A stretch of DNA of 64,000 nt from Irpex lacteus. Lineage: Eukaryota; Basidiomycota; Agaricomycetes; Polyporales; Irpicaceae. A program made the translations under genes and the position numbers. Location of the stretch: the NCBI GenBank assembly GCA_001986395.2, contig MQVO02000001.1, positions 1,116,001-1,180,000 on the forward strand. Reading direction: 5' to 3'. This document shows positions 1-64,000 of the stretch, piece by piece (within the stretch, counting starts at the first letter, position 1; every line of letters begins with the position of its first letter). The notes below the pieces were generated by a model. That model made no database searches and was not told the origin of the DNA. It was given only the letters and a program-made list of their open reading frames with translations.

Positions 1-153
1 CAAACCCCCACGACTCATTGTTGTTAGCTATGTACTACTTCCATTTCTACACATCTACATACAAGATACATTCACCCCCGTCAGCTACAGGTCTGCCGTA
101 CATCATCTGTTCTTCCCACCCTTGTCACTATTACAGACCATCAATCAACTGCT

Positions 154-1330
154 TCACTTCGAGACCACGGCGCCATTGCTGGCCGCCTTCCCCTTTGCCA
201 GGTCGTCGATCTGTTCCTGCGACAATCCGTCAAGACGCGCCAAAAGGTAATCAACCTGTTTATCATGACAGCCGCGTAGATCAGTTAGAAGAGTGCATCA
301 AGTATGGGCGTGACATTAAGACGGACCTCAACTTCCTTGGTCAGCGGGATGATGTAGCTCTCGTATAATTCGACTACGCCATCGACGTCGATCTTCGCTG
401 CGTCTCCTCTGGGCTCGCCGTCCGGAGCGAAGTCTTGTGCGTACACCAGGGCTTTCTTGCGCAGACGCTGAAGGAGTTTACGCTCGACTTCTGGTTTGGT
501 AATGAGGGCCTCGAGAGCTTCGCGGTTCGGATTGAGGATGTGGGGGATGAACGCGGCTGGGTTCTCTATGAATTTGGATTCAGAGACGAATTTACCTATG
601 TTGAACAAAGATATGATCAGTATTCGGTTACAGCGTGAAAGTAGAGCAATGTAAACGTGCCATAGTGTACACGTTTGCTTATTGCCTGCAAGACTTCGAC
701 GTCGATCGTCGCAGCACTCCCATAGTTCCCATCATCCTCATACTCATCGTCGCCTTTGACTCCTTTCGAGCGTTTCAAGGCAGAAAGCGTGAGGGTCGCT
801 TGACGGGTGATTCTGGGGATAATATGGCGAACGTAGAAGGAGTATATTGAGGGGTTCACGTTCACTTTGTTGGGGTAGAGTACGGAGGGGTATGCGACAG
901 ACTTGAGAACAGGAGCAGGGAGCTCTGTTATAGGGGTGAAGGGGTATTCATCTGGGCTGTATAGGCAGTGGTTTCGTTATAACATTCATGACATCTGAAT
1001 GATGATTACGAACCTCGTGAATCTCCTGGCTTTCGCTGTACTGCATTCGTTAGATCCTCATCTCCCGCGCCTGGCACCTGCTGATTGATATAACGCACCT
1101 TGGAACGACTCAGTCTCCTTCAAGAACCACTCCAGCCAACTCTTATCAAAGCCGATGTCCTTCAACTCTTGGAAAGCACCGCGCTCGTACGCCCTGGGAT
1201 TGTGCGCGAATTGGGCACGCTCAATCAGGGCAAAGATGATCGTGTCCTCAAGACGAGTGAGGATCCCTCGGATAACGTCCAGATCGAGGGGGTTGTTGTG
1301 CAGAGTAAAGTTGAAGAGTTTGTTCGACAT
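154..1330 (-). CDS. ARO7: Chorismate mutase, five exons
   Basis: Converts chorismate to prephenate, the first committed step to phenylalanine and tyrosine. Exons on the minus strand are 1099-1330, 1014-1035, 661-956, 327-595 and 154-255, giving 306 codons plus stop. The protein reads like the eukaryotic AroQ/Aro7 type: [10 protein letters not shown] in the N-terminal third, [11 protein letters not shown] in the middle, and [17 protein letters not shown] near the end, after FVSESKF and NREALEALI. The yeast enzyme is about 256 residues, so this one is slightly longer, partly from an acidic loop (GDDEYEDDG). The third intron starts with GC instead of GT; no GT donor keeps the conserved HYGKF reading. 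The 22-bp second exon is fixed by frame. No neighbour is functionally linked. Confidence 0.93.
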
Positions 1331-1945
1331 CGTTGTGGTTCAGAACTAAAAGGTCAAGTGGGGTGTTGAATGTAGCCTAGGGACTCTTCGAGGCTGTGAG
1401 TCGCACGCAGTCGCCGGCAGGCTGAGAACAAGAGTGTACCGAGTCAACAAGAGTTGCACGGGGTATTCGCCAGTCGATGTCTTTTGTATGCAGACTGGCG
1501 GTAATGCGACCGCAGGGCGTTGTCTGAGAGCTAGTGTCGGACTGCGAGTTGATCATGGCGAGTCAAGATCACATTTGTTTGTCTAGCGATCACTGAGCGT
1601 TGCGCGGATCTCACACACTCTCTACCACCATGTTACTCTGGTTCGTACGTTTCTGGTGCTTCTCCGACGCTTGTTGTTTTATACTGACATTACATTGTAG
1701 ATTTGCTCGTGACCTGCAGGCTTTTCGGCGATCAAAGCAATGCGTAAATGACAAATGAGCGGGGCGTCCTACAGTGGCTGGCTGACTGTCGGCGTATTTC
1801 AATATCGAAATGTCTTGGTCCCGAAAAGGATACCGACTCAGCTACGCTACTTCATCAGCTTACGGTTGCCCACACGATTGTAGTGCGACTGGAGAAATCC
1901 AGAGTGAAGAGGGCTTAGCACGGGTACAACAGATGGCAGTGGGCA

Positions 1946-1966
1946 CTTCAAGCTTCAAGCTTCAAG
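1946..1966. repeat. Three tandem copies of CTTCAAG
   Basis: Three perfect 7-bp units lie head to tail in the intergenic region. It is probably slippage; no function is visible. Confidence 0.8.
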
Positions 1967-2974
1967 TTGTGCGTGCGCTGCAAATCCTTCATTTCTGATT
2001 GTTCGAATGCTGATTCTGTCCATTGACGTTGATCATGCATATGCATACCCCATATTGCGCCATCGCAGACCCTTGATTCATATTTCACCTCCGAGCCATG
2101 TTAGGATTGGCGACAGCAAGCCGTGTCGTTTAAACGTTCATGCTTGGCCTTTTCACGGGACAGTGAAGACGTAGAAGACTGCTTCGAAAGGTATGGTCCG
2201 CGCAAATCCAGGATCCACGGCACTCATTTTAGCTCTTTTCAGATTATATTCTCACGAATTCAGGGGATGGATGTCTTGTGGTGGTAGTCTTGGCTCTACA
2301 GCTGTCGTGATTATTATGATTGGTAGGAGGGAACTAGAGAACGCTGAACAGAATATTGTGGCGCATGCTCACGCCTTCGGCCTAGCCATCCACTTCGACG
2401 GGCCGCATGGCTCAGTAAGTCATTCCGTTCCGCGTACCTTGTCCAATGCGAGGCCATACTGAGATCTGATAAGGATATTCTCCGCAAGCCACTTCAGATA
2501 CTCATATCGTAATCACCTTCGAATCCCACGTCGACCTCAACCAAAAGTCCAGACTTGTTCCTGAACACTCCTCCAGAAGACCTACCGACCACCACGTTCG
2601 AATGCGAGATGTTGGACTTCCTCCCTTCTAGGAATTTAAAGAGCAGCATGAGCAACCACGGGCAGTAAACAGGCGTTGGTATACTCCTGATAGCAAGGAC
2701 TGAATTGTCCGTCGCTGTTTGAAGTAACTCCATATCCCTACGTTCTAGCCGTGGAGATTGCCACCATCAAGACTCCGAATTGGTTCTCATTTCTCTACGT
2801 CAGTCATGAGACAGAACACGGAAGCACGTTCAGGAGGCCACCAATACGTGGTCCTATACCACCTGGACCCTATTCACACGGTCTCGGTGGGAGGCAAGTC
2901 AGGCTCCATCCGTCCTGCAGATAATCTTGGCGACTATCGACGTTTGGGGTACAATGCTTAGCGTCACTGGCAGG

Positions 2975-2981
2975 TATAAAA
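2975..2981 (+). promoter_or_regulatory. TATA box of THI4
   Basis: A TATAAAA match 92 bp upstream of the THI4 start codon. Strongly expressed fungal genes such as THI4 often have a clear TATA box. I found no TPP riboswitch aptamer in the leader. Confidence 0.6.
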
Positions 2982-3072
2982 GCCATTGAGTTTGACGGGG
3001 GAGAGATCCTTCGTGGGCCCGACGTTCATTCACTCGCATCCTCAAATCGACACCTCTCGCTTTCATTCTACA

Positions 3073-4276
<1,204 letters not shown>

Positions 4277-4692
4277 GTGGGTGTTCGTGGGAGCGACTTC
4301 TCCCGAGATGGAAACAAAAGATAAAGTTGGGACGTCGAAGCCTCGTAGAAACTTGTGTACAAATTTTTTTGTATCCAATCAGCAAAGAACAATGAAAAGG
4401 AATGTCTGTGTACTTGATACCCACGCGTTGGCGATCTAGTTATATGCCCGAAATTGCACATAATGCATGATCAGTGATGTTAGTCGTGCTGTATGATTTA
4501 TCTAAAGAGATTTCCTGATTGGGGCGCTGCACTCCAGCCACATGGCTAATTTGATCTTATCACGCGGATTGCAGTGATGCGCGTTGCCTCTTTCGGATAG
4601 ATTCGTCGGCCGAGGTAGTTGGCTGGCGCTCCGAACTTTACCGCCTCTCCCAGGCCTCGCCAAGTGCATTCCCAACTCTCAGACGTGTTAAG
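4277..4692. other. Intergenic stretch
   Basis: THI4 3' region and promoter of the next gene. No gene seen. Confidence 0.5.
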
Positions 4693-5778
4693 ATGGCTGC
4701 TTGCTTGCGGTTCACGAGAAGGGTTAGTAACTATAGAGGCGCAACCTGAATGTGGCTGTTAACTGCGACTGTAGGTGTGGAAGTCGTTTATTGACAACAA
4801 AGGTGAGAACTCCTAACTCATAGGTCGAAGGGCGAGAGTTAGTACACGGCTGTTGAACTAATCAGAATCGTTCTAGGCCATGACCAGCAATGCTTCCCTA
4901 ACGTAAGCATAACATAGTATTGCTGGGGAAAATAAACGATACATTGTTTTTGTAGTTGAACATTCTCAACGCCAAGCCCGGCTTGGTTGAAGCGTCTCTC
5001 AAGATCGAGCCCTACAATCGTAAGAAGCTATCTCTGCGAGGTTCTCATTGGCCTGCCATCGCTGATATTTTTTCTGAACAGTGAACCGCGTCGGAGTAAG
5101 TCTACTACGTCCTTCGAGCCATGTGCTTGCACACTAACAATTTACCGTCAACGTACAGACAGTCCATGGAGGTCTTATCCTGTCCCTCACGGACACACTC
5201 GGCTCACTGGCTGTGGCGACCAAAGGTCAATACATGACTGGCGTCTCGGTAGATATCGGCACATCCTTCGTTAAGCCTGGAGGTAAGGCAGGTGACATAC
5301 TCACGGCCAAAGCAACTGTCACTGGCATCGGTACGTTTTCGCTATGTTCCGTTACTTCCATACTATACACTCCGGAGAACGTAATCTGATTTGGCTTCTT
5401 TTGATGTCCAGGAAAGTCTCTTGCGTACACCCGTGTCGACTTCTACAACGCCAAGGGTCAACTGGCGGCTTATGGACGTACGTACCATTCCTCCCATTTC
5501 CCTCTATCCCGTCCCATCTACCCTGCCTTCTTCCTTCGTCGTTGCGTCTACAATCTCTTGTTCCGAGCAACTCCCGTCAGGCCCTTGCTGCCACAAACCT
5601 CTTTATGCAGTCTGCATCTTCTGACTAGTATAACTGACACACATATTACTCCCCTCCTGGTGTTTCCTCTGGCGTTACAGATCACACGAAGTACGTCGGA
5701 AAGTCTATCGGACACGAGCAAGATGTCAAGTTCTCAGAAGATGGAGAGAAGGTGATTGAAGGGCAAGATGTCGATTAA
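4693..5778 (+). CDS. Hotdog-fold acyl-CoA thioesterase (PaaI/ACOT13-like), eight exons
   Basis: Predicted to hydrolyse acyl-CoA thioesters. Exons are 4693-4722, 4775-4802, 4877-4902, 4956-5019, 5082-5095, 5159-5330, 5412-5477 and 5681-5778, giving 165 residues, the usual size for this family. The NRVGTVHGGLILSLTDTLGS segment is the family core: the HGG turn followed by the long helix with its acidic residue. SVDIGTSFVKPGGKAGD and YTRVDFYNAKGQL match later strands. Several exons are tiny (14-30 bp); their limits rest on frame and splice consensus. The last intron, about 200 bp, is much longer than the others. Substrate cannot be told from sequence. Confidence 0.85.
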
Positions 5779-6737
5779 TTCAACCTCTACACCATGGCTC
5801 GGTTGGATGATGTTTTTCAATTGGACAGACTCCGTTATCATACGGAACAAAGCCTAAATATTTGGTCTAGTCTGCTTGTAACGCCTTGGAGGTATCAATG
5901 TGAGTCAGCAGCTGCATACGTCTGGCGTTGAATGGACTGGTGTAGTCTATTCATCACAAGATGCTGGCAGTTCCCGGCTACATTTCGTATTCGATGACGC
6001 CAGCACGGAGACGTTCAAATTCTGCTACCTCAGGTGAGCCAGGGATACCCTGCATATTTTCTGAACTCTAACACAAGAGAATAAATGCTTCGGCATATAT
6101 TCCAATTCCGACATCAGACATGTAACCACATCCTCCGTCTGTTATCAAGTACTAGCCTACATGCTCGGCATGAAACGGCCAGTATCAACTACTTCCACCC
6201 TGCAGATTGTCACGATCCGTTGAACTGGACGCTGCTTTTGCATTTACGTACTACGCCATCTCTACAGCACTCGGTCGACGCGAGTTCCATAGACCCGCAT
6301 CATTCCGTACTGCGTGTTGCGCTGGCCTAACTCTGGATTATATCGCGGCGAGTAAGTTTCATATCCGAGTCAATGGTACTGCAGACTAATCTTCCACACT
6401 TAGTTCAGTTCAGCAACGATGGAATTCTGCTCTCAGGTTTACATTCATAACATCCTCCTTGCCCTGGAACACTCAACTTGACGTGAATATGGGTGCTCTG
6501 TACCATTACTCTACCTGGAGCGATCGCGGGTATTGTAGTGGTATTATTTGCTTCAACATAATCTGGACAAGTACATAGTTGAGTATTTTCCCGCGGGTTC
6601 ATCGCGGGAAGAGCCATGCAGCGTCTAACATTGCCATGAGGCTCTACTTTCGCGCTGGCAGTACCGGTGTCCAATCAGCTCCAAAGCGTAGGCCCATTCC
6701 TTACATCTCGCCACCATCCACTCTTCCAGACTTCACC
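5779..6737. other. Intergenic stretch, no gene seen
   Basis: Only short open frames without family resemblance. A frame open from 6579 runs into the next gene, but I prefer the later ATG because the upstream part reads as noise. Confidence 0.45.
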
Positions 6738-7873
6738 ATGTCGCGATCCTCTTCTTCTCCGCTTTCTTATGTCACTCTTCCAGATCCTCAAGCCAGAACT
6801 CCTTCAAGGCAATCACTCCCACCACCATCTTCCCCGCCACCAGCCGCGTCAGCGTCGACATCTTCATCTCAGCCACAATCACGTCCAGTTTCTGAGACCA
6901 AAGCCGAACTCCAAGGTTCAGAACAACGTGCATTCACACAGACCCTGACAGCTGGCCTTGCCGAGCTAACGGATCTTACACTGGCGAACCGATCTGACCT
7001 CGAAGAAGTCAAGCAGCTCATTTACGGCCGATACTCCAAAGAAGATGAATGTAAGGGGAAGTGCAAAGCCCAGTGTGCGGAGATAAGGCATGCTGTGGCT
7101 AGCATTGCTGAGGGACTCACCAGGCGAGCTACCTCGGCGGATGCAGTGCGTACCACGGCTGCAGGCCAAGGTGAGTCAAACCGATACGTTACTCAGATTT
7201 ATGGCCAATAACCCATTCAAGCCACAAATGAGCTGGCTTGCGATCGGAGGACTCCGTAGTACTAGACCGCTCACATTGACAAACTGGCTATCTTTAGCCA
7301 GGCCATCTAGAGTTCGAGACATTCGATTCGCTCGGACATGTGCACGGAACGTCTCCTCGGCTCGGGAACGTCGATGTTTAGACTTCAAACGTTACATTAA
7401 CCGCTGAACTCACACACTCCAGATGAAGATCAGACGAACCGTCTACTGCAAGAGCTCGACGCACTTCACGAGGAGCGCGAGCAAATGGTTAGACAATATA
7501 CAGCAGGTGAGTAAACACGGTCTGAGACTTTTGGCCTCCCTTTCCATCACATGGGTCTGGCTCAACTTCAGCCCTGCGATATTGCATCTTTCTCTCGTAA
7601 CGTCGACTTCTTTTCCGCCACGTTCGACGTCTTTCGAGATTATTTATTCGAACGATGTCGGCGAAGTTGAGACTTCTTGGATAAGGTTGATCAGGAACGT
7701 TATCTAATCACTGATCAGACATTCGCGAGATGCAAGATTATCAGACACACCAGATCATTCGCGCCATTCGTCGCGTGCGTGAGGACAAACGGCCTCAGGC
7801 TCAACAACAAACCCGACAAAGGCAGGAGGGGTCTAGAGCACGCACAACTGGCTCACGAGGAGGTAGAATGTAG
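6738..7873 (+). CDS. Unknown protein with low-complexity N-terminus and coiled coil
   Basis: I do not recognise a family. The best chain is 6738-7170, 7423-7506 and 7719-7873, 223 residues. The first 60 or so residues are rich in Ser, Pro and Gln. The middle and end look helical and charged (NRSDLEEVKQLIYGRY, then LLQELDALHEEREQMV, then IREMQDYQTHQIIRAIRRV), as in a coiled coil. A CKGKCKAQC stretch could bind metal. The tail is Arg/Gly-rich (TGSRGGRM). Both introns in this model are over 200 bp, unusual here, so an exon may be missing. An open stretch around 7571-7670 reads like protein but does not join in frame. Confidence 0.5.
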
Positions 7874-8839
7874 AGTCGCATTGAATAAGTGGAATGATCT
7901 ACCGTTATTGTATGTGTCGCCGAGCAATGTAGATCACATCATAGTTGAGCTGAGGCTGGAACACAATGCTTTGCGGTTCCTCGGAGGTGTAACATTTCCG
8001 CAGTATGGCGACAGGCTCATAGAAGGATTACAATAGTATACGGAGCTACAAACAGTCCGTATCTTCTGATCCCATTTTGCGGTAGGTACGCTTGGGAAAG
8101 CAGTCGGATACAGCGGGTCACGAGGAGATCGAAGATAACGAATAACGAACGCAGAAATCAAGGGCGCATCTTCTCATTTCCGTGCTACGCAAAAAGGCAA
8201 TCTGAAAGAATGATGGGTGTACCCCCGAACTTCTATCGCCTCCTGACCAATCACCGTCTAGCAAATGCGAGAGCTAGAACTGGCGCTCTAGAACACAGCG
8301 TCGCATGCATGGGACGAATCAAGATCGTCATCCTCGTGTTGTGAGTGGATGGTTGGATAGATGGCAGAGATGAGTAATGCGGGGGAATGCAGATAGTGTG
8401 CACGATCGTCCTTGGATAACGCATATACGTATATGTGCGCGCTCCAACGTTACGCTCTATCGATTGTCGTTATCTATCGATGTTATCCACGATGAGCTCG
8501 ATGGAAAGACGATGTTGATGAATGTTCACCGCAGCGAGACAGCGACGACGCCCACGATGGACAGTAGCTCAATAATGCACAGGTTTACACATATGTAGTA
8601 CAGTTGAGACGAGAGACAGGCGTTGAGAGAGAGAGAAGAGAGGTGGTGAGGTGGAGGGGAATAATCGATGGATCGTAATGCGAGGGAGATGCAAGTGGAT
8701 GGAGGGGGAGGATGGTCGTGAATGCATGAGAAGAAAACGAGAGAACGAGAGTCAAAACACTGGATCGCCCCAATTGCTAGCAAGAAAGAAGGCAGTTGGG
8801 GACAGTCTAGTGCTGGTATATGGGGATCGATCAGGAACC
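7874..8839. other. Intergenic stretch, no gene seen
   Basis: Convergent region between the coiled-coil gene and FKBP12. It has a purine-rich patch (about 8620-8750) but no convincing coding signal. Confidence 0.5.
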
Positions 8840-9486
8840 TCAGTTGATGCTGAGCAGCTCAACCTCGAACTTGAGGGTGGAATTGGGTGGGATGACCGGA
8901 GGGAAGCCACGAGAGCCGTATGCCTGATAAAACCCAAATCGCGTAAGCTCTATGTGACCAAAATACAACGAACGTGATCAGAACTCACGTAGTCTGGCGT
9001 GGCGGTCAAGATCGCCTTCGTGCCAACGGACAATTGGGGTACACCTAAGGATATGAAGGTGCACGTGAGCACTAAAACGAGGCATTGCGAATATAGAAAC
9101 CACACGCACCCTCATCCCAGCCCTTGATGACCTTGCCAACGCCGATCTTGGTCTCGAAAGGTGAGCCACTGTAGGAGAGCACGCACGTGCATGTTAGCCA
9201 GACAAAAACGCGTGAATCAGCGTGACTATCGCGTACCGATCCCGGCTGGAGTCGAACTGGGTGCCATCTAGCAGCCGTCCGACGTAGTGGATTGTGACCT
9301 TGTCTGATCGAAGGGAAAGGAGAGACATCAGTCGATGATTGCGGTAGAAAGGGGCATAGATACATACCGCCAGTCTTGGGGAAGTTCTGGCCATCGCCTG
9401 GCGTGATAACTTCGACAGTGACACCCTAGCGAATATAAGTTAGATCTAGCCAGTTGAACGAAGGATTGGAGGGGCGATCGCACCAT
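8840..9486 (-). CDS. FPR1: FKBP12-type peptidyl-prolyl isomerase, six exons
   Basis: A small cytosolic prolyl isomerase, the family target of FK506 and rapamycin. Exons are 9484-9486, 9368-9425, 9237-9303, 9110-9168, 8989-9044 and 8840-8923, giving 108 residues, the standard FKBP12 length. Typical pieces are [37 protein letters not shown], the [12 protein letters not shown] core and [18 protein letters not shown]. The coding part of exon 1 is the ATG alone, followed directly by GTGCGA. No other start gives the conserved MGVTVE beginning. A TTATAA at 9593-9598 may be its TATA element. Confidence 0.95.
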
Positions 9487-12400
9487 GATAGAACAACGAA
9501 CGAGAGAGTGGTTAGAACGGAGAGGACGACTTGAAGGACAGAGACAGGACTGGCGGGTGGTGGAATGGGCTTGTCAGTGGATATGTGGATGCTTATAAGT
9601 AGTCCGGAAGCGGAGTACGGATCTTGATCTATCTGATCTAATAGCCGCGATAGTAGGTGCTGCGATTATTTGGATCTGTGAATTGGCGATGTGCAATAAA
9701 GACAGAGCGACAGGGCGAGAGCGAGGGGGAACAGCGATCGGCGGGCTGGGGCTAGAACATACTCCGGTATGTTATCGATGTCGATGCTGATGAACTGGTT
9801 GTTGTCGTTGCGTATCGATCCTCTCCTTATGTCCGGCGGCACAGTCTCTCTCACTACACGACGAATAAACATATCTACATGGGGCGCTGGCCATGAAGAT
9901 GTTCTTCTCTTTACAAGGTTCAGCTCGTGCCCGCATCGATACATCAAAACAAACAGAACCGCACCAGAGACATGCCAGAACGCGAGGGGAAAGTAATGTG
10001 AGGCAATGACGAAACCTCTACCGATCCATGTCTCCAGATAAACCACCCGTCAGGCGGGGTAGCTAGGTGAGTTGGCAGGGCTGCATGCACGCAGGTACAC
10101 ACGCAGAAGGGTACAAACAGAATACTGAAAAGACACGATAAGGCGAGAGCCAGGCGGCGAGGCAATGTCTTGAGCTCCTTCATTCGTCCACGCATCCAAG
10201 CACGCACGGATAGGATAGGCGGAGGAACTCGAGCCAGTCGTCACCAGTACCCCAGAAAACCAGGACCATCGACCGGCTCGACACAGGCGAACTAGATCCT
10301 CTGCGTCCGTGCCTCCGTCCATGCGTGCTTGGGTGCGTGGTCGAGGGTAGACAACGTCAGATGTTAATCTCCCACGAGGCCCTGTCACGGTAAACCTGCA
10401 GCAATATCACAAGCAGGCTGGCGCGCGGAAGGCCCGATTGACTTTGCCAGGGCTTCCCATTGCAATGAAATGATCCATCTGTATTGCCATCGTCCCGCGA
10501 TCTTCTTTTCCATCGATGGGCATCATAGTTCCAGGCGTTCAAGCAGTTCACCTACCGTCAGCACACACATACATAACAGTTGCAACTTAACCGAAGGGAC
10601 CACCCCTCTTCCCCACTTTCACGCATCAGTGCATCACCGATAGGGAAGACACAACCGGAACCCAGCCCTGGACCAGCCTATTGGTCCAATCGTACTATTC
10701 CTCTTTCGGTCCATGCGTACCATGGCCACGAGCTCCGAGCATCTATCAAGGTAACTCTGCCCCATACGAATGGATCTTGTGATTCATGGATATATTTGAA
10801 GCCTGCTAACGTTAAGCATTAGATAGTTGGCACGCGTCTGCCACGTCCCACACCTAAACAACTGAAATCTAATCACCGATCAGTGCTCACACTCGTAATA
10901 AGTGGACACCGGGCGCAGTAAGCTTTGCATATGGAGTCCGAATCGGACCTGGACTCGTACAGGGTGTATGTGCGCTCTATGCATACACCCCGGAGCACGG
11001 AGGCGGTGAACACATTGCACGCCATTCTCGAACGATTCTCGAATCTGTGTACCATCGGTGGCGTCAGCCTGCGATAAAGATTGTCTACTATCAGCAGACT
11101 TACTGCTATACGCAAGATATGAGAGGGCGTGCTTATCTGAGAGCTCGTCTGCGCCGTGTGTTGCTTGTGAAGGCGACAGACCGACTGGGGATATGGCCTG
11201 CCATTGTAGCAGTCAGCTGAACAACAAGCTCTGAACGGAGGTTTTGCCATACTATAGCACATATAACCTGCCGCAAGTGCCGGACAGATTTCAAGGTTTT
11301 GGATATGGACCTATGAGAGAAGGCAAAATAGGTGCCGTGGACAGTTCGCGGAGTCGCGGACTGAAGATGCTGTATTCAACCTCTGTTGTGTCTTCAAGAA
11401 GAACCTCAGAGTGTCTCGACCGAGGCGTTGTCTCGAATGCCCTAGGTGCTATGTCAGGGATGACGTTGGCGCACCGATGTGTGCGATCTGCGTTTTGCGG
11501 GGTATTTAGGGGTGAATGGATCTGTTGAAAAGCTTTTAGTCACTGACCAGCTCGTGAGAGAGAGGGGAGGATAGACCCGCAAACTGCCACCTCGGTTCTT
11601 CCCTTGTGTCCTCCTATTCGCTGTTCAGACATACACATTCACGATCGTCGTCTTCGGGGACTCACATTTGCTCTCGCACGCGTCATCGCATCTCCGACGG
11701 TGTCTTAGCTTTGCAAAAGCTAAATAGGTGTTTCATCGCGGGAAGGGAAGAAAACTCCCCACACTTCGTAACAATTGCAATTGTAGAGAGTTATCTCAAA
11801 TCTTGAAGCATGAGACCCGGGTCCGGAAGGCTCGCTAAGATGTGCTATAGCACAAAGAGAGGTCCCTCTTAGTAAAGATGAGCTACTTCCGTTGGCGACT
11901 CGATAGAAAGCATCTGCAATCGGTTATGTCTACCGCGGTAGTCTCATACAACTCGCAGCCGAATAGCCAGTAGGAGCTAGAAGCCTTACATCTTGAGATA
12001 GATAGATTGCGTCTCTATTCAGATTTGTGCAGATTGGGTGCGGATAAACTACTCACTGTTCACACTACACACTCCCCCGCTTCGGAGCGCTTATTGTCTT
12101 CCTGAATAACGGAAGCGTTCAGTAACGGAAACTCCAGCTGCGAATTTCCTATCCTAGAGTTTCAGCGCCATGCATACAGATTGTGATAAGCACTCGTGCA
12201 CTCCACTCTTCAGCGAATGCTCTGTGTAGATGTGCTCTTCAGGGCTTGCTATTGGTGCGCTCATGACTGGTCTTCTGCGGTTCATTTCTGCCAGCCCACA
12301 CGGAACTGTCAAATAAACTCCTCGGAGCGCAGACCTGAAGAAATAAATGTTGGACATTGAATAGCTGTTTGACCTCTGATTGATTCGGATACAGATAGAA

Positions 12401-13307
12401 GAGCGACGACTCACCGGAAGGCTATGCACGGTCCGCTCCGTATTATTGTTGAGAAGTACCGAGGAGCGACCATGGGATAAGCCACGCACTGAACCATGGG
12501 ATCAAACGTAGCATCTGCATGACACTTGCGTTCATAGAAGGTAGAAGACTCATGTTCCGGCTCAGCATCCGGGTCCGGACTCTAGGATGGAAGTTGTAGA
12601 CGTCAGACCCTTGTTATGTGATGTGTATGTAAAAGCTGCAAGCAAAAGCACCGCAAAAATGAGGGGTCTCGGTGCAGTTTGAGAGCGGGGAAGCGGATCC
12701 GGGGAAGCCACATGCAAGACGCGAGACGAAGTGCCATAGTACCAGTCAGGGCGTGGCTTCCAGAGATTCTGACCAGTATGGTAATTCCGTTAGACGTTTG
12801 AGGGAAACACTATCGATATGATGGAGTTGCACCTACCTGAACACGCCAGAGTACAAACGAGACTGCGAGCCAAGGCTTCGTGTAGAGCCCAGAGCCTGCG
12901 TGACGCGTCAGTTGCGCACTTTCAGCAGTGCTCGTGCTCTTGGAGCACACTATCATATGATACGCCTGCTTCCCAATATGCTAAATACTCGTGGAAGAAA
13001 ATCAAGGGGCTTACATGCCTACGTACACGAGTTGAGCACGTTGTGGACGCGACTAAAAACACACTCACCACTAACGCCCATCAACTGCCCAATATTGGGC
13101 GCACGTGATCGTAGTACAGCCTGAGACGCCGGCAGCGAAGTAAGTAACGTACTGACTCCCACTAACTTCGACAGGTAGACTAAGTATTACGGTGACGCAG
13201 GGGCTCAGGTATGTATTACTATACTGATACCTTGGCGATAATACACTCATCAATAGGTCAAAGCTATCACTAGCGAACTTGAACTTGAACTCTATCAACA
13301 CTCAAGT
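9487..13307. other. Long gene-poor stretch
   Basis: About 3.8 kb without a gene I can support. Open frames of 60-130 codons on both strands (for example 9666-10046 and 10873-11262, minus) lack motifs, splice logic or protein-like composition. A fast-evolving or noncoding RNA gene could be missed. Confidence 0.4.
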
Positions 13308-13896
13308 ATGCAAAACCACCCATCTGTAAGCATCCTGCAATGTGCAAAAGAATATAGGCACTGAAATAGATATACAGTACCCAGAGCTGTCGTCTCTGTT
13401 TGCCACATATCCACAAACAGCAGGTCCCCTGTTCCAGACATACAATGACCTCAAACTAGGTCTGTCTACGCCCCGATTGCATTTTATCTAATCGTGTTCT
13501 AACTACTTAAACGTGAACTCTGACAGCACAACAATGGGAAGACCTGCAAATCCTTGACCTCCCTGCATGCTCAAGAGGAGGCTTCAAAGGGCGAAGACCC
13601 AATACGGTACGTGAAACCACGCATAGCACCTCTCAGTATGGCTCACGAATGGACGCAGACACAAGTACTCTACGTCGTACCCTGCTCTTTGGCCGAGTCG
13701 CTCTCGATATCATGGTAAACTGAAGTTTCATCTCACTTATGGTTCCTATGTGAGCTCAATTATATACGCCACCAGGTTCGATGAGGCTTTTAAACAGCTG
13801 GGTAAACCTTCTCAGGTATACCTCGCGATCAACGCAGAGGACTCAAACATTGTATACTATAAAATTAGTCCCGGAATTGTCAAACCACCAGTTTAG
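13308..13896 (+). CDS. SEN15: tRNA-splicing endonuclease subunit Sen15, five exons
   Basis: Structural subunit of the nuclear Sen2-Sen34-Sen15-Sen54 complex that cuts introns from tRNA precursors. Exons are 13308-13325, 13378-13459, 13527-13606, 13659-13714 and 13776-13896, giving 118 residues. I recognise the fungal Sen15 pattern YPELSSLFATYPQ, YVVPCSLAESLSISW and, at the end, VYLAINAEDSNIVYYKIS with GIVKPPV as C-terminus. No single open frame covers it, so it is easily missed by ORF calling. The start is the only ATG that keeps a short first exon with a good donor. Identification is from memory of the family. Confidence 0.82.
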
Positions 13897-14123
13897 CTTC
13901 AGCCTACCATTAAAATGGACAAGCTACGCAATGATTGATGTAAGCACACTGTACGTCTACTGATCCCCGTAAGTTTCAGATGGTGAAGTATTAAGCTTCT
14001 ACGAGTTTTTGCACCATGTGCAAGTTTTTCTACAATACATATATCGCTACAGTGTGATAGACACAACCAGAATCCAGATCAACAGTCCACCATCGTCTAC
14101 GCTCAATGCACAAACATCGCCCG

Positions 14124-16953
14124 TCAGTGGGCCAACCCAGCCGCACCACCTCGCTTCCCTTCATGCCCCCGCAGCAGCAAAACAGCCACAGTCGCAAGCA
14201 GAAATATCCCAATGCTCGCATAGACGGGGAAGGAGTTATCGATCATGAGCAGCGTACCGCCGAGTAACGGGGCGATCATGCCACCACTGCGAGGCAAAGA
14301 AGAAGCCATGTGTGTCAGTGAATCATCCAGATGAGGCAATAGCGAAAACCCCTCACATTCGAGAAAGGGCAGAGGCGATACCACATGCTGTTCCTCGCAC
14401 TACGAGCATGTGAACGTCAATCAATATTGACACTTAGCAGAAAGAGAACGCACCTTTTGTGTCGAATATCTCTGGGGTCCAGCCGTACAAAACGGCCCAC
14501 ATTGCCTATATCATGCCGCTCAGCAAGAGCTACAAGGAAGCTGAGTAAGGCAAGAAAAACTCACCGTAGCACTCAAGCTAATCCCAACAGTACTCGCTTG
14601 AACAGCAAATGGATGTTGAGCCCAGATGAAGAACAGACAGAAGAGCGATGTCAACAGCGTGCTCCCAGCGAGTGACCACCGTCGGCCCAGTCGGGAATCT
14701 ACAAGCCAGGCACCGATCTGCGCAGAATCGTCCCAGTGAGTCGAATGTCGCGAGGGAATGACAGCTTTGATTGTACTCACGATAGCACCGGGACATCCGC
14801 CGACGGTGTATATCACCACGTCCCACAAGTTATCCTCCAGCGACTTTGCAGCTCCGTCGTCCCCACCCCGGCCTTCCAATAATTTTGGTAGGTACACGTT
14901 AAACATCGTATACGCTATAAAACGGGGAGTTCAGCAAAGGTTAGCACCACTACACCGTATCCCTCCTCCTCAACTACAAAACACTCACCTAACGACATAG
15001 CACACCAAACAATCCACACCAACACCGTCGTCCTCAACCACTCCGGCGTAAGCACCATCCCCACCCGATCCACCCACGCCCCCAACGGCCTCCTCACCCA
15101 CCTCGGCAGAACCCTCCACGCCCTACTCCCCTTGACCTCCTCCAACGAGATCCTACTCGCCCGTCTCGAAGAGGTAGAGCGTCTCGAGAACGAGCTGCCC
15201 AACCGGGAATGCCGAGCTTGTCTGCCCGCTTTGAAGTAGTCTTCTTCTTCGTTTGAGGGTGGAAGGAGAGGAGCGGGGGTGGAGGGAGAGGCGACGGCGG
15301 TGCTGTCACTTGGGTATTCGGAATTGTGGTCGTGTGGGATTTGAGGAGTTTGGAAGGTATGGTCGCTCAGGTTTACGTTCGGTTCGCCTGTAGAGCTGTA
15401 ATCCGAGGGTCTCGTCTCAGGAGGGCCGCGGAGGACCTCATGGCTGGCTTGCGCAGTGAGCGTTCTTGCGGGTACAGGAGATATTGTTGAAGATGCATCT
15501 GCATCGAAGACGACGTCTGCGCCAGGGGGCGACGACCGTCTGGCTTGAGGAGCAGTTGATGGTTCTCCGTTGGTGATTGTACCTCTGTGGTCGTATACGT
15601 CCTCGAGGTCAAGGGACAATTCTGACCCGTTGAATTTAGATATCATTTGGAGGGATTCTATCGCTTCTTGGGGACGACCTGCATGCACGAGGTATCGAGG
15701 TGACTCGTGTAGTCGGAAGAATAACATCCTGGCGGTGAACATGGCTAGTGTCTTTGGGAATAAGAGTGTCCGTTAGCAAATAATACCCTTTATTAGGCTG
15801 GCGGCTTACCAATAATCCAAGTGCTATAAGCAGGTACTTCCACCCTGTATTTTGTATAGCGACATCGCAGGGTGCAGGCGCAGGTGGGCATGAACGAGAG
15901 GGAATGACTACCAAGCCAATAACAGCCGAGACCACCGAACCAACGGAGAAGAACACAGATAACGCGGTCACGAGGTACTGCTTCCCATTAGGCATATGCT
16001 CGAGCAAGAGCGTTCCGTCAGTCGGCATAGACCCCTATGGTAATGAGAGCGCGCATTTAGTCATACTAGTTGCATGATAGGGACAATGGTGAATGGAGAT
16101 ACACACCCCTACCGCGCTTCCTAGCAGGAAGAGAGAGATGCACAGAGTTGTAAAGGTGTTCGCAAAAGACGCGAGGACGCCGAATACAGCTGTTAGGAAC
16201 AGCGTGGCGTTGAAGGCGGCTGTGCGGCCTACTAGGTCTGAGCCTGAGGAGATGTGAGTCAGAAGTTGGCGTTTGGGAAAGAGGAGTACTCACAGGTGCC
16301 CCAGCCTATTGCGCCGAACATCATGCCGGCGAACATTGATGATGAGAGGGTACCGATGTATGAGTCGGGTACTGTATACATGAAAGAGGTAGATTAGCGT
16401 GAGCGGTCAAAGTATGCATAGACAAGACTCGCCGTCAAAGTGCTGCTGCACTCTCGGTAGTATTATCGCAATAGCTTGTATCCACATCTTCCAGAGACGT
16501 CATTCTGATTAGTATCTCGTCAATACACGAAGTAGAGCATAGACTCACATTATCCGCCAACCACCCTCCATGACCAAACCAGCACTCGTTCGCATTAATA
16601 AACCGTCACTGCGCGTATAGAACTCACCAAAACCGCACAACGAAAGCAAGGTCCACTGGTAGCTCCCTACACACGACCAACACATTCATTTCAGTACAAC
16701 GCGTCCAATCCCTCGTTCTCCGATGTCCCTCCAAGCAATAAACGAAGAAACACGCACCCATCCCAATCCTATCAATCGTCCTATCCAACGGCGTCCTCCC
16801 ATCACTCACATATACCCCTTCCCCACCATCCTCTATGCCGTCCTCACCATCCACCAACCCAACATCTTCCTCCTCGTCTCTTGCAAAATACCCCATACTG
16901 CTACGGTCAGACTGGACGGACCAAAAGCCAGACACGCGTGGGTTCGCCGCCAT
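14124..16953 (-). CDS. Major facilitator transporter (SVOP-like) with long central loop
   Basis: A plasma- or organelle-membrane transporter; substrate unknown. Thirteen exons: 16758-16953, 16628-16666, 16549-16565, 16433-16487, 16294-16371, 16107-16243, 15810-16034, 14989-15751, 14781-14914, 14565-14717, 14454-14505, 14357-14399 and 14124-14286, 684 residues. The N-terminus is acidic and cytosolic. Transport motifs include GWGTCSDLVGRT after the second helix, PTDGTLLLEHMP near the fourth, and LHESPRYLVHAGR after the sixth, as in SVOP and sugar porters. A Ser-rich loop of about 200 residues joins the two halves, a likely site of regulation. The second half ends with AMWAVLYGWTPEIFDTKVRG and GGMIAPLLGG. 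The fourth intron has a GC donor. Confidence 0.88.
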
Positions 16954-18087
16954 GGCCTATTATATACTGGTTTATCAATGCGGAATGACGATTATGGTAT
17001 TCCTCGCCCGTCTATTGGCTCTTTGTGCCTGCGTGCAGTAGATTATGTACCCTCGGTGCGCTTACTCAGATGGAGCAGAAGGATTGCGCGATGTGAGGCA
17101 ATTGGGCGGGCTCGGGCCCGTGAGGCAGAGTTTTGAAGTTAGTTGCCGGACTTGTACTGTAGTGACCGTGTATGGACTCCTGTCGTTTGGTTTATTCTTG
17201 GTCGTTATAAGTGTTATCTGCGAGGGTATATGTCGTCCAAGAGAGTGTCGTTCACGTCGTCGTAATGTAGATGGAAGAAGGAGAGCACCAGTACCTGTGC
17301 AGACGAGCGCGACTTTGGACGCGTTAGAAAAGGTGTTTAGGGTCCTCTCTGCTCCGGGGTCTCGATAACAGCGGCTAAATATGTGCCCGTCGTGGTCAGG
17401 ACTCTGTTATCTCGTCCTTGTCTTCATCGTTTTAGCTCGTCTGAGCCTTTCGCGTACGTAGAGACTATACACTTGTGTATACATACAAGACTGAATTGAG
17501 ATAATGTCTAAGAGATACGTAGGATACAACGAGTATATTATTTGAAGAAGCAGGGACCTTTCATTATAGCCCGGAGACGACCAGCATGTACATGTGTACG
17601 TAAGTTAAGTAACATGCCTTTCTAATCGCCGTATACAGCGAGGAGTTGTAAGGCTAGATGTGAGCAAATGACTGTAGAGGCCGAATTGCAAGTATACGTC
17701 TGTTTCTGTAAGTACTCGGTGTAGTCGCTTTTTTCATTAACACCAGTACTGTCACGGTCGAGGCTTAAACGTTGCGGTAACAACTACTGGCCATGGTCTC
17801 ACCAGCCAATTGAAGACTGTCTCTTAGCTCAAGCATTCATGTTGGACGATGATGCAGGATGTCCAATATTCGAGTAGCAATACATAATACTATCGTACAA
17901 GCAAAAATCAAACGTTCGATGAAATTGGGATGAAAAGAAGAGTTCGAAGATATAGTTGCATCATGAGCGCACCACACGTGTGTTCCCTCGCCTACCTCTA
18001 CGTAATACAACGTTGTAGGGGATTGACGGAGGAAACGTGTATGTGGGTCCTTGACGCACAATCACAACCCTCTTTAACGGGAGGTGT
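16954..18087. other. Intergenic stretch, no gene seen
   Basis: Upstream of the MFS gene and downstream of the Cys-rich gene. Frames overlapping 16.7-17.4 kb on the plus strand are mostly antisense to MFS exon 1 or lack features. Confidence 0.5.
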
Positions 18088-18643
18088 TTAGCAGCACATC
18101 TCGCACGGGCAGCCTTTATTAAGAGAAAGAACAAGGAGTTAGCGACGAGGGATAACGAAACTGAGTTATACAGGTACGCACAGATGATGTCTGCGAAGCA
18201 CTCGCAGCAATCTTTGCAGCACTCAAAGCACAGGAAGCATTCGACCAAGCCGAGGAAGCAGTCCTATATGTGAATAAAAATCGTCAGTGTGACTATTTCC
18301 GGCGATTCTTCATTATATATGACGTTCAAAACCCCAGCCGCACACCATCACCACGACTTGCTTTATGTCACAAGAAAGGGTGGGCATCAGGCAGACGAGG
18401 GAATTCAAGGGGGGTTAAAGAAAAACGACGTACTCTACCAGCTCCTCCTCCCCTCAACCTCGACGCCTTCTGGCACTGCTGATGTTGCTCCTGAGTAGCG
18501 TTACGCTGCGGGGGGTTCATCACGCCTGCGCAGTCAAATCAGCGTCGGCCCGACAACACCACCACCAACAAAACAGTCTACATACTCATCTGAACAGCCT
18601 GGGGCTGCGTCGAAGTAGTCATCGCCGGCTTAGGAGCTTCCAT
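18088..18643 (-). CDS. Small cysteine-rich membrane-associated protein (CYSTM-like)
   Basis: Exons 18586-18643, 18434-18525, 18182-18263 and 18088-18113 give 85 residues. The N-terminal half is polar (Gln, Thr, Pro) and ends in RLRGGGAGR. The last third is packed with cysteines: DCFLGLVECFLCFECC, KDCCECF, then ADIICCPCEMCC at the very end. This resembles short eukaryotic CYSTM-type stress proteins, where the Cys-rich tail inserts in or is lipidated at membranes; that role is from the family, not shown here. The exon 2 donor was chosen at GTACGT because it keeps the cysteine frame. A TATA box lies about 100 bp upstream. Confidence 0.75.
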
Positions 18644-18742
18644 ATCGTCTATATCGTCTGGTCGTTCGGGTACGAGAGTAGAGATGACGGTAGGGTGTGA
18701 GAGGGAAAGAGAAAGGGAGAAGTGGTCCCACTGTGTGCGGGG

Positions 18743-18749
18743 TTATATA
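18743..18749 (-). promoter_or_regulatory. TATA box of the Cys-rich gene
   Basis: TATATAA on the minus strand, 100 bp upstream of the start codon at 18643, at the usual fungal distance. Confidence 0.55.
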
Positions 18750-19845
18750 GCGAGTAACCAACAGGTCGCCGGTCGAATGAATGGCATGGGCCGTGATGTT
18801 TGATGGGATGGGCGGTGAGATCATAGGCCTCGAGGGGTGGATACCCGCATACAAAGGCACGGAGCACCCATTGCTAAAAATAGGTCAGGGGGTGCCACGC
18901 TCCTTCGACCTCTTCTTACAAGCCTCTCCTCGTTGTGCCTGGTCGCCCATTGCCAGGTTATTGGACAACCCTATACACTATGTCTGCGTAGAGTTAACGT
19001 TATGTTCGACATTTTGAGTGAGACTGGGATAGAGCGTAGACAGTGATCAACGTCCGAGCGACTGCGACTCCCCGGTGACGCTCGCGACCGGTGACAGCAG
19101 CTATTATTGAAATCGCCGGTATATTGAAGGGTTCTGAGCTGCGCATGCACACTGCCTCCAGTCGAGACTGCAATGCCGTGTAAGCGACACATGTAAAGAT
19201 CGTGAGTGCCAAATGCCAGTGGGTCGCTACAAAACAGCTCACCGGTGCTATGTACATGGTCGCCTCACAAACACGGAAGGTCAGAATCACTGATTTGAAG
19301 CGCAACTCGCAGCATTCGAACTCTCGATGGCGCTTTAAAGGAGGGATCGTTGGCTGTTTGTATATAGCTCATGTACGATGCAGAGAGGTAAAAGTCAAGA
19401 ACGACCAGCCCGTCGTACTTTATATATGCACCCGGAAAGTCGATTACGCCACCCCGTCCGCCAAGCACGCTCTTGGCGATCGCACACTTCACGCAACCTC
19501 TAGCCATGGCATAGCCTCATACTTTCCCATGGCCATGCAACACAACGTCCAACAACTCAATCCGAGTATTCAGATCTAGAGGAACCAAGAAACCCATAGG
19601 GCATACTATTCAGATAGCAATGCGGAAGGATGTCGACAACGACAACAAAGTCCGTACTAAGTACTGTAGGTAAGGGAGGGAGCGTATGAATGAGAGTGTA
19701 TAAGAGTCCATTCGTCTTAAGCCAGTGCTAATGCATGCGAAGTGTTCAGAGTTCAAGCCCAACCAACAGAGATAACGATGAGAATCCAGATGATGCGAGT
19801 GACGTGATGCGATGCGAGGCCACTGAATCAATCCCTCACAGCAGC
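18750..19845. other. Intergenic stretch with possible membrane-protein relic
   Basis: Minus-strand frames between 18970 and 19510 contain hydrophobic stretches (for example DGLVVLDFYLSASYMS and FVATHWHLALTIFTCV) that could be remains of a multi-helix protein. I could not join them in frame, so I call no gene. Confidence 0.3.
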
Positions 19846-20468
19846 TTAAAGGCCGGTAGGGGTAGGAGCGACGATGACGGCCGAGTCAGTGGGAGTCGAG
19901 GAAGCGGAGGCGGAGGAGCCGTTGATGGTGAACTTGTCAGAGCGGTTGGCAGAGTCACCGAGCACTACAAAACGGCAAGATTCGATGTTAGCGAAAACAG
20001 CGACGCGTCCAACAAAGAATCATACGTACAGACGACGATGTAGCTGTCCCTCGTAGGCACGTCAAACACAGTCACGTTCGCTGCGCCATCTCCCAGCTTG
20101 AAGTTCGACGCCAAGGGGCGGTCTACGCACAATGACCCATGAGCAACCTCGACACATATGCGACGAAAAACACGTCACTCACCGATGTAAAGATGCTCGC
20201 TCGTCTCGTTCGGGGTCAAGTATCCCAAGAAGAGGACACCGCTCGCGTTCTTTCCAACGCTGTCGAGCTTGCTAGTGTCCCACTGCACGAGCTGAATATC
20301 CCCGACGTTCCAGATCGACGAAGCCGACGGGAGGGTAACGTGTGGGGCGTACACCTCCAGGTTCACAGGCTGCACCGTACGCTCAGCGATGACTGAGGGA
20401 GCGGCGGAGACTGAAGTCGACGCGAGGAGGAGGGCGGAGAAGGCAGTGAGGAAGCGAGGGCTGAACAT
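19846..20468 (-). CDS. Secreted Kre9/Knh1-like wall protein
   Basis: Exons 20183-20468, 20030-20122 and 19846-19964 give 165 residues. A signal peptide is clear (MFSPRFLTAFSALLLASTSV, cut near SAAPS). The body has the pattern of the Kre9/Knh1 N-terminal beta-sandwich family: APHVTLPSASSIWNVGDIQ and VQWDTS early, then VTVFDVPTRDSYIVVLLGDS. The C-terminus is Ser/Thr/Pro-rich and short, without the hydrophobic tail expected for a GPI signal, so the protein may be freely secreted or wall-trapped. Several NxS/T sites could be glycosylated. Function in beta-glucan assembly is known for yeast Kre9 but not proven for these short basidiomycete members. Confidence 0.75.
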
Positions 20469-20614
20469 CTTGTTAAAAATTGGAGGTTTGGACGGGTTGG
20501 AGGGTAGAGAGCACTAGTAGGGACTGGCTAAGACGACTCGACGAGGGAGGAAAGACAAGGCAAAAGAAGAGGGGGAGAGACAGAACAAGCGTGCGTTGTG
20601 TTTCACCCTCCTTC

Positions 20615-20621
20615 TTTTATA
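20615..20621 (-). promoter_or_regulatory. TATA box of the Kre9-like gene
   Basis: TATAAAA on the minus strand about 150 bp upstream of the start codon at 20468. Confidence 0.5.
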
Positions 20622-21152
20622 CCCCAGCCTGCCCATAACTGCCCCGTCCGATTCGAATTCTGCTCGCTTGAGAAGCATATGAATTAATCCATAAATCCAC
20701 GCAGTTCAAGTCCGGGGTGCTTCTCGAGAAGATCTTGACGCGAACTTGAACCACAATGCACGCTAGATTCGGACGTGTGACGAGTTTCGGGAGTCCCGAT
20801 CTTAGATCTCGGACGCTCAGACGAACCACGAACCTCCAAAGCACCCGAAGGAGCGACGAAACGGTCCCCTCGCAAGATCCCAAACTCCTCGTCGTCAAGG
20901 TGAACGAGCTTCTTCGAACTAAAACTGGGTCGTTTTCTATGTCGTCAGACGTCACATCTTCCGGGGCAGCTTCGATTTCTCATTTTGAACGGCGTTGACC
21001 ACTCGATATCCGAGTCCCCTTTGATGGCCTTGTTCATTTCCCTGTGCGCAGCCATGGCCAGGTGAAGAAGGTTGTTCTGCCATTGATCAATTAACGTTGG
21101 TCGTTATGAGAGGACGTCGCTTACAGTGTGCAGTGTGAGTGTGGAGTGGGAT
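20622..21152. other. Intergenic stretch
   Basis: Between the Kre9-like promoter and the start of repeat copy A. No gene seen. Confidence 0.5.
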
Positions 21153-21326
21153 TGAGGTCTGTGATAGTTTTGATGGGCCGCCGTCACACGTGCAGAGTGC
21201 ATTCATTCTATGGTAGTTTCGGAGGCTTGTCTCTGGCATTCAGTGTGAACGAACGCGTATATATGCGTGCGTGAACGTTCTGAACCATGGCTAGCAGCAG
21301 CTGTCGGTCGTTTATTGACCTTCCAA
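21153..21326. repeat. Repeat copy A, left part
   Basis: The first 174 bp of a 1.44-kb dispersed repeat. It aligns with 34614-34789 (shared GAGGTCTGTGATAG at the start, TGAACGTTCTGAACC further in). The 6.65-kb transposon splits copy A immediately after this segment. The remainder resumes at 27980. Confidence 0.85.
21318..21326. repeat. Left target-site duplication, ACCTTCCAA
   Basis: Identical to 27980-27988 on the other side of the element. It is present only once in the uninterrupted repeat copy, at 34781-34789. Confidence 0.9.
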
Positions 21327-21471
21327 TAGTCTCGCAAGCCAGCCCTTCGGAGGTCGCCGTTGGCTCCTACCTATTCGGGCGGCGGAGTGCGAAAAAGACG
21401 AAACAGAGGACCCGCCCGAAGGTCTGGTGCATTTGGGAGAGAGGGAGGGTGATACGTCGTCACGTGCCGTA
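21327..21471 (+). repeat. Left terminal inverted repeat
   Basis: Pairs with 27851-27979 in reverse complement. Exact shared blocks are the outer 8 bp, 22 bp at 21378-21399 and 33 bp at 21439-21471. The innermost block holds the palindrome CACGTG. Between blocks the arms differ by small indels. The arm ends about 155 bp before the DUF6589-like start codon, so it may carry that promoter. Confidence 0.9.
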
Positions 21472-21626
21472 GACAGCTCTGTAATTTAGTGAGGCGCCCA
21501 AATTGTTGCAGCCTTCGTGAAGCGCGTCGCACGCGTTCGCTTGTACATACACCTACGCACGCGTCGACAGACCGTCGACGCCATAATAATATCGACATTC
21601 ATCACAACAAGCATTCCTTTTGTAAG

Positions 21627-24611
21627 ATGGAGCCCGTGCTTATCGAAGATTTCGACTGGGGTGAAGACGAATACCTAGAACCGGACGACGATGAACGACA
21701 CGAAGCCGAGCTGGAGGACATACAAGAAGAGGATGCGGAGGCCATGAGAAAGCCGGGGGGTCATCTATGGCGTACGACAGCGTTCGCGGCATTTCTTGCG
21801 ACACGGAGCGATGAAGACATTGCGATGAGATTGGTTGAAGTCATCGAATTCATGGCCACCAAGCAACTCGACCTTACAACGTTTATAGACTATGTGACCT
21901 GGAAACTGAAGATTCCATCACATATGAAAAGTGCAGAGGCAACTATTAGGTACGTGATATGCATTAATTATGAGTGCAGCAACCTCTTACAAACTCTGCA
22001 CTAGGGGTTCACGAACATCTCTCATGCATAGCGAACAACTCCCCGGCATCATTAGAAGATGGCATCGGCCACCTCGCAGGCACGAGTGGGGTGTCAAGAC
22101 CCAAGCAGCTAGGGCCGCTCTCGAAGACTGGGCTCTCGAGACTGTCACGGCGCGCATCAATCGTGAGATGCGCGAGTACGCTCCTAACCTCGCCTCACCT
22201 CCGGAGAGCATCAATGAAGACGACCTCCTCGCTATCAAGCTGAAGGATGACATCGTCATGATGAAGTCTGTTCAGCCAACATTCTGGCACCTCATGGATT
22301 CACTCTCGTTCACGCCGCTCCAGAAGAAGAGATGCAAGAAGAAGGACAACGAGGCGGTAAGATCTTGTTCACCCTCGCACGACAATATTAGACTGATTAA
22401 CGGTTTTTAGCGTATATTTATGATCGGGAACATACTGCACTACACGCGCTCCCAGCATCGCTGCCGCTATCAGAAGCTACTCAGCATTTACTTCAAGGCA
22501 TGCGGACTTGGGGCAAAGGCAAACGACACCACGCACCTATTCGGGCTCACGATGAGTCAAAAATGGGTCTATCGAGGAATCGAGGCTATCTCCGACTCGA
22601 ATCGACGGCGTATGATGGAAGACATCGCCTTATACGTCTTTTTCGGTGGCCATGATAACCTCAACCTCCCGTTCCGAACTTACCAGCAGCGCATCGACCA
22701 CCAGTCACGTTTCGACAACGGAACTGCCGGCACCATCTATATCATCAGAGACGAGAACGTGCAGTTCCTGGATCGCGTGGCATATATGGAACAACGGATG
22801 GAGCAATGCAACAACCCTATCACCGCTGTCGAGATCTGTCGCAAGGCTGGCGAGTTTGGCCCTCGCCTACATGCTCAAGCCGTCTTCTCAGTCCTTCGCA
22901 TCCTACTGCAGACTCCCGCCTTCGCCAGCTATGCTCACAAGGATCACGCTGTGTTCAAATCACCACCGCCGGTTCAGCAACTTCCGATTGGCAAAGAGCA
23001 TGCTACGGTCATGTACATGCTCGATACTGTGCACATGGAGGAGTCCTCGCAGGACGGTAACCGCAAGGTCTTAGAAGAGTGGTTACGGCAGCTCAATCTT
23101 GATGGCGAAAACGCTACGAAACATCCAGCCGCGAAACGCCTCATCGTTTGGATTGGCGACCAACTGACAGCGGTCCGCATTCGATACCTCAAACGCGACC
23201 GCGCATTCGATAACAATTTTGTTCAGCGATTTGAACAGTTTCTCGAAATCTTCGGGTGGTTCCACGCTCAGATCGCACAAGAGTTCTCGATGCACAAGCA
23301 GTACTATGGCAACAATCATAATCTAGGACTCTCGCATGCATTCGCAATTATGGAACGCAAGGGCCTCGCAACACCGTCTATCAAAGGCAAGTGTCTACGT
23401 ATTATTGTAATGTTACCTAGTCTGATGGGCCTCGATAGGCAATTTTCACTATACGTTCCGCGAAGCTGTTATGCATACTGCTGAGGCCCGATTCCGTGAC
23501 GTGTGGACGGTCGTTGGCGGTGTTGAGGAGCTTGAGGAGCTTCAAGATCGCACCCCGGAAGAGCTCGAGAAGCTAGCGCAGAGGATCGTTACAGAGTATG
23601 CGTCTACAGAGGCTCTAGTGAACTTGCGGGCCCCTACGCCTACCTCTGCTGGTGACGATAGCGCTCCACCACCGGCAAAGAAGAGGAAAGCGCCTGGCGA
23701 GCCACCACTCAGTAAGGAGGCTCGTGCGGAGGCGGCGAAGAAAGCACGCGATGAGAAAGAACGCAAGGCACGCGAGAAGAAGGACGACCTTTTCGAGTAC
23801 AGCGTGCAGTTCAATCGAGATCTCCTCGAGTACCTCGATCTCAATGATGCGATGAAGACTGGCGACGTTGGTCGCATGGAATATATGCTCCCCCGGCTGC
23901 TGTTCCGCTTCCATGGCGGCGGTAACCACAAGTATGCTTGGGAGAATGTCGAGCTCATGCAAGAGCTATGGCGTGAGTGGCCAACTGAGATCAAGTACGT
24001 ATACCGTTTCTGTTTGTGACGCTGGTGTTAACAAGTATATTAGGTCGCTTGTCATGAGATTTTGCTGGCTGGCAAATACGACAGGCCTCGCGGGCAACTT
24101 CCTTGCCTACGACATGGTACAAGAACACAACATACGGGATATAAAGGTATGCTTATTATACAATGATTAAAACTATATCCGTTAATGATGTGCTCAGGAT
24201 CTGTTTGCTATACATGGACCGTTCTCCTCATGGGAGTACATCAAGAGAATATCAGCTTCAATCCCAACACAGCGTAAGATCAAGAAGCACGTCGAGGAAC
24301 ACTTCAATCACTTCAAAAGAGGTCTTTCGCATACGTCTCCCGCACACGAGAAGGATGTTGCCGCCCTGCAAAAGAAGTATCGACAAACCGGTGCGCATGT
24401 ACATCGACCCGGTCGTCATCTCGCCAAGAACGATCGCGCGAAAGACTTCACGGCTAACGGAGCAAATCTCACAACCTTGCAAAGTATGATTGACCGGTGG
24501 CACAAGTCACGCGTGACGGAGAAGCGCAGAACTGATACGTTCGAGAGCGTGATGACTCTTGTTGAGCAATACAAGGAGCGGGCGGCACAAAGAGCCGGTA
24601 CTAATGACTAG
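21627..24611 (+). CDS. DUF6589-like protein, candidate transposase
   Basis: Exons 21627-21949, 22005-22356, 22411-23386, 23439-23994, 24044-24146 and 24198-24611 give 907 residues. Domains in order: acidic N-terminus (EDFDWGEDEYLEPDDDER); helical region to about 225; the DUF6589-like core from about 226, with LHYTRSQHRCRYQKLLSIYF, then FFGGHDNLNLPF (Asp307), YMLDTVHMEES (Asp430) and LIVWIGDQLTAVRIR (Asp475); a Lys-rich basic stretch near 640-690 (PPPAKKRKAPGEP, possible nuclear signal); and a basic C-terminus. The GDQLT and GHDNLN motifs sit at ends of predicted strands, as acidic residues do in RNase H-fold transposases; that assignment is inference. The start follows the left inverted repeat and fits MEPVLIEDF. 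Intron 3 has a GC donor (GCAAGT). The family name is from memory. Confidence 0.8.
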
Positions 24612-24631
24612 AACATTACTATTGTATCTAT

Positions 24632-27600
24632 TTAGTTCTCGTGTTGATGGGAATCAGAGTGTTCTGGGTAGGCAAAAGGATCATCGAGAGTCGTGTGAGA
24701 TGCTGCTACGGTAGGTGGACTTTCGGGTAATGTATGAGAGTTAACGAAATTTGAAGAGTATACAGAAGGGGAAGGATACCAAGCCATTGTATGATTATAC
24801 CATGGCGTGCTTGGCATAGCTATAGCGGTGGGCGGAGGAGTAGGCAAACCGGGGTTGGAATTTGGTGGCAGCACAGGAGTGAGAGGTGGGCGGTGAGCAT
24901 GCAGCCAAGGATACATAGTTTGGCTATAAGGCGTTGACGGAGTCGGCAGATTGTTAGGGTGTTGAACAGGCGGTGACATCACAGGAGTAGGCGGGAATGC
25001 GAGGGAAACTCGAGGTTGAAACAGCGGCAGATTGTATCGTTGAACCGGAAGCGGTGTCAGAGGAGTAGCTGGGAATGGTTGAGCTTGTACGTATCGTGAA
25101 TCGGATACTACAACACCTGAGCCACTTGGCGTTTGGATTTCCCAAGTGCCGGGAACAGGGCGAGGCTGTCCTCCGTTTGCAATTCGTGTTGCTTCACGTT
25201 CTTGACCACGTCGCACTCGTTCTTCTTCCTGCTTCAAGGGCTTCAAACGTGCTGTTTCAGCCTTGCGCGCGTCAGAGCGTTTCTTCTTCTCAGCTTCGTT
25301 ATCATCGGTCCATAGAGAGTCAGCTTTATCGATGCAGTCCAGAGCTCCAGGACCAAGATCATCGGCAAAGTGCCAGCCAGGTAACAGTTCCTTCAGATCT
25401 GCCAGTGTCTTGATCTTAGTTTCAGTAGCTAGAGTATTCAAGACGTTGTCCGGGAGTACAGTCTGCGGTGGGAAGCCAGAGTAGCGATAGTGCGCGCGCC
25501 AGTAGCTGTGTCGGAAAGTCGTCAAAGCAGTTACCACAGTAGTCTTTCGTTCGCGCGTTCGTTTCGGGGCCTGTTTTGCAGCTTGTTGCTTCGAGAACTC
25601 TTCAGGGCCAACAGGGTCCAGAATCTCGACATCTTCCAGTCTCGCCTTCAGCCGACGCATGAGATTAAGAAGAGAGACATCATGATCAGTCAGAGGACAG
25701 TCCGCGTCGGCGCCCTTCTTGGTAAGGCAGATGTCACAGCACACTACAGTCCGTTCTATCGAAATAAACTATAGTTAGCTGCAAACGCCCCCAACTGACG
25801 AATGTACCTTTCATTGGCGGATCCGGACTGTCGAAATACGCGTTCATAAACGCGGAGCGGCATTCCGTTGTGGTAATGTACTTGCGCATCTCAGGCAGCA
25901 TCTTCTTGCGTGGCTCGACGTCTGGATCTCCCTCTGCGTCCTCTGCAGGTGCATCATCACGACTACATTCTTCAACCTGCTGAGTAACGGCGTCATCCAA
26001 CTCTTGTTCCTCGTTGTCTCCGTTGCCTTGCCCGTTACCATTGTTCTGGCGCTTTCGCTTTCGCTGCGGAGGTAGAACGACTGAATCTTCTTCCTCCTTG
26101 ATTGGCACGTCTTGTGTTGCTGGTAGAGGCGCCGCATCCGGTGCCTTGGCTTGTCCTTTCTCACCTCCTCGCTTCTTCACAACCTGAAATACTGAGGGCT
26201 CGACAAGCATAAGAGCATAAGCAGGTTCCCCGTTACGCCCTCCTCGGCCCGCATGCTGAGACCATTGGAGCAAGTTGGTTGTGCTTTTGAACTGAACAAC
26301 TCGAGGGAGTCGTGGAACGTCCATACCCTGCGCAGTACGTGTCAACATCTGAATATATATGCAATATGTCCACTTACCATGCCAACAGCCTCAGTGCCAA
26401 CAAGGACTCTGACGAGCCCTTCTATGAAGAGCTTGAGCATAAGCTCCTTGACCTGCGGATCACGGCTTGCAATCACAAAGTCTATCTGCTCGCGGTAATG
26501 TGAGTCCTCCGGAAGCTGATGTACGAGATATAGCCATATATGAATGGCGGTTTCACGCTCATTGACAAAGATTAGTGTCGGGACGAGCTCCTTGCCCTCG
26601 CGCACCTCGTCTAGAACAAAGTCAAGCGCACCGAAGTCCTTTGGGCCCGAGAGGCAAGAGACTATTGACGTGATGTTGTGGCGTTCGTTTCCAAGGTTGA
26701 GAATGAACATTTGGTCACGATTGAAGGACAGCTTCGTAAGTAGAATCTCGAACATATCGGGGGGAGTGTTGCCGTGCAGAACAAGATGGGTCTGCGGGCC
26801 ATCAACGAGCGAGTCTTCTCCACCAGACCAAAATCCCGTCGGAAGTCTTCGCCCCAGTCAGGAACACAGTGCGCTTCGTCTATAACAGTAGTAACCACGT
26901 CTTTCATCCAGTCCGCGTTGCGTACAAGCTTCGAGAAGCGTGGATGTCGGAACAACATCTCCGGTGATGTTATTATCGCACGTATTTCGCCTTTCTCGAG
27001 TCTCTAATCTACCAAGTGAGTATTGAGTGGATTCAAATGAAATGTCACTGACCGTATGAAGTGCATCCGAATACGTGTCCGCATTTACTGCCTCGGAGGT
27101 GATTCCGCGAGATCGGAAGCGTGCAGCCTTCGACATTAGCGCATACAATCATTTGTAAGTAGTTATTCTCGCAAACTTGCCTTATAATACTCACCTGGTC
27201 CACCTCCAGTGCACTCAGAGGCGATACAATGATTATCTTGCTCGTCTGACTCGGGTCAGCGAGTAAGATAAGCATGAACGCCTCGGTCTTCCCTGACCCA
27301 GTACTACAGATGAGCCCAGTGTCCAGGCCCAAGTACGCTGCTTCCGCACAGTCGATCTGGTACCATCGAGGCGTCATGCCAGCGCGTTTCTGAAGCTCGG
27401 CATGCATTCGTGTTCGGGTAATTTGCTTCATATATGTGCGTGCTTTGTCTTTAGCTGCAGCATCTCGAGCGGCTTGTAGGGACTGGTACGAGTCGACATG
27501 TTGCTTGGTCTTCGGGCATGCTTCAGGTAAAATTTCGCACCCTTCTATGGTACCAGATACTTCAGCCCGGGGGGGAACAACAGCGGCAGACACGACAGTA

Positions 27601-27680
27601 GTAGGGTTACGAGTTGTTTTCTTCAGAGGCTGAGACTTCTTCGCAGCAGCAGCAGCTTTTGCGTGCGGTTTAGGAGGCAT
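24632..27680 (-). CDS. RecQ-like superfamily 2 helicase with one frameshift
   Basis: Exons 27195-27680, 27053-27127, 26378-27003, 25808-26327 and 24632-25755; 943 residues if one base is restored. Motifs: Walker A TGSGKTEAF (about 127-135), SPLSALEVDQ (motif Ia), VIDEAHC (motif II), FCTATLPP (motif III), and QWSQHAGRGGRNGE (motif VI). A Cys-containing segment (ERTVVCCDICLTKKG) follows, possibly zinc-binding. The C-terminus, some 200 residues, is Pro-rich and disordered. The N-terminus is basic and Ala/Lys-rich. In exon 3 the frame breaks in a run of six C (plus-strand G 26759-26764): TATLPP should continue DMFEILLTKL, which needs seven. The summed exon lengths also lack exactly one base. It is either a real knockout or a homopolymer sequencing error. 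Confidence 0.85.
26759..26764 (-). other. Frameshift point in the helicase
   Basis: Six-base homopolymer where the helicase frame changes between FCTATLPP and DMFEILLTKL. There is no intron signal within reach that would repair it; the only GT-AG option upstream would leave a 37-bp intron and delete motif III. Confidence 0.75.
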
Positions 27681-27850
27681 GTCGTGGGGAATAAATGAAT
27701 TAATACATAGTCATTGTCGGGGTATAGCATTAAGTTGGTATCGAGAGGAAAGAGCGCATAAACAAAAGCATGAATTAGACACTACGAGGGGACATCGTGC
27801 ATACAGCTGCTAACTAGCGCCGGCGCAATGTCGCGTCGCGTACAGTGGCA

Positions 27851-27979
27851 TACGGCACGTGACGACGTATCACCCTCCCTCTCCACCAAAGACACCAGAC
27901 GTTTGGACCGCGCCCGTTCTTGTCTTTTTCGCACTCCGCCGCCTAATCGGGCAGGTCCAAACGGCTGGTTCCGAGACTA
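27851..27979 (-). repeat. Right terminal inverted repeat
   Basis: Reverse complement of the left arm with identical blocks at 27851-27883 (33 bp), 27922-27943 (22 bp) and the outermost 8 bp. It is 16 bp shorter than the left arm through indels. The inner end is 170 bp from the helicase start codon. Confidence 0.9.
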
Positions 27980-29247
27980 ACCTTCCAAGTTCAAACGTTC
28001 AAGATCGTCCGCTGCTGATTGGAATTTCGGAAAAATATATCGCGGAGCGATACATCTGCTTCTTTTTTGTGTCGTCCGTGCGGGGGCCGACCGTTGTAAC
28101 GCGGTAAACGTCAGGAACTCGCTGTAGAACAGTGTCGGCTATGTTGTGCATATGTTTCGAACTGAGAGGCAAGCTCACCCTCATGTGAGCCCCGTGCTCG
28201 CGCGATGACCGACCTCTTTCCACTTTGACTCAGGTTGTTGCAGAAAGAAGCTTGCAGAGTAGAGACGTTCGAATTCGAGAGACAGATGGACGTCCTGGTG
28301 CAGTAGGAAGGGATCTGTCCGGAGGGGGCCATGATCGAATTTAAAGCAAGTGATCGGATCAAGATTCAGACGCTTCCATTAGACGTACGCCGGCCGACGC
28401 GGAATGATTTTGCTGGCCACACCTTGACGGCCACTGGTCAGTAGCAAGTACAGTATGTTGCTTGGCCGGAGAAAGCACGCTACTTAATGTTCTGCGACAG
28501 AAGGTCGTCTCATTTGTATTGCCTACGTGACAGAGTGTGGGGTGTCAAGGCATCAGTCTTCGGAAACTTACGGTAAATACTCAGTTTTCGAAGTTCATGA
28601 TTCAACCTTTATCTGAGTCTTACTTACATGTTGAGCACAGGTTTCTTCAGTCATATCCTCAGACCTGCAGTACGTAGTAAAAATGAACACGCTTGCACGG
28701 ATTGCGGCTTGCACTTCATCTCTTATGGGAAAGACCTAGAGCCTGTTGTCCGCGTTGGAATGTTCCCTGGTTTCACAGACACTAATTTCAGATATGTTTG
28801 CAGAACTTGGAGGCCTCTGAGGCGTACCGGGTATTCAACATTCCAACGAGTGTGTTCCATGACGGAGAGGTGATGATAATGAAGCATTATCTTCGATGAT
28901 TACTACGTGCCTTCAAAAGTTTGTGATTCTGCCTCGTAATAGTATATTCTTACAAACCAGTCTCTCACGACATGGTTCCCGTCGACAGATGCTATGGTGT
29001 ATGTCACTTCATGGCGTGCATGTGACTTAGGCTCGAAGAGGACTTCTGACAGGACTCGGAGTGCGATGGTAGAATGCCGTTGAATCGTGATCATCATCGT
29101 TAGTTGGATGTTCTTCCACACTCGATATACTGTGTATTCAAATGCTGACTTTAGTTATATTTATAGGTGTTGATTCTTAGAACTTGGAGGCTCCTGGAGC
29201 TGAGATGGCCTGAGTCGCCGGCACAAGTTTGGGTACGCACTAGAATG
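27980..29247. repeat. Repeat copy A, right part, beginning with the second target duplication
   Basis: Starts with ACCTTCCAA (27980-27988) and then matches 34790-36058 almost base for base with scattered substitutions and indels. Without the transposon and one 9-bp copy, the repeat totals about 1.43 kb. I see no protein family in it, and its outer ends are not inverted. Confidence 0.85.
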
Positions 29248-29269
29248 TTCGGACAACTATTAGTAACTG

Positions 29270-29719
29270 CTACCAGATATACGGAATCAATCTATATGGC
29301 ACCCTCTTCTGCCACTTCTCCCACTCATTTCCAAAGACGGTATGTAATGCTTGATCTTCATGTTCTGCTCGGGTACATAGATAGAGCAATGACCCGAATA
29401 TCGCGACAGTCCACGCTATCATAAAGACTCTACCGGCTCCAAGCTCCCACAATCCGCTTTCATACCACCACGACCCACGACCGAATTGGACGATAAGCAA
29501 CGACGTTTCATGAAGGACGATGGCAGTGTAGCTTGGGTGACGCACGACGCCGTATGGTCCGCTTGTAATTAACTGGTGGTCCTTCCTGATGGACAGTTGG
29601 AAGGAAAACATGCTGCCGAGTCCACGATAGCAGGAAAGACGGATGGCGGTCGCTGCTGCTATCGCAATCATTGCAAAGATGAAGTCCGGCGTTATGCGCA
29701 TAGTATGACGGCGATGTGT
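29270..29719 (-). CDS. ICMT-like (isoprenylcysteine methyltransferase family), C-terminal two thirds
   Basis: An open frame with the ICMT/Ste14 catalytic end: FSFQLSIRKDHQLITSGPYG, VVRHPSYTA, then RAEHEDQALHTVFGNEWEKW and a final LIPYIW. The histidine-proline-containing RHPSYTA and the AEHEDQALHTVFG segment are the family's S-adenosylmethionine and substrate elements. A likely acceptor at 29720-29721 begins this exon (THRRHTMRITPDF). Family members have about 230 residues, so one or two N-terminal membrane helices should be encoded upstream, but I could not find them before 30.7 kb. The stop lies 22 bp from repeat copy A, so the gene may be a relic cut by rearrangement. Confidence 0.7.
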   Translation of the reverse strand, partial: THRRHTMRITPDFIFAMIAIAAATAIRLSCYRGLGSMFSFQLSIRKDHQLITSGPYGVVRHPSYTAIVLHETSLLIVQFGRGSWWYESGLWELGAGRVFMIAWTVAIFGSLLYLCTRAEHEDQALHTVFGNEWEKWQKRVPYRLIPYIW

Positions 29720-30738
29720 CCTGTCGGGGTTTTACCAACCAAGTGGATGTCTTCCAGTGGTTTTAACCAAGTTCATCGAGCACGGACTATCCGCCTGATG
29801 TGTGCAGTTTTCTTTTAGTATTCAGTCGCTTCGACCTCGGCTGTGAGTACTCAACATTTGCGTGATTATGATGATATTCCTTTGGAACGCAGGATTTCCT
29901 CAACGTCAGGCCTTGTTGTGCCTGTCTGAGACAGTATCGTTTCGTCGTAGATGAATTGTGCGTTGCTAGAGGCTTCATGACCTCGTGCTGCGTGTAAGTT
30001 CATATCGATCTGACAGGTCCGACAAACTTGCTTACACGCTCCAATAGAGCCCACCACTGGAGCCACTGTTTTAGTGATTGGACCCAGGGCTGTCTGGTAC
30101 TGCTTTGAGAGTAAACTTGACAGATGCTCATAGCCCCGAGAGAACATGCCGTGGCCTGCATCTCTGCGCTGATAGAACCAGGTGCAATTTACCACAGTTC
30201 CGGTCGGGTGATAACTTTTTCTTACGAAGAAGCATCTAGGACGGATGTGTAGACCTTGCTGGTCGCGCCGCGTTCGAAGCCGGAGTTATTGACCTGCCTC
30301 CCTTCGGCACTGGCGACTGTGAGAAAGCCTCGGCAGATACGCAGAAGGCCCAAGGCTTCATGATGCGAACTGTCACTCTCAAACTCTGACGTGCCACGAT
30401 TGTATCACTCCGACATCATGCAGTCGTATCGTATACACGGGTTTTAGTATTGGTGTGGGACAATTTAGACCCCTCTGGAATACAGAGCGTGCATTTGTAT
30501 ATCCATCCCAACATGCGACGAGCATTGCAAGGATACTATTCCCATGGGAGGACACATCAGAGCTAGATTTGTGTGATGATATTCGACTGCTCCGATTCAC
30601 TCGCACATCAACAACGTTAACTATTGTAGTAGGGCGAGGATATTGGTACGTAGGCGTCAGATAGCACACCTATATATTTAGCTCAAACGTTGTACAGACT
30701 CTCGGACTCATACCAGTATCTTCGTCCTATAGACTGCA
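29720..30738. other. No gene resolved
   Basis: Should hold the missing 5' part of the ICMT-like gene. A 109-codon minus frame (29866-30195) is present but has no ICMT-like membrane segment. Confidence 0.35.
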
Positions 30739-32243
30739 ATGGCTTCTAATGCTACCACGGGACTCATACCAGACACAACAGCATTTGAGAATGTTGGCGT
30801 ATTGGGCGTGGTCTTTTCTGCTCTTAGTGCCTTGTTCGGTACGTGCTTGTGCTACGAGTCATTCTTACTAGAACGATCACCGAATCTCATCTTGAATTTC
30901 TAGGTGCATACGTAGTCGTATTCTCGCTCGCCGTATGGTCGACTTTCAGGCGCTCTGGTGCTATGTACAGAAACTTACGCATCGTGAGCATTGGACTGTG
31001 AGTACAATACCATTGATAATGAAGCAGGCAAGGAAAAAATGTAGTTGACAAAGAATAACACTGATAGATTCACGGTTCTCCTGATTCATTATATCTGTCG
31101 CGGTGTAATATTCGGTCAGTCACGCATCATCGATCCTCCGCAAGACATGCTACGCCTGTCGACGATGCCGCTCGCATTTGTTGCTGGGTGAGTTGTGCAC
31201 AGTATTTGCCAAGTGTAACAGTAACTCATTCCATTGAAAACTAGTCTCACCTCTACTCTCGCGGTAGGTCATGAGCCAGAATGACTTACAATGCTCGTTG
31301 TTATGTCAGTCTCATGATCATATGTTACCTGCAGGGATTTATCTCGGATGGGGTACTGGCCTGGAGGTTTTATGTTGTCTACGGAAGGCATCCTTGGGCC
31401 CTATGGTTGCCCATGAGCGCAATAATCTTGAATACATGTAAGCAGTCCCACTTCTTTGAGTGTTAAATTAGCTTATAATGAACTTAAATAGGTCTTGGTC
31501 TGGCTGCAAATTTTCAAGTTCTTGGATTTTACAGCAATGAGCAAAAGTACCTTCAAGTCGATCGGCTCCCAGTCCTCAAGGTGGATGTAGCATGGGGCTG
31601 GTTCACATTCGCCATCAATACAGCACTTACCGGAGCAATTGGCGGGAAAATCGTGTATGGTACCATTGCATTCCCAAGAACCCCAATTATTCTGACCAGT
31701 TTTGATAGCTATGTTACGCAGATCGCAAACCATGACACCGTAACTCGCTTATACGGAGGGGGCCATTACAACATAGCCCTCCTTGCCATAGTGGAATCAG
31801 CACTAGTCACATGGATCGGCCTTCTTATGTATGGAATAGCCTCTATTGCACCTGCTGGTGTCACGGTATGTGAAAGTCAATATTCAGGTACACACTACCA
31901 TGAAAATATTCATATGGGACATACCCTCTGCAGCTCGCCTGGAATGTTGGATTTGTTATGGCCTGCATAATACCAGTATTCTTCGTAAGGGCTTACATCT
32001 GGGATTGTAGTCTAATTCACTTACTCACGGTGCTTTCTTTCGCAGGGTATATCCCAGTGCCTGATCACGGCACAGATTGGATTAACAACATTGAATACTG
32101 AGACAGCAGCATCAGAGTATGCTGTTGGACTCTCCAAAGGACATTCCCCTAAGGATGCTATATCTGCCATAGTATTTTCCGGGACCAAAGAAACGACAGA
32201 CAGTCTCGAGGATAGTGGAGGCAATGTCCTGGATACAGTATAG
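30739..32243 (+). CDS. Basidiomycete seven-helix membrane protein
   Basis: Exons include 30739-30838, 30904-30997, 31068-31187, 31245-31263, then pieces near 31310-31440, 31495-31866, about 31933-31987 and 32046-32243. Hydrophobic helices follow one another (VLGVVFSALSALF, YVVVFSLAVW, FTVLLIHYICRGVIF, MIICYLQGFISDGVLAW and so on). DGVLAWRFYVVYGR is the hallmark shared with many Agaricomycete orphan 7TM proteins and with the gene at 60 kb. The tail is polar and cytosolic. The join between the fourth and fifth exons (about 31263-31310) does not keep frame with any GT-AG pair I see, so the gene may carry a small indel. Role unknown; receptor-like topology is only an analogy. Confidence 0.6.
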
Positions 32244-33224
32244 GCCTGAATCAACACTGAGGAACATTGAAAAGCTGGCTTGAAGTTGAAGTTCGAAATT
32301 GCGGCTTACTGAGCCTTTCCTCAATGTGCTGGGGGGGGGGGGGTCCGGTTTGTCATGTCCACGGCACTGGTACTTGTGCCATCGTGTTCAGACTTGTGGT
32401 CCAAATGATATTGATTTATGGATGGCGGTGCGAGTGGACCACATTGTCAGACACAAGATCAGGCTGAGCCCGCGAAGGTTGAACGTTTCTACTTTGCCTT
32501 AGGCAGACTAATCACGTCGTGGATTTCAACATGCAGTGATCGGGGCTCGGGCGTTGACGACTCGGACTCGGATGACCCGAGAAAAGGATGACCGTTACGT
32601 TACATATAGGTGGATATAGAAACACTACAAGTAGTGACACCAAGCACTGAAGCGATCATGCCACTAGTAGTGAGATGAGTGGCGAGTGTACTACTCTACG
32701 ATGTCAGTGATTCGGACACGAAGAGTACACAAAGGTCATTTACTGGTTGGCGCGATGTAGGCGCCTTGCGCCAATGCGTCAATTGAGGGCAGGCTTAGTC
32801 TCCCTAGGTATTTTGCGGAGAGTGGCGGCGTACACACGGTCGACATTCAACGTTCAAACGTCAAACGTCAAACTTCACAGGCTCAGGCTGAGTCTCTGAA
32901 ATTACGAAGTTGATGTCAGTATTATTCGACTTAGGTGGAACCATGCGCATATGACCTCGATGTGAAGCAAGTTGAACGAGGATCACTGGCACCTCACTAT
33001 TTTACGCTAAGGCTCTCCCATTGCACTTGCGGCTCTTAGCGATAGCTTTCTGTAAGCTGTATTTGCATGCCTGTCAGAGTCTGTGGTATCAATTTGACAC
33101 TTTGGCTCAGGGAGATGCCGCGGTGAGGCCCGTTGCAGGTGCCGATTCCATAGTTGATCTGTGCACTCGGGGACATATTTCTACAATTTACCATACATGT
33201 AGGCTCGTGAACCAGCCTCTATAA
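32244..33224. other. Gene-free stretch with a poly-G run
   Basis: A run of 13 G lies at 32331-32343, and short direct repeats of GTCAAAC/ACGTTCAA occur near 32850-32875. No gene seen. Confidence 0.5.
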
Positions 33225-33310
33225 ACTCGTACCTTACATACATGCGGAATCAACTTGAATGGCGTGCCCTTGCCAATGCTCCATTCGTCCCATTCTCTTC
33301 CGAATTCAGG
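33225..33310 (-). pseudogene. Relic exon of a second ICMT-like gene
   Basis: After a good acceptor (TATATAG) the frame reads PEFGREWDEWSIGKGTPFKL then IPHV, the ICMT C-terminus (compare VFGNEWEKWQKRVPYRLIPY at 29.3 kb). No other ICMT exon is nearby. It lies just downstream of the broken prenyltransferase. Confidence 0.6.
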
Positions 33311-33382
33311 CTATATAACCACGTTAATATTATTGCTGTAGACCTGTTCGTTGAATGTGGCTTCAGTTCGTGATGCAGATGA

Positions 33383-34270
33383 TTACATTTGCGAAAATAG
33401 ACTCACCGTCAGTGCTTTCCCACATTGCTTTACATCATCGAAGTCTGTTGTCTGCAGCTGACGAGCATATACCAATGCTACACCGCCGACGGTGATGTTA
33501 TAGTAGCAGTATCCTTCCTCGCAGGTGACACCTGCAATGAAAAGGCTGATGACGGCCATCGTAGCCAAAGTAAACAGCGCGCTACGGATATGTGTCCCAA
33601 ATAGGATCGCGGCAGATTTTACGCCGACTTGGATGTCCTCTGAGCGATCCTGGCAAGCGTATATGGTATCGAGGATAAACGTCGAGCTAATGAGTGAACG
33701 AAATATGTCAGATTCAAGTCTTGTGTGAGATTAGGTGTTTGAATATTACCCGCCGAATGCGATGCATAACATCAACAGTGTGGTAGTCTGGTACGATCCA
33801 CCCGTGACAGATAGCCAAGCAATCGGGATAGGCCACAATATGGAAGCACCTGCAGATAGGTATATTAGTCTGAGATACATTCAATAACCGAACAGATAAG
33901 TTTTTACTGAGGCACAACTGTGGTATATTGATCCAACGTTTCATCAGAGGATAAGGCGTATCAAGGCTGCCAACCCAGCGCAGCCGAGCCAGAGTCTACT
34001 CGGCGATGCCAGGGCCCAACATAATACTCGTCAGACTGGGCAACATTAACGTTTGATCGGTTTACAACGTACAAGTTTGTACTTCCGCTGGCAATTCTCA
34101 ACATAGCGAGCGTTAGGAGCGTTAGAATTGAGAGGAGTAGGCATGCCCCTCGCATTGGACATGCCTCCAGATGCAAGGGGACGCGTTTTGGTGCGTTCTA
34201 AAGAATGTGGACGTAAGCTCGTGCGCCATGAACACCGAACAGGGGACTCACCCACCAAACGATTGAACAC
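33383..34270 (-). pseudogene. Broken UbiA-type prenyltransferase
   Basis: Paralogue of the intact genes at 46.1 and 57.0 kb. Recognisable pieces: FNRLVG at 34.25 kb (end of the first Asp motif exon), TKTRPLASGG, LRIASGSTNLY, DTPYPLMKRWINIPQL, WPIPIAW and DTIYACQDRSEDIQVGVKSA (second Asp-rich motif). Breaks: the N-terminal exon with the NDxxDxxxD motif is absent; the frame shifts between LASGG and MRGACLLLSIL (about 34.13-34.17 kb); and the last exon is missing. Confidence 0.75.
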
Positions 34271-34529
34271 CCAACTGTACTTGACTTGATCACATCCAAA
34301 TCTGATACGGCGAAGGAGGTTTCGTCAAGTGGCTTTGATTCTGGGAACAGCGTCGCCACGATTAATATTAATCATACTTGGATCCCAATATGAGGTTCGA
34401 ATACTCACAGGACGTCTCACCGATCACGGGAAGATTAAGTCATGTTAAAGACACGATTAATACTACCGCTATGGAGGGCGGCAAGCCAAGTATAGGCCAA
34501 TCCAAGCCAGAGACTCGGCCGGCAACACG

Positions 34530-34614
34530 ACATGCATATATAACACGAAGTATGTCGTGCACACACGCGTGTCTAACCTTCCCACCATCGTACTGACCAT
34601 CGTACTGATGTCCT
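34530..34614 (+). repeat. Copy of the promoter and start-codon region of the 36-kb membrane gene
   Basis: Matches 36206-36287: ACACGAAGTATGTCGTG, an ACGCG block, CTTCCCACCATCGTACTGA and TGATGTCCT, which includes the ATG of the downstream gene. Here the match ends exactly where repeat copy B begins. It has an extra ACCATCGTACTG unit and a TATATAA-like element. Confidence 0.75.
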
Positions 34615-36058
34615 GAGGTCTGTGATAGTTTTGATGGGCGGCCGTCACATGTGGATTGTATAGACTGCATACTATCGTAACGTCGGAGACCTGTCTCTGG
34701 CCATGGCATTCAGTGTGAATGAACGCGTGCATGAACGTTCTGAACCGTGATTAGCAGCTGTTGGCCATGGTCATTTATTGACCTTCCAAGTTCAAACGTT
34801 CAAGATCGTCCGCTGATTGGAATTTCGGATAAATATATCGTCGTGACAGTGGCGGAGCGATACGTCTGCTTCCTTTATGTGTCGTCCGTGCGGGGGCCGA
34901 ACGCGGTAAACGTCAGGAAATCACTGCAGAACAGTGTCGGCTATGTTGTGCATGTGTTTCGAACTGAGAGGCAAGCTCACCCTCATGTGAGCCCCGTGCT
35001 CGCGCGATGACCGACCTCTTTCCACCTTAAGCTTAACATTTGTACGCATAGGTTCAAGTTGCAGAAAGAAGCTTGCGGAGTAGAGAGATTCGAGAGACAG
35101 ATGGACGTTCAAATGGAGGGGAGCTCAGGGAGCTGTCCGGAGGGAGCCATGATCGAATTTAGAGCGAGTGATCGGATCAAGATTCACACGCTTCCATTGG
35201 ACGTACGCCGGCCGACGCGGAATGATCTTGCTGGCCACACCGTGACCTTGACGGTCACTGGTCAGTGGTAAACACAGTATGTTGCGTGGCAAGAGAAAGC
35301 ACTCCAATGTTCCGCGACAAAAGGTCTCATGTGTATTGCCTACGTGACAGAGGGTGAGGTGTCAAGGCATCAGCCCCCGGAAGCTTACGGTAAGTACTCG
35401 GTTTTCGAAGTGCATGATTCAACCTTTATCTGAGTCTTACTTACATGTTGAGCACAGGTTTCTTCAGTCATATTCTCAGACCTGCAGTACGTAGTCAGAA
35501 TGAACAAGCTGGCACGGATTGCGGCTTGCACGTCATCTCTCGTGGGAAAGACCTGGAGCCTGTTTTCCGCGTTGGAATGTTCCCTGGTTTCACAGACACT
35601 AATTTCAGATATGTTTGCAGAACTTGGAGGCCTCTGAGGCATACCGGGTATTCAACATTCCAACGAGTGTATTCCATGATGGATAGGTGATGATAATCAA
35701 GCATTATCTTCGATGATTACTACGTTGCTTCCAAGAGTTCGTGATTCTGCCTCGTAATAGTATAGTCTTACAAACCAGTCTCTCACGACAGGGCTCCCGT
35801 CGACAGATGCTATGGTGTATGTCACTTCATAGCCTGCATGTGACGCAGCTCGGAGAGGGCTTCTGATAGGAGTGCAATGGTAGAATGCCGTTGAATCGTG
35901 ATCATCATCGTCAGTTAGATGTTCCTCCACACTCCACACGCCGTATCTTTAGATGCTAACTTTAGTTATATTTATAGGTGTTGATTCTTAGAACTCGGAC
36001 GCTCCTGGGGCTGAGATGGCCTGAGTCGCCAGCACAAGTTGGGGTACGCACTAGAATG
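34615..36058. repeat. Repeat copy B, uninterrupted
   Basis: The 1.44-kb sister of copy A, from GAGGTCTGTGATAG to GCACTAGAATG. It lacks the transposon. Differences from copy A are scattered and include an inserted TCGTGACAGTGG near 34842. Neither LTR-type TG...CA ends nor terminal inverted repeats are present. It could be a nonautonomous element of unknown type or a duplicated segment. Confidence 0.85.
34781..34789. other. Empty insertion site of the 6.65-kb transposon
   Basis: A single ACCTTCCAA flanked by TTTATTG and GTTCAAACG, the same flanks that lie outside the element in copy A. Confidence 0.9.
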
Positions 36059-36278
36059 ACGCAATGGCGTTGAATGCGCCGTACATTTTCAGACATCACC
36101 GCGGTCGGGCAATGATAGTCAACTGCGCTCTTTGGAGAACATCACAATGCTCCAAACGGTTTATGATACCGTCACTCAACAAGGCCACTTTCGGCTTATC
36201 TTCCTGATGCTCATGACATACATATACACGAAGTATGTCGTGTACCCACGCGTATCTCACCTTCCCACCATCGTACTG

Positions 36279-39200
36279 ATGTCCTCATCTGTGTTACCGC
36301 CAGGCTGCTTGCCACCGATCAACTTGGGGGCTTATGGAGGTGTAGAGATCTTAGCGATGTCCTTAACGATGGCCCTGTGGGGTGATTCGCCCGTCTATCT
36401 TGTACCTTAGATGTCACACTCGCTGATGGGTATTCTTTCTAGGCATTAGTTGCACTCAGATGTGGGTGCCATGATTACTCACCTTTCTCGGAAAAGATTG
36501 ATGTCCATCTTGGTTTCGCCTCTAGTTTTGTCTATTTTACGAGGTGAGTAACATACTCACAGAATGACCTCTGTTGAGTGACGTCATTTGTAGTGGATTC
36601 CAAGATGGGCCATTCGTGAAGTCGGTGGTACGTCCAGACTTCTCATGATATAAGTCACTCGTACATATAGGTGTTATCTAGGTCATACTCATGTGGTACG
36701 TGCCAAACCTTGCGCCGTTGACTTGATGAAGTTTGAACGAATTTAATTGATGTCCAGGTCCCTTGTTACTGCACACGAATGTCTCCAACTGGCTGGAGGT
36801 ACACCATACAACAACCCTTTATCTTCGTGTGCCTCGTTAACGTCTGTATCAGGCTACAAATCCGTAGTTACGGGCTACATATTGTCCGTCACAGAGACAA
36901 CTCTCAAGTTAGCTTCCCTTGCTCCGGCTACTTTCTTCTACCTTGCTAACGACTAGTGCGTTGCTCCAGAGAGTTCATGGTACAGTCGAATTTCCCGAAC
37001 TGTCTATGCCGTGCCAGTACTGAATACCATCTCACGCTCAGGCACCTGTAATGATCACGGTGAGCTTGTTCTGCTAATGGATACCTTCAGTCCCTGTACT
37101 AAGCGGATTTTGTCAGAACATCGTTGCTTTTATTGCCCAAAATTTCTTCGTTTTTCGTATCTACAAGTGTGAGTACTTAGCGTTGCCTCCGGCTGATCAT
37201 AATACCAATGTCGAGCTCTTCTCCGTAGTCAGCACGAATAGGCTTGCTACTGCATTGCTAGTACGTTCGCTCACTCTCCTTGGATCCCCTCCGTTTTACT
37301 GACATTTAGAAGGTCCTCGGCGCGTTTGTACAGCTGGGTAGGTGTTCAACGTTCAACGTTCGGCACGGTATCAGAGTTGATTTTAATTGGCGGTACTCAA
37401 ACTTAGCTGTTGGAATCGGTAAGCTAAGGGACCTCTTCAAACAATGGATACGAACCTTCTAACAGGTTGCTACATTTGCGCACGAAGCAACATTTGTTAT
37501 TGTGTGAGTATAGCCTAATTTCTGTAGCCTATCAGCTAATTCTTACAACTACAGTATTCAGGCAACATCGAACATTGAAATTACTTCATCAAACAGCAAA
37601 GTGAACCGTACGCATTATTTGCATACAGCTGATTTTGCTGACAGTGGACACTTCTCCAGATCTTGATCTTAGTATACCTCGTTCTTTGTGCGACCGTGGA
37701 CCTCTCCCTCGCAGCAGTACTATGCTTCTTCCTTTGGCATTCGTACCTTAAAGCCGGCATAAGGAGAAAAAGGTAATCCCCTGGCGAGGGTGGACTAACA
37801 CAGGTCGAAATCTCACTGAATTCATCGTAAAACTACCCTTTCAGTACCTCGCAGATGTTACAAATTCTGACATTCGTAACTAGTAAGTACATGCGGTGAT
37901 ACATAGTTTTTGCTAGGCGCATTGACGACTATTTTTCGATTCTCAGTAAACGGGGGCTTTTGGAATGCCGCCTGCGCCATTTTAGTTCTCGTGATGGTGT
38001 GTCTGCCCTCTTTTTTTTTTTTTTTTTTTTTTGGGTTCCTGGGATTTATAGTGCGTACGGCGAGGTACATGTACACCTAATATATACTACTGCTACTGAC
38101 GAGGAAAGGAAAAGGATGAGGGAAAGAGATTGGCCATAGTCTTCAAGAAGGTATGATGTCATACGTGCCGGGGTTCCTTACATTGAGGTGAGACCGGTCT
38201 CTATGACATCATCTTACCTGCGGCCTCAGGCGCCGTCGTGCGGTTGTCTCAGCATGCATCAGCTCCTTCGCGTCAGCTGCTGAGATGCCAAACTCGACCA
38301 AGGTCTGAATCCGGCCAGCATCGTCCAGAGTGTGGTGTGATTCAATGAGACTTAGCGCAGCTTGCGCAAACTTTCCATTAAACTCAGTGAGTGTTCGTCT
38401 CGGGAACGCTTGTGTCCATCGTGCGTATGCCCGCTGACGTATACGAGTATGTATCTCAGTTTTCAGTAGTGCCATAGAGTTGGTCACACCCTGCTCTCTG
38501 TCAGCTATCGCTTGGTCGACCAGTTCCAACCACTGGAACGTGCCCACCACAGGGTTCAGCCGCAGGAACTCTGCAACATCCTCCAGGTCTGGTGGTGACT
38601 CGCGCCATTCTGCCAGTATATGCTCCCTCCAATCCATTCCTGGAGGTGTGGGTGACCGAAAGTCAAGCGCATCCCTCCGTCGCCCTCCTTCCGGTGTTCT
38701 TTGTCTCTCATCTATGTCCGGAGGCTTGTGTTTCCGGATCCACAGCTCACAGTCGAACCAGATGTGGTCTCGAGTTTCCACAGACGCTTTCCCACATAAA
38801 CAACTTTGGTTTCCTTCAAAGTTGAACCGCTCGCGGAAGCTGCCATGTGGGAAGTGACCACTGACAAACCGCGACAGCCGTGCAAGGTACGTGGTGTTCT
38901 TTCCGGCAGTGCGCAGGAACCAGTTTGCTGAGTTGTGCTTGCACTTCTCGAAGTCAGTGCTTTGAATCAGGGTATTTCTTCCCCGGTACGCAGGGCTCTG
39001 CATGTCTTTCTGCCATGCCTCATAAGCTTGTGCTGTAATGCGCTGGCGTGCGTATGCAAATGAGATATCCTCGCACGGCTCGGACATTGCAAGGCCCGCT
39101 TCACGGTCGACTTCATTGTTCCAGTGGACTCCCATATGTCCCGGGCACCACCACAAGTGGATTTGATGGTTTGGGGACGCCTCCAGCCATTGACGTACTG

Positions 39201-42200
39201 ATGCACATGCAGCGACTGATGTTAACTGAGCAGGACCATGCCCTGCTGCTAAGATGGAGGTGAGCGCCGCCTGATTGTCTGCGAAGACATGCACGTCTGT
39301 TATTGATTCTGATAGCTGGTCAATTGCCTTACGCAGTCCACACGCCAGAGCTGCCATCTCAGCATCATACGGTGTGGCTTGCCCACATCCAAACCGGCCT
39401 CGCACAGTTTTGCCACCCACTCGGACGAGCCATGCAGCACCTGCTGCAACCTTCCCGGTATGATCATTGCTTTTCTTTTGTGAGCCATCAGTGAAAACCA
39501 TAGCAGCTGACTGATCACGCTCAATGCCCTCGATGAGGGGGTTCAGCTTTGTGCGAATCCACTCAGCCAACCTTTCTTTTTGTGATTTTGGGGGTGCTGT
39601 GTCTCCCCCGATATTGTCCAAGTGACATACTACTTGGTTGGCGAACATGTCTAGCAATCTTCCACCAGGTCTACACTCATCATGCAGCACATCAAATGCC
39701 TCTGTGCTTGCCTGCCCAAGCGTGTTGATGTGACTCATGGGCGTTGTACCGTCTTTGGACACCTTGCCGGTAAGTGGCATAGGTGACTTGATGTTGTGCT
39801 TGTTCACGGCCCAGGGGCGCATGAGGTGGGCTCTGGTTGGGTGTCCCTTGTGTAGAATACGTGTGCGTAAGCACGCCTTCTTCATATACTTATCAATCTG
39901 ATGTTTTATAGGAAACAATCCAGCCATCATCTCGAGAGCACCAATCGGTGTAGTGCGGAATGCGCCAATAATCCATCGCGCAGCTTTGTTCTGAGTTTTC
40001 TGAAGCTCCTTCGCAATCCACTTGCGCCCTTTCCATTGCGGATGCCACCATAGCTGGGCCCCGTACGTCAGAATTGGCAGAACGTTTGATATGTACAGAC
40101 GTCTCTTGTCTTTGGGAGGCAGGCCTCGTGCGGAGTTGCCCAGCATTCTTAGTGCTTGTATCGTGCTGGATGCTTTGGTTGCGTAGAAGCGTATATGCTC
40201 CTTGAACGTTAGCTTTGGGTCTAGGAAGAATCCTAGGTATCGCATTTTGCTTTGGGGAACGACTGTGTGAGTCTGTCCGTCTACCGTTAGCTCAAGTTTG
40301 GGACCTAACGGTTCTTCTGGACTCCATAGTGCGTCTCGTGCACGTCTAAAGTGCATCAGCTCAAGTTTGTCCGCTTCGACACCAAGTCCTAGGCGGCCGA
40401 GGTTGGTGACGACAGACTTAAAGATCTTCGCAATCAGCTCATTATTGTGGTTCAATCCGTCTTGTCTATTGTGGTTCGCCTGCTTACTTGCGACGTGTAT
40501 CAGGCCATCATCCACGAAGAACTGCAAGGTGGCATTTCCTTCAAGTACCTTTCCCGCAGGTGCAATAAGGTGCAGTACCGGTGCAATGTACAGTCCGGTA
40601 AGTACTGGTGATAGCGCTGACCCTTGCCCAACACCGGTTGAAAACTCAGTAGGTTTTGATCGATGTCCGTTGAATAGGAATTCCGTTTGACGACCCATAA
40701 GGTAGTCGCCAAAGTATGTACACAGTTTCTTGTCAAACCCATGCTTGCCAAGTATTGCTGACATCATTTCGTGATTAGCAGATGGGAAGAATTGCGCAAC
40801 GTCCAGCAACAGTGCTGAGGAGTCAATCTTCTGCCCCCACGCCTGCTGAACGCTATGTACAAGCTGGATGCCCGCATCCTGGGTGCTATGTTGCATCGCT
40901 CCTCCAAACTGGCAGGCATGCATAAGCCCAAACTTCTGTGCATCAAATTGCATTCGTCTTGCAATAACCTTCTCCATCAGTTTCCCAAGACAATTCAGAA
41001 GGACGATGGGGCGGTACGCCTTTGCCTTGGAATAGTCCGGTTTGTTGGGTTTAGGAATTACTACGGTCCGTGACTTTTTGAAAATAGTTGGATGAATGCC
41101 ATACTGAATGCATGCATTATAGTAGGCCGCCATCCGCTCCTCAATGTTGGTGTGCTGTCCTACATGCTCTGGGCTGTCACACTCACATGCAGTCAGGTTA
41201 GTGACTATGCGCTTCAGCCAGAACCAGCTCAGATTGTCAGGCCCAGGGGCAGAGAAGTTACTCGTGTCGCTCAACGCTTCACGAATCTCCCGTTCACTTA
41301 TTGGGTTGAAGGGCCGCTCTTCCTGTTGCGGGATGTCATCCAAAATTGACATATCAACTTGGCGTGGGTTTTTGGGCGTGAACTGCTCTTGGAACACCTC
41401 TGCCAGCTTCTCAGGTTCGTCAACTGGCTTTCCCTCGCTATCAACTAATCCTGTTGTCGCAGATAGTTTACGTGGTTTAGTCCACTCGACTAGATCCCAT
41501 ATGCGAGACGGGTGCACCTTAGCAATCGCTTCATCGAAGAAGTCTCGTTTTGCTCTACGGATCGCACCCTTAAGGCGTTTGTTTGCACGGTCAATATGCA
41601 AAGTGATCGACGCAATCTCGACTGTTAGGCGCATGATCATCTGTTGCCGTGATAGGTTGGAGTTGTGGTCGTGTTCTCTGACCATACGGGTTTGCCACCG
41701 CTTTCTTTCTCCGCCAAGTTCCTTTCGCTGTAGCTTCAGCTCGCGAAGTTCTTTTGCCCAGGTGCTGCACTCACGACTCCACCACGACTTTGAGTGTCGT
41801 GATGGTTTCGGAGTAGTAGCATGTTTCCTCCATATGTTCCCTAGATGCTCTTCCATCAAGTTGCCAATACCTTCAACATGCTCTCTGGATTCAAACTCAA
41901 GGGGCATTGCGTTTAGTAGTGAGCGACATGCCTTAACATACTCCGCTCCTTCCTTTGACCCTCGCTTAACGCTTGGCTCAGCACTTTCAGCCTCGGCTCC
42001 AATTGGCAGCTCCCATCGCAGTATGGTGTGGTCGCTGCCCATCCGTTCTTTTTCGTCTACAAACAGACTCCCAACTGTTCCTCGCTCAGGGTCCACCCAT
42101 ACAAGGTCAATGACTCCATCTCTTCGTGACACACTGTCGGAAAGCCATGTAGGGTTACCGTCTGGCTCGTTCAGCAGAGCGAGCCCGAGCTGCTCTTTTG

Positions 42201-42867
42201 CAAGCTCAATGAGCTGTTCCCGACGCTCCAGATTCCTGGGCCGTGTTGTCTGAGTCCGCGGTACTCCTAGCAATCTTTCACCGCGGTCCCACATAGGGTC
42301 TCGTAGATTGAAGTCTCCCGCCATGACTGTAATTTTGGGTAAGTGTTCCACCCTATCAAGTAGATATGGGACTGCATAAAACTTTTTGGAGTCATTGTAG
42401 ACATTGAGAAAGGTCAGTTCCTCCCCGGCTACTCGCATAGCGACACACACGATGTCGTTGTGCTGCAGGTGTGTCTGCCCTCACTGTCAGCTTTACAGCA
42501 ACTGATGCGAATGTGCCGTATAACTTCTTCCAGGCCTGCGTTTATCCAGACAATTACCTCTTCGCCGCATTTTTCTACATGATGGCACCCCTCTACTGCA
42601 ACAGTATCCTCGGCGCCCTGAACACTCGAGCATACCTCCGTCGCTCTGAAAGAAACTTAGAGTCACATGATGTTCTGCCGCTATCCTCACTCGTATGCCA
42701 TTGTCTTTCATAGACTTTTGAGTGCTCTACTGACATTGGTACCGCAGAGGGTTGCTAACCGCGATGGCCACGAACGCTCTACTATTTATCTGGAGACTGG
42801 AGGCCAAGCCAGCCATAAGATGGTGCCGTCAACACATGGAACATCATTGACAAATTTCGAAATTTGA
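36279..42867 (+). CDS. DUF6534-like seven-helix membrane protein, interrupted by a LINE
   Basis: The start is MSSSVLPPG at 36279. Helices include LGAYGGVEILAMSLTMALWG, IVAFIAQNFFVFRIYK (the family's hallmark), STNRLATALLVLGAFVQL, ILVYLVLCATVDLSLAAVLC and, after the LINE, CVYPDNYLFAAFFYMMAPLY then ILGALNTR. The C-terminal tail is polar and ends at 42867. The LINE lies in an intron: donor GTGTGT at 37997, acceptor TTCTTCCAG at about 42533, joining VLVM to ACVYPDN in frame. So the host intron grew from roughly 65 bp to 4.5 kb. Near 36463-36470 (CTQMW to HDYSPF) the frame slips by one base, so the copy may already be damaged. Several exons around 36.6-37.0 kb are uncertain. Family name from memory. 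Confidence 0.6.
37996..38010. repeat. Target-site duplication of the LINE, left copy
   Basis: GGTGTGTCTGCCCTC, identical at 42468-42482. It begins at the exon-intron border of the host gene. Confidence 0.9.
38011..42467 (-). mobile_element. 5'-truncated LINE with RNase H (Tad1-like)
   Basis: On the minus strand it ends in A22 (plus-strand T 38011-38032) and is flanked by an exact 15-bp duplication, the marks of target-primed reverse transcription. The long frame is still open to the 5' junction but starts inside the endonuclease domain, so the 5' end is missing. The element lies antisense in an intron of the membrane-protein gene. The unbroken reading frame and perfect duplication suggest a recent insertion. 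Confidence 0.93.
38209..42467 (-). CDS. LINE polyprotein: endonuclease (partial), reverse transcriptase, RNase H
   Basis: Over 1,413 residues, open to the junction. Order: C-terminal part of an endonuclease/exonuclease/phosphatase domain (AGDFNLRDPMWD, MGSDHTILRWEL); reverse transcriptase (YRPIVLLNCLGKLMEKVIA, GVGQGSALSPVL, the catalytic FFVDDGLIHV); RNase H (VFTDGSQKK, DAEMAALACGL, VFADNQAAL, HMGVHWNNEVD); and a C-terminal zinc-knuckle-like segment (SCLCGKASVETRDHIWFDC). This order is typical of fungal Tad1-clade elements. No first ORF or 5' UTR remains, so this copy should not move by itself. Confidence 0.93.
42468..42482. repeat. Target-site duplication of the LINE, right copy
   Basis: Identical 15 bp to 37996-38010; host intron sequence continues after it. 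Confidence 0.9.
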
Positions 42868-43181
42868 CCGAGAGAGGAGTGGCGACTGGGTCTCAGAGCT
42901 TAATAGTATACAGTAGCCAGATCTAGTCGTTAGCCTAAGTTGCGTGTCATATACAACTCCGTCAATCCGTATTCATATGTACTTACACGCTAGCGATAGC
43001 GATACCGTACCACGGTAGTGTAGATGTTTATTGTCGGGAAACAAGCATGTAAGCCTCTTGATGATGTTATCCTCCCCTAGTGCTGTTGCAATAGCTAGCT
43101 ACATACAGACATCACAAGCACCTTACTAGTATAATGAATGTCTCAAAAGAACGATACATTCATTGCATGTTTGGGCGAGGA

Positions 43182-45224
43182 TTACGACTCGATGGCTCGT
43201 GCTTGTAGATAAACAGGTAAAGATCCACGAAGTGTGAGGAACACTTCGGCTAACTTATCCTCGTATGAAGCAAAGTCCTCTTTACTAGCAATTTCAATGT
43301 CGAATCGCTGCACGACTGCACAAACTACCGCTCGAATCTCCATCAGGGCAACGTTCTTACCCACACACACCATCGGACCCTTCGAAAACGGCATAAATAC
43401 CCCACGGTTTGTGACAATTTCGTGTTGAGGTATGGTGTCGCCGCTTGGCAGGGTGTACGTGTTTTGCCAGAGCCACCTATCGGGCCAGAATGCGTCTGGG
43501 AGAGGTGAGAAATAACGGGGATCGCGGTGGATGGCATAAGTCCATAGGGATATTTGAGTATCTTCTGGGATGAAGTACGGGCCGGTCATACAGCCACCAG
43601 TATCTCTCTCTACACGACGCTGGATACCCGCCAATACTGGTGGATAGATACGAAGAACTTCGTTAATGCAAGCATTCAGATAGGGCAATGCGGCTTGTTT
43701 AGTGAAGTCTGCGTTTGTATCCGTGCCACGAGGGAAGGCTTCGTCAATCTCATTGCGTAGTCGCTCGAAGTATGTTGGGTGCGTAAGCATGAAATACCAA
43801 AAGTGACTTATAGCGGTTGCAGTAGTATCAGATCCAGCCTAAATGTTCCCGGTTATTTTTATATATCACAACAAGAAAGAAATCGGTGATACATACATAT
43901 ATGGCAAGTGCACCGTCAAGAGCACATATTTCGACACTAGGACGGGTAGATTCATGACCTTCTTCGTCCATCTGGTATACCGACTGATCATGTTGTGCCC
44001 GACATAGTCTCGTAGATTACGACGTACGAGATGATAGAAGAGGTCCTTTCGTTTCGAGCCGGCCGCAATCCGGCTTCTCACTATTTGCTCAGTGATAGAC
44101 TTGACATAGTTCAACGTTCGGGCCGTGGTAGGAATGCGCTGGAATATCGGTATGACCCATGGGATATGGGATATCCATGCACCTTCACTAAGGCGATTAT
44201 GAAGTGGTCAGAAACACGATAGACCTCGATATATATTGGCTCACATCGCGGTGTGCTTCATAGGCTGCATTAGTCCGTGAGTATCACGTCCACTTCTGAT
44301 CATGCCGTAATCGTATGTAAACCTATGGCTTGTGTGAGTCTGCGCCGCCCAAGGCTATGCTGATGCAGAACACATACGCTAACTGCCCCATATAATCGAA
44401 TCTAAGTGGAGCAGATTTCTCAGTAACGCGCTATTGTAAGGGGAAATTTTGGAACATACCCGAAAAATGTCGACCACTCTGACAAGTCCACAGCATCTCC
44501 CGTGTATTGGCTGAGGGTAGTTACGAATTCACCCACTACGTTACGCGCGATTTCTTCGTAGGGCTTCATATTTGCGCTATTTAATGCCCTTGACCATGGT
44601 CGACGACGTATAGCGTGAAGAGCCTGATCACGAAGACCGTCCAAACTCATTCCAGCCTCGTGCATGCGCGTCTCATAATCTGTGTACGAGTGAGAGGCAC
44701 GAAACAAGTAGTATTAGCAGCCGTTCACCTACATGGTCCTCTAGGGAGCCCTTTGGCACCAATCACAACCTCAAGAGCATCGGAATTGATGATGGAAATT
44801 TCATTGGGGCCTAATTATATAGCGGTTCAGCGAGGGAAAGTGTAGCATTGGTATCTAACGCACCTATCCTGATAATGTCGGAATTATATTTTTGGTGGAG
44901 ATTTCGAACGTAAATGTGTGTTTTGCCTCCTTTAACAATGACTACGCCGAGCCAGAGCTTTGTGATTCGGCACAGAAGCGGTCCTGGATATTTTTCGAGT
45001 GGGTGGAAGGGAGATATTCGATATACTACCGTGAAAAGGAGAATAAATGACCAGTAAGCAATGAACGATGTCAACGCTGAAGTGGCGGAGATAGGCTGTA
45101 GGATGGCCACAGCTACCCCAGGGGTGGCCGCCAATAGAAGAGAGAGAGCAAGTACACTCTCTGGTTCGTATCGTTTAAATATGAAATACACAAACTGCAG
45201 CGAATGATTGCAATCTCGGGTCAA
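43182..45224 (-). CDS. Cytochrome P450 monooxygenase
   Basis: An oxygenase anchored in the ER. The last exon (43182-43838) starts with the I-helix oxygen motif AGSDTTATAISHFW and holds the ExxR pair (NEVLRIYPP), the PERF-like DAFWPDRW and the heme loop FSKGPMVCVGKNVALMEIR with its cysteine ligand. Upstream exons read LFYHL then MDEEGHESTRPSVEICAL, spliced by a GTACGT donor, and YTDYETRMHEAGMSLDGLRD with WSRALNSANMKPYEEI (C helix). The N-terminus has hydrophobic segments (SVLALSLLLAATPGVAVAIL, FILLFTVVYR) and KYPGPLLCRITKLW. The exact start is unsure; an upstream ATG at 45388 (MSYESPPKTKS) could add an exon. It lies next to a prenyltransferase and may oxidise its product. Confidence 0.85.
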
Positions 45225-46145
45225 TCACAACAATATGCAGCGAAGAAAACAATAATTGCTCACGAAACTCGTTATTGGTATTACTGCGGCTGCGGCAGTA
45301 GACTCGGAGAATGGCGGCATCTTCAAGCTGCTTTTCTTCAATGAATTCTGCTGAGCTCTTGGTCTTTGGAGGGCTTTCATACGACATGCTTTCTATTTTC
45401 CTACCATGGTACCTCGGATAATATATCATTCGCGGACATTAGGCATAATTCCCATCGCAAATTGTGGGACACAGCGAGAGGGGGACTGACATTCCATGTC
45501 ATCGAGCGCAGTCTTCGATGGAACGATAGTCCATGATCGCAGTCTATAGTCACGGACTCACTAGTACTGTGAGATAGGATAAGAAGCAAGGCATTGACAC
45601 TTGTGTGTTTGAAGTTGGCTGATACACATCGATGAACGTGCGATGAACTACCGCAAGACAGATTGGCCTTATCAGTACCTGGGGTGAGGGAAAAGGCTCA
45701 AAGAACCTTGGCAGAGAATTCACTCACACTCAGCATTGTGGGATTCATCGTCGGCTCGAAACATGTAGGCCCTGGCTTGTATACACATCCGTGGTCTCAT
45801 GTCATACCTTTGGGAATGAAGACTCTAATGGCAGAGTTGAGACCTGACTCGGATTTAGAGAAACTGTCCGGTCAAGGCCGCTAGAGACGAACGATCATAA
45901 ACCGGTGTTTCCGATTACGGAAGGTTAGACAGATGCTCCTGAGCTTGGGAAGGTGGAATCAGTCTGCTCTTGCTTTGGGAGACTACACCGCGAACGATTT
46001 GTATTGCGCGCTAGGCTACAGCCTTCACTGAACACTGATATTCTGATCCTGGCGTGGATTCATAGGAGCTATCTTCTGATATCCCATCCTGACGAGTTTA
46101 TGATGCTTGCTGTGGGTTACAACGGGCTGGACACGGAGGTTCGCT
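45225..46145. other. Intergenic stretch
   Basis: P450 upstream region, possibly with a first exon at 45260-45388. Otherwise no gene seen. Confidence 0.45.
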
Positions 46146-47426
46146 TCATAACATCGCACGGATAATATAGTCTCCGAGTGCCCCAGCCCACATGACGAAA
46201 TTTATCCCATTGCTGTATGCCTACCAATGTACAGCCAGAAAATAAGTCTGGGAGTGAGTGCAACGTACACTAGGTAGGAACTCACCGCAAGTGCCTTCCT
46301 ACAGTGCTGCTTATTGTTGAAGTCCGTCACATGTAATTGCCAAGCGAAGGTGACCGCCAAACCGCCGACAGTGACTAGAAAGTAGAAGTATCCTTGCTCG
46401 CTCCTCACACCAACGATAAACAAGCAGGTGATAACGAGAGTGGCGAGGCCGGATAGCACGCCGAGGAGGTGCGATCCGAATAAATTTGGCGCAGACTGCA
46501 CACCTGCTTTGATGTCTTCAGAACGGTCTTGACAAGCATATATAGTATCGAGAATGAAAGTCGAGCTTTGGAAACATGCAAACTGTCAGACAGCTGTGAT
46601 GCATTGACGATATTGCGCAATTACTCGCCCGCCAAATGCAAAGCATAACATGACCAGGGTAATCGAATCGTACGACTCGCCTGTGACCGATGCCCAAGCG
46701 ATGGGAATCGGCCAGGCTACGGAGGCTCCTAGGGTGAAGAAGCATCAGGAGTGAGAAACCTTATTAAATAGAGATACGGACCGACGTATAGCTGTGGTAA
46801 GCTGATCCATCGTTTCATGAGCGGATATGGCATATCAATAGCCGCAAGTCCAGTTACTCCGAAAAGAAACCTATCTCGTACAGACCAGATCAGGTTGTAG
46901 TTGCCTCCAAGTTGAGTTATGGTACGTACAATTCATGACTGCCGCTGGCAATACTCAGAATGCACAGGCATAGCAAGAGCAGTGCCAGAAGAAGCAAATA
47001 AGCCCCTCGCAAGGCTACTCTGCCAGATGCAAGTGGCCGGTTCTTGGTGCGTTCTATATCAGATCATGAGTTGTGTTCGAGAAAGTACCACTTGTTCGAA
47101 TTATTACCTACGGCACGATCAATGTCGCGATCGCAAATATCGTTCCACACGCATCCCCCGCTGTGGCGAATGAAGATGAAGAGCCACCAAAGACCGGCCT
47201 TGCGATAGAGCGCATCAAGAGATTGAGCGTGGATGCTCTGTAGCCCCATGAGCATGCCAAAGGCTGCCAAGTTCTGCGTCACGACTTGGATAGGACAACA
47301 TGTTGATAACTCACCGAGTGCAGTGAACGGAAGTTTCGTGCCGATAGGGAAGCCATGCAACCTCATCAGCTTGAAATACAACCACCAAGCTGTCTCTGCG
47401 GCGTTCGGTACTTTGCTCTCTGACAT
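46146..47426 (-). CDS. UbiA-family aromatic prenyltransferase
   Basis: A membrane enzyme predicted to attach an isoprenoid chain to an aromatic ring. Exons 47108-47426, 46930-47053, 46782-46870, 46629-46728, 46286-46565 and 46146-46220 give 328 residues. The first Asp motif is NDICDRDID (Asn95 to Asp103) and the second is DTIYACQDRSED (Asp217 to Asp228); both bind Mg-diphosphate in this family. RTKNRPLASG and PYPLMKRW are also conserved. The fourth intron has a GC donor. The usual WPxxWG segment after FPIGTK is replaced by an odd stretch (ALGELSTCCPIQVVTQNL); this may be a 30-bp insertion. An in-frame ATG at 47510 could extend the N-terminus. Confidence 0.85.
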
Positions 47427-49649
47427 CTTGCGTGACACTTGCGATGTTGATACTTGACCGAGGTCTAATCGTCGAAAGTACGGCTGTGGTTTTATACTGC
47501 TGGACAGCAACTGGAAGTTGTCGTGCAGGATCGGGAAGCCTGCCAGTCAACCGCATTACCCCTATACGCCCGCATTGACCCTACGTCCAAGCCTGCGCCA
47601 TCGTTAGATGCATAATATGAGCGGTACTTGCGTGTTGCCATCTTGCAGCCCAGCTAGCGTAGTTAGGTCAGCGGGTTCTGGGATAGGGTCCATAAATTGT
47701 GCATTAGATCAATTAGCCGCCCTAGTGGGTTGTATAGGACAATAAGTAGATGGCATGGGAGGTTCTACCTCAAAGCAGCTTACCCTGGTGTTCCTGGTGC
47801 CCGGCAAGGTCGGCCTCGCCGCATGCTTCGCACTCTCATTGAAAGAATCCAGACTTAATCTTGAAGTGGCGTTCGCAGCTTCGCCGGTCACGGTGATGAG
47901 CTCTACCTGTTGACAGAAGTTAGAATCCGAACTGCCCTCAGTCACTCATAGCGGTGTGGTCACTGGCAGGTCTCACGCTGGATGTAGGTTCGTTCCCAGC
48001 CACTTTCGGATCAGTCGAACCTCCTTGATACGTTGAGTTGTTTCCCCGATCTGAGCCGATTGGCTTATGCTGTAAAGTTCAATCGCCGCCGCGGCGGAGA
48101 CAGCAATGAGCAGCGCCCGTGCCAGTGGTCGCTGGACTTCCCTCACTCGGAGTGCGAGTCCAACCTCTGGTTGCGGACAGCTTTTAAGAGCTAAACACCG
48201 CTAAATACAGATTGTTAAGCATAACTACGCCTATGGTTTACCTGCGTCCTGGAATCGGGGGCGGCAAGATCGGGATTAATAGGCAAGTACTCTATAACAT
48301 CGCGATTACTACATACTCTCTCGAAATTGGCCTCTGAGTGACAGCTTCATCAGGACAGTTTCAAGACTAATTCAACCTGTTCCCATGCAATAGCGCTCTT
48401 AGTTCTTACTGCTCTGAACGTCGCAGTCGCCTCCTTCCTCCCCTCTCTTCTGACCTTCATCGCACCCTCCGCTGAAGATGCAGGCCACGCCATGCTAGCT
48501 AGGCCGCCACGCCGTCCGTAAGAATAAGTATCTCACTCAAGCATCTGGACATAGCTGATGCACCTTCGCTATGGATCTGATGTAGTCGAAACTCCCAGGG
48601 CGCTGGCCTACGTGGGCGGAACAGCGGTGAAACTCCAGAGAGCAACATGACCATTCGGTCAACAACGTCAACCAGGCGCTGCTCTCTGGACGGGGAGTAT
48701 ATGCATCTTTTGCAGATTGACTAAATATTTGTACCTATAGGTGAATCCGTTTGTGCCGTTGATGTTGTTTGGTGTGGATAATGCACATGCATGATTGCTC
48801 ATTATAACCACCGCTATTCTTTCCTACACCTGTTATAGTCGGTCCCTGGTTCTGTGTGTGCTCCACCTATGACTACGCACTATCGCTATGTGGATATACG
48901 ATATCTAAATGCAAAAGGTGTCCAATTACGTAAGTCCACCCCCCTTACCAAATAATATTATCGTATGTTCTCTGACACAATGTTTTCAGTAGCAGGCTCT
49001 TGTGGCTCAATGGATGCCACGGAGCTTCATTATCCCCTTATCAATTTGGTAGGACGACTTTGTTTGGTGTGATATCCCTTGAACCATATGCTTCTGAGCC
49101 TCTTGGTGCTCTCTTGGCCCTTAAGCTAAAGAACGGAGAGCTGATAGAATTGAAGGTGCTCTTCAATTCTACCAGTTCTCCGTCTTAGGCTTAAGCGTTT
49201 GAGCTGAGTAGAGTACGTGTTGTCCTTATAATGTAACTACCCCGGTGCTTTTGGTGAATGGATACGATCACGGGCTTCCTATACTTCGGACATATTCAAA
49301 GTGCAACTGCATTATTTGTAACCTCACTATCACATAAGTAGCACCACATTCGCCTAAATGCATGGTTTGGCAGAGCTTGTGTCTTCATCGCAGTTGAGAA
49401 GTTGCTCTCTTTGCTCCCTTCGGACAGTAGGTTCGTATTCATGGCTTATACATAAAGTTACACACCAGTCAATCCGCGGGCGATCTCATCCAGATATCTT
49501 TACGGTACAATTCACGATCAGCAGCAGTATTACAACGTAGGTATGTCATCCCCAAGCTATCGACGGCCAATCTTCCATTCAACCTTGTGCATTACTACGT
49601 AATTACCAAAGAGTCGAGGTAAAACTGATCTGATATCGCTGTGTGGAAC
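47427..49649. other. Mostly gene-free stretch
   Basis: Minus-strand frames at about 47.71-47.95 and 47.97-48.18 kb (the latter with an Ala-rich hydrophobic patch, LLIAVSAAAAIELYSI) may be remnants of a gene. A 62-codon plus frame at 49000-49188 is also present. I cannot build a gene from them. Confidence 0.35.
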
Positions 49650-52144
49650 CTACTCTACATCGATATTGATAATTTTGATATCTTCGTACGGTTTATCCAG
49701 TTTATTCGTCTTGACGTTCTCAATGGCGTGCACAACTTCAAGACCGGATAACACGCGCCCGAAAATGGTGTGTTTTTTGTCAAGCCATGGTGTCGCGGTA
49801 GTGGTGATGAAAAACTGGGAACCATTCGTCCCTGGCCCGGCGTTAGCCAAGCTAACAGTGTATGGCCTGAGAGGTCTATGAGCGATCTCAAGTACTGTGA
49901 TAGGAGAGAGAAGATTCATACCTATCATGTTTAAGGTCATCTGAGAATTCATCCTCAAATTCGTGGCCCCAGATCGACGTTCCACCTGTACCATCTCCGA
50001 GTGGATCTCCCGTTTGTATCATGAACTTAGGGATGACACGGTGGAATATGACGCCCTCGTAATATCCGCTGCGAGCATGACCGACGAAGTTCTCGACGGC
50101 TTTCGGGGCTTGCTGGGGGAAAAGGCGCAAATGGATGTCGCCGAGGTCGGTATGGATTGTCGCGGCATTTGCAATGGGAGAAGGACCAGATTTAGCGACA
50201 GGCGCTGCGGAGGCAATTGTCTGCTCCTCCCTCGTGGGGCGCTCGTTAAAGATGTCACGATCCCCGGACTTGTCATCCCTGTTACAGCACAAGCGGTCTC
50301 GTTAGCATAGAGGGTTTCTTATGTGGCTTTCACGTACTCAGGCTCTGTTCGCGTGAACATGTAAAACCTCTGGCGTTTATAACCGGAGCAAACAAGGGTA
50401 GGGTCGCGAGTACCTCTTTCCGCCAAGAGAGGATTCGCAGAAGCAGCTGCCGCCTATATATAGGAGGGAGTCTGTCAGCAAGAATAAGATTCTCCTTGTG
50501 AATGGAGCCTACAGCTGTTGCAATGCCCTTTTTTGCGGGAGCACCTTGATATAGCGTAAGTCGCATCCACCGGACAGTCTCGTCCTTGCCGAACAATCTG
50601 ACAACCCTATTCGTGACTGTGTTGACCACTATGTGTGCAGTGTTAGTAAGTCAACCAACGTGATTGAACCTGTAGGACTGACCTTTCACGCCTAGTAATG
50701 TAGGGTATAACACAAACGCGCCGCTCTCGTCCCATATCGCATTGATCCACATCCCAGGTATGTGACCATCAGGACCTGGGAGCTCCAATTCGCGCTCGAC
50801 TGCAAGTCGCCTACCGAACTCCATATCTTCTACCTTGTATACAGCAGTCCCCGCTTGCTGCATCTCCTGGATAGCTGATAACGACTCGTCGTATCGGCGG
50901 GTCATTTTACCAGTTAAAAAAGAAAATATGCGAATCTGCCTATCGGGGAGGGAGAAGGTAACGAATGATGTCGAGTCTGGAGAGAGAGTAATGCATGTTG
51001 GTATCGACTTTGCCTATGGAGCCAAACGTTTAGCAAGCGCTATTACGAGCACGATGCATCGTGACACACCTTTTTGAATTCATACAGATCTGTTTGCGTC
51101 TTGTATGTCCAGAGCTCAGGCACATTGCGAGGCAGTTCAAATGGCGCGACAGGTTTCCAATATTCGATAAGTCCAGATTCATCCGCAGAGATTACCGTGT
51201 CGTATCGATCGCTGTACTGATGCTTGGGTTAGAGTCGAGGGTGAAGTTGATTAGAGCAATTTAGGCTCACTGTCATGATGTGTACCGGTGACCGGTGTAG
51301 CGTGCCAATGGTTTCCAGTGGTTTACCATCCCCACGGCCATCATATAACCGAATGACACCTGTACCCTTCTCAGAGCTAGTCTGTCATTAATGAGCCGTG
51401 GAGGAATGTTCGGTAACAGAACTTACACAGCCAACAGACCAAGTGCCTCCCCACGCTTATGAACCCAGCAGCATGTATTGGGTGTATAACCGAGTTTAAT
51501 CATGTTTATCATGTCTGAGTATCATAGATATATATCAGCCTGGCTCAAGGTAACAAGAGTTGCGGTACCATACCGAAGTTGACAACGTCAAACACCTTCG
51601 CGCTTCCGTCCTCGGCCACACTCGCAAAGAGCTGTCCGTCGGCACTTGATGACACAGCTACGATAGGAGCCAGATGCGCACGGTAGTGCTTTACGAATTC
51701 GATGCCCTGTTCTTGCTTCTTCCATAGCTTCAAGTGACCATCTATTGAGGTTGTAATAAGAAAGTCGGTCCTACAAGGTCACATGTCAATCTTGACGTGT
51801 CCAAGCAACTACATGCAGCGCACCTAGTCATGACCACAAAATTGATCACTTCTCTATGCATGAAGCTTTTGGAATAGCGATCTGCACTCGGCAACCGGTC
51901 TAGGTAAAGCTTCTCATGCGGGAGCACTGATCCTAGTATTAGCGAGTTGGTTGAAGGAAACCTTAGGTCACTCACCTTTGCGCTTCTTCTTCACAGAACC
52001 CTTTCCTGCCACATCGGCGGGCATAGGCATAGGCCCAACGTCGTCATCGTCCGATTCTTCTGGGTCTACTTCGTTGGCAGTGGGAAGTCCCGGCTCAAGC
52101 TCGTTACGTGGACGCTTGCCAAGCACAGTTTCTTCGTCAGACAT
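49650..52144 (-). CDS. PPWD1/Cyp-type prolyl isomerase with WD40 repeats, eleven exons
   Basis: Nuclear cyclophilin linked to the spliceosome in other eukaryotes. Exons 51976-52144, 51824-51926, 51574-51770, 51427-51514, 51271-51376, 51070-51216, 50683-51013, 50513-50628, 50338-50453, 49922-50278 and 49650-49875 give 651 residues; human PPWD1 has 646. The N-terminus is acidic ([20 protein letters not shown]), then KKKRK. WD repeats follow ([48 protein letters not shown]). The cyclophilin domain covers about 495-651, with [19 protein letters not shown] and [15 protein letters not shown]. It is an intact housekeeping gene inside an otherwise accessory region. Confidence 0.95.
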
Positions 52145-54655
52145 GGGTTGCCTATTCGCCGCAAATACGCGATAATGAATATGTACTAGAGACGCGAGAG
52201 CTAAGCCGAAGCGATGGGGTGTGCGACAATGAAGGTTTGCCCGAAGTTATTTACAGTAATGTTCGTTCTGCAGGCTGCCCGGGCCTACAGCGCTAGCAGC
52301 TATGTAGGCGCTCATACGTCAAGTACTACTGGCGCGTCACGGTCAGGTAGGTCAGGGCGAGTCTCATACTTGCCCCGATAGCAGACGAGCAATGGATCAA
52401 ACTTCGATAGAGAGAATTCGAACATCTTACTTATATTACTTGGTTGCTTCACCACGTCATACAACTTTGGGCATCCTCATTGGCTGCCTGACGCGGGAGG
52501 TCACACGTTACGCAGCGTGTAAGCGAAGTAACGTCGTCGTACGCGTCCAGCTTTCGCAGCTGCAACGACTGGGGGGCTTCAGCGACTGCAGCCACGGAAC
52601 GGGCGCAGGAAGCTGCAGACGCGAGGGCCTGCCTGCAGTCGCGTGCGCCACTACATTATTTCCATCGACATTCCAGATAAGTAGTGCACATCAAAATCTG
52701 CATTTAAAGGTAGGATTTGGGAGGTCTCATGCAGTGCACGGTACTTGGTGGTCTCAACACGCAATCGTTGACATATGTGAGTACCCCAAGGACTGACTGG
52801 GGCACAACAGACACCGGGCCTTCATCCAAATCCGGCGTGGACACAACTGTGACATGCAAGTGAGCGACTCGGGAACACATGGCAAACGATTGGTTGATAA
52901 CGTCCAAGCTTTGTAATATGAAAATAAGGGACCGAGTTCTTGACTTGGAGTAGCGATCAAGTGGTGGAAGCGAAATAAGTGACAATCACTTGGGATATAC
53001 GTACTGAAAGTGGTACTAGTGCTGGTACAACGGTCCTCGGTGACTACGGAGGTTAGGATACTTGGCAGATATATTGACGGAACATCAAAATCGGCAGTAG
53101 AAGAGTGCGTCGAGAACTTACGTGCCATTGTGCTGGGAAAGAAGCCCTCGTAACGGGGAAGTCTCCGGATAAGAGGATTAGTAGCACTGCCAACGCGAAG
53201 AAGACCACTGGATTCATTAACTATCATCTTTCATCATGATACCTTTCATTGAGTACGCCGTTTGAATATACCATCAGTCATAACTCGCTCTTTCTGTGTA
53301 TTTAGCTCTCACTGGCGTGTGAGACGTACCTGCATCCGACCACGGCGGTAGACATAGAAATGCCTCAGGGGCTTACATCTCCATAGTCGTGCGAATAGTC
53401 GTGAGAATATTCTAAGCACTCAGATTGGAGCTTCAGTTGGAGCTGTCATACAAGGTAAACTTGAGGGAACTTCGCCTTGTACTGTACGCTTCTTTCGAGA
53501 GATATGAGGGCCGAAAGCTTGACCTGAAGGCTATGTAATAATGATGACCTTTGCGCGGAATGGGGGACGGCGCCTCTTCCTCGGAAGTTTCCATGGGCTT
53601 CTCAACTCTTCTCAAACGGGAAGAATCAATGAAGAACTCCGACTCGGAGTTAGGGTCGCGGTCACTCCCGACTTTGACGAGTATGCACATAAATTGTAGA
53701 CTCAACGTACACTGATCCATGGAAACACTTAGACAGTTGTGAACGTTGCAGGACACGCTGAGTTCTGAAAAATTGGGTCAGCTCTTGGTAATGTTCATCG
53801 GGTGTCTCGTGAGGCTTATGGGATTACAGCCCATCACGTAGTAAGTACTTGTCTCTACTTATTCTGTCGTCTGCAGGAACTCATTTGGGCACTGAGATGT
53901 CAGCATACCGTAAGGGTACGTCAACAGTATCACCGCGTGGTACATTACTTACATGCATATTTCTTTTTTTAAGTGACGGTAGTGCCACCGTTTGACTCGC
54001 AACATCGATGTACAGTAAGTCCCATATTTGCTCGACACTGCAGAGCTTACCATTTGCCCCTTTTCCCGCAGCCGTCAGCTGCTACCAAAGCTGTCGTTCA
54101 TCATGATTATCATCTCTACGCCCACGCCAGCAGCCTTGATATAGGGTACATGACACAGATGCACATACAGTATGGCCGTGAGATGAGCGCTCGACGAGCA
54201 TTGAGTAGCGAAGAATGCTACCTGCGCCGAACATTTTACCCACAGGCTCCGAGCCATCTTTTCCAGGGTACATCACGACATCAAGAAGGACAGCGCGGAG
54301 TAGCTTGATCAATATTTGGGCTAAAGATACACGTGCGGATACATTAACATGGCGCTGGTAACAGGTATGGGTCTCTCTCACGCACGTCTCGATAATAAGC
54401 ACTATAGCACACAGATCTGGATGTCAGCTTCTAACGCCGTTTTCACCATGGTATGGCACGGCGCTGGAATGGGTGATGATTCTGTCTTCAAATGAATTCA
54501 CTCTCACGTTCAATGACACTAGGCGGGCATGTACGAACGCAAGGAGTCTTGAAGGCACGGCAGCAGGTTGCCATCTCACTTGATATATCATAGGTCACCA
54601 TTGCTGGAGTGATGAGCTCAGAATATCTCGACGCTCAGTCCCTGCAGTATATAGT
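52145..54655. other. Unresolved stretch with possible coding pieces
   Basis: A minus-strand exon-like frame ends at 53433 and begins after an acceptor near 53681: SGSDRDPNSESEFFIDSSRL then PSPIPRKGHHYYIAF and a tail. It reads like the charged C-terminus of a protein I do not know. A 157-codon minus frame (52754-53227) and open frames on both strands at 53.97-54.40 kb remain unassigned. Confidence 0.3.
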
Positions 54656-56535
54656 ATGCCACCCAATCCCTTGCATTGGCTCAAGCTCTTTCGCCCAGCA
54701 CGAAAGCCAAATATGTCCTCCACTCAGCCCACTGGCCCAGCCGCAGAGCTCCGTGCGCTCTCTGACTTGATCAAAGCATCTGTCGACAAGATAGAGGCTT
54801 TGTGCGCAGAGCGCGGTCAGACTTTCCCTCTCTCAGACCTGCCGTTCACGCCACAATCAGAGGCCCCGAGGATGGCTCCCGATGTCATCGCAGAAGGAAC
54901 GATAATTGTCGCTGCCGCCGCACAACTCATCGCCGCTGTTCGCCCACCGCCCCTCGGCTTACTCACATATGCGACGCAGGTCAGTAAAGTTGATAAGTTC
55001 GTCGTAGAACGCTCATTGAACGGTTCATAGTACCATGTGTCGTCTTGCGTGCGTGCCTCCATCAGGCTGCATGTAGCTGAGATCTTGAGGGAGGCCGGAC
55101 CCAAGGTATGTATCGTCGATGGCACAACCTTTAACTCGAACTCGACTGACCTTCAAGCCATCAGGGACTACATGTGAACGAAATCGCAAAGCCTACGAAT
55201 GTAGACCCGGCGAAATTGGCACGCATCCTGCGCGTCTTAGCGACCAAGCATATCTACAAAGAAGTCGCGCCAGACACGTTCGCCAACAATCGTCTATCTT
55301 CGCTGATGGACACTGGCAAGCCTATTGCAGACATCCTTGCTAAGTACGTTTCCTGAAACATACCGTTTGAGCAGCTCTGATACGTGGGTGAGTAGGCCCG
55401 ACGAGAAGCATGATAATACTCCTGGAATCGCAGCGTTGTTGGAGCACACGTACGTATCATTAATCTTGGGTCGGGTGTAGCAGTATCAAGTTTGGCTCAT
55501 ACGTCTGTTCAGCGCGGACACCGGATATTACTCTTCGTATTATCTGTCGGACGTCCTGTTGGATCCGAAGTGGTCTCACTCGGCCGAGCCTAACGAAGCG
55601 GCTCTCAACATGGCGTTCAAGACTACACTCCCAGGGTTCGAATGGACGGCTCTCCCGGAGAACTCTCACAGGCGGAAGCTGCTCGGCATTGGAATGCGAG
55701 GCCTACAAGGAAACCCTGAAGTGGTTCTGAATGGTATGTAGTAGCCTGACGAGCACGTCGCTTACTGAACGAACGTTGCGCCAGGTTTCGATTGGCAGAA
55801 CCTACCATCTGACTCTGTGGTTGTCGATGTCGGCGGAGGTATTGGCTCGAAGATGCTCCCGTTAGCGAAGAAATTCGAGCATCTCAAGTTTATCATTCAG
55901 GATAGAGAGGATGTCATCCCCAACACCACCGAGGTACGCCTTCCCGCAGTCGCCGCTATGTTGAATTGAACACACTGATTGAGGGTCCGTAGTTCTGGAA
56001 CGCCAATTTACCACAAGCTCTCTCTTCCGGCAGGGTCAAGGTACAAGGTCTGTTTTCTGATAGTTGGAATCAGAGGGACATGATCTGAATGATCTCTTCG
56101 CCAGCCCACGACTTCTTTAACGCTCAACCTATTCAGAAACCGGCGGTGTTCTATCTCTGCACGGTTCTGCATGACTGGTCTGATAAATACTGCATCAAGA
56201 TCCTCACTCAGCTGCGCGCAGCTGCCGGTCCTGACACGCAATTGGTCATCATGGACAACATCATTTCGTACGCATCGCCCCAGTACACGCTTCCGAAAGA
56301 GGTGCCAGGTGCTACAACTCCTGCGCCTCCAGAACCACTGCTGCCAAACGGGGGTGAGGCAAATATCATGCCCTACCTTGCCGACATGCAGATGTTGGCC
56401 GGATTGAATGGAAGCGAGAGGACCGTGATGCAGTACGATCACATCTTCGAGGCGAGCGGATGGAAGTTGACTAAGGTATACACGGGAAACGGATTCCAGT
56501 CTCAGGACTCGAAGATCATCGGTGTTCCGCTTTGA
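54656..56535 (+). CDS. SAM-dependent O-methyltransferase (COMT-like), eight exons
   Basis: Predicted to methylate a hydroxyl on a small aromatic molecule. Exons 54656-54979, 55031-55105, 55165-55343, 55396-55449, 55513-55733, 55785-55933, 55993-56047 and 56105-56535 give 495 residues. A dimerisation winged helix is seen in LHVAEILREAGPK then GLHVNEIAKPTNVDPAKLAR. The SAM loop is VVVDVGGGIGSK (about 296-306). LHDWSDKYCIKIL holds the expected catalytic histidine (His375). QMLAGLNGSERT and the end YTGNGFQSQDSKIIGVPL fit the family. An internal ATG at 54713 (MSSTQ) could be the true start. It lies head to head in the cluster with the prenyltransferase at 57 kb. Confidence 0.9.
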
Positions 56536-57031
56536 TATGTCGCAGGTGATAAGTCAATCTCCCGACCTGCGGGAAGTGTATTGTGTTGGTAGAGTGCATG
56601 TATCTAGGTCTTATATACGAATGTAACGAGATAGTTGATGTTACTACGAACGACGTACTACTGAGGATATTTATGGTATTCATATACTGGTGATGAGATC
56701 CCTGATATAATATTGGTTGCGCAATAATGCTGCACCATCCTTGTGAGCACCCAGGTGTGTTAGTGTGACGAGCAAAGTCCACTGCCAGTGGTAAGCATAT
56801 CTCGTCCGATACTAAGTAGTGCGGCTTGCGGTGAGCGTAAAGTTGTTATGTGGAGGCCACTGGCACAACTGTTAGGGCTGCATGTACACGTAGGTATAGT
56901 ATTCTTTGCCACAGCCGCGCACATTGCACGGATACTATACAGGACTTCAAATAATAGAAGATGGTATAGATGGTTTCGATGCACTTCGCCTCCGCCAAAT
57001 CGTCAGTTAAGTCTAAGGCTTTCAGACCCCT
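56536..57031. other. Convergent intergenic stretch
   Basis: Between the O-methyltransferase and prenyltransferase stop codons. No gene seen. Confidence 0.6.
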
Positions 57032-58284
57032 CTATAACAGATAATCACATAGCAAACCGGTTGCTACGATCATTCCGAGAGTGCCATTCGACTAAATTTG
57101 TATCAGCTTCCAGCCATTGATCATTGGGCAAGTGTCACGTACTTTGAACTTCCTTTTACAATCAGCTTTATCTCGAAAGTCTACGGTATACAGTTGCCAC
57201 GCAATATGCAGAGCAGCCCCTCCCACGCTTATTGCAAAATAACATGTGCCTTGTTTGTTAGCGATACCGGCACAGGATAGACATGCGATGAATGCGATGG
57301 CGAAGAGAGATAAAATTTCCCGTAAATATTCTCCGAACCGTAATGCTGTTGATTTTACTCCTGCATGAACATCATCTTCGCGATCTTGGCAAGCATATAT
57401 CGTGTCGTATACAATTGTCCAGCTGGATAACAAAATTATCATTTATCATCATATTCCAACAGTCATCTGACAGCATACCAGATATTTCCGATCCACAGAC
57501 TAGTAATCGCAAGCGTGTTAATCGCGTTATAGTTCAATGATAGCCAACCGCCTACGATCCCCCATCCAAAGGTGAGACCTTTCGCGAGCGTATGAGCAAG
57601 GTACAGTGTCGAAATCCTGAAGGATGAGCTTACCAAGCCACGCTTGAGGCCAGTAGGTCCATCGCTTCATCAGCGGGTATGACCACCCGAAAAACACAAT
57701 CTCGACTATGCCGACATAGAGCCTACGTATCGATTAGAAATGATTCTATATCAGAGCGGAAAGACATACGCGGGACAACCACATAGGCCCAGTGTCACAA
57801 GGACAACTCCATGGAGGCATATGGTGAGATAGAATGCCTGGCGAAGTGAGACGGACCCAGAGGCAAGGGGGCGGCTTCTTGAACGTTCTGAGGATGAATG
57901 CATATGTCTTCCGCCAGCTGTGCGGGTTTACGAGAGTGGTCTTACCTACTAAACCGTCTACATCTCGATCGACAATGTCATTCCATATGCAACCGGCCGA
58001 GTGTGCCATGGCCCGCTCAAACGACCGTAGTACAATCAACCACATAACATGGCTGAAGGGCCGGAAACGAACATGATATGCCGCCATGAGTATACCCCAT
58101 ACTGGAAATTTGTGAGTCAAAATATTTAAAGGTAAGAGGCATACGACGTACAACATGGAGCGATGCAAACATCGGATCCTACCGGAAATAGGTGTAGGCG
58201 AGTAAGGATGAAGAGATTCCACCAGCTTCTTTCTTGAGATGCCTGTCGTGGATGTTTGGAATCGCATTCTGGTCTTGAGGACAT
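57032..58284 (-). CDS. UbiA-family aromatic prenyltransferase, seven exons
   Basis: Exons 58152-58284, 57946-58101, 57770-57887, 57634-57722, 57479-57578, 57143-57422 and 57032-57091 give 311 residues with all frames intact. The start is MSSRPECDSK. Motifs: LTRLHLFPVGS, WGILMAAYHV, first Asp motif NDIVDRDVD (Asn85 to Asp93), RSRPLASGSVSLRQA, SYPLMKRWTYWPQAWLGLTF, and second Asp motif YDTIYACQDREDD (Asp205 to Asp216). Nine or so membrane helices are expected. It matches the canonical family better than the paralogue at 46 kb, including the W-G-L-M segment which that one lacks. Donor chain length and acceptor ring are unknown; COQ2-like enzymes use 4-hydroxybenzoate. Confidence 0.9.
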
Positions 58285-60057
58285 TAGGGAAGGGCAGGTT
58301 GTATAATTAGGAACGAAGAGTGAAGACTTAATGTGGCGAGGCAAAACTTGAACAGACTATGTATCTAGGCGAGCGTTCATGAGCACCACCGCTCATGTAT
58401 CTTGCGTGCACCATTATGAGAGCAAAGGGAATCAAGACACGAGTATCACTAGCATCTCGATTTGTGACCCGAACACTCCTGGGAACCCCGAGTTCCCTTT
58501 TCGGAGCCAAGCAGATGAAATCTTGCTCTTGAGGTGCGCTGGGTTATCGTACCGTAAGGCGATGATGTTGCACACACAGTTTGTGTTATGTGAAAGACAG
58601 GGGAATCAGGGAAGATACAACCGCACGTCAGATGCATGGGCATGATACGGCCTTTGTGGTAGTAGGTCTAAACGGGGTAAGGATGTTACGGGGGTAAGGA
58701 TGTTACGCGGAGATGGTAGGTGCCATGTAACCTGTGCAGCTCCGGTATAAACATTACAGCGACTCGTATCAATAGAATGGACGAAACGTACGCTTGTCAC
58801 CTACTGATGACGGACAGCACCTTCTCCAGCGGAGGTGGTAGAAACAAGCATACTATAAACGGAACAAGATTCCCTCAGTACTCGTGTGTACGCAGATTCG
58901 TGATACGAATACATACGGGGTTATTTACTGCGATGAGATCGGCCTTCTATGAATGCAAACATATTGTCGCTCATATAATCATGCTGTATACCCACACTTT
59001 AATGGAAAGGCAAGCCGGGCGTGATACATGGAGATTCGAATTCATTCAAGTCGTACAGTGTGTCTCCGTGCTCTCCGGATTCAAGAGGAGACTGCCCGGT
59101 GCCTGAGTGTACAACAGTGAGTGGAATGAGTAGAAATGTAGCCGAACACTGACCGGTGACCGGTGACCTGGAATATTAATACTTAGCGCTAATAATCCCG
59201 ATCGTGATCTTGAATCTTATTCAGCCCCACATACTACCTCGCTGCATTGAGTATAACTTTCCTCGGCACCTGGGTCCATTTCTGCATAAACTTATAAGTG
59301 TTGTCAAGCCGAACAATAAATAGCCTGAACATAATCAGCATCACTCAGGTACGCGCACTTGCCACAGCCTCAGGAAACGCCACCAACAGTCATGGAACCT
59401 GGGCGGGTAGGCGAATTATTATGTGAGTTGTTCGGATTAGGCTCTGGTGCAGACCCTGCCGTGCTGATTGGGACACATATAGAAGGAGTATCCCATGGTG
59501 GTGCGAGACTGGCCGCTGGTAACTTGAGAAGAAGATGTGGACGTCTCAACTCCGGGCCTGGATGCATCGCGCATAGAAGCAACTGGACATCGTCCAAACA
59601 GCGGCAGTAATGGAGCATCAAGACCTACTTTCTTGTGATACACGATGCACAAGCGGTCTAGCGCTGTTACAGATTCGTTGTGCCTCCTGCGAGTCTCACC
59701 GCGCCATCATGGGTACGAAGCGTCAACAAAAGGTGTAGTGCTCATACTCATCAATGGTAAAACCCACACAAGTGACAGGCAACACACACTTGCAGTTACA
59801 CATCGGCCATCTGTGATATCTTCGATGGGATGCATGTCTTAAGTTCTCCGTCACGCTCGTAAGCGCTAAACGCGATCTTCCATGGGATGTACACTCTACT
59901 GATTTTCCGATTCTTCATTCCTATCTCTGGTTTAGTTGGTGCGGGTGATGAAAGCTTCTGAGACCGTATGCGTGTTATATAAGTAGACTGCACCTACGGA
60001 GTTCAGCCAGCTGCGACATCTAGCCACTCATTAGTATTCGAGCTAGTTACCTTCGGG
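58285..60057. other. Gene-free stretch
   Basis: No gene I can support. It includes a short tandem duplication (58677-58708, two copies of GGTAAGGATGTTACG) and a GGTGACC repeat at about 59150-59170. A plus frame at 59359-59610 and minus frames opposite it have no family resemblance. Confidence 0.45.
58677..58708. repeat. Two tandem units of GGTAAGGATGTTACG
   Basis: Two 15-bp units separated by GG, visible directly in the sequence; no known role. Confidence 0.75.
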
Positions 60058-61503
60058 ATGCACGACGTTAGTATACGCGGGGCTGTTCTGCTTACCTTGT
60101 GGTTTGTGGCTCTCCTATATGGTAAGTACTTGCTTTTGTGCCTTTTTCGCTGTTGTAATAAATGATTCTGCTCTAGGAATGCTGTCAGTAACGCCAAAGT
60201 CCTCCACTTCAGTATTCTACTGACACTATTGCACAGGTTAATCATCGCAGTCTTCTATATTCGACTCGCTTTCTTGCAAGGCATGAGGGGATACGCGGAT
60301 TGGTAAGCGATGTCCTGACATATCTTGAGAACCGACTGCTAATCACTATGTACTAGGGTCATGTGCGGAATAGTGGCGTTTCAGCTAGTCACCGCCGGAG
60401 CGCATAGTGGCCTCGTCTTACAGCAGCTTCTTTACGGCTTTCAATCCGTCCCAGTCCCAGAACTATACTGGGCGGATCAGGGAGCAGCCACGCACGTCGC
60501 TCAAACCTCACTTTACCTGGTTAATGTATGTCACATCCATATGGTCATCCGCTTTATGTCGACTTCTAAATTCGATTTAATAGAATCTGATTGCGGACAG
60601 CGTCTTGGTACGTTTCTGCACTTATCCAGATGGTCTATCCCTTATCCGTGGTGTGACAGGTGTGGCGCCTCTACGTTGTCTGCAATAAGAATAAGCTGGT
60701 TTTTGTTCCATATGTACGTTGACCTGCGTCTATGCCCCCGCAATTATTTACGTTACACTAACATGAAATAACGCAGGCTATCCTTATAATCGGGTCGACA
60801 GGTATATTACTCGGTCCTCCTTGTGATGCATGAACCTCTATACTGATCAAAATGCTACACATAGCAACCGCTATAGGGATGATATATACTCTGTCAAAGG
60901 GGAACAATCTCGCAGAGCTATTTGAGAAGTCCTTGGCTGCCTGGAGTACTACGTATTGGTCATTATCAATTGCTACTCAGCTCTCCGCCTCGTGCCTACT
61001 TGCATGGAGGATTTGGGTCATACAATCCAGGGCCCACCGCGCGCGAGCAAGAATGGCCTCCGGATACATGCCCATCATATGGATAGTGTTAGAATCTGGT
61101 GCCCTGTTGAGTTTCGCGACTGTGATATTGCTTGCGTTCTATCTCAAGAAAACGAACGCGGGCGGAGTTGTGGCCGGTATCTGCGGACAGCTGGTGGTAT
61201 GTGCACATCCATTTTGTAGAAAAGCCATTCTGATGCCTGGATTTTCAGTCTTTGGTCCCAACTTCGATCTTGCTCCGCGTATCATTAAGCAGGGTGTCCT
61301 TACGCGGTCGGTCCGATTCTAGCTTACCTACTGCCCTGGTAAATGTCCAGCATGATTCAGCGAGCTCGGCACATACAACTAGTGAACGTACCATGGTTCA
61401 TGTGGAGAGATCCGTTGACATACAGGAGGAAATCGAGATTTACCGTCTCACCAAAGAGGTTAGCAAAGTATACCTTAAACCTACATCTATAAGCCACATC
61501 TAA
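60058..61503 (+). CDS. Basidiomycete seven-helix membrane protein
   Basis: Related in layout to the gene at 30.7 kb. Recognised exons: 60058-60121 (MHDVSIRGAVLLTLWFVALL), about 60178-60302 (HFSILLTLLHRLIIAVFYIR), 60358-60525 (GIVAFQLVTAGAHSGLVL), a tiny exon NLIADSVL near 60583-60606, VWRLYVVCNKNK at about 60660-60713, AILIIGST, a long exon from about 60866 with YWSLSIATQLSASCLLAW and IWIVLESGALLSFATVIL, and a last exon after the acceptor at 61249 (SLVPTSILLRVSLSR). It ends at 61503. The first and second exons do not join in frame with any standard site I find, so there may be an indel or a misread exon. Role unknown. Confidence 0.6.
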
Positions 61504-62525
61504 TGCCATTGCTGAATAGTAATCTCGTACTGGGGTGCCAGGATACTTGTGACAGCTCTACGACCTGCGGCGGATACATTTCCCAACCGATACCAGTCTA
61601 TGTATACGATCTCTTCTGTATTTGTAAATCTACCCTCTATGTGGATGACGTTACTATGATTCTCAATTCTCGAGAGACACGAAGGCTGGGGTAGCCGCAT
61701 CGAAGCAGATGCGTACTAGATATGTGCGTAAGCGAGTAGTTATACGAAAAGCCAGAACTCAGTGCTGAAATATACGAGGGGGAGGTATAACGATACAGAA
61801 CATTCATTAGGCTGGTTATTGATCGGGAGGGTTGGCCTAAATACGATGCATGCTTGAGTGACTTGCTAGATTGCTACCATCCCATTCAAGTTTATGATGG
61901 GGCTATCATAGAATTCGTCTAGTAGATGGCAAACTCCCGGGAGTAAGACGGCAAGTCTAAGTCGACACCGAAGCGACTCTGTATTTGATCACCTCCAAAT
62001 CTGAAACATGAGGCGACGGCCATTAGTAGCACCACACAGTAGATATTTACGGTCGGTGGGCTCCGAGTCCGACTCTACTAAGTCCCCATGTGTTTTTGTG
62101 GCGCTTCGACTCTGTTGTAATGACCCTGGAAAAGTTCAAAATTGCCACTGTCAAGAATTGTTTCCATGATTTCATCTAGTATCTGCCAGTAGCAGTGAGC
62201 GGGGCTACGAAACAGTTTTGAGTCAGTCTGTGGAACGATTGCTATGTACGTTATGTGAGAGCCATGGTACCCCATCCGTGCCCGATGTAGAATAAAGCCT
62301 GAGTCATAGCATTTTCTTATACACGGTCACAATACTACTTCTACCTATCATGAGAAGAAACTTAGTTACCATCTTTTTCGCAGTAGTGCTTCAACCATAC
62401 ATCAACGCTTAACGCTTCCTCGTTGTGCCAGTGTACAATAATTATGATGACGAGGGAGGAGTCCCGCGGTGGATGATAATAGCAGTCTGCGAGCTTTGCA
62501 GTAATTGCTCTACAAGTAACGCACA
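61504..62525. other. Convergent intergenic stretch
   Basis: No gene seen between the membrane protein and the ligase stop codons. Confidence 0.5.
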
Positions 62526-64000
62526 TCATAATTTTGTCCGAATAGTAGTGTCTCGGCGCAAATGCTGGTCTTGCAATACCCGCCGAAGAACCTTGCCGGT
62601 CGGTGACTTGGGAATCTATGGCATATGAACTAATCAGCCTCATTGAAGGTGAATACATGATGTGGTTTCGTCCTACATGATCCACTACTTCATAACCTCC
62701 TCTTAGCCACTTGTATTTGCTTAGTGTCTTCTTTGTCCACATATCCAGTTCTTCTATCACGTCTCTTTCTCCGCGAGCCTTGCCGGTCTGGCTGAGTACT
62801 ATCCATGCTCGAGGGACTTTCTCGTCCCCTGTGCGCCCGCCGGGAACGCCGGCTACGCAAACGTCGCTGATGAGATTTTCAGGATGTGCGAGCAGCGCAG
62901 CTTCGAGCTCGGTCGGAGAGACTTGCATTCCTGAAACTTTCAGTGTGTCCTTCTCTCGGTCTACAAAGCTGCTCGGATTAAAATTAAATTGCACATGTTA
63001 AATAAGTGACATTGAGAGAGAAAGTATACTCGACTTACAAAAGTAGCCCTTCCCTATCAATCTTGAAGTGATCACCGGTTCGTAGCCATCCGTCCACAAA
63101 CGTCTCATATGTGGCTTCCGAATTGTTCCAATAACCAAGGGCAACATTTCCTCCACGAACCCATAACTCTCCGGATTCGTCATAATCAGCATCTGAGCCA
63201 TCAGCGCGCATAATCCTCCCTTCCATCCCAGGTATCATTATTCCTGCACTGCCGTCCTTCGCTGTGATACCACCAACAGTGCCATCCAATGGGCGGCGAA
63301 TTGCCCCCATAGTTTGTTCCGACATCCCGTAACCTATAGCGATTGATGTACACATATGTTAAGATGGTGAAGTAATCTGATGTGAACACTACCTTCGGAC
63401 ATGAAAGGGGCATTCTTGATGTGCTTCATGAGCCCCCGTGAGAGCGAGGGTGGCAGATAAGCTGCACCGCTAGCAACTAGCGCTACCGAGCTCCAATCGG
63501 TCATAGCCGTGAGCGGATGTTCTAGGAGTTGGTGGATTGCTGAAGGGATGAGTGCAAGCATGTTGACGCGATATCTGCATTGGCTTAGTCCTGGGTATGT
63601 TCGTGGCGCGAGATATCACTCACCTTGGTATGGCGTTGAGTACAAGTTCAATGTCCCATTTCGGGACAATCACGAAAGTCATTGGGTCAGTGAAAAACCT
63701 GAAGCAGATCATGTGCAGACCGTATGAATGGTAGAAGGGTAGGAACACAAGATGAACCGGTGCAACTGCACGGCGGACGGGCTGTGATATGTATTGTCAG
63801 GACCAGAAATCAATCAAAACCGTATCGAATACCTGGATAAATTTGAGCTCTTCATCTTGGATGACTGCTTGCGAGTACAGTACGGACCAGAGGTTTCCGT
63901 GCGAAATCATAACGGCTTCAAATACACCGTGTTAGTTAACGAGCTCTGATATGAACGGTAAATAATTTGCCTTTGGGAGGGCCCGAAGTTCCGCTCGAGA
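62526..64000 (-). CDS. AMP-forming acyl/aryl-CoA ligase (4CL-like), 5' end outside the window
   Basis: Activates a carboxylic acid as CoA thioester through an acyl-AMP. Exons seen: 62526-62615, 62677-62978, 63039-63333, 63393 to about 63577, then further upstream exons to the edge. Motifs: FLPFYHSYGLHMI, the A5 motif YGMSEQT, GELWVRGGN, the hinge-proximal GWLRTGDHFKID, FVDREKDTLKVSGMQVSP, ELEAALLAHP, and the A10 lysine segment IPKSPTGKVLRR. The C-terminal RTKL is not a clear peroxisome signal. The N-terminal phosphate-binding loop lies off the window. Such 4-coumarate or benzoate ligases often feed aromatic building blocks into fungal pathways; here it sits at the end of the prenyltransferase region. 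Confidence 0.88.

Follow-up and report, generated by a model that had tools for sequence, protein, structure and literature searches.

A 6,653-bp unit (about 6.65 kb) at positions 21327–27979 of the window, the 64,000-nucleotide stretch of Irpex lacteus DNA analysed here, raises the question of what kind of transposon it is and which of its genes moves it. The earlier note had described a complete transposed unit bounded by inverted ends and a perfect 9-bp target duplication, with an empty sister site, and our analysis confirmed this to the base (Table 1). When pairs of 9-mers were placed at random in the same window at the element's spacing, they agreed in 7 of 200,000 placements. Read inward, from 21327 on the forward strand and from 27979 on the reverse strand, both termini begin with the same sequence. 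The inverted repeats are imperfect and extend over approximately 130–145 bp, with a local alignment score of 116 compared to 27 or less in up to 500 random pairs; BLAST aligned them over 94 bp at 84% identity. The right flank (27980–29247) matches 34781–36058 at 87%, the left flank (21153–21326) matches 34614–34789 at 75%, and at the empty site the two matches overlap by exactly 9 bp, corresponding to a single copy of the duplicated sequence. This empty site is paralogous, not allelic; its source, 34614–36058, is a duplicated host segment 75–87% identical to 21153–21326 and 27980–29247. Elsewhere in the window, positions 33200–33217 resemble the transposon end with two mismatches, and no matching partner with a duplication was found within 12 kb to the right.

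Table 1. Coordinates of features of the element in the window, and target duplications of this and related elements
Feature	Location	Strand	Sequence or basis
Left target site duplication	21318..21326	.	ACCTTCCAA; exact copy of 27980-27988
Left terminal inverted repeat	21327..21471	+	starts TAGTCTCG; inverted-repeat alignment
DUF6589 gene, 907 aa, proposed transposase	21627..24611	+	manual splicing; Pfam PF20231, E 9.9e-115
DUF6589 gene exons	21627-21949, 22005-22356, 22411-23386, 23439-23994, 24044-24146, 24198-24611	+
Proposed catalytic triad	D307 (22654-22656), D475 (23158-23160), E763 (24123-24125)	+
RecQ-like helicase gene	24632..27680	-	Pfam DEAD; Bloom/RecQ match
Helicase gene introns	27194-27128, 27052-27004, 26377-26328, 25807-25756	-
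Right terminal inverted repeat	27851..27979	-	starts TAGTCTCG; inverted-repeat alignment
Right target site duplication	27980..27988	.	ACCTTCCAA; identical to 21318-21326
Paralogous empty site, single copy	34781..34789	.	ACCTTCCAA; within duplicated segment 34614-36058
9-bp duplication	window		ACCTTCCAA
9-bp duplication	L042		CATCTAAAA
9-bp duplication	L043		TGGCGCAAT
9-bp duplication	L044		GAGATAGAC
9-bp duplication	L047		CGGTGCGAA
9-bp duplication	L048		GACGTGGGC
9-bp duplication	L049		CCGTCTCGG
9-bp duplication	L050		CACCAGAAC
9-bp duplication	L051		ACGTCAGCA
9-bp duplication	L056		CTTACGCCG
9-bp duplication	L058+L052		CACACAAAT
9-bp duplication	L059+L057		ACTGTAGGT
Duplications of 988- and 997-bp derivatives	L033, L034		CAGCTCCTG and CGGCTTCAG

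The unit contains the two genes that the earlier note had recognised, one for a DUF6589 protein and, convergent to it, one for a RecQ-type helicase. The Pfam DUF6589 match spans residues 360–815 of the 907-residue product. The third intron of this gene (23387–23438) has an apparent GC-AG donor and was taken as GC-AG in splicing. In the helicase gene, two open frames each matched Pfam DEAD (2.3e-9 and 2.2e-7), and the Helicase_C and RecQ_Zn_bind matches lie under the curated cut-offs. The motor region matched Bloom helicase (1.4e-25, over query residues 98–437) as well as bacterial RecQ (8.2e-21). The helicase reading frame shifts inside exon 3, near 26.76 kb, a feature absent from the earlier note; therefore, either the helicase of the window copy is broken, and the element is not autonomous, or a base has been miscalled at this point. 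Long helicase relatives occur elsewhere; one of them, P0051, has 662 residues and is 53% identical over 90% of the query.

The earlier note had given the DUF6589 protein no function. Because the predicted structures of two of its relatives match DDE transposases best, this protein is probably the transposase itself. The best fold matches, among those listed, were the DDE transposases of Hermes (hAT) and the P element, with a sequence identity of 5–11% in the fold alignments; Foldseek gave no match with E below 0.001, and profile A1 (DUF6589) had no match among solved structures. Hermes and the P element differ in making 8-bp duplications and are not known to carry a helicase gene. An aspartate, a second aspartate and a glutamate are conserved in DUF6589 relatives, and we infer that D307, D475 and E763 would carry out catalysis. 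A D-x3-E motif is retained in A1 and A3, and the following exon of L042, L030 and L052 also holds a readable copy. Another candidate for the third catalytic residue, E679 of P0001, was dropped because L042, L028 and L030 do not have it while the downstream D-x3-E is kept. The literature searched yielded nothing on the function of DUF6589 (PF20231), and we did not find in it a predicted DDE transposase fold for this Pfam family.

We extended the analysis to the whole genome assembly (44.3 Mb in 317 contigs), in which PF20231 had 71 matches; the 70 above the cut-off were merged into 36 loci. Pfam Helicase_C had 87 matches genome-wide. At 17 of the 36 DUF6589 loci a Helicase_C match lay within 6 kb, where approximately 0.9 would be expected, and all 17 had at least one such match on the opposite strand (one locus also had a same-strand match, and two adjacent DUF6589 loci on contig C214 share one match). 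The Helicase_C list had missed a helicase at the window locus and at L042, L043, L044, L045 and L057, the last five of which were found with a profile of 36 helicase homologues. A helicase is thus nearby at 23 or more of the 36 loci. The proposal that such an element could explain the orphan DUF6589 and RecQ-like genes of basidiomycetes holds at least in part for this genome. The other 13 loci include short fragments, and the one among them examined at length, L046, has no helicase.

Seventeen DUF6589 loci were examined at length (L042–L057 and the window). Twelve, the window and 11 others, are complete two-gene elements of 5,525 to 7,400 bp with inverted ends and exact 9-bp duplications, and these duplications are unrelated to one another in sequence. 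The ends of L052, L056 and L057 were not preset but located by a search, either through end-like motifs whose flanks match or in the surroundings of the inverted repeat. Outside the 12 are L045, which has both genes and no recognisable right end, L046, and L053, L054 and L055, which were covered without both ends. Pairwise identity divides the DUF6589 transposases into four main groups, with a single outlier. In one group the helicase gene lies upstream and is divergent, as seen by sequence in L058+L052 and L054 and by Helicase_C positions in L053, L055 and L014; in the remaining complete elements it lies downstream and is convergent. The earlier note had proposed looking for other copies with adjacent, convergent genes enclosed by inverted repeats with 9-bp duplications; 11 further loci have both genes between such ends, the genes of one group being divergent. 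Many copies are diverged and several are near-identical. L042–L044, whose ends read CAGGCTCC, are approximately 99.6% identical over their main blocks, which points to recent movement of this family.

The nearest named relatives of both proteins are from Cytidiella and Irpex. Pairs of a DUF6589 and a helicase homologue are listed on contigs of equal size: in Irpex rosettiformis, P0005 and P0054 share this feature (536,420), as do P0013 and P0058 (358,818); in Cytidiella melzeri the same is true of P0004 and P0055 (82,181) and of P0015 and P0051 (338,342). These equal contig sizes suggest that the two genes may be linked in both species.

A helicase-encoding lineage of Academ transposons, AcademH, was reportedly described by Kojima in 2020 (Mob DNA 11:15). 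In passages of two papers citing that work, AcademH is an Academ lineage with a helicase and 9- or 10-bp duplications, occurring in Basidiomycota (PMC10045372, PMC10799480). The former gives 3 or 4 bp for AcademX, which belongs to the same superfamily and encodes a nuclease instead of a helicase, and its author ties the duplication sizes to the encoded helicase or nuclease; the latter reports low-copy AcademH in Basidiomycota, Ascomycota and Mucoromycota. Passages elsewhere record a RecQ helicase in Academ by 2013, credited to Kapitonov and colleagues (PMC3627910), place Academ among the DDD/E superfamilies (PMC9587614) and report non-autonomous Academ elements in the basidiomycete Marasmius oreades (PMC8290104); those in PMC12210899 and PMC9970103 merely cite AcademH. 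Our element likewise encodes a helicase (with its frame broken in the window copy), has exact 9-bp duplications in 12 of 12 complete elements and a predicted DDD/E transposase (from the fold of two relatives and the conserved D, D, E), and has its nearest named homologues in Basidiomycota. Terminal inverted repeats, a feature of AcademH, are present here as well. No difference from AcademH emerged among the features checked, the comparison being one of descriptions rather than of transposase sequences or termini. The earlier note knew of no named superfamily with this pair of genes; as far as checked in these papers, the pair belongs to one already described. We conclude that the element is very probably an AcademH-type DNA transposon that moves by cut and paste, with a DUF6589 DDE transposase and an accessory RecQ-like helicase. 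With high probability, judging by the features checked, it belongs to the described AcademH and is not a new kind of transposon.

It is improbable, by comparison, that DUF6589 transposases are a DDE superfamily of their own apart from Academ, with about four groups in one fungal genome and a RecQ-like helicase that is convergent or, in one group, divergent, and that helicase and 9-bp stagger were acquired independently of AcademH. A divergent-DUF6589 profile aimed at animal Academ gave 163 matches; the 120 listed all carry DUF6589, the organisms named among them are all fungal, and none of these listed matches connected DUF6589 by sequence with a published Academ transposase, which would suit a separate origin. 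In the literature searched, no link between DUF6589 and Academ was found, and the original AcademH description may contain one. Independent acquisition also has a parallel in KolobokH, which a passage of PMC9587614 names as a further fungal lineage carrying a RecQ helicase. However, the helicase, the 9-bp duplication, the probable DDE transposase and the basidiomycete relatives all fit the AcademH descriptions, as far as these were available. That the element is itself a KolobokH is very unlikely: both are fungal DNA transposons with a RecQ helicase, but KolobokH has a Kolobok transposase, and Kolobok duplicates TTAA, so that this identification is contradicted by the unrelated 9-bp duplications of all 12 complete elements. 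A Helitron or other rolling-circle element, suggested by the presence of a helicase, has a negligible probability, since Helitrons have a Rep domain, a Pif1-type helicase and no target duplication whereas this element has inverted ends, a target duplication, a RecQ-like helicase and no Rep among its Pfam matches. The earlier note had likewise set Helitrons apart by their Rep domains and lack of a target duplication.

For an AcademH-type element, we propose that the DUF6589 protein would be a DDE transposase whose RNase H-like core is broken up by helical segments. This enzyme would bind both inverted ends, excise the element and insert it at a target cut with a stagger of 9 bp, from which repair would produce the duplication of that length. 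Encoded on the opposite strand, the RecQ-like helicase would play an accessory role, probably opening DNA at the ends or processing an intermediate or its repair. DUF6589, a Pfam family listed without a known function and common in mushroom and polypore proteomes, would then comprise probable transposases of helicase-bearing transposons, and annotated DUF6589 'genes' could be recognised as transposon genes. The complete, partly near-identical copies offer material on the role of the helicase.

Shortened copies are also present. L033 and L034 are deletion derivatives of the window element with the same ends, 988 and 997 bp long. A third derivative, L035 (2,021 bp), has both ends and no target duplication at them, and L036 is too decayed for its ends to be defined. 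At L038 (512–1265 in G000:C264), a 754-bp stretch has the same end on both sides; its flanks are mutually inverted over the 20 bases shown, and the locus resembles a long palindrome with no target duplication. Two miniature copies, L039 (457–538, 82 bp) and L040 (524–604, 81 bp), have both ends standing almost back to back; the 9-mers on either side disagree at a single position in L039 and at six positions in L040.
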